Source: Caldithrix abyssi DSM 13497 (GTDB lineage Bacteria; Calditrichota; Calditrichia; Calditrichales; Calditrichaceae). From it: a DNA stretch of 64,000 nt. The stretch's first letter is position 1; the number at the start of each line of letters is the position of its first letter. Shown one piece after another: positions 1 to 64,000 of this stretch. The translations under genes were made by a program, and so were the position numbers. The notes under the pieces are model-generated. The model was given only the letters and a program-made list of their open reading frames with translations. It did no database searches and was not told the DNA's origin. The stretch lies in the NCBI RefSeq assembly GCF_001886815.1, contig NZ_CP018099.1, forward strand, positions 1,982,501-2,046,500, written 5' to 3'.

Positions 1-1475
1 TGCATGTAGTCCTGATCGCTCCAGGCAGCGGACGACGCCCATTGAATGTAAATTTCGTCGCCGGTTGTTACTCCCAGATCGCTGAAAGCAACTGCCATTT
101 CGCTGGAAGCGCCGCTGTGCGCCTCATTAACGCTGCCCACAAAACTCCAGCTCCAGTCGGAGCCTGTGCCCGTGTACTGGTACAGATTAGGCGCGCTGCC
201 GGAAACTTGCTCGATCATGTAGTCGGCGCCCATGCTCCACCAGCCGTAGTTTAAACCGGTGGCTGCGTTTTTGTCGGTGTCGATGTAGATGTGGTAGCCG
301 TCGCCGGTGTTGGCCGTTGCGTAATACGCGCCGGCCACATCGGTGCGCAAAAACAAGGTGCTGGCGTCGTATGTGTAGTAACCGGTAAGCAGATCCAGGT
401 TGGCGTCCGAATAATCGCCCTGAGGATCGGTTACGTAGCTGCCCACGCCCGCCCAGTCGCTAAAATTACCGTCGATAGTAATGGAAGAGCTGGAAAAACC
501 ATAGCTGTGGTCGTCTGTTCTTATCCAGATTAGGCCCGTATTGGTTTCACGGGAGTGTTGAGGATTGTTGTGCTGCACAGCCGTTAAAAAAGCGCTGCCG
601 GAATCAACTACCGGCCGGGGACGAAACGGGGCGCTGTTATTGTTGCTGGAGAACAAATATTCGCCCCAGCCCGTCGCCTTATGCCCGTAGAGCAGGGCGG
701 AGTGCCAGGCGTAGTGGAATTGGTGCTGATCGTAAATGTTGGCGCTATTATTAGTGGTAATCGACCAGATTCCAAAACCAATGCTTTGCTGGTAGGCGTC
801 CAGCTTATCGGCTTTGCTTTGCCAGGTCGCTTCGCTTTGATAATTTCCTGCCTCAATCTGATAACTCTCCGACAGGTAAAAATCGTCGGCGCTCAAATGG
901 GTCGGTTCACCGGTGGGATTAAAATTGGCGTCAACCTCAGAGCTGAACACATCATCGGGGTTCCAGGCATTAACGCAAACCGGCATGCCCTGGGCATGAG
1001 CGGAATCGATCACCGCGTTTTGTCGTTCACGGCTTGTTTGAAAATCATAGCCAAAATCGTCAAAAAAGATGCCGTCGGCTCCCGTGGCCTTCCATTCTTT
1101 GATGCGAATTCCAATCTCGCTTAAACTTAAGTTTTGCGTGGTTACGCCGGCGTCAATGTAGCCGAAGATTCTGGTGCTGTAGCTGGCGTGTATCAGATTG
1201 ATTATTTCTACCGTGTTAGCATGATCGCCGTGAGAGGTCTTTTCCAGGCCGTCGCCCAGCACCACAAAATCATATTGGCCGAGCGTATCGGCCGCCTGTT
1301 GATTGTTGGTCGCTCCGTTAATCATGGAAGGCCAGCCATAATAAATCAACAATTTTTGAGGATTTAAGCTGGCATTCACCGATTGTGTTATGGTGGTCGC
1401 GCTGGTTCGCGCTACGCTAAACGTTTGAGCCAGCAAAAATGTCGTCATGCTTAAAATAATAAGAACAAAACGCAT
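1..1475 (-). CDS. Secreted TIM-barrel glycosidase-like protein with CBM9-like domain (partial, C-terminus off the left edge)
   Basis: The frame stays open from an ATG at 1475 to base 1 (about 491 codons), so the gene is cut by the window edge. An AAGGGAG ribosome-binding site lies 5-6 bases before the ATG. Residues 1-16 form a signal peptide. Residues about 38-300 look like a TIM-barrel glycosidase of the GH114/GH135 (polygalactosaminidase or spherulin-4) kind: GYIDAG at 105-110, then GADGIFFDDFGYD at 132-144 with acidic residues D139/D140, then VCVNAWNPDD at 166-175. The family call is from motif resemblance only. Residues 331-491 start with IDGNFSDW and resemble a CBM9-type sugar-binding module, also seen in the proteins at 11196-12881 and 12917-15172. 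It probably acts outside the cell on a polysaccharide. A sorting domain may follow beyond the edge. Confidence 0.8.
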   Translation of the reverse strand, partial: MRFVLIILSMTTFLLAQTFSVARTSATTITQSVNASLNPQKLLIYYGWPSMINGATNNQQAADTLGQYDFVVLGDGLEKTSHGDHANTVEIINLIHASYSTRIFGYIDAGVTTQNLSLSEIGIRIKEWKATGADGIFFDDFGYDFQTSRERQNAVIDSAHAQGMPVCVNAWNPDDVFSSEVDANFNPTGEPTHLSADDFYLSESYQIEAGNYQSEATWQSKADKLDAYQQSIGFGIWSITTNNSANIYDQHQFHYAWHSALLYGHKATGWGEYLFSSNNNSAPFRPRPVVDSGSAFLTAVQHNNPQHSRETNTGLIWIRTDDHSYGFSSSSITIDGNFSDWAGVGSYVTDPQGDYSDANLDLLTGYYTYDASTLFLRTDVAGAYYATANTGDGYHIYIDTDKNAATGLNYGWWSMGADYMIEQVSGSAPNLYQYTGTGSDWSWSFVGSVNEAHSGASSEMAVAFSDLGVTTGDEIYIQWASSAAWSDQDYM

Positions 1476-1676
1476 ATTCTCCCTTTTAACTTTTATTTCA
1501 TTGGCGGTTTGTTCCGCAATGTGCTCCTATTGTTTTGCTGAGCCAGCCGGTTAAAAGCAAATGCGCCTTAAAAACGACTGTTGAAATAAAGTAGAGCGCA
1601 AAGGGAACCATCTCGTCAAAGCAATGGCAAGCGGCTTTTAGCATCCGTTGGCTACTCCCTAAGCGCTCCGGAACAA

Positions 1677-3803
1677 TCAAAGAACAATCAATATTTTTCC
1701 TGTTTTTTCACCGATCGCCGAAGAAACGTGGTAAAAGTAAACCCCCGGAGCGATCAACTGATTGTAACGGTTTTTTAAATCCCAGATGCAAATGCTGGGC
1801 GTCAGACTGGTTGTGGGATCGTGCCGTAGTGTGCGGATTAATTCGCCGGCCGCGTTGAAAATACGAATGGTGGCTTTTTCCGGCAGGCCGGTAAATTGGA
1901 TTTGATGATCTTTTAAGCCGCGTTCCCACAGTTCGGCCACCATGTACGGATTGGGCACCACGCGCACATTTTGCAGAGAAGAGCGGGCCTGCGGCGCCTG
2001 TGGGATAACCTCAACCGTATTGTTCATTTCGGCCGGGTTGTTGCTGGCGCCGTTTTCCAGCGGGCCGATGATGCCGTTGCCGCTATCATAGGCGGCGATG
2101 TAGTAACGGTATTTTAAGCCGTTGATTACGTTGTTATCAATAAAGATATTCACCGTATCGCCCACGTTGAAGTATTGAAACGAATCAATTTCCACCACGC
2201 TGCGACGCAGTTCATCCCAGTTATCGGAACCGAGGTTGAACCAGGCGTATTCCGGCAGGGTTTTGTAATTGCCTTTAATGTTGTTGGCAAGATCGTACTG
2301 CGCCAGAGGAATGTAATGAATGCCGCCTTCGAAATCTTGAAAGGAGTCCAACCCCCAGGTTTGTCCGCCGTCTGCCGAGCGATAGATTTTGTAGCCCTCA
2401 AATTGCGGATCTTTTTCGCTGTTGGTGCTCCAGACGAGCATGACTTTTCTGTCGCCAGGAATGGCTTCCACGACAGGAGCGGGCGGAGCGTCCACCACTT
2501 CCCAGTCGCTTTGATAAAGGTTAATGGCGCGCAGGGCGTTTACTTTAATATCTTTTTCGCTGGTGCCGAACACGGTGGCAAAGATCAGCGTGTCGCTCTG
2601 GCCGGGAGCAAGGGTAAATGGATGGCTGCCCAGGGTTTGCAAGCCGTCGGCGCCCTCGCCCACGTAATAGCCGGGACCGCCTTCTTCCGCGTCCGGAATG
2701 CCGTTTTCATCAAAGTCATCGTCGATGCCGTCGCCGTTGCTGTCGTGCGGATCGTTCAGGTTTTCTACATTGTACTCAAAGTACCAGTCGGGGCGGGCGC
2801 CATTGCCGCGCTCGGTGGTGGCTTCCATCCAGAAGTGAAAGGCATCGTAAGTGGCAACTTTCGTTGACGGTCCGGGCATTTCCAGCGCTACCACGCCGGC
2901 CCAGGCAATATCCTGCGGTGGTATGCTCCCGCCTTTGGGACTCTCTTCGTAGCCGTCATCGTCCGTTCCGTAAGCCAGTTGCAGTTTCGGATCGTAATAG
3001 TGGCGGTCAGCGTCGTAACCGATGCCCGGATAGAATTCCGGAATAAAGCTAAAATCGGCGTGAATGGCCATGCGCATGTCGTGAATGGGCGCGTCGCCAA
3101 TATTGCGCACCACAAACACCCAGACGATAAAATCTTCGTACAGAGTGCCTTTCCAGGCCATGCCGCGGATGATCATTTGTGTTCTTAAAAAATTGGGGTA
3201 GGCCCGGCCTGTGGCCGTAAATTGATCGGTGCCGCCCCAGGCTTCCACCACAGAAAACATCTCCTGATCGGCCAGTTGTTCGCCATTGGGACCAAAGCCC
3301 GGCCAGCCCGTCACAGGATCGAACTGAATGGGATCGCCCAGAACGGGATAAACCGCTGGCCATTGCGCCGGCCAGGTTTCCGGATCGTCGCTCATTAAAG
3401 CTCGATCGCCGTTTACAAATTCCGGATAGGGATAAAAGTGTTCTTCATCCCAGAAAGCCGCGGGGCCCTCGTCCAGCGTGGCGTCGCAAAAGGCGTAGTA
3501 ATCCGCTTTAGGATCGGGCCATCCGCCCACAGCGCCGGGATCCTGATCGATGGGCGCGCCCACCACCACGCCCACGCCGGTGCCCCAGCTGTAACCGCTG
3601 CCGGCCGGGTATTCAAACGCAGGCGGCCGGGCCAGCGCCATGTTCTGCTGGTTACCGTCGCACAACAAGCCGGTGTTGGCAAACTGCGTGCGTACTTTGT
3701 TGACGTCGAAAATATTCCAGCGCTTATAAACCATCATGTTTTCTTGCGCCAGCAACGGAAAGGCCAAAAAAACAGTTAAAAGTATTATCATGTGCCGCTT
3801 CAT
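1677..3803 (-). CDS. Large secreted protein with Ca-binding repeat and type IX/FlgD-like C-terminal sorting domain (paralogue 1)
   Basis: Secreted protein of 708 residues with a signal peptide (residues 1-20). The start at 3803 has a GAGGGA site upstream; a further upstream ATG at 3821 has none. The body begins with YKRWNIFDVNKV and contains an acidic thrombospondin-3/dockerin-like stretch (DSNGDGIDDDFDENGIPD), a fibronectin-III-like part (EGYKIYRSADGGQTW), and a C-terminal domain with VVPNPY, FNAAGELIRTL and PGVYFYHV typical of FlgD-like or type IX sorting domains. It is a full-length paralogue of the product of 4851-7037, with the PorV-like gene between them. The function is unknown; export through a type IX-like system is inferred. 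Confidence 0.85.
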   Translation of the reverse strand: MKRHMIILLTVFLAFPLLAQENMMVYKRWNIFDVNKVRTQFANTGLLCDGNQQNMALARPPAFEYPAGSGYSWGTGVGVVVGAPIDQDPGAVGGWPDPKADYYAFCDATLDEGPAAFWDEEHFYPYPEFVNGDRALMSDDPETWPAQWPAVYPVLGDPIQFDPVTGWPGFGPNGEQLADQEMFSVVEAWGGTDQFTATGRAYPNFLRTQMIIRGMAWKGTLYEDFIVWVFVVRNIGDAPIHDMRMAIHADFSFIPEFYPGIGYDADRHYYDPKLQLAYGTDDDGYEESPKGGSIPPQDIAWAGVVALEMPGPSTKVATYDAFHFWMEATTERGNGARPDWYFEYNVENLNDPHDSNGDGIDDDFDENGIPDAEEGGPGYYVGEGADGLQTLGSHPFTLAPGQSDTLIFATVFGTSEKDIKVNALRAINLYQSDWEVVDAPPAPVVEAIPGDRKVMLVWSTNSEKDPQFEGYKIYRSADGGQTWGLDSFQDFEGGIHYIPLAQYDLANNIKGNYKTLPEYAWFNLGSDNWDELRRSVVEIDSFQYFNVGDTVNIFIDNNVINGLKYRYYIAAYDSGNGIIGPLENGASNNPAEMNNTVEVIPQAPQARSSLQNVRVVPNPYMVAELWERGLKDHQIQFTGLPEKATIRIFNAAGELIRTLRHDPTTSLTPSICIWDLKNRYNQLIAPGVYFYHVSSAIGEKTGKILIVL

Positions 3804-3822
3804 TTTTTCCCTCGATAACATT

Positions 3823-4836
3823 TTAAAGATTTAGAATTAAAGTGAACTGGTTTAATCCCTGAAAAACGCCGTAATCCAGATAAACATAATCCAGTTTTAA
3901 ATTGTATCCGAGAATCGAACTAAAATCGAAACCAAAGCCCGCCGTGTAGCTCACCTGGTCGTAATTGAATTTGTAGCCGGCCCGCAAATAAAGCGCCTTT
4001 TTAACGCCTATTTCCATGCCCAGATTATGGCGAACCGCATAATCTCTGCTGTCCAGGATGTCGTAAGCTACCAGTAAACTCCAGGTTTGATTTTTAACAA
4101 AATAGTTAGAAATACCAAAGCGAAAGAGCAGAGGGATTTCCCATTCCAGGGTACGCAGCGAGGCCGGAATTTGTTTGTTGCTGGGGCTGCCGGGCACCAC
4201 GTAAATCACGTCCAGATCGCGGCCGGAAAACTTCATTTTAGTGCCAAAGTTGGCCAGAGTGGCTGCTAATTTCAAATTGTTGTTAAAAAACGATGTGGTG
4301 AACACCGCGCCAATATCAAAGCCGAAGGCGCCGGCCTGAACGTTTGCCAGCTTTTCCTGAATGTACTTCATCTTAACGCCCAATGAAAAACGCGGCGTAA
4401 GGGCGCGCGCAAAGCCCAGACCAATGGCCATATCGCTGGCCGAATAAAAGCGCTGCGTGCCGTCCTGATCGTACACGGTCGTCTCTTCGATTTTGCCGTA
4501 ATCCAGATACTGGAAGTCCAGGCCAAAGCTGCCCACGCCTTTAAAGTTCAGAACCGTGGCGATGTAAGACAGCCGGGTATCTACCAGCCAATCCATGGAA
4601 CTGGCCACAAACGAGAATTTTGACGGCGTTTGACTGATGGTGGCCACGTTCCAGAATAGCCCGGTGGGGTCGTCAACCGTGGAGATGGCGGCATCGCCCA
4701 TGGCCGACTGCCGCGCGCCCACGCCGATCTTTAGAAAATTAGCCACCGAGGTTCCGGAATAGTCCACTTGCTGACCGGTCAGATTAAACGCCAGACTGAG
4801 AACCATGATCAAGACAATAACAAACAATCTATTCAT
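3823..4836 (-). CDS. PorV/PorQ-family outer-membrane beta-barrel protein
   Basis: A 337-residue protein with a signal peptide (1-21) followed by the family hallmark FLKIGVGARQSAMGDA and alternating beta-strand sequence to the C-terminus, as in PorV/PorQ (FadL-like barrels). In Bacteroidota, PorV shuttles type IX substrates to the attachment complex at the outer membrane. The frame extends far upstream, but the ATG at 4836 is preferred because AAGGGAG lies just before it and a signal peptide starts there. It sits between two genes for sorting-domain proteins (1677-3803 and 4851-7037), which suggests a dedicated partner for them. That link is inferred from position. Confidence 0.85.
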   Translation of the reverse strand: MNRLFVIVLIMVLSLAFNLTGQQVDYSGTSVANFLKIGVGARQSAMGDAAISTVDDPTGLFWNVATISQTPSKFSFVASSMDWLVDTRLSYIATVLNFKGVGSFGLDFQYLDYGKIEETTVYDQDGTQRFYSASDMAIGLGFARALTPRFSLGVKMKYIQEKLANVQAGAFGFDIGAVFTTSFFNNNLKLAATLANFGTKMKFSGRDLDVIYVVPGSPSNKQIPASLRTLEWEIPLLFRFGISNYFVKNQTWSLLVAYDILDSRDYAVRHNLGMEIGVKKALYLRAGYKFNYDQVSYTAGFGFDFSSILGYNLKLDYVYLDYGVFQGLNQFTLILNL

Positions 4837-4850
4837 TTTAACTCTCCCTT

Positions 4851-7037
4851 TTACAGGATTACAATAAATTTTCCCGTTGTTTTCCCCAGCGGTGAATCGA
4901 TGTGGTAAAAGTACACCCCGGGCGCCACCAACTGATTGTAGCGATTTTTTAAGTCCCACTCTTCAATGCTGGAAGAAGCGCGGTGCTGCAGGGTGCGAAT
5001 CAGTTCGCCGCTGGTGTTAAAAATTTTAATCACCGCCTGCCCGGGCAAACCGGTAAACTGAATTTTGTGGTCCCGCCAGCCGCTTTCCCAGATTTCCGAA
5101 AAGCGGTAAGGATTGGGCACCACACGCACGTTTTGCAGGCCGTTCTGCGCCAGAGGCAGTTGGGGCCGTACGGCCACGGTGTTGTTGATTTCGTAAGGAT
5201 TGGAAGCCGCGCCGTTTTCCAGCGGCCCGATAATACCATTGCCGGAATCGTAAGCCGCCACGTAGTACCAATAGTCCACGCCGTTTAATACGGAATTGTC
5301 CACAAACACATTGACACTGTCGCCGTCGTTGAAATATTTTAGAGGTTGCGGCAATTTAAAGCCGATCAGGCTGTCGCCCTGCACCTTAAAACGGTTGGGC
5401 ACCCAGTTGTCGCTGCCCAGGTAGTACCAGGCGTATTCGGGCAGGGTTTTGTAATAGCCGGTAATGCCGTCAACGCGATCGTATTGGGCCAGCGGCACAT
5501 AGTGCACCACGCCGTCAAAGTCGGTAAAGCTTTCGGCGCCCCAGGTTTGACCATTGTCCTGCGAACGGTAGATTTTGTAACCTTCAAATTGCACATCCCG
5601 TTCGCTTTCCGTTCCCCAGATCAGAATGACTTTGCGGTTGTCAACCATCGCCTCCATCTTTGGGGCGGGCGGCGCGTCCACCACTTCCCAATTGTTCTGG
5701 TAAAGATTAATGGCCCGCTGAGCGCTGGTTTTCAATTCTTTTTCACTGCGGCCGAACACCGTGGCAAAGATCAGCGTATCCATCTCGCCGGGTTGCAGGG
5801 TAAAGGAATGTGAACCCAACACCTGCAACCCGTCGGCGCCGCTGCCCACGTAGTAATTGGGCCCGCCGTCCAGAATGTCTGGCACGCCGTTGCCGTCAAA
5901 ATCGTCGTCAATGCCGTCGTGGTCGCTGTCCTGCGGATCGTTGAGATTAAGCAGGTTCCACTGGTAGTACATCTCCGGATCGCCGCCGCTGCCGATGTTG
6001 GTGGTCTGTCCCTCCCAGAAGTGCGTGGCGTCGTAGGCGGCAACCGTTCCGTCGCCGCCGGGCATCTTTAAAGCTACCACGCCCGCCCAGGCGATGTTTT
6101 CAGCCGATAAAACGCCTCCGCCGCGCGGATCTTCTTCAAAACCGTCGTCGTCCCAGCCGTAAGCCAGCTGCAGTTTGGGATCGTAGTAGTGCCGGTCGTC
6201 GTCGTAAGAGATGCCGGGTAAAAAGGCGGGCAAAAAGCCGAAATCGATGTGAATGCCCATGGCCATATCGACAATAGGGGCGGGATTGGGATTGCGCACG
6301 ATGAACACCCAGACGATGAAGTTCTCGTACAGCGTGCCCTTCCAGGCCAGACCGCGCATGATGAGCTGAGTGCGCAGCCAGCGCGTTTTGGCGTTGCCCA
6401 CGCCGATTTGATCGGTGCCGCCCCAGCCGTACATCACGCTAAAGGTCTCCTGATCGGCGATCTGTTCGCCGTTGGGGCCAAAGCCCGGCCAGCCTGTTTG
6501 CGCATCTTTTAAAAGAGGAATGAGCGGTAATTGATCGTTAACGATTTTTTCATCATCCAGCCCTGTTTTGTAAACGTAGTTGGGCAGGGCCTCGGGCCAG
6601 GGGTCTGGCCAGGAGGTGGGATCGGTGCTAATGGAAGCGGCGGTGGGGTTGGTGAATTCCGGGTAGGGGGCAAAGTGTTCCTCGTTCCAGAAGTCGGCCG
6701 GCCCCTCGTCCATCGTGCCGTCTAAATAAGCCAGACCGTCCGGATTGGTGCCGCCCACCACCGCCGGGTCCTGTGGATAGGGCGCGCCCACAACCACCGC
6801 CACGCAGGTGCCGTAGTTCAATCCGCTGCCCTGCGGAAATTCAAACGAGGGAATGCGCGCCAGCGAATAATTCTGATTATTGCCGTCGCACAACATGCCT
6901 GCATTGTTAAAGGTGGTGGCCACTTTATTAATGTTCATCACGTTCCACCTTTTAAAATCCATGGGATTTTTTTGAGCCGCAAGCGAGCTCAGAAAAATCA
7001 TGGAAAGCGTGATGGTTAAAGATTGTTTTAGTTTCAT
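4851..7037 (-). CDS. Large secreted protein with Ca-binding repeat and type IX/FlgD-like C-terminal sorting domain (paralogue 2)
   Basis: A 728-residue secreted protein with a signal peptide (about 1-21), collinear with the 708-residue protein at 1677-3803: FKRWNVMNINKV near the N-terminus, GWPGFGPNGEQIADQE, an acidic DSDHDGIDDDFDGNGVPD stretch, EGYKIYRSQDNGQTW, and a C-terminal VVPNPY...FNTSGELIRTL...PGVYFYH sorting domain. The ATG at 7037 lies just after the stop of the TonB receptor gene (TGA at 7042-7040); a TTG at 7043 would overlap that stop by four bases. Either implies translational coupling. The ligand or substrate is unknown. Confidence 0.85.
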   Translation of the reverse strand: MKLKQSLTITLSMIFLSSLAAQKNPMDFKRWNVMNINKVATTFNNAGMLCDGNNQNYSLARIPSFEFPQGSGLNYGTCVAVVVGAPYPQDPAVVGGTNPDGLAYLDGTMDEGPADFWNEEHFAPYPEFTNPTAASISTDPTSWPDPWPEALPNYVYKTGLDDEKIVNDQLPLIPLLKDAQTGWPGFGPNGEQIADQETFSVMYGWGGTDQIGVGNAKTRWLRTQLIMRGLAWKGTLYENFIVWVFIVRNPNPAPIVDMAMGIHIDFGFLPAFLPGISYDDDRHYYDPKLQLAYGWDDDGFEEDPRGGGVLSAENIAWAGVVALKMPGGDGTVAAYDATHFWEGQTTNIGSGGDPEMYYQWNLLNLNDPQDSDHDGIDDDFDGNGVPDILDGGPNYYVGSGADGLQVLGSHSFTLQPGEMDTLIFATVFGRSEKELKTSAQRAINLYQNNWEVVDAPPAPKMEAMVDNRKVILIWGTESERDVQFEGYKIYRSQDNGQTWGAESFTDFDGVVHYVPLAQYDRVDGITGYYKTLPEYAWYYLGSDNWVPNRFKVQGDSLIGFKLPQPLKYFNDGDSVNVFVDNSVLNGVDYWYYVAAYDSGNGIIGPLENGAASNPYEINNTVAVRPQLPLAQNGLQNVRVVPNPYRFSEIWESGWRDHKIQFTGLPGQAVIKIFNTSGELIRTLQHRASSSIEEWDLKNRYNQLVAPGVYFYHIDSPLGKTTGKFIVIL

Positions 7038-7039
7038 TT

Positions 7040-9595
7040 TCAATTCCAGATTTTAAAACCCAATTGAATGACACGACCGGGACCGTACATGCTGGGATTG
7101 TTGGTGTAATCGTGCGAGGTCGCCGGATTGGCGTCGTCTCCGGGTATGCCCGAATCGGGATAAACCCACCACACGTTCTTACGATTGGGCACGTTCAAAA
7201 TTTGCACAAAAAACTGCTGTTTCATGCCCATGAACTTAAAGTTTTTGAACAGATTCAAATCCAGCGAATGAATCCAGGGCGCGCGCTCGCCGTTGGGATC
7301 GAATTGAGAGCGGGTGTAGGGCAAACCGCTGGATGCGCTGCCGTAAAGTGAAAAACCGAAACCGTTGTCCGCCTCAAAGTAAATGTTTGCGCTCAGCACA
7401 TGCGGTTGATCCCAGTTTGCCGGAAAGGTTCGGGCCTCGTCAATAGGCACGGTAAACAGCACCGACGTGCTGACAAAGGTGCGCGAATAGGTGTAGTTGA
7501 TGGTCGCGCTAAAATGATCGCTGAAATATTTCTTAAAAGAAACTTCAACGCCTTTAACCGTGGCGTAATCCATGTTTTGCAATAATTGGAAACGTCGGCC
7601 GTCCGGCGTTTGACTGATCATCGTGCCGATTAAATTACTGGTTTTGCGGTAAAAGCCGGTTACGTCCAGGGCTATGACATCGGAAATTTTGTTCTGAATG
7701 CCCACTTCATAATTTACGGTTTTTTCTGGTTTGATGCTCAGCCCGGCGATGCCCGTTTGCTGTTCGGCCAGCGCAGGGTTGGGTCGGTACTCGCCGGTGA
7801 TCTCATTAAAGAAGTTGCCTTCATAAATTTTAAAATAGGTGGGGAACTGGTAATAGTGTCCGTAGCCAAAACGCACGGCGGCCTTTTCGGCAATGGGGAA
7901 ACTGATGCCCAGACGCGGCGTAACGTAAGAGACCGGCTTTTCGTCTTTTAAGGGCGCTTCTAAATCCCACAAATTAGCCAGATCGTCCAGAATTTTACGT
8001 TTGGTCTGGTGGTAGTCAAAACGCAGGCCCAGGTTGACGATCAGGCCCATGTCCATGAATTCCATCTTTTCGTTCACATAAGCGCCGATGTGCAGCGGCT
8101 GGAACTTGTAGCCTTCCAAAATGGCAAATCCGTCGGGATTGCGGCGCGTGAGGCGTGTTTCCATTATTTCGGCATTAACGCCTAACGAAATATTGTGAAT
8201 GCGCGTCAATTGATTCACATAATCCACGCCCGCCTGTTTGCGCTTGAAATAGGTGTCAAAATAGACCCAGTCTTCGCCGGTAATGGAAAACTCGGCCGTG
8301 CCTGTCTGAGGAAGAACGTCGTACTTGGCGGGGTCGTCGTAAACATACGATTTAAAGGAGCGTTCGTAATTGGCCGCATAAAATTTTACAAAACTTTTAG
8401 GCGTGAGGGTGTAATCGATTTTCGTGTAGAGCAGGTCGTCGGTTAACCAGACGCGCGGCGTGCCGTAAGGATTATATTTAAAATAATGGTTGTACACGCC
8501 CTTCTGGTTTTTGGCGTAGTAACCGCCCAGCGAAACTTTAAGGGCGTTGGAAGGCTTCCAGACGAGTTTGCCAAAGGAAAATTGTGTGTCCAGGTACTGC
8601 ATGGGCACCTTTTTGGGCGTGCCGCTTTTATCGCGTCCTTCGCTGTTCACATATTCCGGATAGATGTAGCCGTAAATGTAGCCGTCTGTGCTGTAAATAC
8701 GGTTGGCAAAGGTAAGCCCCACATTTTTTAAAAAGGGCAGCGCCGAATTAAACATTACCTCCCAGCTGTAGGTGTTGTGCGACTGGCTGTCCAGGCCATG
8801 TTTGTCGGTAAGCGCTTTAAAAGCCACTTTTGGACGCGCATCGATGCGGTCAAAGGTAGAAATGTTAACCACGCCCGACATGGCTTCGCCGTAGCGCGGA
8901 TCGAAGGTTCCGGAATAGGTTTCCAGCGAGCTGATCATCAGTTCGCCTAACTGATCGATACTAAAACCGCCCCACAGGCCGTCGGTGACGTTAATCCCGT
9001 CCAACAGATAAAGGGTTTCGTTTTCGCGGCCGCCTCTAAAGTGCAGTCCGTCGGTGGGAACGGTGGCGAACTGTCCAAAAGCAGGCATGCTGGAAACGGG
9101 CATGGTTCTTAACTGCGGAACAACGCCCGCCTGTTGCACCAGAATGTCCTTCATGGTCGAAAGAGGCACCTGGCTAATTTCGTCGGCCGTTACCGCCTGA
9201 ATTTTGTAAGTCAGGTCTTTTTGCACGGGCGGGGTTTTGTAAGCCACCACGGTAATTTGCTCGCCCTCCAGAATTTGCTGAGCCAGCTTAAAATTGACGC
9301 GGGCCGTCAGGTTGGACATAACGCGTACCCCTTTTTGCACCTGTTCGGTGTAGCCGATCATGCTGGCGTGAACATCGTAAACCCCGGGCGGAACGTTCAA
9401 AATAACATAGTAGCCATCCTGATCGGTCGAAGCGCCCAGACTAAGTCCGGCGATGTACACGTTGCATCCGGGCAGCGGTTCTCCGGAACCGGCGTCCGTC
9501 ACCTGCCCAACGATTTTACCTGTGTTTTGCGCCAGGGCATGGCCGCTCAACAAACCAACGATAACTGCCGCGACAATCAATATTACTTTTTTCAT
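7040..9595 (-). CDS. TonB-dependent outer-membrane receptor with N-terminal carboxypeptidase-regulatory-like domain
   Basis: An 851-residue protein with a signal peptide (1-22), a carboxypeptidase-regulatory-like domain (about 27-110: GKIVGQVTDAGSGEPLPGCNVY, GYYVILNVPPGVYDV), a plug domain (about 125-260, with LYLLDGINVTD and GEAMSGVVNISTFD), and a long beta-barrel to the end. Such receptors import oligosaccharides or chelates across the outer membrane using TonB energy. No SusD-like gene is adjacent, so this is not a classical SusCD pair. It lies 16 bp after the propeller lipoprotein gene (9612-11006) and overlaps or abuts the next secreted-protein gene. Import of sugar-polymer fragments is inferred from the locus. 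Confidence 0.9.
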   Translation of the reverse strand: MKKVILIVAAVIVGLLSGHALAQNTGKIVGQVTDAGSGEPLPGCNVYIAGLSLGASTDQDGYYVILNVPPGVYDVHASMIGYTEQVQKGVRVMSNLTARVNFKLAQQILEGEQITVVAYKTPPVQKDLTYKIQAVTADEISQVPLSTMKDILVQQAGVVPQLRTMPVSSMPAFGQFATVPTDGLHFRGGRENETLYLLDGINVTDGLWGGFSIDQLGELMISSLETYSGTFDPRYGEAMSGVVNISTFDRIDARPKVAFKALTDKHGLDSQSHNTYSWEVMFNSALPFLKNVGLTFANRIYSTDGYIYGYIYPEYVNSEGRDKSGTPKKVPMQYLDTQFSFGKLVWKPSNALKVSLGGYYAKNQKGVYNHYFKYNPYGTPRVWLTDDLLYTKIDYTLTPKSFVKFYAANYERSFKSYVYDDPAKYDVLPQTGTAEFSITGEDWVYFDTYFKRKQAGVDYVNQLTRIHNISLGVNAEIMETRLTRRNPDGFAILEGYKFQPLHIGAYVNEKMEFMDMGLIVNLGLRFDYHQTKRKILDDLANLWDLEAPLKDEKPVSYVTPRLGISFPIAEKAAVRFGYGHYYQFPTYFKIYEGNFFNEITGEYRPNPALAEQQTGIAGLSIKPEKTVNYEVGIQNKISDVIALDVTGFYRKTSNLIGTMISQTPDGRRFQLLQNMDYATVKGVEVSFKKYFSDHFSATINYTYSRTFVSTSVLFTVPIDEARTFPANWDQPHVLSANIYFEADNGFGFSLYGSASSGLPYTRSQFDPNGERAPWIHSLDLNLFKNFKFMGMKQQFFVQILNVPNRKNVWWVYPDSGIPGDDANPATSHDYTNNPSMYGPGRVIQLGFKIWN

Positions 9596-9611
9596 AGCGC
9601 ATCTCTATCTT

Positions 9612-11006
9612 TTAATTTTGATAGTTGTTTTTACTAATCGCAATGTACTTTAAGCTGCCAGGCACTTTTACCTGACTGAGTGGTTTGAGCGTCCTGGTTT
9701 CGATAATCTGCACGGTGGAATCCTGCGGCGTGATGGCGTACAGCAGTTCATTGCCATGGGTTAAATCCATCTCTTCCATGTCTTTTTCCCAGATTAACTG
9801 CTCCACGATCGTTTGACTGGCCAGGTCGATTTTTAAAATTCCACCCACAAAGTCTTTATCTACCTTTCGGAAAAAGTTCAAAAAGTAAGCGTCCTGCGAC
9901 ATAACGCCGTCAATATTGTAACCGTAGCCGGTTTCAATTGTGAGGGCTTCTTCGCTCTGAACATCCAGGACAATCACTTTATCGGAGCGGCTTTCGGCCA
10001 GATAGATGTAGCGTCCGTCCGGCGATATTTCCATGTCTGCCGCCTTTTTGTTGTTTACCAGAACGTTTTCCAGGTCTTTTTCCACCGTGTAATCGCTGGC
10101 CTTTACCACGCGTATTTTGTAATCATTGGAAGAAAAGAAGTACAGCCTGTCGGTAACCGGGCTGTAAACCACGCCTTTGGGCTTGTAGCCGTCGGTAAAC
10201 GGTACGGTGCGCTCTACGGAAAGGCTGGAAAGATCGATGACGCTGAAGCTTTTGGCCGAGTTGTTAGCGACAATGGCCCGACCGTCGCTGGTGAAGGTAA
10301 GATTGGTAGGTCCCAGGCCAACTTCCAGAGTACGAACCGTGTTCAGACTTGCAGGATCAATAACTGTTACGGTTCCCTTGCTGATTTTGATATTCAGCAC
10401 CAGCAGGTATTGTCCGTCTGGCGTGAATTTCATGTTGGATGTCTGGTAGTCTTCTTCATCGGCTTGCATGTACAGACTGTCCAGATATTGATCGATCTTT
10501 CCCACGCGATGGATGATTTGCTTTTCTGATTTGTCGCGAATGAAAACGTAAGGGAAGCCGTTTTCTCCGTACTGGCCGGTTGTGAAAAACCAGGCCGTGA
10601 CGGGCTGGTCTTCTTTGTAGGGGGCGATCATGGAGTTTCCGTGAATATCGCGCACTCCGCCCGAGAGGGAAACCTGGTACACCTCGGCTGGATTGTAGTT
10701 TTCTGAAGGCCGGAAGAGCACGGCGCTGTCAATATCCGCAACATACTCAAACGTTCCCGGAATGGCTCCGCTGACGCTTTCCACCTTAAAATTATCGGGA
10801 AAGGTGGAAAGATCCATCTTTTCGCTAAAAACCATCAAGATGGGATCATTCAGCGGCACATTAAGCGTGGCATTATCGTTCTGTCCGAAATAGCGGAATT
10901 CCGGCCGCTGATTTTCCACCGGATCGGGCGGCATGCGATCCGGAAGACAACCGAATAATCCGGCCATTAACAAAATATAAGCGATTAATGATTTTTTTCC
11001 TGCCAT
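9612..11006 (-). CDS. Lipoprotein with Ig-like domain and YVTN-type beta-propeller
   Basis: A 464-residue lipoprotein: an N-terminal signal ends in the lipobox LFGC (Cys20). Residues about 35-150 look like a bacterial Ig-like (SbsA/Big_5-type) domain (PLNDPILMVFSEKMD, AWFFTTGQYG). The rest is a YVTN/WD-like beta-propeller with repeated units (SNMKFTPDGQYLLVLNI, NLTFTSDGRAIVANN, MEISPDGRYIYLAESR). It is probably attached to a membrane facing the periplasm or the surface. It precedes the TonB receptor gene by 16 bp, so a role as receptor partner in place of SusD is possible but only inferred from position. Confidence 0.85.
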   Translation of the reverse strand: MAGKKSLIAYILLMAGLFGCLPDRMPPDPVENQRPEFRYFGQNDNATLNVPLNDPILMVFSEKMDLSTFPDNFKVESVSGAIPGTFEYVADIDSAVLFRPSENYNPAEVYQVSLSGGVRDIHGNSMIAPYKEDQPVTAWFFTTGQYGENGFPYVFIRDKSEKQIIHRVGKIDQYLDSLYMQADEEDYQTSNMKFTPDGQYLLVLNIKISKGTVTVIDPASLNTVRTLEVGLGPTNLTFTSDGRAIVANNSAKSFSVIDLSSLSVERTVPFTDGYKPKGVVYSPVTDRLYFFSSNDYKIRVVKASDYTVEKDLENVLVNNKKAADMEISPDGRYIYLAESRSDKVIVLDVQSEEALTIETGYGYNIDGVMSQDAYFLNFFRKVDKDFVGGILKIDLASQTIVEQLIWEKDMEEMDLTHGNELLYAITPQDSTVQIIETRTLKPLSQVKVPGSLKYIAISKNNYQN

Positions 11007-11091
11007 TTTTTTTCCATCCAGTTATGGTGTTTAAAAATCAGGGCGCGTCTTTTAAATTTGCAGTAATATTTTTTTTATCAGCCTCCCTGTA

Positions 11092-11126
11092 TTCCCTCTC
11101 TCTTTTTCAGATTCAGAGAGAGGGAA
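11092..11126. repeat. 11-bp perfect inverted repeat in a 189-bp intergenic gap
   Basis: The arms TTCCCTCTCTC (11092-11102) and GAGAGAGGGAA (11116-11126) are perfect complements around a 13-base loop. It lies between the end of the CBM9-like gene and the start of the lipoprotein gene, both on the minus strand. On that strand the stem is followed, after some bases, by A residues and not T, so it does not fit a standard intrinsic terminator. It could attenuate or stabilise the transcript. Confidence 0.5.
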
Positions 11127-11195
11127 GGGGAGGACGGTATGAGTGGCAAAATGCTGTCTGAATTTTTAAAACCACCCTGATTCATTGTTAGTCAT

Positions 11196-12881
11196 TTAAC
11201 GGACCAATACCATCTTTTTGGTAACCGAGAAGTTATCCGAGCTCAGTGAGTAAAAGTAAATTCCGGAAGCGACAGGATTGCCGTTCTGGTTCAGGCCATG
11301 CCAGGTAACGTGTTTGCGTCCGGGATTGAGCACCTGGTTGTTCAACAGGGTCGCGATCTTCTGACCGGTAATATCGAAAATGGTCAGTGTAACCGGTTGT
11401 TTTTTAGTAACCGTAAATTCAATGGTCGTTTGCGGGTTAAAGGGGTTCGGATAATTGGTCACCAGACCAAAGCCTTCTACCGCGGCGCTTGTTTTTTGGT
11501 CTTCGATGGCCGTTGACAGCGCTTTGTCTGCAATTTTGTGCACCGAACCGCCGCTGATAAAGTTGTAGTTATAGGCGTAGTACACTTCCGGATAGGCATC
11601 CGACCAGCCTTCTACGACGGTATTGGGCCAGTATTCTTCGTTATCCCAGTTTTGATCGCCCACCACGTACAGCCAGGGGCGCACATCCGTATCGACATTA
11701 ATGGCGGCGCGCGGAATGGCAATTTCTACCGCGTTGTCGTCATCGTTTTTAGCGAACATGGCGTAAGCATCCGGTACGGGAGCGAATTCTTCAAAGGCGC
11801 CCATCCAGTCGCCCACGTACTGATAGATCGGCGTGGTGTTGCCCGTGCTGTCGGGATGCAGCGCTGCGCTTAAGTCCACCATATAATCGGCAGCCAGACG
11901 CCAGAAACCGCCGTAGCCCAGACCGGTTGTGTCGCCCCAGTTGACATCCAGGAAAATCTGGAAAGCGGGCGCATTGGTGTAATTGTTGTACATTCCGGCA
12001 AAGGTGGCCGAAGGATCGATGTCGACGCGCATGTACAGGTAAGTGGAATCGCTGGTCACGTACACATCTTTTACGTCAAATTCCGGGCCGGTAGGCATGT
12101 CGCCCAGGTCTTCGGCAATTTCATCCACATCGGCCGGAGGAATGCTGGCCCAGTCCAGCATGTCGCCGTCAATTTCAATGGCAGACATGATATTGTCGCC
12201 GTGATGGGCGTAAACCGAACCGCCGTACCAGAAGTCGTATTTGAGCATGTACCAGCCGCCGGCATCGGGCAGTTGGTCGGCGCCGTCGCCCCATTGATAA
12301 TTAGCTACAGAATAGACCCAGGGACGGAATTCACTGCCAAAGTTGACCATATCGCGCGGAATGGCGAATTCCAGTGAGTTGCCGTCGTCGTTAACAGCCA
12401 TGGGCAAAGTGCCTAAAAATACAAACTCGCCTTCAGCCCAGGTGGGAATACGGTTGCCGGTGTAGTGGTAAAGCTCGCCGTATTTTTCGACCGAATCGGG
12501 ATTGAGCGTGGTGGCCAGATTCACGTAGTAGTTCATGGCAATGTTCCACCAGCCCCAGTCGAATCCGGTGGTGTCGCCGATTTCGGTGTCCATGTAAAAT
12601 TCGAATACCGGCGGATTTTCGAAGTTGTAGAAGTTATCGAAGCTGGCGCCGTCGGCCAGGTCAATCCGTACGTACACGTTAGCTGAATCGTGTGTGATGT
12701 ACAGATGTTTGAGATCAAAATCCGGATACGACGGCAGTTCGCCGGTCGGTTCAATCAACGGATCCTGATCCAGAGGCTCGATGCCGGCCCAGTCCAGCAT
12801 GTCGCCGTCGATTTCGATCTGGGCGAATGCAAAGCCGAGCAGCATCGCCAGAGTGATGAAGGTGGTAATGACAAAGCGCAT
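11196..12881 (-). CDS. Secreted protein with two CBM9-like modules and type IX sorting domain
   Basis: A 561-residue secreted protein. The ATG at 12881 is chosen because a perfect AAGGAGG lies seven bases before it and a signal peptide (1-20) follows. Two similar modules each begin with IEIDGDMLDWA (from about residues 22 and 235) and resemble CBM9/DOMON-like carbohydrate-binding folds. Residues about 475-561 form a classic type IX/FlgD-like domain (NYPNPFNPQTTIEF, FDITGQKIATL, SGIYFYSL). There is no catalytic domain, so it is probably a cell-surface or released carbohydrate-binding protein. It follows the DUF4832-like gene by 35 bp. Confidence 0.85.
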   Translation of the reverse strand: MRFVITTFITLAMLLGFAFAQIEIDGDMLDWAGIEPLDQDPLIEPTGELPSYPDFDLKHLYITHDSANVYVRIDLADGASFDNFYNFENPPVFEFYMDTEIGDTTGFDWGWWNIAMNYYVNLATTLNPDSVEKYGELYHYTGNRIPTWAEGEFVFLGTLPMAVNDDGNSLEFAIPRDMVNFGSEFRPWVYSVANYQWGDGADQLPDAGGWYMLKYDFWYGGSVYAHHGDNIMSAIEIDGDMLDWASIPPADVDEIAEDLGDMPTGPEFDVKDVYVTSDSTYLYMRVDIDPSATFAGMYNNYTNAPAFQIFLDVNWGDTTGLGYGGFWRLAADYMVDLSAALHPDSTGNTTPIYQYVGDWMGAFEEFAPVPDAYAMFAKNDDDNAVEIAIPRAAINVDTDVRPWLYVVGDQNWDNEEYWPNTVVEGWSDAYPEVYYAYNYNFISGGSVHKIADKALSTAIEDQKTSAAVEGFGLVTNYPNPFNPQTTIEFTVTKKQPVTLTIFDITGQKIATLLNNQVLNPGRKHVTWHGLNQNGNPVASGIYFYSLSSDNFSVTKKMVLVR

Positions 12882-12916
12882 GTTTGTCCTCCTTTTTGTT
12901 TGGTTGAACGGTGATG

Positions 12917-15172
12917 TTATTTTAACAGGATAAGTTTCGAAAATTTTGCATTGTTCCTGGTGATTAATTTTAAAACGTAAAAACCGCTGCCAGCAGAAAT
13001 GCCGCGTTGATCCTGGCCGTTCCATTGAAAAGTGGTGCTTAAGAGATCAGGAAAAGTAAATATCCTGATCTTTTGCCCCAGGGCATTGTAAATTTCCGCC
13101 CTCTGCAGCGCATCGTGCGGCGAAGCGTAGTGAATGGTAACCTGCCCGTTAAAGGGATTGGGATAGGTTTTTATTACGTATTGTTCTGGAACCATTTGCC
13201 CCGATTCCTGGCGCGGCAGCGCGGTAACGCTCAGAGCGTAGGAATAGCTGCGTTCGGTGTAAGCGTCGGGCGCGTAGTCATCGTCCACGTTGGGATTATT
13301 GTCGTTAACGTTAAAGAGCAGGCCCAGAACATCCCTTAAACCGGCTTCGGCCAGCAGATTGCGATCGACCGCCAGCTCCACGCGGTTGGGCTCGTTTTGA
13401 CCTTTTTGCAGACCGATTTCACCTTTGTAAGACCAGCTCCACTCGCCGCTGACGCCGGTGTATTTCCACAGCGAGGTGTTTTCCACCATGTAATCGATGC
13501 CGGCATAGCTGCCTGCGCTGTGAAAGCCGGTAGATGTGTCCAGATCACAATCGAAAAAGACGTGGTAAAAATAGCCATCTTTCATAACGCCCTGTAAACT
13601 AAAGCTGATGTAAATAAAATCTTCATCGTCGGCCGCCCACAAATCGACCAGATCCACATCGGCATTGAGCGCGTCGCCGGCCTGCTCTTCGTCCGGCGCC
13701 GTGTCCAGTTGCGGCACATTTTGCCAGTCGTCAAACAGCCCGTCGATGTTGATGGAAGAACTGCCGCTGGCGCTTGAAGTAAAGGGCTCAAAGATCAAGT
13801 CGCCGGTGTAATCATCCATGACAACGTTGGGGTCAACTGTGATTTGATGCAGCAGAGCGTTGTAACCGGTGGAATCTTCCCAGATATTGGCGTTGGCCAG
13901 ACGAATGGCGTATTCCGGACGATCGTGCAGGGCCGGCGCCGGGTCGGCCAGATGGATAAAAATTTCGTACTCGCCGGCAGGCATGTCGGCCGGCAGTCCG
14001 CCCTGAACGGCAACCTGAACCGTGTCGCCGGAAAACCAGTAGCGCGGATCCTCCGGGGTGAGCAAACGGTACTTTTTGTTCGTGGTACGTTCTCTTAACA
14101 CCAGCTCCAGATTGCGCGGATTGTACAGGCTGGCAAAACCCCGATTTACCAGCGAAAACTGCACGTCGATCGCTCCGCCCGGTCTGGCGCTGTCGGTGAT
14201 GGCGGCCTGCAGCAATCGAAATCGGTAGCCCAGGCGGCGCTCGATTTCCGGCATGCAGCCTTCCTGCTCCCAGGCGTCCAGCACGTCGCGGTTGTAATCT
14301 TTGTTAAGCACCGACCAGTGCATGTAGGCCAGGTCTTTTAAGGCGTTGGCGCAGCCAGAATAGGCGCTGGGGCTGCACGTTTCGCCGCCCTGGGGCACAA
14401 ACTGGTTGTCCTGATGCAGGTAGTCTTTGTCGCCCTGGATGTCGTTCCATAAGTAGGTGCCTGCGTCGGTCTGATCCGCTAAAAAGCAATCGTTGTGGGC
14501 GCCGGTGCGCGCTTTTTTGCTGCCGCTAAAGGCTTCTTCCAGGGTCAGCGGATTGGGATCGTTAAAAATTTTACGCTTGTAATCCGGCGTGCGAACCACC
14601 ACGCAGCGTTGCGCCGGCAGCGCATCTAACAGAGCAAACAAAACCGTCCGGCGATCTTCTGTATTGTTCAAATTATTGGTGGAGTAGTACCATTCGCCCC
14701 AGGCGCCGATAAAGCCCGCTTCCATGTAAGCGATGACGTCGTAGTGCTTTTGCAGCAAGGGCTTGAGTTGATCGATGTGCGTTAAAATGATGTTTAACGG
14801 GGCGTCCTGGCCGTTGATGTCGTTGGTGTAGGAAAAACGCACCACCAGCTTAACGCCGCCTTTGCGCGCCGTGTTGAAATCCTGTTCAACCAGATCGAGA
14901 AAATTCTGATCCAGCGCCTGATCCCGAAACTGGGGAATGGTGTAAATGCGTTGAATGACCGAAACCGCCTGGCTTTTTAAGCTGTTGATCAGCGAAAGCG
15001 AAACCGGATTGTCGATTTGCGAACAGAATCCGCGCTCCGGATTAAAGAATATGGCGTCGGTGCTGTCGTAAACAATGGTTCCGGCTGGCAGCGAACTGCT
15101 GAGTAAAAGGAATAGTGAAATGGCGCCGACAACCTGCGCCAGACGTTTATTCAACGAATTTAGTTTTGCCAT
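12917..15172 (-). CDS. Secreted DUF4874/DUF4832-like protein with CBM9-like module and sorting domain
   Basis: A 751-residue secreted protein (signal peptide 1-30). The N-terminal half matches the DUF4874-DUF4832 pattern seen in predicted glycoside hydrolases: FFNPERGFCSQ near residue 43, VVRFSYTNDINGQDAP, AYMEAGFIGAWGEWYYS, HWSVLNKDYNRDVLDAW. Around residue 475 a module begins with SINIDGLFDDW, similar to those of its neighbours. The last ~85 residues carry TYPNPFNGQVTIHY, YNALGQKIRIF and SGFYVLKL, a sorting domain. The start overlaps the upstream glycosidase-like gene by 13 bp. The acidic and aromatic residues of the first half suggest sugar binding or cleavage; the substrate is unknown. 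Confidence 0.85.
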   Translation of the reverse strand: MAKLNSLNKRLAQVVGAISLFLLLSSSLPAGTIVYDSTDAIFFNPERGFCSQIDNPVSLSLINSLKSQAVSVIQRIYTIPQFRDQALDQNFLDLVEQDFNTARKGGVKLVVRFSYTNDINGQDAPLNIILTHIDQLKPLLQKHYDVIAYMEAGFIGAWGEWYYSTNNLNNTEDRRTVLFALLDALPAQRCVVVRTPDYKRKIFNDPNPLTLEEAFSGSKKARTGAHNDCFLADQTDAGTYLWNDIQGDKDYLHQDNQFVPQGGETCSPSAYSGCANALKDLAYMHWSVLNKDYNRDVLDAWEQEGCMPEIERRLGYRFRLLQAAITDSARPGGAIDVQFSLVNRGFASLYNPRNLELVLRERTTNKKYRLLTPEDPRYWFSGDTVQVAVQGGLPADMPAGEYEIFIHLADPAPALHDRPEYAIRLANANIWEDSTGYNALLHQITVDPNVVMDDYTGDLIFEPFTSSASGSSSINIDGLFDDWQNVPQLDTAPDEEQAGDALNADVDLVDLWAADDEDFIYISFSLQGVMKDGYFYHVFFDCDLDTSTGFHSAGSYAGIDYMVENTSLWKYTGVSGEWSWSYKGEIGLQKGQNEPNRVELAVDRNLLAEAGLRDVLGLLFNVNDNNPNVDDDYAPDAYTERSYSYALSVTALPRQESGQMVPEQYVIKTYPNPFNGQVTIHYASPHDALQRAEIYNALGQKIRIFTFPDLLSTTFQWNGQDQRGISAGSGFYVLKLITRNNAKFSKLILLK

Positions 15173-17106
15173 AAAAAGACTCCATGTGAAAGGTGGGTGA
15201 TTTTAAATCGATAATAGTCGCCCGCTTTTTGCCCCTTTATTGTTTGCGGGCTGCGTAAATAGGGCAGCAAGGTCAAATTATTTTCGGGCAGCAGGGATTG
15301 ATGAACTTCAATCGTTATTTCGGGAACGGATTGCGGAACGACCTGAACCCCGCCCTGAATGCCCGAAAAGTTAACCAGCGCAAGATGCAATTTTTCATTT
15401 AAATAAACCGCTTTAAAGGCCACCGCAGGCGGCGCGCTTACGCGCACGGCGGGCGGCCGGTTTTTAAGCTCTGCGATTTTTTGCAAGGTGGTTTGGGCAA
15501 AGGCGCTGAGCGAGTCGTTGGCCGTAAAATTTTGAACGATGCGGTTAAAATGCTGCGCACATAAAGCGTGGTACTGTTTGCCGGGGCAGGGGCTTAAAAC
15601 CGTTTGGAAATTTTCCAGCGCACGGGGCGCGTCCTGCTGCGAGTTTGCGGTAATGATTAAGCGCACGCCGCGTCTGGCCAGTTCTGCCAGCGCTTTTAAT
15701 TCTTTGGCATTAAAGCGTTTAACGTTCGGTAAAATCAAAACGCGGCCTTTAAACTCGTTTAACGCCCGGGCGTCAACAATCTGAAATGGGAGATGAGCGT
15801 GCAGCGCCATCAGCACAAAACCGGTAAACGATTTGATGAAAGCGTCGGAATGGTAGTTGCGCGTTTGGACCGAAAAATAGATGCCGATGGGATTAACGGC
15901 GCGCGCCGGGCCGTAAAAATGCTCCTGATATTGAGCGATCCATTTAAAGACCTGACGACGCGTGGAATAATCGTTAGAGCCAGACATGACGTGCGTGGCT
16001 GCGTCCCAGGAGTTGGCGCCGGCAAACAGCTGCGCAGCAAAGAGCAGGCGCATGGCGTCTGCCGGGCGAACGTGCGGATTGCCGTCCCAGGAGTAACTTA
16101 ACATCCAGGTCGCTTTATCATGAGCCAGGGCGCGAAAGGTCAGCATGCCGACGATGTACTTAAACCAGTCCAGCGGCTGGCGATCGGAAGCCATGTAGGC
16201 GCCCTGGCTGTACTCGTGAGCGATGACATCCACCACCGGGTAAAGCAGTGAAGCGTCGGCGCCGACGCGTACGGCTTCAAAATCGATGCCCGGGTAAATT
16301 TCGGCGATGGTCAGGCAGTTTGGATTAACCTGTTTGACGTTGCGGTCGATTTCCGCTAAAAAGTCGCGAATCGTCTGCAGACGAAAATCAATCCATTTTA
16401 AAAAATTGGGATCGGAAAAGTCGCCCAACTGCAGGTCGCTGCGGGCGTCGATTCCGGTTTTTTCTTTAAAAGCCCGCACGGTAAAATCGTCAAAGCTGGC
16501 CCAGGTATTCTCCCAGCCTTCAAAGTGCGTCATCCAATAGGGGATGTCCACGTACACGCCGTCAATGCCGGTGGCGGCGATCTGTCGCACGCGCTCCATG
16601 TACATCTGGCGCCAGGGTTGGGCAAAGGGACTGATCCAAACGTCTTCGTCGCCTTCACGAATCCAGAAGGCGTCCTGGCTGCCAAAGACGGCCGGCCGAC
16701 CGTTGAGATCGCGCTGCACCCAGTCCGGATGATCCTTAAAAAAGGTGTGCGTGCGCTGCGGGGCGTCGGGCGTAATGCACTCCAGGCCGGCAATGTACAC
16801 AAAAGCGTAATTATGCACGGCGTGAACTCTTTTAGCAAGCGCGCGCAGTTCGTTCAATTTTTGTTGCGGATTCAAAAAACTGTCGTAACGGCCGGTAATG
16901 TCGTTGTCCACCTCAATGCCAAACAGGTGGGTGTTCTGCGTGTCGGCAATGATGGAATCGATGGTTTGCGCCGTGAGCGGATGCCCGGAAGTGCACACAA
17001 AAAATTGCCACGGCAGCTCGCCAGGTGGCAGGCCAGCTGGCAGGCCAGCTGCCAGGCTGCTAAAAAGTAAGAAAATCACATTGACGAATTGAGCTTTAAA
17101 AATCAT
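15160..17106 (-). CDS. Predicted exported TIM-barrel glycoside hydrolase with amidotransferase-like C-terminal region
   Basis: A 648-residue protein with an N-terminal hydrophobic export signal (residues about 5-25). Residues about 35-340 look like a glycoside-hydrolase TIM barrel: GIEVDND, ATGIDGVYVDIPYW, NCLTIAEIYPGID and TWMLSYSWDGNPHVRP supply likely acidic active-site residues. A later part (IPVVDARAL-like region, KGRVLILPNVKRF, GVRLIITANSQ) resembles the beta-galactosidase trimerisation (glutamine-amidotransferase-like) domain of GH42-type enzymes. The start ATG shares one base with the stop of the upstream amidohydrolase gene (TGATG). Bond specificity cannot be read from the sequence; a role on galactosamine oligomers is inferred from the operon. 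Confidence 0.8.
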   Translation of the reverse strand: MIFKAQFVNVIFLLFSSLAAGLPAGLPPGELPWQFFVCTSGHPLTAQTIDSIIADTQNTHLFGIEVDNDITGRYDSFLNPQQKLNELRALAKRVHAVHNYAFVYIAGLECITPDAPQRTHTFFKDHPDWVQRDLNGRPAVFGSQDAFWIREGDEDVWISPFAQPWRQMYMERVRQIAATGIDGVYVDIPYWMTHFEGWENTWASFDDFTVRAFKEKTGIDARSDLQLGDFSDPNFLKWIDFRLQTIRDFLAEIDRNVKQVNPNCLTIAEIYPGIDFEAVRVGADASLLYPVVDVIAHEYSQGAYMASDRQPLDWFKYIVGMLTFRALAHDKATWMLSYSWDGNPHVRPADAMRLLFAAQLFAGANSWDAATHVMSGSNDYSTRRQVFKWIAQYQEHFYGPARAVNPIGIYFSVQTRNYHSDAFIKSFTGFVLMALHAHLPFQIVDARALNEFKGRVLILPNVKRFNAKELKALAELARRGVRLIITANSQQDAPRALENFQTVLSPCPGKQYHALCAQHFNRIVQNFTANDSLSAFAQTTLQKIAELKNRPPAVRVSAPPAVAFKAVYLNEKLHLALVNFSGIQGGVQVVPQSVPEITIEVHQSLLPENNLTLLPYLRSPQTIKGQKAGDYYRFKITHLSHGVFLWQN

Positions 17107-18287
17107 CAATGGTATGCAATCTCCGCCTTTTTTAAATAGCGTTTTAATTTTTCATCGCGCTGCTGCAGCAGGCGCAAAGCGTTCTGGCGATAAAGTTTTT
17201 TCAAAACGGCATCCGGCAGATCAAAGCCGTAATAAGCCCAGTGATAGTTAAAAAGATTTTTTTCGTAAAAGTGCTCGTCTGCGGTTTCCAGGATGCGAAA
17301 GGTAACGCGGTACATGTGCGGATCGAAGTAGTTGTCCGTGCCGTAAAGCAATCGATCCTGGTATTTCTGGTAAAAGGCGCGGACAAAACGGGGAATGGTG
17401 GCCGTTTCGGCGTAGCGTGCGGAATTGTCGGCCCACAGGTTGGGGTATTTTTCCAGCATTTTCCCCAGTCGCGTTAAATCGTAAGAGAGATTGGCAAAGT
17501 GACAGGCGATGAAGGTGGTGTTGGGATGTCTTTTCACCGCGTTTTCCAGCATGTTGATGAGCTGATCGTGCAACAAAATGCCTTTCTCTTTTTTGATGCG
17601 CCAGGTGTAAGCATTCATCAGGCCGTCGTTGGTGGAATCCATCGGCTGGTACATCCAGATGGGATCGGCCACGTGCACATTAACCGGGATGCCCATTTCG
17701 CCGCACTTTTTTAGTAAAAGATCCATCCGTGGATCGTCGAGGTGCATTCCTTTGGCCTTGGTTCCGGGCCGACGGGCAAAAAGATTGGAGTAGTACATGC
17801 CCAAGCCTTTATCGCCTAATTCGCCCACGCCTCTGGCGCCCATGCGCACGCAACGTTCCAGTTCGGCAACGGCTTTTTCCGCCCAGCCCGGTTGATCGTA
17901 ACCCGTGTAGTCAAATCCGCACCACAGCTCAAAACGATCGCCGTATTTGCTGTAAATGGCGGCGATGGAGTCAAAGGCTTCGCCGTAGGAGCAGGTAAGA
18001 ATGATTGTCTTTTCGATGCCCGCTTCGTCCATGATCTGCAACCATCTTTCGATGTCCTGTTCGCTCTGAGCGTAAGGATGAGAATGAATGTCGATTATCG
18101 GATATCTGGCGCGCTTGACCTCGGTGCGCGGGATGCGGTAAATGGACTGCGGATTGTAATCATTTAAAAGCAGCGTTTCGGATAATGGGGGTTCGGATTT
18201 ACCTTCGTCCCCTGATTTATTAGAACAGGCGGCGAACAAAAGCAGTAACGTTAAAAACAGACTAAAATTTTTAAATACGATTTTCAT
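17106..18287 (-). CDS. Lipoprotein of the amidohydrolase (PF04909-like) superfamily
   Basis: A 393-residue lipoprotein: the signal sequence ends in LLFAAC (lipobox Cys21). The metal-binding HxH motif is IDIHSHP (H68, H70). Further conserved stretches are NVHVADP, FIACHFANLSYD and LLYGTDNYFDP, which supply the later His and Asp ligands of amidohydrolase_2-type enzymes. The family hydrolyses or decarboxylates small molecules; the substrate here is not evident. It overlaps the aldolase gene by four bases (ATGA) and the glycosidase-like gene by one. A deacetylation or deamidation step on liberated sugars is a guess from context. Confidence 0.85.
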   Translation of the reverse strand: MKIVFKNFSLFLTLLLLFAACSNKSGDEGKSEPPLSETLLLNDYNPQSIYRIPRTEVKRARYPIIDIHSHPYAQSEQDIERWLQIMDEAGIEKTIILTCSYGEAFDSIAAIYSKYGDRFELWCGFDYTGYDQPGWAEKAVAELERCVRMGARGVGELGDKGLGMYYSNLFARRPGTKAKGMHLDDPRMDLLLKKCGEMGIPVNVHVADPIWMYQPMDSTNDGLMNAYTWRIKKEKGILLHDQLINMLENAVKRHPNTTFIACHFANLSYDLTRLGKMLEKYPNLWADNSARYAETATIPRFVRAFYQKYQDRLLYGTDNYFDPHMYRVTFRILETADEHFYEKNLFNYHWAYYGFDLPDAVLKKLYRQNALRLLQQRDEKLKRYLKKAEIAYH

Positions 18288-19096
18288 AAGTCAAGCGCTT
18301 CCATTTTGTTTTTGACCAGTTGGGTTACTTCCTGCCGCGCGGCGGGAAAGACCTTTCTTAAATCAATTTCATCTGTGGTTTTTAAGGTTTTTTTCAAAGT
18401 TTGCATGAAGATATTTTTGATTTCTGTGGCCAGATTGATTTTTTGAATACCGGCGTTGATGGCCGCCCTAATTTGTTCGACGGGAATGCCCGAACTGCCG
18501 TGCAGCACCAGCGCGGCTGGGGTGGCCTGACGAATAGCTTTAAGGCGTTCGATGTCCAGCCTGGGCGTTTGCTTGTAAAAGCCGTGCGCCGAACCGATGG
18601 CCACGGCCAGTAAATCCACGCCGCTCTGTTCGACAAATTGCGCCGCCTCATGCGGTTCGGTAAAGCCGGTCTTTTCGGTGGACTGGCCCAGCTTGGCCAC
18701 GTAACCTAATTCCGCCTCCACCAGCGCGCCAAACGGACGGGCCATGGCCACCACCTTTTGCGTCACCGCCAGATTCTCTTCAAAAGGACGGTCGCTGGCG
18801 TCGATCATCACCGAATCAAAGCCCGCTTCCAGGCATCTTAGAACCAGTTCAGGCGATGCGGCGTGATCCAGATGCAGCCAGGCCTGCGCGCCTGCTTCTT
18901 TAATGGCCGTGCGCGCCATGTTAACAGCCGTCTGCAGGCCCATGTACTCGATGGAGCTGGCGGTTAATTGCAGAATAATCGGTCTTTGCATTTCAGCCGC
19001 CGCCTGCAAAACGCCTTGCAGGGTTTCCAGATTGTAAAAGTTGCAGGCTAACAGCGTTTGTCCGTTTTGTAAGGCCTGTTTTAAGCTTGTGTGCAT
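18284..19096 (-). CDS. kbaY: Class II aldolase, KbaY/GatY-like (tagatose-1,6-bisphosphate aldolase catalytic subunit)
   Basis: A 270-residue class II (zinc) aldolase. The expected residues are present: D77/H78 in LHLDHAA, E129 region in VEAELGYV, H171 in GSAHGFYK and H199 in LHGSSGIP. The family cleaves tagatose- or fructose-1,6-bisphosphate to dihydroxyacetone phosphate and glyceraldehyde 3-phosphate. The tagatose assignment rests on the same transcription unit having a KbaZ/GatZ-like gene (22739-24100) and an AgaS-like gene. It is cytoplasmic, and the ATG is 20 bp downstream of the beta-helix gene. Confidence 0.88.
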   Translation of the reverse strand: MHTSLKQALQNGQTLLACNFYNLETLQGVLQAAAEMQRPIILQLTASSIEYMGLQTAVNMARTAIKEAGAQAWLHLDHAASPELVLRCLEAGFDSVMIDASDRPFEENLAVTQKVVAMARPFGALVEAELGYVAKLGQSTEKTGFTEPHEAAQFVEQSGVDLLAVAIGSAHGFYKQTPRLDIERLKAIRQATPAALVLHGSSGIPVEQIRAAINAGIQKINLATEIKNIFMQTLKKTLKTTDEIDLRKVFPAARQEVTQLVKNKMEALDL

Positions 19097-19116
19097 TAAA
19101 CTTCCTCTTACCGTAT

Positions 19117-20865
19117 TTATCGAATTAAAAGCGCCTTTTGCGCCCTTTTTTGACCGTTAATTTCAAGCGTCACAAAATAAGCGCCCGAAGGACAAATTCG
19201 GTTTTGGTCGTCTCTGCCATTCCAGCGCAGGACGAACGTTCCCGCCGCCTGAAAGCGGTTGATTAACTGGCGGATTTTTTTGCCGCCAAGGTCGTACACC
19301 GCCAGCTCTACTTTGCCCGCCTTATCTATTTGAAAACGAATTTGTGTCTCGTTATTGAACGGATTGGAGTAGATCGATAGCAGTTCAAAAACGTTCGGCG
19401 TTGGTTCCGCTTCGTGTGCGGCGCTGGTGGGCTGCAGTTCGTCCGCCCCCACATCCACGCGGCTGCCCGCCAATCGATTTTCATGATCCATGTCCCGCTC
19501 ATCGTCGGCCGGAATAAACGTGGGACTGCCGGCATCGACGGCCGGCGAAGCGCTGGAAAGGTGGAAATCGGCCTGCGCCGCGTCGGTGAACAGCGGATCG
19601 GCAAAAAACGAATGCGCATCCTGGCCGCTACCGGCCTGATAGCCGGAAAAACTGCTGTAATGGCGGTTGTTCCAGGTCCAACTGGCGCTGTTTTCTCCGG
19701 CTTCGGCGTACCACAGGTTGTAATCCAGCAGGTTGTTTACGTTGCCGCTTTCGGAGTAGAGCAACACGTTTTGATCGTTGGCGTAAAAGATATTGTTGTA
19801 CAGCTCGTTCTCTTCGGCGTATTGAATCCACAGCTCGCCCAGGCCCTGATGCTGCACATCGTTTTGGTAGCAGGTGTTTCCGGTAAAAACGCAGTTTTTT
19901 ACGCGGCCGGTGTTTACATCGTAGCCGCCAAAGACCAAACCGGCTTTGTCGTTTTTGTAGATGATGTTATTGCGCACCGTAATGCCGGTGGTGACCACGT
20001 TCTGATTTTCAGCGCCGATTTCGATGCCCAGATCGCATTCAGAGACCACATTGTTTTCAATAATAATATCCTGCCCGCCGTCCACGTAAATGCCCGCGGC
20101 CCAGCCTCCTCCATAAGACGAGTTGGCTCGATACACCTGATTCCATGCGCAGCGTCCATTACGCGCAAATCTGGAGCTCAGCCAGTCCTCGCCGCCAATA
20201 AAGTCGATGCCAATGTTGTTCACATCTTCTATCAGATTATTGGTGACCTCAAACTGCTCCACGTTGCCGTTTAAGGTGAGTGCCTCGCTCCATGCCGGAT
20301 CGCAATCGTGAATGTGGTTGCCGTCGATGATCAGGTGGTTAATGGAGCGGTTGTCATCGGCGCCGTAGATGGTGATGCCCATGGCGCCGCCGTCTTGTGC
20401 GCCGCCGCGAATCTCATGAATTTCATTGTCGCGGATTTCAATGTAAGAGCCATAGCCGTAAACGCGGATACCCGATCCCTCCGGGGTATTGACGTTGCGA
20501 ATTTCGAAACCGATGATGCGTACGTAGCTGACATTTTCCAGATAGATCATGTCGTCTGTGTAGCTGGCCGGATTGTTTGGCACGCCCGAACCGTCCAGAA
20601 TGGGATGTTCGCCCGGGTAGGCCATTAAGGTGATGTAACCGTTCGTCGCGTCGCCGCCGTGATCGAAATTGATTTTTTCAAAATAAGGGGTAGATTTTTC
20701 CCGCACCAGGATGGAATCGCCCGCCGAAGCATGGTCAATGGCCGCCTGCACGCTGGTGTAGTGTCCGCCGCTTTCCGCCACAACAATGACGTCGGCCCTG
20801 TTGTTTGTGACGGAAAAAATGAAATGAAAGCAAAGATAGAGAACAATGAAGTTACTTTTCTTCAT
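19117..20865 (-). CDS. Secreted right-handed parallel beta-helix protein with sorting domain
   Basis: A 582-residue secreted protein with a signal peptide (about 1-25). The start (ATG 20865) overlaps the kinase gene by 14 bp. The N-terminal part (TSVQAAIDHASAGDSILV) and the repeated short N-rich turns (NNLIEDVNNIGIDF, IIENNVVSECDLGIEIG, VRNNIIYKNDKAGLVF) are typical of pectate-lyase-like parallel beta-helices. It then shows a choice-of-anchor-Q-like ending (DVGADELQP) and a C-terminal sorting domain (SIYSNPFNNETQIRF, YDLGGKKIRQL). Beta-helix proteins often bind or cleave polysaccharides. Catalytic residues cannot be assigned. Confidence 0.85.
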   Translation of the reverse strand: MKKSNFIVLYLCFHFIFSVTNNRADVIVVAESGGHYTSVQAAIDHASAGDSILVREKSTPYFEKINFDHGGDATNGYITLMAYPGEHPILDGSGVPNNPASYTDDMIYLENVSYVRIIGFEIRNVNTPEGSGIRVYGYGSYIEIRDNEIHEIRGGAQDGGAMGITIYGADDNRSINHLIIDGNHIHDCDPAWSEALTLNGNVEQFEVTNNLIEDVNNIGIDFIGGEDWLSSRFARNGRCAWNQVYRANSSYGGGWAAGIYVDGGQDIIIENNVVSECDLGIEIGAENQNVVTTGITVRNNIIYKNDKAGLVFGGYDVNTGRVKNCVFTGNTCYQNDVQHQGLGELWIQYAEENELYNNIFYANDQNVLLYSESGNVNNLLDYNLWYAEAGENSASWTWNNRHYSSFSGYQAGSGQDAHSFFADPLFTDAAQADFHLSSASPAVDAGSPTFIPADDERDMDHENRLAGSRVDVGADELQPTSAAHEAEPTPNVFELLSIYSNPFNNETQIRFQIDKAGKVELAVYDLGGKKIRQLINRFQAAGTFVLRWNGRDDQNRICPSGAYFVTLEINGQKRAQKALLIR

Positions 20866-21811
20866 AACCAAAACGCTCTTTTGCGATTTTCATTACCTGA
20901 TCGAAATTTCTGAAAGCCGTAGTGCCTCCGGCGGCTGTGGTGTTAATGGCTCCGCAAAGGTTGCCAAAACGCTGGCACTCTTCCAGCGGCGCGCCCTGAA
21001 TAAATTTAAAGATGAATCCGGCATTAAAGCTATCGCCTGCGCCAATAGCATCCACAACCTGCTCGTTTTTGAAGGCCGGCAATCGGATTTCCTTTTTCGT
21101 TTTACCGTCGAAAAGATGGGAACCTTCGTTTCCCAGTTTTACGACGACGGTGTTGATGTTGGCCCCCAGTTTATGGACCGCTTCTTTCAGATTGACCTGT
21201 CCTGTTAGGTAAACGAGCTCCTGGCGATTGGGTAAAAAGATATCCACATAGGGTAGAATATTTGCGGCGTCCAGTTCCCATTTTTCTTCGGGATCCCATT
21301 GCATGTCGAAAGAGGTGGTCAGGCCCAGCTCTCTGGCCATCCTGAACAGCTGGCCCACGTCTTTTTTGATGCCGGGTTGCAAAAAATACGAAGAAAAGTG
21401 CAGATGCCGGGCTTGCTTTAACTGTTCGGCAGAAATGTCTTGAATCGTCAAATGATTCATGGCGCCGGGATGGGTGATCATGGCCCGGTCTTCCTCATAA
21501 TTCAGAACAATGGTTGCGCCGGTGTTTAAATTTTTGTCCTGGATGATGAACTCCGTGCTCACGCCTTTTTTTTGCAAGCTGTCCAGCGTCAGTTGACCGA
21601 ACTGATCGTGTCCGATTTTTCCTATGAAGGCAACCCTGGCTCCCAGGGCGCTCAGGTTGCTGGCAAAGATGGCGGACGAACTGCCCAGGGTAAGGGTCAT
21701 CTGATCCGCTAACTTTTCCTTGCCCATTTCGGGAAAACCGTCAATTTTGTTGAGAATTAAATCAACGTTCAATTCGCCCACAACAATCACATCATATTTT
21801 ACCGAACCCAT
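20852..21811 (-). CDS. PfkB-family sugar kinase (candidate tagatose-6-phosphate or galactosamine kinase)
   Basis: A 319-residue cytoplasmic kinase of the ribokinase/PfkB family. It has the N-terminal GELNVDLIL, the mid motif LTLGSSSAIFASNLSALGARV, and the catalytic signature DAIGAGDSFNAGF with base D260. The substrate is not readable from sequence. In the AgaS-KbaYZ pathway the missing activity is tagatose-6-phosphate kinase, so that is the favoured call; sugar phosphorylation after import is the alternative. The AAGGA just before the ATG touches it, so the upstream AGGGG about eight bases away, or the tandem AGGAG-containing repeats, may serve as the ribosome-binding site. Confidence 0.87.
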   Translation of the reverse strand: MGSVKYDVIVVGELNVDLILNKIDGFPEMGKEKLADQMTLTLGSSSAIFASNLSALGARVAFIGKIGHDQFGQLTLDSLQKKGVSTEFIIQDKNLNTGATIVLNYEEDRAMITHPGAMNHLTIQDISAEQLKQARHLHFSSYFLQPGIKKDVGQLFRMARELGLTTSFDMQWDPEEKWELDAANILPYVDIFLPNRQELVYLTGQVNLKEAVHKLGANINTVVVKLGNEGSHLFDGKTKKEIRLPAFKNEQVVDAIGAGDSFNAGFIFKFIQGAPLEECQRFGNLCGAINTTAAGGTTAFRNFDQVMKIAKERFGYEEK

Positions 21812-21822
21812 TCCTTACACCC

Positions 21823-21862
21823 CTAAACTTCTAAACTCCTAAACTCCTAAACCTCTAAACTC
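21823..21862. repeat. Five tandem 8-bp units upstream of the PfkB gene
   Basis: Five consecutive units of CTAAACTC (with two variants, CTAAACTT and CTAAACCT) occupy the 58-bp gap between the DMT permease and kinase genes. On the coding (minus) strand the units read GAGTTTAG and create repeated AGGAG strings, which resemble Shine-Dalgarno sequences. Copy number could vary by slippage. Confidence 0.85.
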
Positions 21863-21869
21863 CCACCCC

Positions 21870-22742
21870 TTATTCCTCTTCAATTGCCAGTAAAAAGGCC
21901 GACACAATGGCCAGAACCATACCTGCAATAATGACCGGCTGGGGGATAACCTGGTAAATGATCAACGAAATCACAATGGTAATCACCGGCGCCAGGGCAT
22001 TGGTCATGGGGCTGACGATCATGGCCTTTCCATAGCGAAAAGCAAAAACCAGCATCAGGGCGCCGATGGAATTGAGAATCTGGATCATGGCCGTCAGGTA
22101 GGGCCCTTTAAAGCCCCAGTTGATCGGCTGTGAAAAGTCGGTCATCAATAAGGCGACGGGGATGAGCAGAATGCCGGTTAGAGTCATGTAAAAGAAGATG
22201 CTTTCGGCTTTCATGGTTTTGTTTGCAAACTTCATGACGTAGGCCTGAAAGCCCCAGGCCAGAAAGACGATCAATGAAAGAACGATCCACAGGTAGCCGC
22301 TGTCTCCATTGTTGGTGGCGGATTGATAAGAGAGCAGTGGGATAGCGATCAATGCCAGCACGATTCCCAGCCAGCCGCGCACGCTGGCCCGTTCTTTTAA
22401 AAAGATGTAAGATAATAAGATGGTTACCACCGGCGAGAGAGAAATGAAAGGAAAAACCAGGTACGCCGGACCGGATCGCAGGGCCTGAAAGAGAATGAGC
22501 TGACCGCCGGCTCCGGTAAAGCCGATTACCAGGCCTAAAAAGATCGATTTGCGGTCGCTTTCCAGTTTCCAGCCCACTAAAGAGAGGGCAATGGTTGCGG
22601 GAATAATCATGGTTAAGGCCCAAACGGAGTAACCCAGCGTGGCCGGGAAACCCGCTTTTTCCGGGATTTCGATTAAAGCGCCCCACACGCCCCAGAAAGT
22701 GGTTGTGATAATGGCGTAAAGTAGCCAGGGTCTCTTCTTCAT
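21870..22742 (-). CDS. DMT-superfamily (EamA-like) permease
   Basis: A 290-residue inner-membrane protein with about ten hydrophobic helices in two repeats, typical of the drug/metabolite (EamA) transporters: TFWGVWGALIEIPEKAGFP at the N-terminus, PAYLVFPFISLSPVVTILLSYIFLKERASVRGWLGI at the end of the first repeat. Its start overlaps the KbaZ-like gene by four bases. In the E. coli aga/kba clusters the sugar enters by a PTS; here this carrier is the only transporter in the cytoplasmic-enzyme block, so uptake of galactosamine or a related sugar is inferred. Confidence 0.88.
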   Translation of the reverse strand: MKKRPWLLYAIITTTFWGVWGALIEIPEKAGFPATLGYSVWALTMIIPATIALSLVGWKLESDRKSIFLGLVIGFTGAGGQLILFQALRSGPAYLVFPFISLSPVVTILLSYIFLKERASVRGWLGIVLALIAIPLLSYQSATNNGDSGYLWIVLSLIVFLAWGFQAYVMKFANKTMKAESIFFYMTLTGILLIPVALLMTDFSQPINWGFKGPYLTAMIQILNSIGALMLVFAFRYGKAMIVSPMTNALAPVITIVISLIIYQVIPQPVIIAGMVLAIVSAFLLAIEEE

Positions 22743-24100
22743 AGTCGCTCCATTGCTAATGAATTTTGATTTTGCGTGAATGTCAAAGAGTTTTGAATTT
22801 GCGTCGCCTCCGCGTATTGCTTTAATACGCTTTGAATTTTGTTCAAAATCAGCGCCTGCGGATCGTTGGTTAACGTTCCTTGGCGAATACGTTGGTATTC
22901 CTCTGGCATGAACTGGCTTACCAAAGTTAGAGGAATGGAAATTTGTTGCAAGTTTTTTAGCAATTGGCGCAGGGCCTTTTGAACCTTTGGAAACGGCCAG
23001 TAGTAACGAATGCGGTCGCTCAGGCTAAACCGCTGCGCAAAGCGTACTTCTTCCTTTGTTCCGCCGTAATGCTTTTGCCAGTAAGCAGGGTTTTTGTCCA
23101 TCGTTTGGTCCAGCGTTTCCAGAATGGCAGAAGGTTTGAGCGCTCTGTGCAATGGCAAAAGCTCTTTTTCCATAAAGGCCAGAGCAAAAATGGCTTCGCG
23201 CAGGGCAAAGGTGAGCGCAGGCCCGACCTTTAAAATGGCAAAGTGATCTTTTACCATCTGGCGCAAAAGAGGTGCGGTCTGGTAATCAGTAGAGTGCGCT
23301 TCATAAACCAGCTGCGAATGGCTTTCAATAAAATCTTTTAAGGCCGCCGCTCTGTCGGGAGCGTATTCAAAAACGATTTGATCGGCGAATTCAACGCCTG
23401 GCTGCACGACAACGGCGCAAACTCTTTCGTAAGCCGCTTCCAGGCCGTTTTTTTCAAAGGCCCGCCGCACGTGATCAATGGTCTGTTGAACCTCTTTTAC
23501 CTCCGTAATATGGATCTGGTTCAGCGCTTCTTGCGCGCCGCCCGGGATGGGCACGTCGCTGCCGACAATGTAAACAGGCGGCGGAAAGAGTTGGTCGCTC
23601 TGCCGGTAAGTTTGTTCGGCCACGGCGCATAATTCTGCGGTACGTTGAGCGATTGTTTCGACTGGAAGGCGGCCGGCGGAATCTGTGGCATCGTTTTGCA
23701 AGGGCATGGTGGCGTCTAAGTGGATTTTGGAAAAGCCGGCTTTAACATAAGCGGCAATCTGCTCTCTGGCGTAGTCCATGGCCCGGGAGGCGCTCAGTTT
23801 TGTCCAGCGGTTGGGCCCCAGATGGTCGCCGCCCAGGATTAATCCCTGTGGATCGTAATTGTTTTCGGCTGCCAGTTCAAGCGTCATTGTTTTAAAATCT
23901 TCGGGCCGCATGCCGGTGTAACCGCCGAATTGATCTACCTGGTTGGAAGTGGCCTCAATAAGTAGCAAAGACTGATCCTTTTGCGCCTGTAGCATGGCCG
24001 CTTTCAAAACAAAGGGATTGGCCGAACAGACGGAATAAATACCGACCGGCGTTCCTTTTTTGTGTCGCTCGATTAATTTATTTAAAGGATGCAGACTCAT
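22739..24100 (-). CDS. kbaZ: KbaZ/GatZ-like protein (tagatose-bisphosphate aldolase non-catalytic subunit / tagatose-6-phosphate kinase-like)
   Basis: A 453-residue protein recognisable from GIYSVCSANPFVLKAAM, IEATSNQVDQFGGYTGMRP, LILGGDHLGPNRW, KIHLDATMPLQND and VGSDVPIPGGAQE, all conserved in GatZ/KbaZ/AgaZ. In E. coli the protein is needed for full activity and stability of the GatY/KbaY aldolase. It overlaps the AgaS-like gene by four bases and the permease gene by four, showing a tightly coupled unit. Length is near the usual ~425-430 residues plus a short tail. Confidence 0.92.
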   Translation of the reverse strand: MSLHPLNKLIERHKKGTPVGIYSVCSANPFVLKAAMLQAQKDQSLLLIEATSNQVDQFGGYTGMRPEDFKTMTLELAAENNYDPQGLILGGDHLGPNRWTKLSASRAMDYAREQIAAYVKAGFSKIHLDATMPLQNDATDSAGRLPVETIAQRTAELCAVAEQTYRQSDQLFPPPVYIVGSDVPIPGGAQEALNQIHITEVKEVQQTIDHVRRAFEKNGLEAAYERVCAVVVQPGVEFADQIVFEYAPDRAAALKDFIESHSQLVYEAHSTDYQTAPLLRQMVKDHFAILKVGPALTFALREAIFALAFMEKELLPLHRALKPSAILETLDQTMDKNPAYWQKHYGGTKEEVRFAQRFSLSDRIRYYWPFPKVQKALRQLLKNLQQISIPLTLVSQFMPEEYQRIRQGTLTNDPQALILNKIQSVLKQYAEATQIQNSLTFTQNQNSLAMERL

Positions 24101-25290
24101 GCCTTTTCCAATTTTTGTTCATAGGGATACAGTTTAACGCCCTGAACCACACGACTAATGGCCCCGCTAACGGACGGTTGATCGGGTTCAAGGTCGAAAA
24201 AGAGCGATTTGTAAAAACCTAACATCTGCGCCGGCAGAACGCTAACCACGGTTAAAAATTCTTCGCCCAAACTCGTATGGTTTTCGTTGAGAATGATTTT
24301 TAGCTCGGGTTTTATTCCCGGCAATTCGCTTTCGGAAATGGCAATCCCGAAAATGCCTTTCTGGCCCCTGTAAATCGACTTAACCAGATCCATCTCGTAT
24401 AGCTGGGGATAACGGCGATTGGAAAAGATGTACACCATCAGCGTTTCAGAATCAATCACCGCCTTGGGGCCATGTCGAAATCCTAAAAAGGTGTCAAACT
24501 TGCAAATGACCTTGCCGTCGGTTAATTCTTGCAATTTGAGATGAGATTCCCGGGCAACGCCCTGAAAAATGCCAGACCCCAGAAATACCGCCCGCTTAAA
24601 AGGCAATTGCGCGGCCTGTTTTATAGGCAGCGCATACTGGCTTAAGACTTTGTGACCGTAATCGGCCAGGGTTTCAACCGTTCCTTCCAGCAGGTGTAAT
24701 TCATCCAATCTGGAAATAAGCAGGCCGGAAAGCAACATGGATGTAAAGCTGCCGGTCATGGCCAGACTCTGGTCATTGGCCTCCGGAGGAAGTAAAAAGA
24801 CGAAGCTGTTCGCTGGATTGGCTTTTTGCGCCAGATGGCCGTTGGCATTGCAGGTGATGATAAGATGATGAATGTCGTCGCAAAATTCATTGGCCAGTTC
24901 GACGGTTTTAATGCTTTCGGGACTGTTGCCGGAACGGGCAAAGGAAATCAGCAGAGTGGGCGTCTGGCGTAAAAAGTAGTATTCCGGATGGGTGACGATG
25001 TCGGTGGTGGCAACGGCCCGGCTGACCAGGCCGAGGTTTTTCTGGAAAACGCCCTGCAAAACTTCGCCAATAAAGGCCGAAGTGCCGGCGCCGGTAAAAA
25101 GAATCTGCAATCCCGGCTTCTGGAACAGTGGGTCTAAAAAACGGCGCAGTTCGTCTTTTACGATAGTCAGGAACTGGAATGTTTTAAGCCACAGTTCGGG
25201 CTGTCCGGCGATTTCTTGCCCGGTGTTCAGGGCGCCAAGGTCTTTAAGGTCGGAGTAAGAAATATCTGGAAACAATTTAAAACCTTTCAA
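24097..25290 (-). CDS. agaS: AgaS-type SIS-domain sugar isomerase/deaminase
   Basis: A 397-residue protein with two SIS domains, closely patterned on E. coli AgaS: ILFTGAGTSAFIGE, LLISFARSGNSPESIKTVELANEF, HLIITCNANG, LGSGIFQGVARESHLKLQELTDGK, FLGFRHGPKAVID and the terminal RVVQGVKLYPYEQK. AgaS converts galactosamine-6-phosphate to tagatose-6-phosphate plus ammonia. The frame opens directly after a stop with TTG at 25290; a second TTG at 25275 has AAAGG seven bases upstream and is an alternative start. It is the first gene of the long minus-strand unit, divergent from the DeoR-type regulator. Confidence 0.92.
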   Translation of the reverse strand: MKGFKLFPDISYSDLKDLGALNTGQEIAGQPELWLKTFQFLTIVKDELRRFLDPLFQKPGLQILFTGAGTSAFIGEVLQGVFQKNLGLVSRAVATTDIVTHPEYYFLRQTPTLLISFARSGNSPESIKTVELANEFCDDIHHLIITCNANGHLAQKANPANSFVFLLPPEANDQSLAMTGSFTSMLLSGLLISRLDELHLLEGTVETLADYGHKVLSQYALPIKQAAQLPFKRAVFLGSGIFQGVARESHLKLQELTDGKVICKFDTFLGFRHGPKAVIDSETLMVYIFSNRRYPQLYEMDLVKSIYRGQKGIFGIAISESELPGIKPELKIILNENHTSLGEEFLTVVSVLPAQMLGFYKSLFFDLEPDQPSVSGAISRVVQGVKLYPYEQKLEKA

Positions 25291-25487
25291 TTACTTTCGT
25301 AAAGTATCAAATCCTTTCGTAACGAAAGATAATAAAGTTGTAAAGACTTGTCAAAAAAAATATGAAAGCTTTTGAATTTTTTTTCATCTGTCTATTAATT
25401 TGTTGTAAATTAAAGGCATGGGCGGTGATTGACAGGCGCTGCATTATTTTTTAAGTTAGTTTGGAAAGAGTAATGAAAGGTTTTGAA
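25276..25487. promoter_or_regulatory. Divergent control region with two 15-bp palindromes and three 14-bp repeats (putative AgaR operators)
   Basis: Between agaS and the regulator gene are TACTTT-CGT-AAAGTA (25292-25306) and CTTTCG-TAA-CGAAAG (25314-25328), two palindromes with six-base arms whose CTTTCG cores lie 20 bp apart. In addition a 14-bp motif TGAAAGNTTTTRAA occurs at 25276-25289 (minus strand, over the agaS start), 25363-25376 and 25474-25487 (plus strand, the last just before the regulator start). The palindromes and repeats are seen; binding by the adjacent DeoR-family repressor is inferred. Confidence 0.6.
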
Positions 25488-25491
25488 AGTA

Positions 25492-26277
25492 ATGGCTGTA
25501 GAAGAACATGATCGGGAAATGACGGTTCAGCGTCGGGCCAGAATCTTAGAGCTCATTGAACGGGAGGGACAGGTGCAGGTTTCCTCTTTGAGCAAGGCCT
25601 TCAGAGTTAGTTCGGTAACCATTCGCAATGATCTGTCTCATCTGGAAAAGAAGAATCTGTTAATCCGCACGCGCGGCGGCGCCATTCGTCCCCAGCGCGT
25701 GGCCGTCGATTTTAAGATTACCGAAAAGGCGCAAAAACACTTTAAAGAAAAGCAGGCCATCGGGCGTAAGGCCGCCGAATTGATTCAGGAAGGCGACACT
25801 ATTATTCTTGACTCCGGTACCACCACACAGGAAATTGCCAAAAATCTGGGGCATTTTAAAGAGCTAACGGTGATCACCAATGCCCTGAACATCGCCCATC
25901 TACTGGCTGATTACACCAATATCCGCGTGCTGGTTCCCGGCGGCATTTTGCGGAAAAATGCGCTTTCCCTGGTGGGGCCCATGGCCGAAAGCGCCATTAA
26001 GAACTACTATTGCGATAAGTTGTTTCTGGGCGTGGATGGCATCGACGCCCAGTTTGGCATTTCCACGCCCAACGTGGAAGAAGCTTACCTGAACCGAATC
26101 ATGATCAGCATCTCGCGCGAGGTGTATGTGGTTACCGATTCCAGTAAATTCAACAAACGAAGTTTTGCCTTTATTGCGCCTATGGAAAAGATTAACGCGG
26201 TAATTACCGACCAAAATATCCCGCCGCAAGAACGGGAAAAGCTGGAAAAACTGGGGCTGCAGGTCATTTTGGTTTAA
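25492..26277 (+). CDS. agaR: DeoR-family transcriptional regulator (AgaR-like)
   Basis: A 261-residue DeoR-type repressor. Residues about 8-65 form the helix-turn-helix domain (RRARILELIEREGQVQVSSLSKAFRVSSVTIRNDLSHL), and the rest is the sugar-phosphate sensor domain (GDTIILDSGTTTQEIAKNL, NALNIAHLL, LVPGGILRK, DKLFLGVDGID, VTDSSKF). The ATG at 25492 is preferred over a TTG at 25483 because of its better spacing from GAAAGG. The gene is divergent from agaS and the palindromes between them are its likely operators; the inducer would be a phosphorylated sugar from this pathway. Confidence 0.88.
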   Translation: MAVEEHDREMTVQRRARILELIEREGQVQVSSLSKAFRVSSVTIRNDLSHLEKKNLLIRTRGGAIRPQRVAVDFKITEKAQKHFKEKQAIGRKAAELIQEGDTIILDSGTTTQEIAKNLGHFKELTVITNALNIAHLLADYTNIRVLVPGGILRKNALSLVGPMAESAIKNYYCDKLFLGVDGIDAQFGISTPNVEEAYLNRIMISISREVYVVTDSSKFNKRSFAFIAPMEKINAVITDQNIPPQEREKLEKLGLQVILV

Positions 26278-26508
26278 ACAGCGCGAGGCGCCGGCAAATA
26301 CAGCAAACAATACGGTCGGGCCTCAAAAAATAGCGGGACCGTTGCAAACCATGATGTATTGTAGTGTTATCCCCATGGTGAAACGAACTCCCCCGTTCAG
26401 TAATTTTTCTCATAAAAAAGCGCGCCTCTTGATTTTAATTGAATATGGTTACATTTTTATAAACAAAGAATAAACGTTGAGTACGGCTCTGTAAGGCGGG
26501 TGAAAATC

Positions 26509-27372
26509 ATGCCCCATTCGATTCGTCTCATGTTCCTCAGTCTGGAAGGCCTGGCCCTGGGCGATGCCTTTGGCGAGCAATTTTTTAACAGGGCCAACGC
26601 CAAATATTTTCATGCGCAGGCGTTGCCCCCGGGCCAGTGGAAGTGGAGCGACGATACGCACATGGCCTTATCCATTGTGGAGATGTTAAAAGAAGAGGGG
26701 ACCATCGATCCCGACATGCTGGCAAAAAAATTTGCCTTTCGTTATTCTCAACAGCCCTGGCGCGGTTACGGCTGGGGCGCCGCCCGTCTTTTACGGGCCG
26801 TTGCCGAAGGCGGCGACTGGCGGAAGCTGGCGCCTGCATTATTTAAAGGCGGTTCCTATGGCAACGGCGCAGCCATGCGCGTCGCCCCGCTTGGCGCCTT
26901 TTTTAAAGATGATTTCCAGCGGCTGATCAATGAGGCGCGCAAATCGGCCATGGTTACCCATGCGCATCCCGAAGGACAGGCCGGCGCCATTGCCGTGGCT
27001 GTGGCCGCCGGTCTTGCAGGCAGAAAGGCGAAATTGACGGGTAGCGATTTTATCGCCGTTGTGGCAGAATGGACGCCGGAGAGCGTGGTGCGCGATAAAC
27101 TCATTTTAGCAACGCGCATGGAGGCTGAAGATTTTGATAACGCCGTGCAAACGCTGGGAACGGGCCGCCGTGTTTCCGCTCAGGATACGGTTCCCTTTTG
27201 CGTTTGGTGTGTCGCCCATTTTGGCCATCATTTTGAAACCGCGCTCTGGAAATGCGTGGCCGGCCGCGGCGATATGGACACCACATGCGCCATCGTGGGA
27301 GGCATCGCAGCCCTGCGCTGCGGCCGCCTGCCGCAAAACTGGCTGGAACATCGCGAGCCGCTGGAAATTTGA
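26509..27372 (+). CDS. ADP-ribosylglycohydrolase-family protein
   Basis: A 287-residue protein of the ADP-ribosyl-hydrolase (DraG/ARH) fold: LGDAFGEQFF, WKWSDDTHMALSI (the paired Asp that bind divalent metal) and the C-terminal GRGDMDTTCAIVGGIAAL with a second Asp pair. The family removes ADP-ribose from proteins or other acceptors using Mg. The ATG at 26509 follows AAGGCGGG at about ten bases; a GTG at 26500 overlaps that site. It begins a same-strand cluster with an aldehyde dehydrogenase and a GMC oxidoreductase. The 231 bp before it show no other feature. Confidence 0.87.
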   Translation: MPHSIRLMFLSLEGLALGDAFGEQFFNRANAKYFHAQALPPGQWKWSDDTHMALSIVEMLKEEGTIDPDMLAKKFAFRYSQQPWRGYGWGAARLLRAVAEGGDWRKLAPALFKGGSYGNGAAMRVAPLGAFFKDDFQRLINEARKSAMVTHAHPEGQAGAIAVAVAAGLAGRKAKLTGSDFIAVVAEWTPESVVRDKLILATRMEAEDFDNAVQTLGTGRRVSAQDTVPFCVWCVAHFGHHFETALWKCVAGRGDMDTTCAIVGGIAALRCGRLPQNWLEHREPLEI

Positions 27373-27411
27373 CGATGGTTAAACGGTAATTATTTACAGA
27401 GGATGTCTTTT

Positions 27412-28833
27412 ATGTCGGAATTACAAGCGGAACTGCAGCAAGCCATTGACCGAGTATTTGCCCTGCAGCAGCAAAACCGAGCGGAGATGTGCGCCAGCGA
27501 TTGGAAGGCGCGTAAACGACGACTGAAGAAAGTAGAGCGCTGGGTTGTCGATCATCAGGCGGAAATTCGCCAGGCTCTTTACGCCGATTTTAAAAAGCCG
27601 CCCGAAGAGGTGGATTTGACGGAAATTTTTATCACGCTTTCTGAAATTCGACACGCCCTACGCCATTTAAAAAGCTGGATGAAGCCCGTAAAGGTGAAAC
27701 GTACGCTGCCGGTTTTAACTGCCAAAGCCTGGATTCAATACAAAGCGCGCGGGGTGGTGTTGATTATTTCGCCCTGGAATTTTCCCTTTCATTTAACGGT
27801 GGCGCCGTTGATTTCCGCTCTGGCAGCCGGAAACTGCGTGATTTTGAAACCGTCGGAGTTTGTGCCCCATGTGGCGCAGCTGCTGAAGAAAATGGTGGAA
27901 GAGCTCTTTCCTCCGCAAGAAGTGGCCCTCTTTTTGGGCGACCATCGGGTGGCAGAGGCCCTGCTGAAAAAGCCTTTTGACCACATCTTTTTTACGGGAA
28001 GCACGCGAACAGGAAAGCTGGTCATGCGGGCGGCGGCCGAGCATCTGAGCAGCGTTACGCTTGAACTGGGCGGCAAGTCGCCGGTTATTGTGGATCAAAC
28101 GGCCAATTTGAAAGACGCCGCTAAAAAAATTGCCTTTGGCAAGTACATCAATAGCGGGCAGACCTGCATCGCACCCGATTATGTGCTGGTGCACCGCCAG
28201 ATTAGAGAACAATTCGAAGGGCTGCTTAAAAATGAGATAATTAGCATGTTTGGCGCGGATGCCAGGCAGCAAAATGTTTATGCGCGGGTAATTAACGACA
28301 CGCACCACCAGCGGCTGACGCACATGATTCAGACCAGCGTCGAAGGAACGGGAGAACTGCTTTTGGGCGGCGAGTCTGACGCCAGCGAACGCTTCATTTC
28401 GCCCACGTTAATTCGTCTGGAAACGCCGGATGGCGCCTTAATGAAGGAAGAAATCTTCGGTCCTATTTTGCCGCTGATCTCTTTTGAAAGCGTGGATGAA
28501 GCGCTCAATTTGATCAACCAGATCGATAAACCACTGGGATTGTACATCTTTTCCCACAATCGATCATTCATCGAACGCATCATCCAGGCAACCGATTCCG
28601 GCGCCGTTTGCATTAACGACGCCATGCTCCATTACATCCATCCAAATTTACCGTTTGGCGGAGTGGGGCAGAGCGGTCAGGGCAACGCTCATGGCTTTTA
28701 CGGCTTCCGGGCGTTTTCTTACGAACGGGCCATGTTGCGCCAGGGAGCGGTCAGCCCTTTAAAGTGGCTCTATCCGCCATACTCCGATTTGAAAAGGAAG
28801 TTGATTGGCTGGATTATTAAATATTTTACCTGA
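27412..28833 (+). CDS. Aldehyde dehydrogenase (class 3 / fatty-aldehyde type)
   Basis: A 473-residue NAD(P)-dependent aldehyde dehydrogenase. Catalytic residues are present: N123 in ISPWNFPF, E218 in TLELGGKSP and nucleophile C252 in NSGQTCIAPD; the cofactor motif FTGSTRTGK lies near 194-202. The short length and the hydrophobic C-terminal tail (LKRKLIGWIIKYF) match the class 3/YwdH group that oxidises medium or long-chain aldehydes. The start at 27412 is chosen since AGAGG is nine bases upstream; an ATG at 27403 directly abuts it. It lies 40 bp after the glycohydrolase gene. Confidence 0.92.
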   Translation: MSELQAELQQAIDRVFALQQQNRAEMCASDWKARKRRLKKVERWVVDHQAEIRQALYADFKKPPEEVDLTEIFITLSEIRHALRHLKSWMKPVKVKRTLPVLTAKAWIQYKARGVVLIISPWNFPFHLTVAPLISALAAGNCVILKPSEFVPHVAQLLKKMVEELFPPQEVALFLGDHRVAEALLKKPFDHIFFTGSTRTGKLVMRAAAEHLSSVTLELGGKSPVIVDQTANLKDAAKKIAFGKYINSGQTCIAPDYVLVHRQIREQFEGLLKNEIISMFGADARQQNVYARVINDTHHQRLTHMIQTSVEGTGELLLGGESDASERFISPTLIRLETPDGALMKEEIFGPILPLISFESVDEALNLINQIDKPLGLYIFSHNRSFIERIIQATDSGAVCINDAMLHYIHPNLPFGGVGQSGQGNAHGFYGFRAFSYERAMLRQGAVSPLKWLYPPYSDLKRKLIGWIIKYFT

Positions 28834-28928
28834 ATTTAAAGAGTCAGGCGCGGTGAATTTCTATTGATCGCCTGCGCTTTAAGGAATAACTGATTTTTAG
28901 CGGCATTTATTTAACGAAGAGATCGCAA

Positions 28929-30512
28929 ATGAAAAAGGACTTTGATTTTATTGTTATTGGTTCGGGCTTTGGCGGTTCGGTTTCGGCTTTGCGTCTGGTT
29001 GAAAAAGGCTATTCGGTTCTGGTTCTGGAAAAAGGGAAACGCTTGACAGCGGAGGATTTTCCGAAGACCAACTGGAATTTAAAACGCTGGTTCTGGTTGC
29101 CCACCCTCAAATTTTTTGGATTTTTTCGGCTGTCTTTTTTTCGTCATGTGGCGGTGCTCTCTGGCGTGGGCGTGGGCGGCGGATCGCTGGTTTACGCCAA
29201 CACCCTGCCCGTTCCCAAGGAAGAATTTTTTACCGCGCCTACCTGGTCGCATCTGGCCGACTGGAAAAAAGAGCTAATGCCGTTTTATGACCGGGCGCGC
29301 AGGATGTTGGGCACGGCCAAAAATCCGCGTCTGGAGACGGGCGACCTGGCATTAAAAGAACTGGCCGAAAGGCTGGGCAAAGCCGATCAGTTCGAGACCA
29401 CCGAGGTGGCGGTTTTTTTCGGAGAACCCGAAAAAGAGGTGGAAGACCCTTATTTTAACGGAGAAGGACCGCCTCGTTCTGGATGTCGATTTTGCGGCGC
29501 TTGTATGATTGGATGCCGCTACAACGCTAAAAATACGCTGGACAAAAACTATCTCTATTTTGCGGAGAAAAAAGGCGCGGTTGTTCAAGCCGAATCGGAA
29601 GTTTACGATATTAAACCGCTGGGCGGGAAATATGGAGAAGACGGTTATCGTGTGTACTGGCGGCAATCAACGCGTTATTTTAAACGCCGCGGATCGTTTA
29701 CCTGCCAGGGCCTGGTGTTTGCCGGCGGCGTTTTGGGGACGGTTCCTCTTTTGCTCAAGTTAAAAAAACGCTCGCTGCCCAATTTATCATCTAAAGTAGG
29801 TTGGGGCGTGCGCACCAATTCCGAAAGCCTGATCGGAATTACAACAACCGACAAAAACACCGTTTTTTCGGATGGCATAGCCATCGGTTCCATCCTGCAT
29901 ACGGATCGTTACAGCCATCTGGAGCCGGTGCGTTATCCGGCTGGTTCGGGCTTCTGGCGCGTTTTAATGTCGCCAATGATCAGCGGCTCAAACTTTGCAG
30001 ATCGACTTTTTAAAGTGTTGCGGGAGATATTTCGTCATCCCCTACGTTTTTTAAAGACCTATTTTGTGGATGACTGGGCCAAACGCACGCAGATTTTACT
30101 CTTTATGCAGACCATTAACACCACATTGCGTTTTAGCCCCGCACTTTTGGGAATGAAGAGTACGCTGGATCAGGGAACGGCGCCCACCGCGTTTATTCCG
30201 GAAGCTCAAACCCTGGCGCGTGAATATGCTAAAATTGCCGGGGGTACGCCCACCACGCTGCTCACTGAAAGTCTGTTTGGCATTCCGACCACCGCCCACA
30301 TATTAGGCGGGGCCGTCATGGGAGAAAACGATCAGGAGGGCGTTATTGACCGCGACAACCGCGTGTTTGGCTATCGTAACATGTACATTTGCGACGGTTC
30401 GATGATTTCGGCCAATCCGGGAGTGAACCCGTCGCTAACCATTACCGCCCTCAGCGAACGGGCCATGAGCAAAATAAAACCCAAAAAGGAAAACCCTGAT
30501 TTTGGAGAATGA
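28929..30512 (+). CDS. GMC-family FAD-dependent oxidoreductase (cholesterol-oxidase-like)
   Basis: A 527-residue flavoprotein with an N-terminal FAD-binding GSGFGGSVSALRLVEKGYSVLVLEKG, the GVGVGGGSLVYANTL loop, and the C-terminal GMC signature (DGSMISANPGVNPSLTITAL). A Cys-rich stretch (CRFCGACMIGC near residue 187) is typical of the cholesterol-oxidase-like branch. It probably oxidises an alcohol or sterol-like lipid; the neighbouring aldehyde dehydrogenase could take the product further. No signal peptide is seen. A 96-bp gap separates it from the dehydrogenase gene. Confidence 0.88.
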   Translation: MKKDFDFIVIGSGFGGSVSALRLVEKGYSVLVLEKGKRLTAEDFPKTNWNLKRWFWLPTLKFFGFFRLSFFRHVAVLSGVGVGGGSLVYANTLPVPKEEFFTAPTWSHLADWKKELMPFYDRARRMLGTAKNPRLETGDLALKELAERLGKADQFETTEVAVFFGEPEKEVEDPYFNGEGPPRSGCRFCGACMIGCRYNAKNTLDKNYLYFAEKKGAVVQAESEVYDIKPLGGKYGEDGYRVYWRQSTRYFKRRGSFTCQGLVFAGGVLGTVPLLLKLKKRSLPNLSSKVGWGVRTNSESLIGITTTDKNTVFSDGIAIGSILHTDRYSHLEPVRYPAGSGFWRVLMSPMISGSNFADRLFKVLREIFRHPLRFLKTYFVDDWAKRTQILLFMQTINTTLRFSPALLGMKSTLDQGTAPTAFIPEAQTLAREYAKIAGGTPTTLLTESLFGIPTTAHILGGAVMGENDQEGVIDRDNRVFGYRNMYICDGSMISANPGVNPSLTITALSERAMSKIKPKKENPDFGE

Positions 30513-30607
30513 AAGCAGTGAGTGAAAATGGTCAGGCGGCAGGGCAGGCGACGACCTACCACTATTTCTGATTTGTTATTCTGAATTCGCTCTAAGGTAA
30601 TATGTCA

Positions 30608-30635
30608 TTTATCTCTCGCCCTGGTGGGAGATAAA
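30608..30635 (+). terminator. Possible stem-loop terminator after the GMC oxidoreductase gene
   Basis: TTTATCTC (30608-30615) pairs with GAGATAAA (30628-30635) around a partly paired loop, about 95 bp after the stop codon. No strong T-run follows directly, so termination is uncertain. The rest of the 326-bp gap up to 30838 is AT-rich and shows no gene. Confidence 0.35.
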
Positions 30636-30838
30636 CCTAATAGCTCCAAAAATCCATATAATTTTTTGTATTTTCTTACCGGCATTGTAAAAAATTCGCC
30701 TTTTTGTGGTGGATTTATATTTTGTAAAACTTGCCAAATGTTGTGCCCATTGGTGCGTTTAGTTCTTTAAAATGGCATTGCATTCAATGCGGTCGCTTTG
30801 TATTTTTAGATTGTCCTCGTAATCGAAAGGGAAATATC

Positions 30839-32824
30839 ATGAAACATCCGACCTTGTTTACTCTATTTACCTTTTTATTGTTTTTTCAGTCGGTTGACGG
30901 CGGCCAGATAAAAGGGAAAGTTGTGGACACAAAAGATAAAGCGGTTTCCGGCGCGGTGGTGCTGATAAAAGAACTTGGCCAGCAGACCATGAGCGACGAA
31001 CAGGGAGCGTTTTATTTCAGGGAAGTGCTGGCCGGCGATTACACCTTAATTGCCTTTAAAGAAAAAGTGGGGCATGGAAAGGTACGCGTAAAGCTGGCGG
31101 AATCTGCCGTGATAGAGCTGAAAATCCAATTAAAAAAATCGACCATGAAACCCGGCGACTATCATTATTTAACCACGCCACGGAAACCGAAAAAGACAAT
31201 GAAAGAAATGCCGATACCGAAGAAGGCGGAATCTGAAAGAATGTACGAAAGCGAGGCTGTGGAAATGACGGGTGCGCCGGCAGGCGCTGCCAGGGCACAG
31301 CAATCCGGCTTAAAAGCGGGCTTTGCCGATGACAACAAACAGTTCAACTACTTTTTAAATTTTTTAGAACGTTTCGAGAATAAAGCGGAGCATTATCCCT
31401 TGCCGGTCAGAGAAAGAATCTGGTTAAAGGTGCAGGATGCGCAGGGCAAGCCGCTCAACAATGCGCTGGTGGAAGTCTTTGAAAATGGCTTGTTGCTGGA
31501 AAGAGGAAAAACCTATGCCGACGGTTCATTTTTTGTTTATCCGCTGGTGGATGGCATGAACGGCGATCAATTTGAGGTTAACGTCCAATTTAAAAGGACA
31601 GTTAAGACCATCAAAATAGATCGCAACGGACCGCGCATTGTGCCCGTTCAGCTACCGATTGCCCGCGGCGCCTACCAGCAAATTCCGCTTGATCTTGTGT
31701 TCATTCTGGATACGACGGGCAGCATGGGGGAAGAGATCGAGCGGCTGAAAAATACCATCGAAATCATTAATGCCAACTTAATTCAGCTAAAACCGCGGCC
31801 GGATATTCGCTTTGCGCTGGTACTCTACCGCGACCGGGGCGATGAATACGTAACGCGTTTTGTGCCTTTTTCTCGCTCACTGGACTATTTTCAGAGCGTG
31901 TTGAATACGATCGAAGCAGACGGCGGCGGCGACTATCCTGAGGATTTGCAGTCTGCCCTGCATACCGCGCTTAAACAACTGGACTGGCGGCAGGACGCCA
32001 TTCGGCTGGCCTATATTATTACCGATGCGCCGCCTCATCTCGACTACGATCAGGAATATACCTACATCGATGCCTGTAAAGAAGCCAAACAAAGGGGAAT
32101 CAAATTCTTTTCGGTGGGCACCGGCGGATTGGATATTAACGGCGAATACGTTTTACGGCAGATTGCCCAGTTTACCTACGGCAAGTACATCTTTTTAACC
32201 TATGGTGAAAAGGGCGAAAGCGAGGGAGGACGACCGGGCAGCGTAAGCCACCATACCGGGGCCAACTTTCAGACCGATAAGCTGGAGGCGATCATCATCC
32301 GTTTTACCAAACAGGAATTACTCTATCAGAGCGATCAGCCCATAGCGGAAAGCGAACCGTATTTTGAAGCGGTCAAAATAGATGATGAAACGCGCGAGGC
32401 AACGCTCAATAAGCTTTTTGATCAGGCATTGGATGAACTGATCGATTATTCAACCATGCCGATTGCGCAAAAGACAAAGCTGGCTATTTTGCCGGTATCA
32501 AGTAAATATCCGGCGCTGGCAGCCACTGCTGAATATTTTACCGAGCAGATGATTCTGGCCGCTCAAAAGAAAAAACAGTTTGAGCTGGTGGAACGAAAAG
32601 ACCTGCAAACCATTGCCGAAGAATTAAAATTGCAGCTTTCCGGTCTGGTTAGCGAAGAGGATGCGGCCAAAGTTGGCGAGTTGATCGGGGCGGATTTAAT
32701 CGTAATTGGTCATTTGTTTAAAACCAACGCTACTTACGAGCTGTTTTTAAAATTGGAACGTGTGCGCACTTCGGAAATATTGTCGGTAACCAAGGCCAAA
32801 ATCGATGTACGCCTGGGACTTTAA
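30839..32824 (+). CDS. Secreted von Willebrand A protein with N-terminal regulatory-like and C-terminal CsgG/FlgO-like domains
   Basis: A 661-residue exported protein; the ATG at 30839 follows AAGGGA and begins a signal peptide (1-22). Residues about 23-100 resemble a carboxypeptidase-regulatory-like domain (GQIKGKVVDTKDKAVSGAVV). Residues about 300-480 form a VWA domain with the MIDAS motif DTTGSMGEE. Residues about 555-661 (LAILPVSSKYPALAATAEYFTEQM, GELIGADLIVIGHL) resemble CsgG/FlgO-type periplasmic domains. Such proteins act in envelope protein contacts; the exact role is unknown. It stands alone, with non-coding DNA on both sides. Confidence 0.82.
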   Translation: MKHPTLFTLFTFLLFFQSVDGGQIKGKVVDTKDKAVSGAVVLIKELGQQTMSDEQGAFYFREVLAGDYTLIAFKEKVGHGKVRVKLAESAVIELKIQLKKSTMKPGDYHYLTTPRKPKKTMKEMPIPKKAESERMYESEAVEMTGAPAGAARAQQSGLKAGFADDNKQFNYFLNFLERFENKAEHYPLPVRERIWLKVQDAQGKPLNNALVEVFENGLLLERGKTYADGSFFVYPLVDGMNGDQFEVNVQFKRTVKTIKIDRNGPRIVPVQLPIARGAYQQIPLDLVFILDTTGSMGEEIERLKNTIEIINANLIQLKPRPDIRFALVLYRDRGDEYVTRFVPFSRSLDYFQSVLNTIEADGGGDYPEDLQSALHTALKQLDWRQDAIRLAYIITDAPPHLDYDQEYTYIDACKEAKQRGIKFFSVGTGGLDINGEYVLRQIAQFTYGKYIFLTYGEKGESEGGRPGSVSHHTGANFQTDKLEAIIIRFTKQELLYQSDQPIAESEPYFEAVKIDDETREATLNKLFDQALDELIDYSTMPIAQKTKLAILPVSSKYPALAATAEYFTEQMILAAQKKKQFELVERKDLQTIAEELKLQLSGLVSEEDAAKVGELIGADLIVIGHLFKTNATYELFLKLERVRTSEILSVTKAKIDVRLGL

Positions 32825-32856
32825 AATTAAAGCGAGGTTGAAGGGGAGGATTTATA

Positions 32857-32898
32857 ATTACGAATTACGAATTATGAATTACGAATTATGAATTACGA
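32857..32898. repeat. Six tandem 7-bp units (ATTACGA/ATTATGA)
   Basis: Six head-to-tail heptamers, ATTACGA or ATTATGA, follow the VWA gene by about 30 bp. The same unit occurs four times at 60084-60111. This resembles the short tandemly repeated heptamers of cyanobacteria, but is seen here only in non-coding DNA. Confidence 0.85.
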
Positions 32899-33056
32899 AT
32901 TTAAAATTTAGAATTATCATGCGGCTCGGAAGGCTGTGCACGAAATAGGAGCAGGATTCCTGTGGCAAGAATTAGGCATTATGATTTTTTCAGCATGGGA
33001 AGGGGAACGGGAATCTGAGAATCAAAGTTCTATTCCAAGGCAGCAGAGCCGCAAGC

Positions 33057-33440
33057 AAAATCAACCGCAACGCGCGCAAAGTAATTTTCTCGCAAGATTA
33101 CGTCAATAATCGCAGAAAAAGATTAAACAAATTATTTTCTGCAGCCATAAAGAGCGCAGAGAAGTCGCAAAGGGCACAAGGAATGTTTAAAAATAGAAAT
33201 AGTTTCAATTGCCCTCACCCTTTATCCTCTGGGATAGGGGGAAGATTTGCTGGTGATAATTTTCTCCGACGGTGTGCTGGGCGCCAACGCCGGCTAATTT
33301 CTATTTAACCATTCAACGGTATAGATTCATCACTCCGTCCCGATTTCTCGAGACTGAAGCTGGCGCTCCGTTCAGAATAACAGACCGGCGACCATTCAAC
33401 CATTCAACTAATCAACCATTTTGGCAGCACAAAAATTTGG
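33057..33440. repeat. Composite dispersed intergenic repeat (copy A)
   Basis: This non-coding stretch (part of the 756-bp gap 32825-33580) contains blocks also found elsewhere in the window. Bases 33057-33112 match 53397-53449 with about three differences. Bases 33152-33220 match 60372-60443 (CAGAGAAGTCGCAAAGGGC and AATAGTTTCAATTGCCCTC are the best-kept parts). Bases 33383-33405 match 60510-60530 (GACCGGCGACCATTCAACCA). No plausible gene was found in the gap. The blocks look like a modular repeat family. Confidence 0.8.
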
Positions 33441-33580
33441 CTTGCACCAATAATAAACCTTGCAAATGAAGTATTCCAAAACTATGCATCTCTGAGGTTT
33501 CAATGTGCGCTCAATCATCAATTAAGAATGTACCCGGCGGAGGGAGTGATTTTTTTCTGTAAAATAAGAACAAAAAGCAT

Positions 33581-36136
33581 TTAACGATCGGCGGTCTGGT
33601 CCTCTTCAAATTCTTCTTTATAGGGCAATAGAATCTTTACATGCGTTGATTTACCAGGCACCGACCAGATGTCAATTTTTCCCTCATGGTCGTCGATAAT
33701 CTTTTTTGCCAGGGTCAGGCCCATGCCCGTTCCGTTTTCTTTGGTGGTAAAAAAGGGATCGAATACCTGGTTAATAACGGAAGGATCAATACCGGGGCCG
33801 TTGTCGACGATTTCAATTTCGAGATAGCGTTTAAAATTTTCTTCGATTTTTTCAATTACCGTGGACGATATAAGGATAACTCCCTTGCTGGCCATGGCGT
33901 CAATAGAATTTTCGATGATGATCTGAAATACCATTTCGAGTAGAGCAGGATCTACCAGGCAACGATCGTATTTTTTATCCAGTTCCAGTTTTATTTGTAA
34001 ACCATCTTTCAGGTACACGGCGAATTTCTCGAGCAGACGGTTGGCGATTTCCTGAAGGGAGGTCCATTGTAGATTGGGCTTGCCTAAATTGGTAAAACGC
34101 AAAAAATGGCGTGTCATCTCGCGGATGCGGGACAATTCCTGTTCAATGGTGCTAAAATCTTTTTCAATCGGAGTCTGGTCCGGGATTCCGTATTCTTTTA
34201 AACGCAGGCGTAAACCCTGGGTGAGCAATTGCACGGTTGTTAGCGGTGTTTTAATGTCGTGAGCCATTTTTTGTACGGTATTCGTCCAGATTTCCAGCTT
34301 TTGATTGGTAACCTTACTGCTTTGCAAAACGGTTTCGATTAAAAATCCGGCGGGTATTTTGAGAACGCCTTTTATTACAGAACCGCGAAGAAGAATGGGC
34401 GTAACCCCCTGGTTGGTGCGAAGGTTGATTTCTTTTTCCTGAAAAATTCTCTGAGCCATTAAGGTTTTCGCAAATTCGATGACTATCGGTCGTTCTTCTA
34501 ACGACTCAAACAGCGGCGCGTTTTTGTCGATATGTTTGGATAAGTACAGATGACGCTCAAAATTGCCATTAACATAGGTTATTTTGGCACGGTGGTTAAT
34601 GATGCACAATCCATTTTGAGTAAACTGGAATAAATTTTTGTGTACCAGTAAAATAGAAGACGCTTTTTGTCCTGCCAGAAAGATGGCCAGTAAAACGAAA
34701 TAAATAAAAATATCCAGAATGATAAACAAAAGATATCGCCATCCATACAGGGGATTGCTTGCAAACTTAAAGCGATAAAGCTCGTTTCTCTTTTTTATAA
34801 GAATTTCGTGGCCCGCTTTCCCGCGTCCTACAAAATTAATGGTCATGTTTTGCAATCCCAAAGGGGGCAGCGTGTACATGTATTTAAAATCATGAGAGAG
34901 TATCGCGTATCTTCCTTTTTTTGTACGACAAAAGATTTCTTCTTTAAAGTCGCCGTCCAGGTCTATCATGCGGGAGATGTCACTGATCGGGGATTCTGGT
35001 TTAATGGTTTCGACGATATCTAAATTGAAGTTAGGTTTAAGTATGTTGCCGCTTGTCTGGGATAATAAATAAAGTTGTTCATGGTTGTTCCTGGTGATTA
35101 TAAAGGGATAGATTCTCTCATCAATCGGTAATTTTTTTTCTCTTAATTTTTGCCCCTGTCTGTTATAAAGAAAGATTTTAGGGTTGATATTTAAATGGCC
35201 ATTATAGGAATAGGAAGTAACAATGAATGCTCGATTATTTATTGAATAAGGAATATTTTTAATTCTGCTTGAATAGTAGGGAAAAACCTTGGGCTCAAAG
35301 AAAAAATTCAAGTCTTTGTCAAAAACCATCAGGTAGGCATTATTGTCTTTGTAAGGGAAAGGGGAGCGATAGGTTTCGAAGGCGATACATTTTTTCATTA
35401 AAATTTCGGGGATACCATCCCCATCAAGATCGACTACCGTAGGGCCGACGATATAGGCTCCGCTATCTGGAGTACGGGCGGTGATTTTCCGCTGGTCAAT
35501 ATCAAAACGAATCAAAGCGCGAGGTTGTAAGCTATAATAAGCAACCAGATTGATAAAACACTCCTGATAGCCGTCGTTATCAGCATCAAAAAAGACCATT
35601 TCCGGTTTACGTAAATCCCAGATTTTCCGTGGATGCGGATTGGGCCTGGGCGCAGTAGCTAAGAATTGCCGATATAATAAAAATTGGTTGCGTTTTCTGG
35701 GGTCAATGGAATATAAAAACAATGAATCATTGGCCTTTGTAAAAAAATAGGTTTCATCATAGGCGTCGCCGTCGTAATCGGCAAAATAAACGGCCCCTAC
35801 TAACCATTTTCCGGAGAAATTCCACTGGCCGGTTGCCTTTTTCTCTTCGGCGAAAAATCGCATTTCTATTTCTCTTGTATCTCGCCCATATTCAAAACTA
35901 ATCTTTTCGCTGAAGCCATCATGATCAAAATCGTGGTAGTAATCTTTAGAATTATTCTGAGAGGAGAATGATATATGGTCAACCAAATACAGCCGGTTTG
36001 GTTTAATGCCCCCTTTTTGCCAGTAAACGATTAATGCGGTTATTACCAGGGCAATAAAAAAAAAGACGAGGTAAATTATTCTGTAAATGTTTTTAAAACG
36101 TTCGGGTATTTTTGCTTGAGTCATCTGATTTAACAT
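33581..36136 (-). CDS. Membrane sensor histidine kinase with extracytoplasmic FG-GAP-like propeller
   Basis: An 851-residue orphan histidine kinase. A first transmembrane helix (about 20-41) leads to a ~420-residue outer domain with Asp-rich FG-GAP/VCBS-like loops (DHDGFSE, DYDGDAYDE, DADNDGYQE, DLDGDGIPE, DLDGDFKEE), which likely bind calcium and fold as a beta-propeller. A second helix lies at about 462-487. A PAS-like segment, the HisKA domain (MAHDIKTPL, H626) and an ATPase domain (IIIENSIDAMA, DNGPGID, GTGMGLTLAKKII) follow. No response regulator is adjacent. The ATG at 36136 abuts its AGGG; the ATG at 36124 is an alternative. The signal is unknown. Confidence 0.85.
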   Translation of the reverse strand: MLNQMTQAKIPERFKNIYRIIYLVFFFIALVITALIVYWQKGGIKPNRLYLVDHISFSSQNNSKDYYHDFDHDGFSEKISFEYGRDTREIEMRFFAEEKKATGQWNFSGKWLVGAVYFADYDGDAYDETYFFTKANDSLFLYSIDPRKRNQFLLYRQFLATAPRPNPHPRKIWDLRKPEMVFFDADNDGYQECFINLVAYYSLQPRALIRFDIDQRKITARTPDSGAYIVGPTVVDLDGDGIPEILMKKCIAFETYRSPFPYKDNNAYLMVFDKDLNFFFEPKVFPYYSSRIKNIPYSINNRAFIVTSYSYNGHLNINPKIFLYNRQGQKLREKKLPIDERIYPFIITRNNHEQLYLLSQTSGNILKPNFNLDIVETIKPESPISDISRMIDLDGDFKEEIFCRTKKGRYAILSHDFKYMYTLPPLGLQNMTINFVGRGKAGHEILIKKRNELYRFKFASNPLYGWRYLLFIILDIFIYFVLLAIFLAGQKASSILLVHKNLFQFTQNGLCIINHRAKITYVNGNFERHLYLSKHIDKNAPLFESLEERPIVIEFAKTLMAQRIFQEKEINLRTNQGVTPILLRGSVIKGVLKIPAGFLIETVLQSSKVTNQKLEIWTNTVQKMAHDIKTPLTTVQLLTQGLRLRLKEYGIPDQTPIEKDFSTIEQELSRIREMTRHFLRFTNLGKPNLQWTSLQEIANRLLEKFAVYLKDGLQIKLELDKKYDRCLVDPALLEMVFQIIIENSIDAMASKGVILISSTVIEKIEENFKRYLEIEIVDNGPGIDPSVINQVFDPFFTTKENGTGMGLTLAKKIIDDHEGKIDIWSVPGKSTHVKILLPYKEEFEEDQTADR

Positions 36137-36300
36137 CCCTGTAATCTATTAAAAAGATGGATTAACTTTAGCCCTTTTAGTTAAAAAAATCATTGACATC
36201 CGGGATTAAATAAAAAACATAACAAAGCATATTTTAAGAAAAAATAAACAAAAATCAAGAGTACAACACACATTATGTGCAAGTAATAGCCAATAAGTCT

Positions 36301-37239
36301 TTACTGCGTTAATCTTGAAATAATGAGCTCTATTTTTTCTTCCATGGCCTGCTGGCCTATGGCAATGATTTCACGCGCTTTATTAAAATCGAAAAATTGA
36401 AACGCGCTGATGTCAGGCGTAACCAGAATATCCGGAGGTGAGTCCTGAAGACGCAACATCAGGATCATATTTTCCATGGTCATGGCCACATGAGCCATTT
36501 GCTGCTGGATGCCCATTTTGGCTTCGGTGTTTTTTTTGCGAACGGGTAAATTAGGGGCGGGTAGTTTTTCCATAAAATTGCCGAATAAGCGCTGTAAAAA
36601 AGAGGAAGCGCTATGGGCCGCTTTAAGCTTTTGATTGGTTATTAATTTACCGGAACTGAGCACACGGCTCCGATTTTTTACAGAAGGCGTGACATTAACG
36701 GCTATAACCAGTTCGGCCCCCATCTGTCTGGCCACGCTGACAGGAACGGGATTAACCACGCCGCCGTCCACAAGATAATTTCCGTTCAGGTGCACGGGTT
36801 GAAAGAGAAAGGGGAAGGAGATGCTGGCGCGAATGGCATTAACCAGCGACCCGGAGTTTAATATAATCTCTTCGCCCTGCCGAATATCGGTGGCTACACA
36901 GGCGAATTGTCTGGGCAAATCTTCGATGGCTTCCTCGCCCAAAAGGGAAATTAAAAATTCTTCCACGCGCTGGCCGTCCAGTAAACCGTCGCGTCTGAAG
37001 CGACGCGGAAAGAGAATTTGAACCACGCGCCTCCAGTTGGTCTCGCAGGCGATTTCTTCAATTTGCTGGCTGCTGAGGCCGGCGGCAAATGCGCCGCCCA
37101 CCATGGCGCCCATACTGCAACCAACAATCAGGTCGATGGGGATACCTTCTTGCTCTAAAACTTTTAAGACACCGATGTGTGCCAGGCCGCGTGCAGCCCC
37201 GCTGCCCAGCACCAGGGCAATTTTTGGTTTTTTTATCAT
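36301..37239 (-). CDS. Patatin-like phospholipase (RssA/NTE type)
   Basis: A 312-residue patatin-like acyl hydrolase with the oxyanion loop GSGAARGLAHIG, the nucleophile motif GCSMG (GxSxG) and the partner Asp in DGGVVNPVP. This gives the Ser-Asp dyad for lipid ester cleavage. The frame runs further upstream, but the ATG at 37239 is preferred: AGGAAG lies seven bases before it and the fold starts at once. No signal peptide is present. It stands between the sensor-kinase gene and polA on the same strand, with AT-rich gaps of 164 and about 140 bp. Confidence 0.9.
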   Translation of the reverse strand: MIKKPKIALVLGSGAARGLAHIGVLKVLEQEGIPIDLIVGCSMGAMVGGAFAAGLSSQQIEEIACETNWRRVVQILFPRRFRRDGLLDGQRVEEFLISLLGEEAIEDLPRQFACVATDIRQGEEIILNSGSLVNAIRASISFPFLFQPVHLNGNYLVDGGVVNPVPVSVARQMGAELVIAVNVTPSVKNRSRVLSSGKLITNQKLKAAHSASSFLQRLFGNFMEKLPAPNLPVRKKNTEAKMGIQQQMAHVAMTMENMILMLRLQDSPPDILVTPDISAFQFFDFNKAREIIAIGQQAMEEKIELIISRLTQ

Positions 37240-37380
37240 TTTTTTACTTCCTGATAAACGATTCCCGTGATCGACCTTCATCCCACTTACTATCAAGCTT
37301 TACAGTTTTCCCCTCGCCAGGGCGAGAATTTGGAGTGATAGAGCTTTGGAACAATCAACCATTCAACTCTTCCCCCCCAC

Positions 37381-40107
37381 CTAATGCGCCTCAAGCCAGT
37401 TTGGGCCCACACCGCATTCCACCACCAAAGGCACACGCAGCTCCATGGCGCCTTCCATGATTTCTTTTACCTTTTTCGCAAATTCATCAGAGCGCTTTTT
37501 CTGGACTTCAAACACCAGTTCGTCATGTACCTGTAGCAACATTTGCGCCGGAAAACCTACATTCTCAATAAAAGTTTGGATGGTAATCATCGCCTTTTTG
37601 ATCAGGTCGGCTGCCGAGCCCTGGATGGGCGTATTAATGGCCGTACGTTCAGCAAATTCCCGAATCTGGCGGTTGGGATTGCGGATTTCCGGTAAATAGC
37701 GCCGCCGACCGAGCATGGTTTCCACGTACCCTTTTTCGCGCGCCTCTTCAATCATGCGCTGCATAAATTCGCCGATTTTAGGATAGGTGGCAAAATAATC
37801 GGCGATAAACTCTTTGGCTTCATCGGTAGAGATATTTAAGCGATTGGCCAGACCATATTCACTCATGCCGTAAATGATGCCAAAGTTGATCTCTTTGGCC
37901 TTACGCCGATGATCGGCTGTCACCTCTTCCACCGAAATACCAAAAATCAAAGCGGCGGTTGCTGCATGGATGTCTAAGTTTTTCTTGAAATTGGAAATCA
38001 TGGTTTCATCGCCGGAAAGATGGGCCATGATGCGCAACTCGATCTGAGAGTAATCGGCGCTGAGAATCAGATAATCGTCCTTTGAAGGAATGAAGGCGCG
38101 GCGGATTTCACGGCCCAGGTCGGTGCGGATGGGAATGTTCTGCAGATTGGGGTTGCTGGAAGAAAGACGGCCGGTGGCCGTAACTGTCTGATTGTAAGAA
38201 GTGTGAATTTTGCCCGTTCGGGGATTGATCAACTGGGGCAGGGCATCCAGATAGGTGCTTTTGAGTTTGATTAGTTTGCGATATTCCATGATGTCGGCCA
38301 CCAGCGGATGGGACGCGTAGCGTTCCAGTGTTTTTTCAGAGGTGGAGTACTGTCCTGTTTTGGTTTTGGAAGGTTTGCGCATACCCAGCTCTTTATGGAT
38401 TTCAAGCCTGTCAAAAAGAATCACGCCCAGCTGCTGGGGAGAGTTGAGATTAAATTCTTCGCCGGCAGCCTGATAAACCTTTTGTTCGATGGCTTTTATT
38501 TTGCGGCCCAGTTGATCGCTCAGTTCTTCGAGCAATTTCCGATCGACTTTAACGCCATGCATTTCCATTTGCATCAGAACATGGACTATGGGCATTTCCA
38601 GCTCATAAAACAAAGACTCCATGCCATGCTTTTTAAGGTCTTTCTTTAAAATTTGGTAAATGCGATAGGTGATGTCGGCATCTTCGCAGGCATATTGATA
38701 AACCAGACCGGCGGCCAGGTCGGTCATTTTTTTTTGATTGCGGCCCTTTTTACCGATCAGGTCTTCAATGGGAATCATTTTGTAGTTTAAATAGTGCTCG
38801 GCCAGATAATCCAGATTGTGTTGGCCGGTAGGATTAATCAGGTACGAAGCGATCATGGTGTCAAAATAGAGATTTTTAACCGGAACGCCGTGTTGCTCCA
38901 TGATCATGGCGTCGTATTTTATGTTCTGTCCGATTTTTCGAATTTGTGGATCGGCAAACACTCCACGCAGTTTTTCCAGCGTTTTATTGCGATCCAGCCC
39001 TCGCGGTTCATGGCCCAGGGCAATGTACGAGGCCTGACCTGCATCCCAGCAAAAAGAGATGCCGGCGATTTCGGCCTCCAGAAAATCCAGCGAACTGGTT
39101 TCTAGATCAAAGACAAATTCTTTCTGTTCTTTGAGCGTATCTAACAGCCGGTCAAATTCCTCTTCGCTTTCAATCAACTGATACCGGACATCTTTAGAGT
39201 TGAATTTGCGCAATTCCATGGCCTCTTCCTGACCCAGGCTCATGGCCTTCATGCGGTTGGCCAGGCCTCTGAATTCCAGCTCCTGCAATATGGGCCCAAC
39301 CGTTTCCATATCCCACATGCGGAATTTCAAATCTTCCAGTTTAACATCAATAGGAACGTTGGTGTCGATGGTCGTCAGACGGCGTGCGATTTGCACCTGA
39401 TCTCTGGCTGCCAATAAGTTTTTTTTCAACGCCTCTCTGGAGATGGCGTCGATGTTTTTGTAAAGGTTATCAATGGATCCGAACTGCTGTAATAATTTGG
39501 CGGCCGTTACCTCGCCCACTTTGGGCACGCCGGGAATATTATCGGATTTATCGCCCATGAGGGCCAGCCAGTCAATAATTTGCTCGGGCTGCACGCCATA
39601 TTTTTCCACAATTTTTTGCCGATCCAGGATTTCCGGCTCATCCTGCTTTTTAAGGTTGTATAAAAAAACGTGTCCGTTTACCAGTTGCGCCATGTCCTTA
39701 TCGCCGGAGACAATGTAAACGTCAACCTCGTCGCTGGCAAAGCGAGTGGCCAGCGTACCGATGATGTCGTCGGCTTCGTAGCCGTCTTTTTCCAATAACG
39801 CAAAATTGGCGGCTTTTAATGTTTCCACCAGTCTCGGAAACTGGGCCGCCATCTCATCGGGCATTTTTTCTCTGGTGGCCTTGTATTCTTCATAAATTTT
39901 ATGGCGAAAAGTCGGCTCTTTGGTGTCAAACACAATGGCCAGGTATTCCGGATGTTCCCGGTCTATGATTTTGAGTAGGGAGTTTAAAAAGCCAAAAGTG
40001 GCGGAGGTGTTCTCGCCTTTGGAGTTAATCAACGGATTTCGACTGAAGGCAAAGTAGCTGCGGTAATACATGGCCGAACCGTCAATCAAAAAAAGTTTTT
40101 TGCTCAT
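37381..40107 (-). CDS. polA: DNA polymerase I
   Basis: A 908-residue polymerase I with all three domains: the N-terminal 5'-3' exonuclease (LFLIDGSAMYYRSYFAF, ADDIIGTLATRF, SGDKDMAQLV, LMGDKSDNIPGVPKVG), a 3'-5' exonuclease that looks active (FDLETSSLD, QNIKYDAMIM, YACEDADITYRIY), and the polymerase domain with motif A (LSADYSQIELRIMAHLSGD), motif B (RRKAKEINFGIIYGMSEYG) and motif C (LQVHDELVFEV). It repairs DNA and replaces RNA primers. The length is normal for the family. Confidence 0.98.
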   Translation of the reverse strand: MSKKLFLIDGSAMYYRSYFAFSRNPLINSKGENTSATFGFLNSLLKIIDREHPEYLAIVFDTKEPTFRHKIYEEYKATREKMPDEMAAQFPRLVETLKAANFALLEKDGYEADDIIGTLATRFASDEVDVYIVSGDKDMAQLVNGHVFLYNLKKQDEPEILDRQKIVEKYGVQPEQIIDWLALMGDKSDNIPGVPKVGEVTAAKLLQQFGSIDNLYKNIDAISREALKKNLLAARDQVQIARRLTTIDTNVPIDVKLEDLKFRMWDMETVGPILQELEFRGLANRMKAMSLGQEEAMELRKFNSKDVRYQLIESEEEFDRLLDTLKEQKEFVFDLETSSLDFLEAEIAGISFCWDAGQASYIALGHEPRGLDRNKTLEKLRGVFADPQIRKIGQNIKYDAMIMEQHGVPVKNLYFDTMIASYLINPTGQHNLDYLAEHYLNYKMIPIEDLIGKKGRNQKKMTDLAAGLVYQYACEDADITYRIYQILKKDLKKHGMESLFYELEMPIVHVLMQMEMHGVKVDRKLLEELSDQLGRKIKAIEQKVYQAAGEEFNLNSPQQLGVILFDRLEIHKELGMRKPSKTKTGQYSTSEKTLERYASHPLVADIMEYRKLIKLKSTYLDALPQLINPRTGKIHTSYNQTVTATGRLSSSNPNLQNIPIRTDLGREIRRAFIPSKDDYLILSADYSQIELRIMAHLSGDETMISNFKKNLDIHAATAALIFGISVEEVTADHRRKAKEINFGIIYGMSEYGLANRLNISTDEAKEFIADYFATYPKIGEFMQRMIEEAREKGYVETMLGRRRYLPEIRNPNRQIREFAERTAINTPIQGSAADLIKKAMITIQTFIENVGFPAQMLLQVHDELVFEVQKKRSDEFAKKVKEIMEGAMELRVPLVVECGVGPNWLEAH

Positions 40108-40216
40108 GGTGTTTTTCCCGAATTTGTTAAGCTAATTAAAATTAAACGATGCTTAATTTTTTAATCTATCAATAAAATATTTAAATGATTGATTTTTCTC
40201 CATTCCTGCTTCTAAA

Positions 40217-40360
40217 TAGAGTTCTGCAAAATGTAAATTTTAGTGTCATTTCGAGGAGCGGAGCGACGAGAAATCTTTTGTTTTTGTTGAAGTTAGAAGA
40301 TTTCTCATCCCGATAAATCGGAATTCGAAATGACATGTATGTGCATTTTGCAGAACTCTA
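40217..40360. mobile_element. 144-bp MITE-like element with 17-bp terminal inverted repeats and 9-bp target-site duplication
   Basis: The ends TAGAGTTCTGCAAAATG (40217-40233) and CATTTTGCAGAACTCTA (40344-40360) are perfect inverted repeats of 17 bp. They are flanked by the direct repeat GCTTCTAAA at 40208-40216 and 40361-40369. Internal arms (40245-40254 with 40325-40334; 40268-40277 with 40297-40306) let the whole element fold into a long hairpin. It has no coding capacity of its own, so it must have been moved by a transposase elsewhere. It interrupts the 3' end of the TOPRIM-like gene. A degenerate piece of the same internal sequence lies at 60138-60164. Confidence 0.9.
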
Positions 40361-40833
40361 GCTTCTAAAGAAAAATGTTTTAATAGTTCATTCAAAAAAT
40401 CGACTTTTGAATCAAAATTAGCCGGTATTAAAGCTAAAAATTTTTCCTTATCAAGTTCATCGGTGTTTCTAAATGATTTAATTTTTAAACTCTGGGCTGC
40501 CTTGTTGTCAATCCCTGCCAGATACCAGCTTTCAATTTCTTTAATAACAACAATTATACAAGCAGGATCTACGGCTTTAAATTTATCAATAATTTTCCTT
40601 TTTCGAGCATCAATACAGGGCGCTGTATTAATATCGGCTAATAGCCAGTAATCGGCTCCCATGGCTTTAATGCTTTTTACAAAATTTTGTAATTTAGAAT
40701 CTTTTAAACGGGCATATTCCCTTACTTCTATAAAATCATACAGCTCTTGTAGCAAGGGCTTAATAATATAATCAACAAATCTTTTATCATCCGTACCTTC
40801 AACCCAAATAAAAAGTCTTCGATAAGCGGCCAT
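40246..40833 (-). CDS. TOPRIM-like protein paired with AAA ATPase; C-terminus replaced by MITE insertion
   Basis: A 195-residue protein lacking a signal peptide. FIWVEGTDDKRFV (E12), LLADIN (D67) and VIKEIESWYLAG (E99, E101, W103) resemble the TOPRIM-like DUF4276/DUF4435/DUF3226 group that accompanies AAA/OLD-type ATPases. The second Asp of the usual DxD is Asn69. Residues 159-195 are encoded by the MITE at 40217-40360. Removing the element and one copy of the 9-bp duplication restores a frame that ends GMEKNQSFKYFIDRLKN at a TAA (40155-40153), giving a 175-residue protein. The start is four bases past the ATPase stop. Whether the altered protein still works is unknown. Confidence 0.8.
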   Translation of the reverse strand: MAAYRRLFIWVEGTDDKRFVDYIIKPLLQELYDFIEVREYARLKDSKLQNFVKSIKAMGADYWLLADINTAPCIDARKRKIIDKFKAVDPACIIVVIKEIESWYLAGIDNKAAQSLKIKSFRNTDELDKEKFLALIPANFDSKVDFLNELLKHFSLEARVLQNAHTCHFEFRFIGMRNLLTSTKTKDFSSLRSSK

Positions 40834-40837
40834 TATT

Positions 40838-42085
40838 TTAAATATCTAATAAATCCTGAACAAAAAGATCTTCTACACCGATCTCATTATTTAAAAATGA
40901 TTTTATCTCTTTATTATCAGCAGGTTTGATTATTTTCGAAAACCCCTTAGAATCTCTTTTACAAAGAAATAAATTCTCTAACTCAGTGTGTTTAACAAAT
41001 TCAGCATTGTGCGTTGTCAAAATAATTTGTTTATTACGCGCAGCATCTTTCATTAGACCGATCAGTTTTCCGATCAGGAAAGGATGAATATTCCTTTCCG
41101 GCTCTTCAATAATGATCAATTTATTTTTCTCGAAAAATAGGGCCAGAATTATGGCTGTTAAATTAATCGTACCATCGGAAATGGCTGAAGCAGGAATATA
41201 TTGATTTTCAATAAATTCTTCTTGCACCTTAAATAAAAGAGATTTATCTGCAAATTTTTCAACATTTAAATTATGAATATAGGGCAAAACTTCCTGCATT
41301 AAATTAAAGAGTTTTCTCTTTTTATCCTGATCGCTTAGAATATTTTTTAAAATAAGGGCCATATTACTGCCATCTTCTTCCAGTTCAACCTTGCCGCTAA
41401 TGGGCGTTGCTCTTTTAGGTAGCCTGGGATCGAAATCATAAATATGTATGTCAGAGAAAATCTCGTTTATAGCGGGAAATGTAAAAAAAGGATTTTCTAT
41501 TAATAAGTTGTTAATAACATTAAATTTCTCCCATAAAAAAGAAGGAAAAATTTCTTCTTCAGAAAATGGGAAGGCAAGCGGTTTATTTAACCTGATTTTT
41601 ATTTGACTATTTTTGCGGATTAAGTCTATCGACCCCTCGCCTAAATTTTCAAGTTCTTTCAATTGATTTTTTTCTTTAGTCAGAATTTTAAATTCACAGG
41701 ATAGGTTCAATTGGTCTTTACTAATTTTAAAGTTCTTTTTTCTCTTGAAAAATGTTAGCTCAAATTCATATTTTGTTTTTGTAATTTTTATCCCGAAGTA
41801 TTTATTACGGTATGGTCGGACGAGGCCAAATATATCATCTGCTTCAATAGATAAAGAAAAATTCTGGTTATTGTTGAGCTTCATGTTCCGTAAATATTCA
41901 ACGCCTCCCTGCAAAGATACAGCATTTTCTAAGCCTGATTGTTCAATATCTTTTAAAAATCTAAAAATTTGCACAAAATTTGATTTACCCGAAGCATTCG
42001 GTCCAATTACAACATTAAAATTAGAAAGTTCAATATTTAGATGATCGAAGCTTTTAAAATTTTTTACATCAATTTTTGTTATCAT
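40838..42085 (-). CDS. AAA/ABC-type ATPase (OLD/AAA_21-like), candidate defence ATPase
   Basis: A 415-residue ATPase with Walker A GPNASGKSN (residues 28-36), an ABC-like signature ISDGTINLTAI, Walker B LIIIEEPERNIHP and the H-loop ILTTHNAEF, in the AAA_15/AAA_21 arrangement of OLD, RloC and PARIS-type ATPases. It is followed at four bases by the TOPRIM-like gene; such pairs are known in phage-defence systems (for example PARIS AriA-AriB). Both genes are much richer in A and T and in ATA, TTA and AAA codons than their neighbours, suggesting transfer. No strong ribosome-binding site is seen before the ATG. Confidence 0.85.
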   Translation of the reverse strand: MITKIDVKNFKSFDHLNIELSNFNVVIGPNASGKSNFVQIFRFLKDIEQSGLENAVSLQGGVEYLRNMKLNNNQNFSLSIEADDIFGLVRPYRNKYFGIKITKTKYEFELTFFKRKKNFKISKDQLNLSCEFKILTKEKNQLKELENLGEGSIDLIRKNSQIKIRLNKPLAFPFSEEEIFPSFLWEKFNVINNLLIENPFFTFPAINEIFSDIHIYDFDPRLPKRATPISGKVELEEDGSNMALILKNILSDQDKKRKLFNLMQEVLPYIHNLNVEKFADKSLLFKVQEEFIENQYIPASAISDGTINLTAIILALFFEKNKLIIIEEPERNIHPFLIGKLIGLMKDAARNKQIILTTHNAEFVKHTELENLFLCKRDSKGFSKIIKPADNKEIKSFLNNEIGVEDLFVQDLLDI

Positions 42086-42125
42086 AAGTAATATTCTTTT
42101 ATTGGTTTTTGTAATTGTGTTAATT

Positions 42126-42146
42126 TACTACAATACTATTGTAGTA
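42126..42146. promoter_or_regulatory. 21-bp perfect palindrome upstream of the ATPase-TOPRIM pair
   Basis: The arms TACTACAATA (42126-42135) and TATTGTAGTA (42137-42146) surround one central base. The site overlaps the stop codon of the upstream gene (42136-42720) and lies 41-61 bp before the ATPase start. It could be an operator for the ATPase pair or a small terminator hairpin for the upstream operon; no T-run supports the second reading strongly. Confidence 0.5.
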
Positions 42147-42720
42147 TCAAATACAAATAAACCGAGAGAGCTACCACCGAAACCGTTAAAAGCGCATTGG
42201 AAAGTCGGTCAAACTGGCGCGTCCGATCGTAATAATGATTCATCTTCTGCAAATCCGATGTGTAACGATATTGATCGTAATAATCGTCGGCCACGCGCTT
42301 CAGATAAAAGGAGCCCCAATTGCAGGTCAGGGCTAAAGCGGCCAGTCCGGGCTGCAGATATTTTTTGATTCGTGTTTTGTCTGCTGCATCTTTGTTTTTT
42401 AAGGATATCTCATTAAATGTCAGTTTAAAAGGCTTCCGGCTCCATTTAAAGCGGGTCAACAACGAATCACTTAAACCAGACAAAGTGGTGTCCACCGCCC
42501 AGTTGTTCCAGCGGTGGTCGTTTTTTAATATGAAGCGTAATTTTAATCGATTTCCATTCATCATTTTAACGGTATCGGGCAGGGAAACGCTATCCGGACT
42601 GACCATTATTTTTATCAGGGAATCGGCAGCCAACCTCTCAGCCTGTTCAATCTTTTGGGAAAAGCTTAAAGATGGCAGGAATAACAACAGCAAAAGGGCG
42701 GTAAACTTCCAATGTCGCAT
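42136..42720 (-). CDS. Small exported membrane protein of unknown function
   Basis: A 194-residue protein with a signal peptide (1-21, ending LSFSQ). A polar middle is followed by hydrophobic stretches near residues 125-140 and 175-193, with YYDQYRYTSDLQKMNHYYDRTRQFDRLSNAL between them. The tail loosely recalls DUF5683-type proteins of the FCB group, but I do not recognise it firmly. Its ATG overlaps the preceding stop (TAATG), so it is the third gene of an operon with the PQQ-propeller lipoprotein and the peptidase-barrel protein. Confidence 0.75.
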   Translation of the reverse strand: MRHWKFTALLLLLFLPSLSFSQKIEQAERLAADSLIKIMVSPDSVSLPDTVKMMNGNRLKLRFILKNDHRWNNWAVDTTLSGLSDSLLTRFKWSRKPFKLTFNEISLKNKDAADKTRIKKYLQPGLAALALTCNWGSFYLKRVADDYYDQYRYTSDLQKMNHYYDRTRQFDRLSNALLTVSVVALSVYLYLILQ

Positions 42721-43853
42721 TAGCGTTTCTCCTGTTTTAAGGACAATCGGGCCAGGCGATCATACTCCATTGCGATGAGTAACTGGCCGCCTGGCGCAGG
42801 GGTGCAACTTACAACTCGACGTTTAAAGGTGAATTGCTGATCGATGTTTCGCGTCTGGCGATTGATCAGGTAAAACTGCTTTTGATGCGTGGCAACGATC
42901 AGGCGCCGGGCTGTAACGATGATCGGCATGGAAGGCGCTCCTTTAAGAGCAAGCGACCACTTCAATTGCAAGTCCTGGCTCAGAGCAAAAAGGCGTCCAT
43001 TACTGCCCATGATGTACAGGGTTTGCCCGTCGGTGGAAAGCGGCTGATAAAACGGTGTTTCCAGCGCTTTATCAGCGATGATTTCACCGGATTCTAAAGC
43101 GATCTTCAAAATGTTTCCGCTCAGGTCAGCAATAAAAACATGGCCGTTCAGGATCAAAGGCGCGGTGTACACGTGCTGCGGCAGTTCAATCATAAACTTT
43201 TCGCGGCCGTCGTCCAAATTGACGGCTGCCAGCAAACCGTCTCCGGAACAAACCACGATGGTGCGTTCCGTCATGGCCAGGTTTTGCAACAATTTTTGCG
43301 GAAAAGAGTAGGCCCAGATTTTTTGGCCGGTTAAGCGGTTGAGCGCCAGTACCTGGCCTTTAATGGTTGCATGAATAAGCACTTCCTGAAAAACCAGCGG
43401 ACTGCTTTTCGAAAAATAACCTTTTAACTGCCACTGCACTTTTTGGCGAATGAGGTCGTAGGCCGTCAGCCCGTAAGCGCCTTTTTCGGAAGCGATGTAG
43501 GCCAGCGGTCGCGCAAAACAGGGCGCTGCCGAAAGCCCGCGAGAAAAACGCTTGCGTCCAATGTCTTTAAGCTGCAAATCCGTTGACAGCAAAAATCCGT
43601 TGTAAGTGGTTAAAATGAATCGCGCACCTGGATTTAAAATGGCGGGCGTGGCAAGGCCGTTGATGTTTTTTTCTTTGACTACGGTTAAGGGCGTATCTAA
43701 CTCGCTGTTGTGTAAATACCAGCGCGGCGTATTCCAACCTTCGTGCAGGGTTTGAGGCAGCTCGTTTAAGGAGCTTACTTTAACGCCTGGGTTCTGGCAT
43801 CCTATCACGAACAAGATCAACAAAACGATTACAATGATGCGCCGCATATTCAT
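42720..43853 (-). CDS. PQQ-type beta-propeller lipoprotein (BamB-like)
   Basis: A 377-residue lipoprotein: MNMRRIIVIVLLILFVIGC gives a lipobox Cys. The remainder is a WD/PQQ-like propeller with repeats such as GLTAYDLIRQKVQWQLKGY, VLALNRLTGQKIWAYSF, LLAAVNLDDGREKFMIEL and LYIMGSNGRLFALSQDLQLKWSL, as in BamB, which assists barrel-protein assembly. The ATG at 43853 shares a base with the stop of the preceding gene (TAATG) and is preferred to the ATG at 43865. Partnership with the barrel protein encoded upstream is inferred. Confidence 0.85.
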   Translation of the reverse strand: MNMRRIIVIVLLILFVIGCQNPGVKVSSLNELPQTLHEGWNTPRWYLHNSELDTPLTVVKEKNINGLATPAILNPGARFILTTYNGFLLSTDLQLKDIGRKRFSRGLSAAPCFARPLAYIASEKGAYGLTAYDLIRQKVQWQLKGYFSKSSPLVFQEVLIHATIKGQVLALNRLTGQKIWAYSFPQKLLQNLAMTERTIVVCSGDGLLAAVNLDDGREKFMIELPQHVYTAPLILNGHVFIADLSGNILKIALESGEIIADKALETPFYQPLSTDGQTLYIMGSNGRLFALSQDLQLKWSLALKGAPSMPIIVTARRLIVATHQKQFYLINRQTRNIDQQFTFKRRVVSCTPAPGGQLLIAMEYDRLARLSLKQEKR

Positions 43854-46678
43854 TAAAAATCCCATCCAAAAAAGAATTGTGTAATGGTTGTTTTACCAAT
43901 CGATTTAAAATCGGTTTTGCGTCCCATATCCAGACGCAAAACCAGCATGTTGCCTAAGTTAAATCGGATTCCAAAGCCAAAACTTCCTAAAAAGCCAGGC
44001 CATTTGTCGTTCCAGGCATTGCCGGCATCCAGGAACAGCGCTCCGCGAATACCTGAAAAGCGCATGGACGCCACCGGAAACCGAATGCCGATTTGATCAA
44101 TTAAAGGAAAGCGGAGTTCCTGCGAGATGAGCAATACTCTTCTGCCGTGCAACGACCAGCGGCGGTAGAGCCTTAGATCCCAGCTTCCGCCAAAATAGTA
44201 TTGCAGAGTTTCGCGACCTTCGTTAAACAGCGAAAGAAAGCGCACGGCATAAGCGCTGCGCAGACCCAGACGAAAGTATTTGCGCAAATCGATTAAACCG
44301 GTTAAATAGTTCACGTTGGAATAGCGCAGATCATAGGTGTTGCCAAAGGTGATATTGATGCGCTGTCCGTCAATGGGCCCGCTTGAAGCCCAGATGGAGT
44401 TATCATGCACAAAGGAGATGTAATTGCTGGAAAGATAGGCCTGACGTCGTTTATTAAAAAACCAGTCTTTGTCGGAATAGGCCAGATTTTGCGTGAAGGA
44501 GACGCGCGAAAACTGCGAAAATGGGTAGCTAAAGGTGGCCATGGCGCCCAGTCGTTCTTCATAAAAATAGGCGTCCGCCGGATAAAAGTAGTAGCCGGCA
44601 AAGCGGTACAAACTAACGCCCCAATTAATGCGGTGTTCCAGCGAAATTTTAGTAACGGCCACGTTAAAACTTTTCCAGAAATCGCTGGCAACGCGGGCGT
44701 TGTTGTAGATCAAAAGGTAATACTGGTCATTGCCTAACACGTCGGTAAAGGCCAGTTGCGCGCCGCCGGTGGTGCCCCAGATGGGATCCTGCGAAACCTG
44801 GGTCTGGGCAAAATCCAGCTCGTATTTACGCACGTACGGTTTGCGTTCCATGATTTCGCTTGATTTAATGGCCGGGAAATCCCACGCTCTGGTGTCTTCT
44901 ACCAGAATCGGTTGCACAATGCGTTCGGCTTTTTGCAGCCGTTTTAAAAAGTCCGGCTCAAAGCGGATCTGGAAATAGCCTTTTTCAAAGGCGCCGTAAA
45001 TTAAACTATTGTCCGGCGTCCAGCATGGATCAAAAGTGGCGCCCAGGTAGGAAGTCATTTTAAAAAACTGAGCCGGTTGATTGGAGAAGGCCGATTCGAT
45101 GGGGTTCTTTAACACATAAATATTGTACGAGCCTTTGCGATCGGAAGTAAAGGCCAGGAACCGTCCGTCGGCGGAAAAAGCCGGGCCGCGGTCTTCCTGC
45201 GCGCCGAAGGTGAGGTAGCGAAGTTCGCCGTTTTCGATGTTCAATAAAAAAATATTGGCAGCGCCCTGTTGACCGTAGGGCGTGCGATCGGACGAAAAGG
45301 CAATGAACCGGCCGTCCGGCGACCAGCTCGGATCTTCGTCGTTGTAAAAATCGTCGGTAAGCTGCCAGAGTTTTTGTCCCTCTGGTTCAAATAAATACAG
45401 ATCCTTCTGGCCGGAAAAGCTCAAACCGCTGAAAACAATTTTTTTCCCGTCCGGCGACCAGGTGGGGGAGTATATGCCTACCAGCTTTGGGAAAGAATGG
45501 CGACTGATGACTTTGCGCTGCGCAATGGAATAGAGGTATAAAACGTCGTTTTCTCCGCTTTTAGAACTGAAGGCCAGAATGCCGTTTTTATTGACGCTGA
45601 TGCGCGAATCGAAGATGTGAAACGCTTCAAAATCCGAAGAGGCCTCGCCCTTGATGAGTAGTTGCACATCTTTTTCCTTATCTCTGAATTTAAGAGGCTT
45701 TAAGGGACGCATGTAAATGCTTGAATAACCGGTGCGGTTTCCCACAAAGGCGATGTACGGTTGACCTTCCAGTTCGAAATAGGTCGGCTTAAAGTTGTAG
45801 CCCTGGCGCACCAGAGTCTGGCTGACCTGTTCCGATAGATCGTTGTCTTTTAAAAGGGGGTAGTAGCGTTTTTTTAAATGGTAAAGGTAATGGTGGTCGA
45901 ATTCGCGGTAGTCCATCCCTAAAACTTCTTTGAAACATTGTTCAAAATAGGAGTGCTTCCAGACGCATTCCAGGAGCCTTAACAGTTTGTCTTCTCCGTA
46001 GTTACGTGCAATGTAACCAAGTACATCCTGCCCCACTTTATACATGGTAAAGGTGCCGTTAATGCGGTACATTTCGCTCAGGCCAACCACGTAATTGTTG
46101 ATCACCGCATCGCGCAGCACCATCTCGGCCTGTGCGTCCCAGGTGGTGGACCAGAATTCGGCCAGCCCTTCGATAAACCAGAGCGGCGGATAGGCGCCGT
46201 CCAGCTTGTCGTAGCGCTGCAGCACATTGACAATTTTCATGTGCATAAACACGTGCACCAGCTCATGGCGAATGACGTGTCTGAATTCGTTTAAATCGCC
46301 GTTACCGGGGATGACCACCCGCCCTTTGATAAATTCAAAAAATCCGCCCACGTTTTCCGGAATGAACCCCGGCGTAACATTGGTTTGCTGAAAATGTAAG
46401 TGTGTACTGTAAAAGATCAATGGAATGCGGTAGGTTACCGAGTAATTGAACTTTTGTTCGAGAAACCGATAACTCTCTTCGGCAAAATACGCACCTTTTT
46501 CAGCCATTTTCTGCATTTCCGGATAGTAGAAGATATCAAAATGCTCTGTTTTCATGACCTGCCAGTTAAAATGCGTGTACTGCACTTTATTGCGCCCGAA
46601 ATAGTAGCCCTGCGCTTGCAGAGTTGCAGCTTGAATCAGAAAAAGAATGAGAACTGCTTTTTTAATCCAATCTGGCAT
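43853..46678 (-). CDS. Gluzincin-like peptidase / TolB-type propeller / outer-membrane barrel fusion
   Basis: A 941-residue protein with a signal peptide (1-23). Residues about 30-250 hold a metallopeptidase-like domain with the zinc motif HELVH (138-142) and a downstream WFIEGLAEF with candidate third ligand E170/E174. Residues about 380-600 contain PD40/TolB repeats (TWSPDGKKIVFSG, SWSPDGRFIAFSSDR, AFSADGRFLAFTSDRKGS). The remaining ~320 residues are barrel-like and end GKTTITQFFFGWDF, with a surface-antigen-like GIRGALFLDAGNAW. It is likely outer-membrane-anchored with its peptidase in the periplasm. It begins an operon of three genes linked by TAATG overlaps. The ATG at 46678 is preferred to a TTG at 46684. 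Confidence 0.85.
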   Translation of the reverse strand: MPDWIKKAVLILFLIQAATLQAQGYYFGRNKVQYTHFNWQVMKTEHFDIFYYPEMQKMAEKGAYFAEESYRFLEQKFNYSVTYRIPLIFYSTHLHFQQTNVTPGFIPENVGGFFEFIKGRVVIPGNGDLNEFRHVIRHELVHVFMHMKIVNVLQRYDKLDGAYPPLWFIEGLAEFWSTTWDAQAEMVLRDAVINNYVVGLSEMYRINGTFTMYKVGQDVLGYIARNYGEDKLLRLLECVWKHSYFEQCFKEVLGMDYREFDHHYLYHLKKRYYPLLKDNDLSEQVSQTLVRQGYNFKPTYFELEGQPYIAFVGNRTGYSSIYMRPLKPLKFRDKEKDVQLLIKGEASSDFEAFHIFDSRISVNKNGILAFSSKSGENDVLYLYSIAQRKVISRHSFPKLVGIYSPTWSPDGKKIVFSGLSFSGQKDLYLFEPEGQKLWQLTDDFYNDEDPSWSPDGRFIAFSSDRTPYGQQGAANIFLLNIENGELRYLTFGAQEDRGPAFSADGRFLAFTSDRKGSYNIYVLKNPIESAFSNQPAQFFKMTSYLGATFDPCWTPDNSLIYGAFEKGYFQIRFEPDFLKRLQKAERIVQPILVEDTRAWDFPAIKSSEIMERKPYVRKYELDFAQTQVSQDPIWGTTGGAQLAFTDVLGNDQYYLLIYNNARVASDFWKSFNVAVTKISLEHRINWGVSLYRFAGYYFYPADAYFYEERLGAMATFSYPFSQFSRVSFTQNLAYSDKDWFFNKRRQAYLSSNYISFVHDNSIWASSGPIDGQRINITFGNTYDLRYSNVNYLTGLIDLRKYFRLGLRSAYAVRFLSLFNEGRETLQYYFGGSWDLRLYRRWSLHGRRVLLISQELRFPLIDQIGIRFPVASMRFSGIRGALFLDAGNAWNDKWPGFLGSFGFGIRFNLGNMLVLRLDMGRKTDFKSIGKTTITQFFFGWDF

Positions 46679-46798
46679 AGGCAATTACCGGCTTTTGTGT
46701 AAGTTCATCTGTCAAACTAATCATAAATGCCAAAGGTTTCAATAGGCGTTTGCAATTGGGCGTGAAAAGAGAGGGTGGATTCTTCGGAGAGCAGCGGG

Positions 46799-46865
46799 GG
46801 GGGCGCTCTGACAGAGCGCCCCCGGTTTACAGCGGAGACAACGGCCCGGGGCAGCGCCCCGGGCC
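46799..46865. repeat. Two adjacent GC-rich hairpins in a divergent intergenic region
   Basis: GGGGGCGCTCT (46799-46809) pairs perfectly with AGAGCGCCCCC (46813-46823) around three bases. GGCCCGGGGC (46843-46852) pairs perfectly with GCCCCGGGCC (46856-46865) around three bases. They lie in the 580-bp gap between a leftward and a rightward gene, where terminators are not expected. No gene is supported in the gap. Confidence 0.85.
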
Positions 46866-47025
46866 AACCCATTCACACAACCTCGGTATCACTTTCGGTT
46901 TTACACCACTCGTGAAGGTACTTTTTATCAAAAAAAGGTTAACCGTCTCTAATCCCGTCCTTACGTTCTTTGCGGTAAATTTTAAGCTGCAGACGCGCCG
47001 CCTTTGAGAAATGTTTGCCCCTTAA

Positions 47026-47072
47026 AAAACCGTTCTTTCTGAGCCGTGAAATGGCTCAGAAAGAACGGTTTT
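47026..47072 (+). terminator. 20-bp perfect stem-loop (terminator-like) between divergent genes
   Basis: AAAACCGTTCTTTCTGAGCC (47026-47045) pairs with all 20 bases of 47053-47072 around a seven-base loop. The A-rich left foot and T-rich right foot give it the form of a bidirectional intrinsic terminator. Since the flanking genes diverge, it would end a transcript starting inside the gap, for example a small RNA. Confidence 0.6.
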
Positions 47073-47258
47073 CTTTGTGATAAAAATAATTAGAAGCGAC
47101 GGGCGAAAAAGCGTTCATTTTATTTTGGTTTCATTGAATAAAACTGTTAAATTTGCTCTCTTAAGCAATGGAGTTATTAAAAGTTAATTAAGTTTGAATT
47201 AGAGGTAATAACTAAAAACTAATCAAGGTTTTATAAAAGAAACAGGGGTTTTCTACAA

Positions 47259-49091
47259 ATGGACAAAAAAGAATCCAAAGTATTGGAGCGCGTTACCATC
47301 CGTTTTGCCGGCGATTCCGGAGACGGAATGCAGTTGACGGGAATGCAGTTTACGAGCACGACAGCACAAGAAGGACATGAACTGGTGACATTGCCGGATT
47401 ATCCGGCTGAAATTCGGGCGCCGGCCGGCACGCTTTTTGGTGTTTCCGGTTTTCAAATTCAGATCGGAAGCACAGAAATCCATACCCCGGGCGATCAGCC
47501 CGATGTTTTAGTGGCGATGAATCCGGCCGCCTTAAAAGTAAACTTAAAGCTGGTACGCCGTGGCGGTATCTTAATTATTAATTCCGATGCCTTTCAGGGA
47601 CGCAATTTGACCCTGGCCGGCTATGAGACCAATCCTCTGGAAGATGGTTCGCTGGCCGGTTATCAGGTTTTCCCTGTGCAGATTACCACATTAACGCGCA
47701 AGGCATTAGAAGGTTTAAAACTTTCAGTAAAAGAAAAAGATCGTTCTAAAAACTTTTTCGCACTGGGCATGACTTTCTGGCTATTCAGTCATCCGCTGGA
47801 ACCGACCATCAACTGGATTAAGCAAAAGTTTAAGAACAAACCGGAAATTGTAGAAGCCAATATCCGCGCCCTTAATGCCGGCTACAATTACGCGCTTTCC
47901 ACCGAACTTTTCCAGACCAGTTATCGTGTGGAAAAAGCTAAAAAGAAACCCGGTAAATATCGCAATATGACCGGCAACGAAGCCGTTGCGCTTGGTTTTA
48001 TTGCCGCGGCTAAAAAAGCGAATAAAGAGTTGTTCCTGGGCAGCTATCCCATTACCCCGGCCAGCGAAATTTTACATGAGCTGGCAAAATATCGCAATTA
48101 CGATGTTAAAACCTTTCAGGCAGAAGATGAAATTGCCGGAATTGGTTCGGCGTTGGGCGCCTCTTACGCCGGCGCGCTGGGCATTACCACCACCAGCGGC
48201 CCTGGCGTGGCGCTTAAAACCGAGTTTTTAGGATTTGCCGTGATGGCCGAGCTGCCGCTTGTTGTGGTTAACGTTCAACGCGGCGGCCCCAGTACGGGGC
48301 TGCCCACCAAAACCGAGCAGGCCGATTTATTGCAGGCGCTTTACGGCCGCAATGGCGAAGCGCCCATCCCGATCATTGCCGCTAAAAGCCCGGCAGATTG
48401 CTTCGATGCCGCGCTTGAGGCTTCGCGCATTGCATTGATGTTTTCTACGCCGGTATTTTTGTTGATGGATGGCTACATTGCCAATGGCTCAGAGCCCTGG
48501 CTGATCCGCGATCCTCAAACCATACCGGAAATAAAAATACATTACGCCACCGATCCTAAAAACTTTCTGCCCTACAAACGCGATCCGAAAACCCTGGCGC
48601 GCATGATTGCCGTTCCTGGCATGGCTGGCTTTGAACATCACATCGGCGGCCTGGAAAAAGATGAAACAGGTAATGTAGCCTACGATCCGGATAATCATGA
48701 TCACATGGTGCGCTTGCGAGCCGAAAAGGTCGAACGCATTGGTGAGTATATTGAACAGCCGAAAATTGACGGCGATCCAGAAGGCGAACTTCTGGTGATT
48801 AGTTGGGGAAGCACCTTCGGCACGGTTTTTACGGCGCTGGAAGAAATCAGAAAAAAAGGCAAAAAAGTATCCTGGATCCATTTACGATGGATCTATCCGT
48901 TCCCGAAAATGCTGGATAACTACATCCATAACTTTAAAAAGATTCTGATTCCGGAAATTAACCTGGGACAGATGGTTAAAGTTATCCGCGAAAGATATCT
49001 GGTTGACGCCAAAGGATTCAATAGAGTGCGCGGTTTGCCTCTGGTTACCCAGGAAGTCGTGGAAGCCATTGAAAAAACATTAGAAGATTAA
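47259..49091 (+). CDS. korA: 2-oxoacid:ferredoxin oxidoreductase, fused gamma-alpha subunit (KorA-like)
   Basis: A 610-residue protein. The N-terminal ~195 residues are the gamma domain (RFAGDSGDGMQLTGMQF, LPDYPAEIRAPAGTLFGVSGFQIQI) and the rest is the alpha (pyrimidine-binding) domain (LGSYPITPASEILHELAKY, QAEDEIAGIGSALGASYAGA, QRGGPSTGLPTKTEQADLLQAL). With the beta subunit encoded 20 bp downstream it interconverts 2-oxoglutarate or a related 2-oxoacid, CoA and ferredoxin with the acyl-CoA and CO2. The gamma-alpha fusion without a ferredoxin domain is typical of KorAB. The gap upstream contains strong hairpins. Confidence 0.93.
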   Translation: MDKKESKVLERVTIRFAGDSGDGMQLTGMQFTSTTAQEGHELVTLPDYPAEIRAPAGTLFGVSGFQIQIGSTEIHTPGDQPDVLVAMNPAALKVNLKLVRRGGILIINSDAFQGRNLTLAGYETNPLEDGSLAGYQVFPVQITTLTRKALEGLKLSVKEKDRSKNFFALGMTFWLFSHPLEPTINWIKQKFKNKPEIVEANIRALNAGYNYALSTELFQTSYRVEKAKKKPGKYRNMTGNEAVALGFIAAAKKANKELFLGSYPITPASEILHELAKYRNYDVKTFQAEDEIAGIGSALGASYAGALGITTTSGPGVALKTEFLGFAVMAELPLVVVNVQRGGPSTGLPTKTEQADLLQALYGRNGEAPIPIIAAKSPADCFDAALEASRIALMFSTPVFLLMDGYIANGSEPWLIRDPQTIPEIKIHYATDPKNFLPYKRDPKTLARMIAVPGMAGFEHHIGGLEKDETGNVAYDPDNHDHMVRLRAEKVERIGEYIEQPKIDGDPEGELLVISWGSTFGTVFTALEEIRKKGKKVSWIHLRWIYPFPKMLDNYIHNFKKILIPEINLGQMVKVIRERYLVDAKGFNRVRGLPLVTQEVVEAIEKTLED

Positions 49092-49110
49092 TTGCAAGAA
49101 GGAGTTCATA

Positions 49111-50148
49111 ATGAATAATCAAGATAGAGTAGCTACCCAACCTTTAAAGTTGACGGCTGCCGACTTTGCCTCCAAATCGGAGCCCAGATGGTGCCCGGGT
49201 TGTGGAGATTACGCCATCTACGCGCAAATGAAAAAAATTCTCCCCGAACTGGGCATCCCTAAAGAAAAATTTGTCTTTGTGTCCGGTATCGGTTGCTCCA
49301 GCCGCTTCCCGTATTACATGAATACGTTCGGCGTGCACAGCATTCACGGCCGTGCGCCAACGGTAGCTTCTGGCATTAAACTGGCCAATCCGGAGCTCAA
49401 GGTCTTCATTATCACCGGCGATGGCGACGGACTGAGTATTGGCGGAAATCACTTCATCCATCTCTGTCGCAGAAATATTGACGTTACGGTCATCCTGTTC
49501 AATAACAGAATTTACGGCTTGACCAAAGGTCAATATTCGCCCACATCGGTCAAGGGACAGATTACCAAATCGTCGCCTTATGGCACTCTGGAAAATCCCT
49601 TCAATCCGGTTTTGATGGCCATGGCTTCCGGCGCAACATTTGTGGCGCGCACCATTGACCGCAATCCCAAACATCTGGCCGAAATCCTGCGCCGCGCTGC
49701 GGAACATAAAGGCACTTCGTTTGTAGAGGTGTACCAGAATTGCGTCATCTTTAACGACGGCGCTTTTGAAGACCTGTACAGTAAAGATACCAAGGATGAT
49801 CGCGCCCTGTATATGGAAAAAGGCAAGCCCTACATTTTTGGCAAAAATCATGACAAGGTTTTAAAATGGAACTGCAGTCGTTTTGAAGCGGTGCCCTATG
49901 ACGAAGCCAATCCTCCTGAAAACCTGCTGATTCATGATGAGAAAAATTTGAGCGCCGAAATTGAATTTGGTCTGGCCAGCCTGACCGATAACCCGGACCT
50001 GCCAACGCCAATGGGTATTTTCCGCCAGGTCGAAACCGAGACCTATGAGGAATTGCTGCAAAAACAGATCGATTTCGTAAAAGAGAAAAAAGGCGAAGGT
50101 GATTTAGAAACATTATTCAATTCTGGCAATACGTTTATTATTGAATAA
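49111..50148 (+). CDS. korB: 2-oxoacid:ferredoxin oxidoreductase beta subunit (KorB-like)
   Basis: A 345-residue thiamine-diphosphate-binding beta subunit. It has EPRWCPGCGDYAIYAQMKKI with the Cys pair of the cluster-binding motif, SGIGCSSRFPYYMNTFGVHSIHGRAPTVASG, and the diphosphate-binding ITGDGDGLSIGGNHFIHLCRRN...NNRIYGLTKGQ. GGAG lies eight bases before the ATG. It pairs with the KorA-like product. The 2-oxoglutarate assignment comes from resemblance to KorB and not from a substrate residue I can verify. Confidence 0.93.
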   Translation: MNNQDRVATQPLKLTAADFASKSEPRWCPGCGDYAIYAQMKKILPELGIPKEKFVFVSGIGCSSRFPYYMNTFGVHSIHGRAPTVASGIKLANPELKVFIITGDGDGLSIGGNHFIHLCRRNIDVTVILFNNRIYGLTKGQYSPTSVKGQITKSSPYGTLENPFNPVLMAMASGATFVARTIDRNPKHLAEILRRAAEHKGTSFVEVYQNCVIFNDGAFEDLYSKDTKDDRALYMEKGKPYIFGKNHDKVLKWNCSRFEAVPYDEANPPENLLIHDEKNLSAEIEFGLASLTDNPDLPTPMGIFRQVETETYEELLQKQIDFVKEKKGEGDLETLFNSGNTFIIE

Positions 50149-50236
50149 GGGCGATTTTTTTGATAGTAATATTAAGGTTGATCAATTTTTGACGATTATA
50201 GCTTTCTGTGAAAATAATTAAATAAAAGATAGCAGA

Positions 50237-51223
50237 ATGGCAGATGGTACCAAAATATTAATCGTCGATGATCAGCCAGATAATATAGAAACTATCAAAG
50301 ATATTTTAAGCGGAAGCCAATATGCTTTGTTTTCCGCCACGAACGGCAAAGAGGCGTTGGAGGTCTTTAAACAGATTAACCCCGATCTGGTTTTGCTCGA
50401 CGCCATGATGCCGGTGATGGATGGTTTTCAGGTGGCGCGCGTGATTAAAAATAATCCGCAAACCCAACTGACGCCCATCATTATGATTACCGCCCTGGAT
50501 AGTATGCAAGATCGTGTTAAAGGTCTGGAAGCGGGAGTCGATGACTTCATTTCCAGGCCTTTTAATATTTTTGAACTTAAAGCGCGCATTAAAAATTTAC
50601 TGCGCTTAAAAGAAGCGGTGGATGATCTGGAAAACGCCGAACAGGTCATTTTCAGTCTGGCTAAAACGGTGGAGGCTAAGGACAAATACACCGAAGGTCA
50701 TTGTAACCGGCTGGCTGATCTGGCGCAGACCATGGGCCGTCAATTGAATTTATCAGAACACGACCTAAAAGTGCTCAAAAGAGGCGGCATTTTGCACGAC
50801 ATTGGTAAAATTGCCATCAGAGACGCCGTGCTGCTTAAACCTGGTAAACTGACCCCCGAAGAATTTGAAATCATTAAAGAACATCCTAAGATCGGCGTTC
50901 AGATTTGTGCGCCGCTTAAAACGTTGAAGCCCGTGCTGCCCGTCATTCTTTACCATCACGAACGGTACAACGGCAGCGGCTATCCCGAAGGATTAAAAGG
51001 AGAAGAAATTCCCCTGCTGGCTCGCATTATTGGATTGGTGGATTGTTTCGACTCACTGACCACCAAACGTCCCTATCGCGGGGCTCTCTCTATTACTGAG
51101 GCTTTGGAAATCTGTGAAAAAGAGACCGCAGAAGGACTATGGGATCCAAAGCTGTTTTCACTCTTTAAGAAGATAATTACGGATCCTTCCAAGAATCATG
51201 AAATCCTCAAATGGTACTACTGA
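50237..51223 (+). CDS. Response regulator with HD-GYP output domain
   Basis: A 328-residue protein: a receiver domain (about 6-125; KILIVDDQPDN, phospho-acceptor Asp in LVLLDAMMPVMDG, ALDSMQDRVKGLEAGVDDFISRPF), then a short linker and an HD-GYP phosphodiesterase domain (about 145-325; EGHCNRLADLA, GGILHDIGKIAI, HHERYNGSGYPEGLKGEEIPLLARI). HD-GYP domains degrade cyclic di-GMP. No histidine kinase is next to it. It follows korB by 88 bp. Confidence 0.92.
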   Translation: MADGTKILIVDDQPDNIETIKDILSGSQYALFSATNGKEALEVFKQINPDLVLLDAMMPVMDGFQVARVIKNNPQTQLTPIIMITALDSMQDRVKGLEAGVDDFISRPFNIFELKARIKNLLRLKEAVDDLENAEQVIFSLAKTVEAKDKYTEGHCNRLADLAQTMGRQLNLSEHDLKVLKRGGILHDIGKIAIRDAVLLKPGKLTPEEFEIIKEHPKIGVQICAPLKTLKPVLPVILYHHERYNGSGYPEGLKGEEIPLLARIIGLVDCFDSLTTKRPYRGALSITEALEICEKETAEGLWDPKLFSLFKKIITDPSKNHEILKWYY

Positions 51224-51233
51224 TATTAACGGT

Positions 51234-51737
51234 TCAGGTGGCGCAACAGCTAAGCTGTTCTAAGTTTTTGGTAAAGGTGATGGCCGCCAGCTTTACGCCC
51301 TCCGAGGCCGTTAAATAGGGATGCAGCATTTCTCTTAAGTCGGCAACCGTCGCTTCAAATTTTAATCCCATGGCTATTTGCATGATTAACTCGCCGCCTT
51401 CCGGCGCGATCACGCGCGCTCCCAGCTCGTGGGCCTGAAGCGCTGCAGTAAAGGCCGCCGAACCGCCGCCGATGATAATCAGGTGTCTGGCAGAAGAGCT
51501 TTCCCCGCTGTTAAGTTCCAGCACATCCACTACCCGGTAGTGACCCCTGGACTGCACGGCAGCAAGCACATCGTCTAAAGTGGTTTTGCGCAGATCAATG
51601 GAAACCGTGCCTCCTTTTGCAAGATAGGAAATGTTTGCCTCGATCACGCCCGCCTGAACCAGACTTTTTTCAATGGAACTCGCGCAGTGTTCACAGGTCA
51701 TGCCCGAAATTTTTAATTTTAATCTTTTGATCGTCAT
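51234..51737 (-). pseudogene. merA: Remnant of mercuric reductase merA with a large in-frame internal deletion
   Basis: The 167-codon frame joins the two ends of mercuric reductase. Residues 1-70 are the HMA domain with GMTCEHC (C15, C18). Residues about 85-110 begin the FAD-binding domain (IIIGGGSAAFTAALQAHELGARV). The frame then jumps to the enzyme's C-terminal part (IAPEGGELI, ADLREMLHPYLTASEGVKLAA) ending LSCCAT with the Hg-binding CC. About 390 residues of a normal ~550-residue MerA are missing, including the redox Cys pair. The joint lies near 51405-51416 in a GCGC-rich string. AAGGAG precedes the ATG at 51737. It cannot be a working reductase; Hg binding is possible. Confidence 0.88.
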
Positions 51738-51759
51738 CAGAATCTCCTTGCTCAATTCA

Positions 51760-52240
51760 TTATTTTTGATTTTTTACGATCGTTGAAGGATAGCCCGCAT
51801 TACTCGTGGCTTTGAGCAACGCTTTAACCGTAGCAGCGCCGGGATTGTAATCTACAATTGCCAGCCGTTTTTCATACAGCGCTTTGACCTTTTGCACGCC
51901 TTTAACAGATTCAAGGCTTTTGCGCACCGTTAATGGGCAGGAAGCGCCGTTCATTCCGGGAACGCTCAAAACCACGCTTTCGATTTCAGTAATGTTTTCA
52001 CTGTTAAACGTTTCGCCTTCGTAATTAGCGCTCTGGTTGATATTATTGGCCAGGTACGGGATGGCAAACAAAACGATAGTAAAAATAGTAACCACCAAGA
52101 GCGATATTTTGTTAATGCAATCCGCTTTTGGATGGGCGCAGTAGCTGCCGTCGGCGTTTTGGCTTACGATAAACTTTTACAAAAGCGTAGGCCAGAAAAA
52201 TAGCGGTCAACGCCATGAAAAACGGTCGGTAAGGTTCTAA
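51760..52240 (-). pseudogene. merT: Remnant of a fused mercury transporter merTP (5' truncated and frameshifted)
   Basis: Reading from 52240, LEPYRPFFMALTAIFLAYAF matches the middle of MerT. A frame change near 52165 then continues as NADGSYCAHPKADCINKISLLVVTIF, a MerT-like third helix, and runs into a MerP-like HMA domain. In the latter the metal motif reads GMNGASC in place of GMTCASC, so one Cys is lost. The first ~45 MerT residues with the Cys-Cys pair are absent because the asd stop codon lies exactly at the junction (52237-52239). An open part remains from 52098 to 51760 (112 codons). Confidence 0.85.
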
Positions 52241-53301
52241 AGCAAGCCCAGTTTTTCTCCAAGTTGTGCCAGAAGTAATTCTGCGTTTAAAATCGCTCCG
52301 CCGGCAGCGCCGCGAATGGTGTTGTGCGACAACACGTGGAATTTGTAATCCAGAATGGGGCAGGGACGCAATCGACCGACGCTAACCGCCATACCGCCCT
52401 CTAAATTGCGGTGTAAACGCGGCTGAGGAAAATCGGGCTCTGTAAAATAATGGATCACCTGTCTGGGGGCGGAGGGCAATTGTAGTGACTGAGGCAAAGC
52501 TTTAAATTCTTCCCACGCGGCAATCAGTTCGTCTGCTCCAGCCGACTTTTCCAGCTCAACAGAAACGCTTTCCAGATGGCCGTCGATGACCGGCACGCGG
52601 TTGCAACTGGCGCTGATGAGCATAGAGGCGTGAACGAATTCCTGGCCGTTCCAGCTTCCCAGAAGCTTCAGCGGCTCCGTTTCCATCTTGGCTTCTTCAT
52701 TTTTGATATGGGGAATGATATTGTCCATGATTTGTAAAGAAGAAACGCCAGGGAAGCCGGCGCCGGAAAGGGCCTGCATGGTAACAACCTGAACTTTGCG
52801 CACGCCAAATCGCTGGTGTAACGGTTTAAGCGCCAGCACCAGGCCGGTAGTGGAGCAATTGGGATTGGTAATAATATGTCCATCTCCGAAATGCTGAGTA
52901 AAAATCGCCTGCAAATGATCGGGATTGACTTCCGGGATTAACAACGGTACCTGTGGATGAAAACGATGGTTGCGGGCGTTGGAAATGACGATGTGGCCTT
53001 TTGCGGCCAGTTGCTTTTCGATGGTTTCCGCAATGCCGGCATCCAGCGCCGAAAAGAGGATGCGTGATTTTAACGAAGCCTTGCTGTCTAAAACCGTTTT
53101 ATCTGCAATGGCCGGCGGCAGCGCTGTGTCCTGCACCCAGTTTACGGCTTCATTGTATTTCTTTCCGGCAGAGCGGTCAGAGGCCACCAGTTCGTTGATT
53201 TCAAACCAGGGATGCGCGGACAATAGCTGAATGAATTTTTGCCCCACGCTGCCCGTTGCGCCTAAAATGCCAACCGCAATTTTCTTTTCGATTTTTATCA
53301 T
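52237..53301 (-). CDS. asd: Aspartate-semialdehyde dehydrogenase
   Basis: A 354-residue NADP-dependent enzyme that reduces aspartyl phosphate to aspartate semialdehyde in the lysine, threonine and methionine pathways. The N-terminal nucleotide-binding GILGATGSVGQKFIQLL, the nucleophile NPNCSTTGLVLAL and the HASMLISASCNRVPVIDGH segment place it in the archaeal/fungal-type group. The ATG at 53301 is preferred: GAGGAAG lies before it; an ATG at 53328 is less well placed. Its stop is fused to the merT remnant. Confidence 0.93.
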   Translation of the reverse strand: MIKIEKKIAVGILGATGSVGQKFIQLLSAHPWFEINELVASDRSAGKKYNEAVNWVQDTALPPAIADKTVLDSKASLKSRILFSALDAGIAETIEKQLAAKGHIVISNARNHRFHPQVPLLIPEVNPDHLQAIFTQHFGDGHIITNPNCSTTGLVLALKPLHQRFGVRKVQVVTMQALSGAGFPGVSSLQIMDNIIPHIKNEEAKMETEPLKLLGSWNGQEFVHASMLISASCNRVPVIDGHLESVSVELEKSAGADELIAAWEEFKALPQSLQLPSAPRQVIHYFTEPDFPQPRLHRNLEGGMAVSVGRLRPCPILDYKFHVLSHNTIRGAAGGAILNAELLLAQLGEKLGLL

Positions 53302-53396
53302 GGACTCTTCCTCTTTGTCCTTAAGCAAAATTCATTTATTGCAGGGGAATATACAAAAAAACGGAAAAAAATACATTTTTTTATTTTTGACCTCCA

Positions 53397-53530
53397 AAAT
53401 CAACCGCAACGCGCCCAAAGTAATTTTCTCGCAAATTACGCCAATAATCTTTGTAAATTTCTATTCAACCATTCAACCATTCAACCATTCAACCATTCAA
53501 CTAATAAACCATTCAACCAATCCAGCGGTA
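53397..53530. repeat. Composite dispersed intergenic repeat (copy B) with five tandem ATTCAACC units
   Basis: Bases 53397-53449 match 33057-33112 with a few changes. Bases 53463-53502 hold five head-to-tail ATTCAACC-type units, and a further ATTCAACC lies at 53511-53518. Single or double copies of the same octamer occur near 33392-33420, 37351-37367 and 60519-60538. The remaining ~200 bp up to the peptidase gene show nothing else. Confidence 0.85.
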
Positions 53531-53730
53531 TAAAAATTTTCGAATCCGGCCAGAACAGGAAAAATGCTACGAAGGAAGTATTCTACAAAAATCAATTAGT
53601 GGATGGGGCGTCCCTGTTTGGAATAAATTTTTTTGCGCCGAATGTTTAAATTAAGAAACATTTGCCGGTATTTTTCGTACCTATAAAATTCTAAAATGCA
53701 TTTAACGTAAAATTTTTAATTGGAGGATTT

Positions 53731-55872
53731 ATGAAGCAGGTGTTCATTTTTACTTTACTACTCTTAACTTTTTCCTTTGGCCTGAAGGCTGATGAAGGCA
53801 TGTGGTTGTTGAATCAGCTAAACCAGTTAGGGCTAGAGGAAAAAGGGCTGCAAATGGAGGAGGCCGAGATTTACAGCCCGGGAGAAATTTCTCTGGCCAA
53901 TGCGGTGGTAAATTTGGGCAGAGCCTCGGCTGAATTGGTTTCGTCAGACGGATTGATATTAACCAACCACCACGTTGCTTTTGGCGCCGTGCAGCGCGCT
54001 TCTACCGGGGGAACCGATTATCTGACCAACGGCTTTTTAGCTAAAACGCGTGATGAAGAAATTCCTGCGCCGGGCTATGTGGCCCGCATTTTGCTGGAAA
54101 TGAAAGATGTAACCGCCGATGTTTTAAAAGGCATGGATCAGATCAACGATCCGGTTAAACGCATGCGCGCCATCGAAAGACGCATTAAAGAGATGGAAGA
54201 GGCGGTTGAACAGGAACGGGAAGATTATGATGCGCGCATTGCTTCCATGTTTTCTGGCAAACAATACATTCTTTTTAAGTATCAGAGATTTGAAGATGTT
54301 CGCATGGTTTTTATCCCGCCGCGGGCCATCGGTAACTACGGCGGCGATGTGGACAACTGGATGTGGCCGCGGCATACGGGTGATTTTTCCTTTTTACGCA
54401 TCTACATGTCGCCCGATGGCAGGGGCGCCAAATATTCAGAAGATAACGTGCCCTTCCAACCCAAACGCTGGATTAAAATTGCTCAGGAACCATTAAAAGC
54501 GGGGGATTTTACTTTTATTATTGGATTTCCGGGGCGTACCAACCGCTATTCAACTTCTTTTTACGTCGATTTTTACCAGAACAAATACTATCCGCTGCTC
54601 ATCAATGAATTCCAGGATGTCATTAACATGCTCGATGAGATAGGCAAACAATCGAAAGAGCTGCAAATTAAAGCCGTGGGAACGACCAAATGGTTAAATA
54701 ACAGCCTTAAGAACTATCAGGGCAATCTGGAAGGCATGCAGCGGATTAAGCTTTTACAACAGAAAAAAGCGCTGGAAGAAAAAGTGCAGGAATTCATTTC
54801 CAGCGACGAAAACTTAAAACGCCAATACGGCGATCTGCTCAACCGGTTTGAGCAGGAATTCCAGAAATCCATTCGTTCTTATGATAGAGATTTCTTTTTA
54901 AGTTATTTTCGTTTTTTGGCGGGCACCATTCCGTCCGTCGCCAATAGCATTTACGGCGTGGCTTACGAGCGGGCAAAGCCGGCCGAAGAACGAGAGCCGT
55001 CATTTTCGGAAAAAGATGTTCAACGCTCGATTCAGCGTTTGCAATATCGCTACATGAGCTTCGCTCCGGAAATCGATAAAGCCTTGCTAAAACGCATGTT
55101 GCTCAAATTCAAAAACTTTCCGCCTGAACAACGTATTCAAGGGCTGGATTTCATTTTTACCGATTACAAATCGATCGATGATTTTTTAGAGCATGCTTAC
55201 GCCAGCACCAGATTAACGGATGTGGATTATGCCCGTTCGCTATTTTCCAAATCGCTGGAAGAACTGAATCAGATGGACGATCCTTTCATACGCATGGCGC
55301 GCGCTTTGCAGCCGGAGTTCGATAAAATCCGCAAAGAAAAAGAAGAAAACAAAGCCCTGATGCAGGAACTGAGCAAACAATGGATCGAAGTTTTAATGGC
55401 TTATGAAAAGCGTCCTTTTTATCCGGATGCCAATGGAACCATTCGCTTTACTTATGGCAATGTGGCCGGTTACACACCGCGCGACGCCGTGTGGTACAAA
55501 CCGTTTACCACATTGACCGGCGTAATGGAAAAAGAAACCGGCGAATGGCCGTTTATTGTTCCGGAAAAGTTGAAAGAACTGTACGCAAAAAAAGATTATG
55601 GGCAGTGGATCGATCCTGAACTGAAAGATGTTCCCGTGGCTTTTTTGAATGAGTGCGACATCACAGGCGGCAATTCCGGCAGCCCGGTGTTTAACGCTAA
55701 AGGCGAATTAGTGGGCATTGCTTTTGACGGCAACTGGGAAGCCTTAACCGGCGACTGGCAATTTGCCGACGGCATTCAACGGGCGATCAATGTGTATATT
55801 CGCTATGTTCTGTTTATTACTGAAAAATTTGCCGGCGCAAATCATATTTTACAGGAAATGGGCATTAAATAA
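53731..55872 (+). CDS. S46-family dipeptidyl-peptidase (DPP7-like)
   Basis: A 713-residue exported serine peptidase with a signal peptide (1-20). The catalytic His is in LILTNHHVAFGA (H80/H81), the Asp in the GGDVDNWMWPRHTGDFSFLR region, and the Ser in TGGNSGSPVFNAKGELVG. The next block reads AFDGNWEA; Gly at this place marks DPP7-like enzymes that prefer hydrophobic residues, where DPP11 has Arg. The family releases dipeptides in the periplasm. TGGAGG lies six bases before the ATG. The length is normal. Confidence 0.92.
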   Translation: MKQVFIFTLLLLTFSFGLKADEGMWLLNQLNQLGLEEKGLQMEEAEIYSPGEISLANAVVNLGRASAELVSSDGLILTNHHVAFGAVQRASTGGTDYLTNGFLAKTRDEEIPAPGYVARILLEMKDVTADVLKGMDQINDPVKRMRAIERRIKEMEEAVEQEREDYDARIASMFSGKQYILFKYQRFEDVRMVFIPPRAIGNYGGDVDNWMWPRHTGDFSFLRIYMSPDGRGAKYSEDNVPFQPKRWIKIAQEPLKAGDFTFIIGFPGRTNRYSTSFYVDFYQNKYYPLLINEFQDVINMLDEIGKQSKELQIKAVGTTKWLNNSLKNYQGNLEGMQRIKLLQQKKALEEKVQEFISSDENLKRQYGDLLNRFEQEFQKSIRSYDRDFFLSYFRFLAGTIPSVANSIYGVAYERAKPAEEREPSFSEKDVQRSIQRLQYRYMSFAPEIDKALLKRMLLKFKNFPPEQRIQGLDFIFTDYKSIDDFLEHAYASTRLTDVDYARSLFSKSLEELNQMDDPFIRMARALQPEFDKIRKEKEENKALMQELSKQWIEVLMAYEKRPFYPDANGTIRFTYGNVAGYTPRDAVWYKPFTTLTGVMEKETGEWPFIVPEKLKELYAKKDYGQWIDPELKDVPVAFLNECDITGGNSGSPVFNAKGELVGIAFDGNWEALTGDWQFADGIQRAINVYIRYVLFITEKFAGANHILQEMGIK

Positions 55873-55914
55873 CCAAAGCCACTCCGATTACACGCATTGA
55901 TGTTAAAGGCCCTA

Positions 55915-55966
55915 CACTCCAAACCGCCTCCTCTTCCGTCCGCGGAGGAGGAGGCTGCACGGAGTG
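55915..55966 (+). terminator. Strong hairpin downstream of the S46 peptidase gene
   Basis: GCCTCCTCTTCCG (55926-55938) pairs with CGGAGGAGGAGGC (55943-55955) with one G-T wobble and a four-base loop. An outer stem CACTCC/GGAGTG (55915-55920, 55961-55966) encloses it. It lies 43 bp after the stop. There is no clear T-run, so it may be a terminator without one or an mRNA-stabilising hairpin. Confidence 0.5.
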
Positions 55967-56088
55967 CAAAACCGCCAATGATCCCGCAAGCCGATCGCCT
56001 GCCTTAAATATTTTTCGGTTTTTACGTTAATTCTTTTTAAATTTAGAACATATTTAAAGAAAAATGCATAAAGCATGGAGATGGCATT

Positions 56089-56445
56089 TTGGATGTGATT
56101 CGCTTAAAGAACATGATCTTCTACGCCCATCACGGCTATTATGAAGCCGAGCGAGAGTTGGGCCAGAAGTTCGAAGTGGATATGGAAATTCAATGCGATT
56201 TCAAGGAGGCCGCCTCTTCCGATGACCTTAAAAGGACGATCGATTATCGAAAGATTTATAAAATTGCCAAAGACATTTTTGAAAATTCGAAGTTTAAATT
56301 GATCGAAACCGTTGCCGAACGCATTGCCGAAAAAGTGCTGGAGATGCCCGGCATCCAGAATATTCTCATCCGCGTGCGCAAACCGCATGTTCCGTTGAAC
56401 GGTTTGCTGGATTATGTGGAAATCGAAATTTTCAGGGAAAAATGA
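56089..56445 (+). CDS. folB: Dihydroneopterin aldolase
   Basis: A 118-residue folate-pathway enzyme: FYAHHGYYEAERELGQKFEVDMEI, the DDLKRTIDYRKIYKIAKDI segment, KLIETVAERIAEKVL with the catalytic-region Glu, and RVRKPHVPLNGLLDYVEIEI. It splits dihydroneopterin to hydroxymethyl-dihydropterin and glycolaldehyde. The start is TTG at 56089: GGAG lies eight bases upstream, and the nearby ATGs are out of frame. FolK follows after three bases, which matches the next step of the pathway. Confidence 0.93.
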   Translation: MDVIRLKNMIFYAHHGYYEAERELGQKFEVDMEIQCDFKEAASSDDLKRTIDYRKIYKIAKDIFENSKFKLIETVAERIAEKVLEMPGIQNILIRVRKPHVPLNGLLDYVEIEIFREK

Positions 56446-56448
56446 AGC

Positions 56449-56931
56449 ATGCGTTATTTTGTCGGCCTGGGGAGCAATATGGGCGATCGGTTACAAAATT
56501 TAAAAAAAGCGCGCGATGTTTTGCAAAAGATTGGCGCGATCGAAAGACAATCGCCTGTGTTTAAAACGCCTCCCTGGGGCAACAGGCATCAGAACGATTT
56601 TTTTAACGCGGTGATTCAATTACAATGCCACATGCAGCCGTTTCGATTTTTGCGTAAATTAAAGCAGTTCGAAACCCAACTGGGCAGGGTAAAAAGCGAA
56701 CGCTGGGGGCCGCGGGTCATCGATCTTGACGTGCTGGAATGGGAGGGGCCGGTCGTTCAAAGCGACATATTGAACATTCCACATCCGTTGCTGCAGAGCC
56801 GCGATTTTGTTCTTGTGCCCCTGTCGCACATTGCGCCGGATTTTAAATTTAGATCGGGTAAAACGATAACCGAGGCCGTTGCGTCTCTGGATCAGGTTGA
56901 AGCTTGTCAATTATTGATAGAGAACTGGTAA
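56449..56931 (+). CDS. folK: 2-amino-4-hydroxy-6-hydroxymethyldihydropteridine pyrophosphokinase
   Basis: A 160-residue enzyme that transfers pyrophosphate from ATP to hydroxymethyl-dihydropterin. The family motifs GLGSNMGDR, PVFKTPPWG, NDFFNAVIQL, and RWGPRVIDLDVL (with the Mg-binding Asp pair) and IPHPLLQSRDFVLVPL are present. The length is typical of the single-domain enzyme. It sits three bases after folB and one base before the deoxynucleoside kinase gene. Confidence 0.95.
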   Translation: MRYFVGLGSNMGDRLQNLKKARDVLQKIGAIERQSPVFKTPPWGNRHQNDFFNAVIQLQCHMQPFRFLRKLKQFETQLGRVKSERWGPRVIDLDVLEWEGPVVQSDILNIPHPLLQSRDFVLVPLSHIAPDFKFRSGKTITEAVASLDQVEACQLLIENW

Positions 56932-56932
56932 A

Positions 56933-57580
56933 ATGTCTTTAAAAAATTTACACTACATTGCGGTAGAAGGGGTGATCGGCGCCGGTAAAACAACCCTGGC
57001 CGACATGCTGGCCAAAACGCTGGGCGCGCATCTTATCCTCGAAGAGTTCGAAGAAAATCCTTTTTTAGAAGATTTTTACCGCGATCCGGAGCACTACGCC
57101 TTTCAGACGCAAATTTTCTTTTTGCTCAGTCGTTTTCGACAGTTGCAGGAGTTGCGCCAGGTAGACCTCTTTCGTCAAAAGGTAGTCAGCGATTACATTT
57201 TTGAAAAAGACCGCATCTTTGCCACCCTCAATCTCTCAGAAAAAGAGATGAAGTTGTACGACGGAATAGCCCGCTTAATCGAAAAAGAAGTCCCCCGTCC
57301 TGACCTGGTAATCTATTTGCAGGCTTCAACTCAGCATTTGATGGAAAACATCAGAAAACGCGGCCGGCCCTACGAAAAAAACATCGAGTACGAGTACATC
57401 GACGCTCTGAATGAGCTGTATAATCGTTTCTTTTTTCATTACACGCGCACGCCTTTGCTGGTTATTAACACCGATGAAATTGACTTTAAACATAATGAAG
57501 ACGACTACCGGGACATCCTGGTGCAGATTAACCAGCACACAGGCGGCACCAGATATTATGTGCCAAAAAAAGCAAGGTGA
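56933..57580 (+). CDS. Deoxynucleoside kinase
   Basis: A 215-residue kinase of the deoxyguanosine/deoxyadenosine kinase family. It has the P-loop GVIGAGKTTLA, the LEEFEENPFLEDFY segment, FQTQIFFLLSRFRQ, VSDYIFEKDRIFA with the catalytic DRIF-type block, and a lid-like RKRGRPYEKNIEY. It salvages deoxynucleosides. It follows folK with one base between stop and start, which indicates a coupled operon. Confidence 0.92.
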   Translation: MSLKNLHYIAVEGVIGAGKTTLADMLAKTLGAHLILEEFEENPFLEDFYRDPEHYAFQTQIFFLLSRFRQLQELRQVDLFRQKVVSDYIFEKDRIFATLNLSEKEMKLYDGIARLIEKEVPRPDLVIYLQASTQHLMENIRKRGRPYEKNIEYEYIDALNELYNRFFFHYTRTPLLVINTDEIDFKHNEDDYRDILVQINQHTGGTRYYVPKKAR

Positions 57581-57583
57581 ACC

Positions 57584-57769
57584 ATGTTACGTTATCTATT
57601 CCTCTTTTTAATTGGGTACGTTTTTTATAAATTTTTTAAATCAATGGTCGAAAAAAAACAGACACCGGTAAAAGGGTCTAAAAATGATCAGGAATCGTTT
57701 CAACAAAAGTACAAAGATTTAATAGAAGATGCGGACTTTGAAGAACTCGACGGAGATAAAAAAGACTGA
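57584..57769 (+). CDS. Small membrane-anchored protein
   Basis: A 61-residue protein with one N-terminal hydrophobic helix (LRYLFLFLIGYVFYKFF) and an acidic/basic soluble tail (DLIEDADFEELDGDKKD). AAGGTG lies before the ATG, and the gene starts three bases after the kinase stop, so it is in the fol operon. It overlaps the start of the next gene. Function is unknown; similar tail-anchored small proteins are common in FCB genomes. Confidence 0.65.
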   Translation: MLRYLFLFLIGYVFYKFFKSMVEKKQTPVKGSKNDQESFQQKYKDLIEDADFEELDGDKKD

Positions 57770-59045
57770 CCATGCGGAACCTGAGGTTTCGCGTCTTAAG
57801 CAAGAAGTCGAACGTCTGTCAGCGCTTCTCGAGATTTCCGACTATCTAGCCAGCACGCTTGATCTTGACGAGCTATTGCTCCGCGTAATGGAAGTAACCC
57901 GCAAACAACTGAACGCCGAACGTTGTACGGTTTTTTTAATCGATTTCGAACGAGATGAGTTGTGGTCTAAAATTGCCATGGGCGTACAGGAGGAGATCCG
58001 TTTCTCCTTAGATAAGGGCATTGCCGGCCACGTTGCCCGGACGGGTGAAATTTTGAATATTAAAGACGCTTACGCCGATCCGCGCTTTAATCCCGAAGTG
58101 GACAAAAAAACAGGGTATCGGACGCGCAATCTTTTAACCATGCCCATGCGCAATAAAAAGAATGAAATCATCGGCGTGTTTCAGGTTCTGAATAAAAAGG
58201 AAGGCTCTTTTACCGCAGAAGACATCGAACTTCTCAAAGCCATCTCTTCTATTGCCGCAACGGCCATCGAAAACGCCAGCCTTTACGATGAACTGAACCA
58301 ATCATTTGTCAGTTTTGTGGAAACGTTGTCGATTACGCTTGACGCCCGCGACTACATTACCTCCGGACACTCCCGGCGCGTCACGCTTTATTCAGTGCAG
58401 GTAGCGCGTTTAATGCGGCTTCCTAAAAAGGAGATCGAATTAATTCGTTACGCCGCGCTTTTGCACGATATCGGAAAATTGGGCATTCCGGAAATAGTCC
58501 TGTTTAAAAATAAAAAACTTACCGAAGAAGAGTACAACATTATTAAACGTCATGCAGTGTTAAGCAAAAGCATTCTCTCTAAAATTCGCTTTCAGCGTCA
58601 TTTAAAAGAAATCCCGCAAATTGCCGCCGCCCATCATGAAAAAATCGATGGCAGCGGCTATCCTCAGGGCCTCAGGGGCGATGAAATCCCCCGCGGCGGT
58701 AAAATACTGGCTTTGTGCGATGTGTTCGACGCCCTGACTTCCCGTCGCCAGTACAAAGACCGCATGGATATTGTTGAAGTAATGGACATTCTGGAAAGAG
58801 AAACCGGCCGCTCGTTTGAGCCGTTTGTGGTTTACCATTTCAAAAATATTACTTTAAACGTGCTGATTGAAATCCTGGAGTTCGGCCACAAAGAAGATTT
58901 TAAAGCGCAAGATCTGGAGCTTTTACGCAATTACACGCTTAAAGATTTGATTCGAATCCGCAAACAGGGCGCGGAAAACGATGAAGAATTTCAGGTCGCA
59001 GAAATTTTTATGTATTACTACCAACGAAAGTATCGTGGGGAGTAA
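57729..59045 (+). CDS. GAF and HD-GYP domain protein (c-di-GMP phosphodiesterase-like)
   Basis: A 438-residue cytoplasmic protein. A short coiled segment leads to a GAF sensor domain (about 40-185; ERCTVFLIDFERDELWSKIAMG, FSLDKGIAGHVARTGEILNI) and an HD-GYP domain (about 205-380; SGHSRRVTLYSVQ, AALLHDIGKLGIP, HHEKIDGSGYPQGLRGDEIPRGGKI), with a further ~60 residues. It would degrade c-di-GMP in response to a small ligand. The start is uncertain: ATG 57729 abuts its AGAAG, while TTG 57738 has a better spacing. Its 3' end overlaps the convergent PAP2 gene by 38 bp. Confidence 0.88.
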   Translation: MRTLKNSTEIKKTDHAEPEVSRLKQEVERLSALLEISDYLASTLDLDELLLRVMEVTRKQLNAERCTVFLIDFERDELWSKIAMGVQEEIRFSLDKGIAGHVARTGEILNIKDAYADPRFNPEVDKKTGYRTRNLLTMPMRNKKNEIIGVFQVLNKKEGSFTAEDIELLKAISSIAATAIENASLYDELNQSFVSFVETLSITLDARDYITSGHSRRVTLYSVQVARLMRLPKKEIELIRYAALLHDIGKLGIPEIVLFKNKKLTEEEYNIIKRHAVLSKSILSKIRFQRHLKEIPQIAAAHHEKIDGSGYPQGLRGDEIPRGGKILALCDVFDALTSRRQYKDRMDIVEVMDILERETGRSFEPFVVYHFKNITLNVLIEILEFGHKEDFKAQDLELLRNYTLKDLIRIRKQGAENDEEFQVAEIFMYYYQRKYRGE

Positions 59046-59991
59046 ACTCTTGTTCCTGCAACTGAAGGAGTCTGTCATCTACTGTGGCGTATTTGCGGCG
59101 TAGATTATTCCACCAGCTGTCAATGTGTGGGGCTACAAAGTAGGTAAAAATGGCCAGGGCAAAGCCCGCAATAATATCCACCACGTAATGATGGCGCAAA
59201 TAGACCGTTGCCAGCACCAGACTGATTCCCGGAACCAATAGCACAAAAAAGAGCTTTTTACTGTACTTAAAAGCATACATCAAACTGATTAAGGTTACCG
59301 CGCAGTGTAAGCTGGGAAAGGCCGCCCGGGAAGAAGATGGATTTAGATTGATCAGTTTATTCTGCATGTGCGTGATAAAGCCTCCGCTGAAATCACGCGT
59401 AAACTCAGTGGCCAACGTTAAGCGGGGCGGCGCAGCAGGAAAAAGGATGTACAAAAAATACCCGAAATAAAAACTGAGGATGGTACCGATTAAAACTTTA
59501 CGCATCTCCAGCGGCCTGTTTTTGACTAAAAGATAAAGAACCACCACCACGGCAATGATAAAATAGTTCATGTAACTTATGCTAAAGTAGTCTGTTAACC
59601 AGGGATGGTAGAATTGTTGCGCCCACAACACAGGTTGCACGCCAAATAGCCACTGTTCAATGCGAATAAGCGTATCGTGAACATCATGGGGATTCACAAA
59701 GCCGATGGTGTCGTGCATGTTGGTGTAAATGGCGATACAAAACAAAAAAGGCATTACTTCGCGCAGCCACCAGGTGTATTTCCATAAAGGTCGGTACTTT
59801 ACAAAATAGTAAAAAGCGATCATTAAAGCGAGCGTCACGGCCAGACGAGTTAAGCCTCCGTAGTATCGGCGAGGAATATTCATTCCCGCTTCAATAAAAT
59901 ACAGATTGGCTTTTATGGTTATCAGTAAAGACGGAATAAAAAATAACAACGCCAGAAATTCTTCTAATCTTAAATTGAAAATCCTTTTCAT
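59008..59991 (-). CDS. PAP2-family membrane phosphatase (lipid phosphatase or inositol-phosphorylceramide-synthase-like)
   Basis: A 327-residue integral membrane protein with about six helices and the PAP2 motifs PSLHCA (about residue 227) and YLRHHYVVDIIAG (H and D ligands). It resembles the larger PAP2 group with a long N-terminal membrane part, including IPC-synthase-like proteins, so lipid head-group transfer or dephosphorylation is likely. The ATG at 59991 has AGGG six bases before it; a GTG at 59997 is less likely. Its last 38 bases are antisense to the HD-GYP gene. Confidence 0.85.
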   Translation of the reverse strand: MKRIFNLRLEEFLALLFFIPSLLITIKANLYFIEAGMNIPRRYYGGLTRLAVTLALMIAFYYFVKYRPLWKYTWWLREVMPFLFCIAIYTNMHDTIGFVNPHDVHDTLIRIEQWLFGVQPVLWAQQFYHPWLTDYFSISYMNYFIIAVVVVLYLLVKNRPLEMRKVLIGTILSFYFGYFLYILFPAAPPRLTLATEFTRDFSGGFITHMQNKLINLNPSSSRAAFPSLHCAVTLISLMYAFKYSKKLFFVLLVPGISLVLATVYLRHHYVVDIIAGFALAIFTYFVAPHIDSWWNNLRRKYATVDDRLLQLQEQEFTPHDTFVGSNT

Positions 59992-60083
59992 CAGCACCCT
60001 GTTTTTTAAATTGTTTAAAGAATATTAAATTAAGATGAAAATTTAAATTTACCAAGAATTTTTCCAGACGTTGACAATTTAAA

Positions 60084-60111
60084 ATTACGAATTACGAATT
60101 ACGAATTACGA
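60084..60111. repeat. Four tandem ATTACGA heptamers
   Basis: Four perfect head-to-tail copies of ATTACGA lie about 90 bp from the PAP2 gene start, the same unit as at 32857-32898. Confidence 0.85.
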
Positions 60112-60137
60112 ATGAGTCTGCTCTAAAAAGATGATTT

Positions 60138-60545
60138 GTCATTTCGAACGAAGAAAGAAATCTTATGGCTTAAATAAAAACGGCTTATCTTTTAAAGTTT
60201 TTTTTGCAGCTGTCGTAAAAAAGCTTTTTTAAATTAGACTCATTTATAAATATTTATCTCATTCAATAATTACTTCACCCCTTCGGGATTCTTTAATTCA
60301 GCTATTCAAATAGGGCAGCTTTGCCGCAATCAAAAACATTTCCGCGGGAATTTAAGCAACCACAGAGCGCACGGCGCACAGAGAAGTCACAAAGGGCGAA
60401 AAGAATGTTTTAAATTAAAAATAGTTTCAGTTGCCCTCACCCCCTGCACCCCCGTGTAAGTGATTCCTGAGCTGGCCAGTTTCGTGCAAATGCGAGAAAA
60501 GAAATGACAGACCGGCAACCATTCAACCAATCAACCATCCAGTCA
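60138..60545. repeat. Composite dispersed intergenic repeat (copy C) with a degenerate MITE piece
   Basis: Bases 60138-60164 resemble one internal arm of the MITE at 40217-40360 (GTCATTTCGA followed by a degenerate GAAATCTT). Bases 60372-60443 match 33152-33220 and bases 60510-60530 match 33383-33405. The rest of the 600-bp gap up to dinB is AT-rich with no gene I can support. Confidence 0.75.
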
Positions 60546-60593
60546 TTCTTGTTTAAAGAGGTAATCTGCCTTAAATTGCGGTAAAGGATGGGC

Positions 60594-61772
60594 ATGAAAA
60601 GAATTATATTGCATGTGGACATGGATGCTTTCTTTGCCGCTGTTGAGCAAAGAGAGCATCCCGAACTTAAAGGAAAACCGGTAATTATCGGCGCCGATCC
60701 CCGTGGTGGGCGGGGCAGAGGCGTGGTATCCACCTGTTCCTACGAAGCGCGCAAGTTTGGCGTTCATTCTGCCATGCCCATATCGCAGGCCTATCGTTTG
60801 TGCCCCCACGGTATTTATTTGCCACCCAACGGGGCGTTGTATCAGCAGGTGAGCCAGAATATTTTTCAGATTTTTTATGAGTTCACCGATCTGGTGGAAC
60901 CCGTTTCTATTGACGAAGCCTTTCTGGATGTCACGGGCAGTGTGCGTCTGTTTGGCGATGGCCCGACCATAGCGCAAAAGATCAAACAACGCATTAAAGA
61001 AAAAGAGCGTCTCAGCGCTTCTATTGGCGTGGCTCCGAACAAATATCTGGCTAAAATCGCTTCGGATCTGCAAAAACCGGATGGCCTGGTTGTGGTTGAA
61101 ACCGACCAAATAGAAACGTTTTTGTGGCCGCTGGATATTTCCAGATTGTGGGGAGCGGGGGAACGCACACAGCAGATTCTACGGAAGATGGGCATTAACA
61201 CCATTGGCGATCTGGCTCGCTTTCCGCCGCAGGTTCTTAAACAAAAATTAGGCTCGGCGGGCGAACACTTTTACCGCCTGGCACACGGTTTTGATGAACG
61301 ACCGGTAATTACTCGCGAAGAGGTCAAATCCGTGAGCAATGAGCACACCTTTGGTAAAGATGTGGACGATATGGATGTTGTCCGCAAACAACTGGTGTAC
61401 CTGGCCGAAAAAGTCGGCTACAGACTTCGAAAAAAAGGACTGAAAGGCAAAACCATTCATCTGAAATTGCGCTATGATAATTTTTCCACCATTACGCGCA
61501 ATATGACCATTTCGCCGCCCACCAATCAAACACGCCAGATAGTGGATGTGGCGCTGGATTTGTTTGAAAAGAACTACATCAGCGGTCGGAAGGTACGACT
61601 GGTGGGCGTGGGCGTAAGCGGGTTTGATACGCAGGCGGCCAGGCAAACGAATCTGTTCGATGTATTAGATGAAAAACAGCAGAAGCTCGATCAGGTTCAG
61701 GACCTGCTCGCCGATCGCTTTGGCCGGCATATTGTCCAAAGGGCGGAGAGTCTGAAAAAGAAAAAGAAGTGA
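60594..61772 (+). CDS. dinB: DNA polymerase IV (Y-family)
   Basis: A 392-residue translesion polymerase. The catalytic acids are in HVDMDAFFAAVEQ and VSIDEAFLDVTG. It also has SYEARKFGVHSAMPISQA, SIGVAPNKYLAKIASDLQKPDG, a helix-hairpin-helix part (LRKMGINTIGDLARF) and the little-finger domain (EEVKSVSNEHTFGKD). The ATG at 60594 is favoured: AAAGG is six bases upstream, whereas the ATG at 60588 abuts it. I see no clear LexA-type box before it. Confidence 0.95.
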   Translation: MKRIILHVDMDAFFAAVEQREHPELKGKPVIIGADPRGGRGRGVVSTCSYEARKFGVHSAMPISQAYRLCPHGIYLPPNGALYQQVSQNIFQIFYEFTDLVEPVSIDEAFLDVTGSVRLFGDGPTIAQKIKQRIKEKERLSASIGVAPNKYLAKIASDLQKPDGLVVVETDQIETFLWPLDISRLWGAGERTQQILRKMGINTIGDLARFPPQVLKQKLGSAGEHFYRLAHGFDERPVITREEVKSVSNEHTFGKDVDDMDVVRKQLVYLAEKVGYRLRKKGLKGKTIHLKLRYDNFSTITRNMTISPPTNQTRQIVDVALDLFEKNYISGRKVRLVGVGVSGFDTQAARQTNLFDVLDEKQQKLDQVQDLLADRFGRHIVQRAESLKKKKK

Positions 61773-61796
61773 TGGCGGGCAAAAACGTTCTTCGCG

Positions 61797-61811
61797 GGGC
61801 GGCGGCCGCCC
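61797..61811 (+). terminator. Small GC-rich hairpin after dinB
   Basis: GGGCGG (61797-61802) and CCGCCC (61806-61811) pair around three bases, 25 bp past the dinB stop. No T-run follows, so terminator function is uncertain. The remaining ~140 bp to the amidase gene show nothing else apart from an AATCAACC-type repeat piece. Confidence 0.35.
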
Positions 61812-61952
61812 GACTCGCTTTAATCAATCAACCAATTTCTCCCCTGAACTAAAAATTGCACTTGATTTCAATTTTCTTAAATTAAAAACACAGCATGGAA
61901 GCCCGCTTTCTTTTCAGGGAAGACCTCAGTAAAATTCATTGGAGATTAAAAA

Positions 61953-62564
61953 ATGGCTGTGTTTTGTACCGACGCCGGTCACGGAGGCGTGGACAGCGGA
62001 GCGGTGTGGCAGGGCGTTCGCGAAAAAGACATTAATCTTCAGGTGACTCTTCAGTTAAATCAATGGCTAAAGCAAAAAGGACATCGCGTTTTTACCACGC
62101 GCCGCTCGGATGATCACGTTCCTCCCCTGAGAACGCGTTGTAAGCTGGTCAATGCGCATCACCGCCAAAAAGCGCCAGCCTTTGACGCCATTATTTCCAT
62201 TCATTGTAATGTGGCGGCGCGCTTCGAGCCGTCGCTTGACGATTATCTTCCCCTTCCACAAAGGCGCGGACTCTACGTTATTTACAGCGAAGAATCGCAG
62301 GCCGGAACTCAACTGGCGCAAGCCATTGCCCGCGCCTGCAAAGAGCAGGGCATTCAGCTGGCTCACGGCGGAAAAATTTCCACCGTGGAATTGGGACGCA
62401 GCCTGGCCTGGATTCACCAGACCCTGCCGCCGGCCGTTCTGGTGGAGCTGGGATTTTTAACCAATCCGGAAGAACGCGCCTTATTGCAGGATGCGTCATA
62501 CCAGCAAACCCTGATTCAGGCCATTGCTGCCGGCCTGGAAAACGCAATAAGTCCCGTCACCTGA
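61953..62564 (+). CDS. N-acetylmuramoyl-L-alanine amidase without signal peptide (Amidase_3; endolysin-like)
   Basis: A 203-residue zinc amidase: DAGHGGVDSG (first His ligand), VREKDINLQVTL (Glu ligand), ISIHCNVAA (second His) and LVELGFLTNPEER (catalytic Glu) match the AmiC/CwlM fold. It starts directly with the catalytic domain and has no signal peptide, unlike housekeeping septal amidases. That points to release by a holin-like partner, as with phage endolysins. GGAG lies about eight bases before the ATG. Three small membrane genes follow. Confidence 0.88.
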   Translation: MAVFCTDAGHGGVDSGAVWQGVREKDINLQVTLQLNQWLKQKGHRVFTTRRSDDHVPPLRTRCKLVNAHHRQKAPAFDAIISIHCNVAARFEPSLDDYLPLPQRRGLYVIYSEESQAGTQLAQAIARACKEQGIQLAHGGKISTVELGRSLAWIHQTLPPAVLVELGFLTNPEERALLQDASYQQTLIQAIAAGLENAISPVT

Positions 62565-62586
62565 AAAATCTGGAAAGGAGAAGTTG

Positions 62587-62967
62587 ATGGACAAATTCCG
62601 TGGTAAGCCAAGCGCCTGGCTGCTTAAAAATTCTAAAGGGTTTCCCGATTTTTTATTTACCATTTTGACCTATTCCATGATTCTGCTGATTTTTTTAATG
62701 CTGATCTGGATTGCCTTTGCCATATTAGCTTTCATCCATGCCGGTTCGCCCAAGGCCGTTATTTTAATTCAGATTATGGACAGCATGAAAACCGGCTTAA
62801 TATCGCTGGCTGGCGTGGTGTTTGGACTGGCCGGAAGTTACACGGTGCGACGTTTTAAAACCGATGATCATTACCTCCAGAAAAAGCGGCTGGAAATAGA
62901 AGTGGATCGGGCAGAAAAAGATGGTAAACAAGGATTGCAGGTGGTTGAAGATCAGGAGGACATTTAA
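62587..62967 (+). CDS. Small two-helix membrane protein (holin-like candidate)
   Basis: A 126-residue protein with a long hydrophobic segment (about 25-52: LTYSMILLIFLMLIWIAFAI) and a second helix (about 68-88: GLISLAGVVFGLAGSY), followed by a charged C-terminal tail (RLEIEVDRAEKDGKQGLQ). AAAGGAG lies before the ATG at 62587. The size and topology fit a holin or an inner-membrane partner of the neighbouring amidase; the family is not recognised. Its stop overlaps the next start (TAATG). Confidence 0.75.
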   Translation: MDKFRGKPSAWLLKNSKGFPDFLFTILTYSMILLIFLMLIWIAFAILAFIHAGSPKAVILIQIMDSMKTGLISLAGVVFGLAGSYTVRRFKTDDHYLQKKRLEIEVDRAEKDGKQGLQVVEDQEDI

Positions 62968-63521
62968 TGCCGGATTTAAGCGCATTCACCGTTTTGTTCG
63001 ACGTTTTGTTATTGCTCGTCCCGCTGCTGGTGGCCATGTTTCTGGTTTACAAACTGATTTTACCTCGAAAGCCGAAATTGGTCCTGGGAATTTTAGCGGG
63101 AATGGGAGCGCTTGGCGCCTTTTTTCTGCAGCGCAAATTAAAAAAAGCGTTTGCCGTGGAAGACAAACTGAGCGAGTTCAACGAAAAATACGCTCGTTTT
63201 AAAGAGATCCAAAAACGACGTCAGGAAGCGGTAACGGCCAATCAGCAGGTGATTAAGGTGCTCGAAGAGAGACGCAAAAAACTGGAACAAAATGCAGAAA
63301 AATATCGCAGCGAATTACAGTTGATCGACGCGGAGTTGAAAGATCGCCTGGCGTTAAACGAAAAATTGATCCATGATGCTCAGTCGTTTCTGGCATCGGC
63401 AAAAGAACGCAGCGCTCAGCGAAAAAAACTCCTGACTCATGATCCGCCGCCCGATGCCCCTTCTTCTAAAGCCAGTGATTCTGATATCGAAATTGACGGC
63501 TACCGTTTATTCGAGGAGTAG
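62967..63521 (+). CDS. Membrane-anchored coiled-coil protein (inner-membrane-spanin-like candidate)
   Basis: A 184-residue protein. Two hydrophobic stretches (about 9-31 and 38-52) precede a long coiled coil (about 55-155; VEDKLSEFNEKYARFKEIQKRRQEA, KVLEERRKKLEQNAEKYRSELQ), then a Pro/Ser-rich tail. Its start overlaps the previous stop. The arrangement recalls envelope-spanning i-spanins, but the family is not recognised. Confidence 0.72.
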   Translation: MPDLSAFTVLFDVLLLLVPLLVAMFLVYKLILPRKPKLVLGILAGMGALGAFFLQRKLKKAFAVEDKLSEFNEKYARFKEIQKRRQEAVTANQQVIKVLEERRKKLEQNAEKYRSELQLIDAELKDRLALNEKLIHDAQSFLASAKERSAQRKKLLTHDPPPDAPSSKASDSDIEIDGYRLFEE

Positions 63522-63526
63522 AGCCA

Positions 63527-63976
63527 ATGAAACTGATTAAATCGATGGTCTGGTGCCTTTTATTGGTGGCGCTGGTTGGGGCCCAAGCGCGTGACGAATT
63601 AAAACGCGCGCTGGCTGAATGCGAAGCCGATCTGCAGGTCAGCTTGCAGAAGATCGAGACCCTGACCAGAGCGCTGGAAACGACCGATGAGCTGATCCAG
63701 AAAAAAGAACAGGCGCTGGACAGCCTGCTGGCCAATCTGCAGCGACAAATAGAAACCCAAACGCTGATTCGGGCAAAGCTACAATTGAACGCCGATACAT
63801 TGCAATTGATGGTAAGCGACTACCAGCAAAAATTGGACGAAGTGGCTGACCTGTACCGTAAAGAATTAAAAAAGAGCAGTCGGCCGTGGATTTTTACCAG
63901 ACAGGGTTTGCAGGGCTTCACCACCGGTATTTTAATCGGCGGTGCGCTGGGGTTGATTTACGGACTGCTGCTCTGA
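63527..63976 (+). CDS. Exported coiled-coil protein with C-terminal membrane helix
   Basis: A 149-residue protein with a signal peptide (1-19, cleaved near AQA), a coiled coil (about 25-115; ALAECEADLQVSLQKIETLTRALETTDE) and a C-terminal hydrophobic helix (LQGFTTGILIGGALGLIYGLLL). Coding pattern and topology resemble phage-tail-associated or lysis proteins; the C-terminal glycine-rich helix recalls phage proteins that carry a GlxGGxxG-type anchor. It follows the previous gene by five bases. The family is not recognised. Confidence 0.72.
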   Translation: MKLIKSMVWCLLLVALVGAQARDELKRALAECEADLQVSLQKIETLTRALETTDELIQKKEQALDSLLANLQRQIETQTLIRAKLQLNADTLQLMVSDYQQKLDEVADLYRKELKKSSRPWIFTRQGLQGFTTGILIGGALGLIYGLLL

Positions 63977-64000
63977 CGTTTAATTCCGAAAAAAGCAGAA

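Follow-up and report, generated by a model that had tools for sequence, protein, structure and literature searches.

The locus described here raises the question of whether the mobile element now present in the 3' part of a Caldithrix abyssi TOPRIM gene has supplied the encoded protein with a new tail or has taken its native end away. Taking the evidence together, we consider it very probable that insertion of a MITE cut the conserved end from the gene, likely inactivating a predicted nuclease, and that the MITE was moved in trans. The window, by which we mean the whole 64-kb stretch of DNA that was analysed, comprises bases 1,982,501-2,046,500 of a single 4,978,541-bp contig, and the features under discussion are as follows (positions within the window).

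40153..40207, minus strand: native end of the TOPRIM coding sequence (17 codons and stop), displaced and outside the present ORF
40208..40216, no strand: target duplication GCTTCTAAA, left copy
40217..40360, no strand: MITE, 144 bp
40217..40233, plus strand: left TIR TAGAGTTCTGCAAAATG, 17 bp
40245..40334, no strand: head-to-head TGTC/CGTC-type REP pair (GTCATTTCGA...AAATCTT / AAGATTTCTC...TCGAAATGAC), inside the MITE
40246..40833, minus strand: TOPRIM gene in its present reading, 195 aa, the last 37 codons and stop in the MITE
40344..40360, minus strand: right TIR, the reverse complement of the left TIR
40361..40369, no strand: target duplication GCTTCTAAA, right copy
40838..42085, minus strand: gene for a 415-aa AAA_21/AAA_15 ATPase, the first of the two genes of the operon

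Structure of the insertion

The first-pass annotation described a MITE with perfect 17-bp ends and a 9-bp duplication at 40208-40369, and all of these are real; the span given is that of the element proper (144 bp) together with the two 9-bp copies of GCTTCTAAA. At its termini, 17 bp (TAGAGTTCTGCAAAATG) are perfectly inverted, with arms that reach 22 nt at 91%, and they form the only pair of exact 17-nt inverted sequences no more than 3 kb apart in the window. No transposase ORF lies within 40217-40360. Short, devoid of a transposase gene, bounded by TIRs and flanked by target-site duplications at its dispersed copies, the element is a MITE. The chance of an exact 9-bp direct repeat falling right at its edges is about 4^-9, and a chance origin is excluded because copies elsewhere in the genome carry target duplications of other lengths and sequences.

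As RNA of the minus strand the MITE folds as a single long hairpin (-55.7 kcal/mol, z -11.9); Rfam gave no credible match. A hairpin this stable at the end of the ATPase-TOPRIM transcript might be thought to be the main consequence of the insertion, through altered mRNA stability or expression, particularly as polA lies on the same strand and begins ~45 bp past the native TOPRIM stop, and as a role in mRNA stability has been ascribed to REPs and MITEs (PMC3733652). However, the region yielded no terminator-like site, and the coding change is certain whatever the RNA effect; we regard it as very unlikely that the MITE acts here mainly as RNA.

Copies of the MITE in the genome

The genome contains 16 full-length copies of the MITE, that in the TOPRIM gene included, and 12 of the 16 are 99-100% identical to the TOPRIM-gene copy; four, namely this copy and three others, are identical over 144 bp. 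Target duplications are exact in 12 of the full-length copies (8-12 bp, each of different sequence) and imperfect in the remaining four. Judged from these copies, the family has been active recently and the insertion into the TOPRIM gene is itself recent. The earlier description of the event as 'datable' holds in a relative sense, by virtue of the identical sister copies, and extends no further than relative dating. Identity to three other copies is also the situation that misleads assemblers, and a repeat copy might have been misjoined into the gene; yet the 9-bp duplication is specific to this locus, being unlike that of any other copy, a misjoin cannot make one, and the genome is one contig, such that we consider an artefact of this kind exceedingly improbable.

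Just one of the full-length copies lies inside a recognisable gene, and that is the TOPRIM-gene copy; a few of the others overlap short ORFs, none of them hitting a conserved gene. We considered and abandoned a view of the tail as a MITE-encoded domain under selection, given that no other full-length copy sits in a recognisable gene and that three of the short ORFs overlapping MITE copies gave no Pfam match above the cut-off. Older relatives also occur in the genome: one copy is 152 bp long, and a family of 133 bp has the ends TAGACTTCTGCAAAATT. Within that 133-bp family, three copies have the same flanks (L047:1994-2126, L052:2016-2148, L026:1954-2086), and two of these lie downstream of near-identical IS110-type transposase genes; the 133-bp MITE appears to travel with a larger IS110-type repeat. 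The 18-nt palindrome nAACCGTTnnAACGGTTn has exactly 38 exact copies in the genome, the copy number reported for it in Caldithrix abyssi (PMC5317091).

The rewritten end of the TOPRIM gene

The present 195-aa ORF consists of 157 gene codons, one straddling codon, and 37 codons and a stop wholly in the MITE. When the flanks are joined in silico, the resulting empty site encodes a 175-aa protein in which 17 residues (GMEKNQSFKYFIDRLKN) follow residue 158; recomputed from the sequence, the figures of 195, 175, 37 and 17 residues in the first-pass annotation are all correct. In the joined reading the displaced codons at 40153-40207 encode a conserved KNQSFKYF motif, the C-terminus running G-M-E-K-N-Q-S-F-K-Y-F in register with homologues, whereas the present protein reads R-V-L-Q-N-A-H-T-C-H-F, with QNAHTCHF in place of KNQSFKYF.

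A scan of species genomes yielded 53 homologues, each extended to its stop codon and then aligned, from Bacteroidota, KSB1, Halanaerobium, Methanomicrobiales, Ignavibacteria, Chloroflexi and others; plasmids yielded no homologue, and viruses one distant match. The C-terminus was scored in 51 of the 53, leaving out one homologue cut short by its contig end and one broken copy. All 51 share an ending of the form A-x-x-K-N-x-S-F-x-[YF]-F, in which N163, S165 and an aromatic [YF] at 168 occur in all 51, the A in 50, F169 in 48, K162 in 47 and F166 in 44; with the flanks joined, the motif positions again read K, N, S, F, Y and F. The 37-residue tail is found in none of the 51, and the claim that a recent MITE insertion rewrote the C-terminus stands; homologues with that ending, which the first-pass annotation had named as grounds for rejecting its reading, did not turn up. 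A whole-protein search of 59 relatives matched repeat copies only, by way of the tail.

Because the homologues share the motif and none has the tail, it is the native end that was lost, and the tail is an accidental translation of the MITE. This comparison of sequences shows that the ending of the empty site is ancestral and that it was removed by the insertion. The motif K-N-x-S-F-x-[YF]-F, which this analysis marks as a near-invariant feature of the short TOPRIM family, lies in the C-terminal 20 residues of the homologues (L095-L147), beyond the reach of their OLD-like TOPRIM Pfam match, and may serve in catalysis or in binding a partner.

It is important to note that the gene may have been diverging already before the insertion. 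Even with its empty-site ending, 7 of its residues in 51 near-invariant columns are off consensus (the median is 2), a count that is among the highest in the homologue set and could reflect either relaxed constraint or a divergent lineage; moreover, the three genomes of the same genus (G001-G003) have no homologue of it. These observations favour a module that was already decaying or dispensable, in which the MITE hit a weakly selected gene and had no effect of its own. Against this, neither a stop nor a frameshift interrupts the rest of the TOPRIM gene, the ATPase gene has its full length, and the divergence could equally mark an isolated lineage. Prior decay is a possibility that we take seriously and nonetheless think rather unlikely.

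An ATPase-TOPRIM module

The ATPase gene lies immediately upstream of the TOPRIM gene in 49 of the 53 homologous loci. PADLOC profiles of HEC-01, a candidate defence system, match the C. abyssi pair as an adjacent HEC-01A ATPase (1e-50) and HEC-01B TOPRIM (3.7e-10), and the HEC-01B profile PDLC04191 matches 36 of 39 members of the homologue alignment. The AriB profile does not match the C. abyssi protein and matches 12 of the 39 alignment members at E <= 0.001; a sequence search of the PDB gave no credible match. In an AlphaFold model of L098, an intact homologue from Halanaerobium (pLDDT 91), the top matches by both Foldseek and VIA are C-terminal regions of OLD, of moderate strength (best Foldseek E 9e-4; Z up to 7.9), and VIA-align places the TOPRIM regions of Gabija GajA and PARIS next after OLD (Z 7-8). 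Argonaute, TIR domains and others also appeared among the structure matches of L098; they are weaker than the TOPRIM block and were disregarded. The acidic residues E12, D16 and D67, invariant in the homologues, are present in the rewritten protein, and together with the modelled OLD-like fold they would place the family among TOPRIM domains of the OLD nuclease kind. Filing the pair as an ATPase-TOPRIM module of defence type is well supported; by analogy with related systems, its function would be anti-phage.

Likely effect of the insertion

In class 2 OLD proteins a C-terminal helical domain carries K562, which is needed for full activity and processive cleavage; the TOPRIM sheet is covered by the last helix of this domain, without which a large hydrophobic surface would be exposed (PMC6755086). 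The motif lost in C. abyssi holds a conserved K (47/51) and the start of the last helix, and its lysine may be likened to K562, by analogy and not by residue mapping. In OLD a catalytic lysine and the cover of the TOPRIM sheet both come from the C-terminal helices, and for this reason we think it most likely that the predicted nuclease has been impaired or inactivated by the insertion. The suggestion that a defence gene was 'possibly' inactivated is thereby strengthened: damage appears likelier than first proposed because the 17 lost residues contain a near-invariant motif. The companion suggestion, that the element supplied a new protein tail, fares less well, and is better worded as the loss of a native end, which in L098 has a pLDDT of ~90, against 68 falling to 45 in the MITE tail.

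Could the rewritten protein nevertheless be a working innovation, in which the MITE tail replaces the C-terminal helix or changes specificity? The frame is open for 37 codons, the model of the rewritten protein keeps a helix that extends through 164-183, the three acidic residues are kept in the rest of the protein, and in-frame MITE or RPE additions to retained genes have been described in Coxiella and Rickettsia. However, few residues of the protein are as conserved as those replaced, and the tail is modelled with low pLDDT. Partial function of the rewritten protein is possible on the model; that the tail is a functional replacement seems to us quite unlikely.

We propose instead that a non-autonomous MITE, whose family has been active recently, entered the TOPRIM gene close to its 3' end and duplicated 9 bp of target. 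As the ORF shows, translation now exits the gene at codon 158 and continues through 37 MITE codons, with the motif A-x-x-K-N-x-S-F-x-[YF]-F gone from the product; the protein would thereby be inactivated or badly impaired, and the 37-residue tail would have no selected function. The mover would be a transposase that recognises TAGAGTTCTGCAAAATG ends and acts in trans, not detected in the genome.

Search for the parental transposase

The first-pass annotation had pointed to the ends of the element as a means of finding its parental transposase. We looked for pairs of TIRs at insertion-sequence distance, allowing up to 3 mismatches in the 17-mer or up to 2 in a 14-mer, and found none in the C. 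abyssi genome; single-ended TIR matches in that genome, when inspected, also revealed no parental transposase. Among 40 genomes of the phylum, TAGAGTTCTGCAAAA has one other carrier, G022, where it occurs as MITEs only and where again no TIR pair at insertion-sequence distance was found. A parental transposase with these ends was thus found neither in C. abyssi nor in the 39 other genomes, and the parental element may have been lost. MITEs usually have an autonomous relative with matching ends, although for many families none is known.

Candidates for the parent were rejected on their ends: those of the recovered PF01609 (DDE_Tnp_1) groups differ from the MITE ends, and those of an ISL3 element are not those of the MITE. 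A 1.73-kb DDE_Tnp_1 insertion sequence with a 532-aa frame and ends with GGCTGTTGCA has more than 30 copies in the genome. Nearly all of the 19 copies inspected (L076-L094) are flanked by TCCCGC / GCGGGA halves, and the element appears to insert into the loops of TCCCGC/GCGGGA palindromes; some copies adjoin REP-core sequence.

REP dimers and their TIR-bounded shells

The CGTC class of REPs is characterized by a CGTC or TGTC tag, a stem of 8-9 bp starting AT, and head-to-head dimers (PMC3733652). The core of the MITE has a T/CGTC tag followed by an AT stem start, in head-to-head arrangement, and on these features is a CGTC-type REP dimer. A text search with the REP core strings returned nothing relevant. 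The authors who described the class found no transposase for it, and proposed either extinct movers or many movers (PMC3733652).

Across two genera, each from a different family, TIRs of the form TAGA[GC]TTCTGCAAAAT enclose several kinds of REP dimer. In G022, which belongs to the same class as C. abyssi and to another family, TIR-bounded MITEs of 132-155 bp have a shell in common with C. abyssi around a different core, and these shells enclose at least three other dimers (GTCATCCTGAA..., GTCATTCCGAGCGG... and GTCATTCCGGGC...). Yet another REP dimer is found inside the 133-bp family of C. abyssi. Conversely, G007 has a closely similar dimer in another shell, TAGTGTCTGAACGAAAA, and G003, G012 and G026 have one without a detectable shell. 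The G007 elements (L231-L238) are ~146-157 bp long, with 17-23 bp ends TAGTGTCTGAACGAAAA and the same type of REP dimer. A further arrangement of core repeats is seen at L059:1087-2403, where units of 163-192 bp, composed of REP-like palindromes (TCTGTCATTTCGACGA...), form an array.

It is tempting to suggest that CGTC-type REP dimers spread as exchangeable cargo of TIR-bounded shells, an idea that we advance tentatively and rate as somewhat short of probable, because the shell-less copies could be decayed ones. The shells observed here would fit the idea of many movers for CGTC REPs, and the MITE offers a direct handle on how such REPs move, a question left open in PMC3733652.

Comparison with known systems

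The association of an AAA ATPase with a TOPRIM nuclease, as two genes or two domains, is shared with OLD, PARIS AriA/AriB, Gabija GajA, HEC-01 and MADS mad3/mad4, among which the best matches by fold and by profile lie. The C. abyssi family differs from these in being a short, free-standing TOPRIM protein of ~175 aa with a conserved end of its own, which the named families match weakly or partly.

The insertion event is of an already known kind, since QMITE2, in-frame RPEs and IS or MITE insertions in cas genes precede it, and is unusually well resolved. QMITE2 of Coxiella burnetii is 150-190 bp long, with TIRs of 17-31 bp, duplications of 7-13 bp and a REP palindrome inside; it lies mostly 3' of genes or in intergenic sequence, and in the Dugway strain the final 33 residues of EnhC are encoded by one of its copies (PMC5896051). 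The C. abyssi MITE resembles it in size class, TIRs, variable duplications, internal REP and donation of C-terminal residues, a likeness of general description. However, the REP of QMITE2 is of GTAG type and the element is described as having ceased to transpose (PMC5896051), whereas the C. abyssi MITE has a TGTC/CGTC-type REP dimer and identical copies, and has removed a conserved ending. The RPEs of Rickettsia are likewise CGTC-class palindromic repeats found in frame in protein genes (PMC3733652, PMC10969869), but they are frequent in genes, in contrast to the 1/16 of full-length C. abyssi copies. The CGTC-tagged REPs share with the MITE core its tag, AT-start stem and head-to-head dimer, and were described without a transposase (PMC3733652); the C. 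abyssi core differs in sitting within TIRs and target duplications. Insertions of MITEs and ISs into cas genes (PMC10359306) likewise place mobile elements in defence genes, whereas the target in C. abyssi is an ATPase-TOPRIM module, entered at its 3' end. Alongside these precedents, the C. abyssi locus provides a clean, recent and sequence-complete instance of a defence-type nuclease losing its conserved end, with the lost ending still readable beside the MITE.
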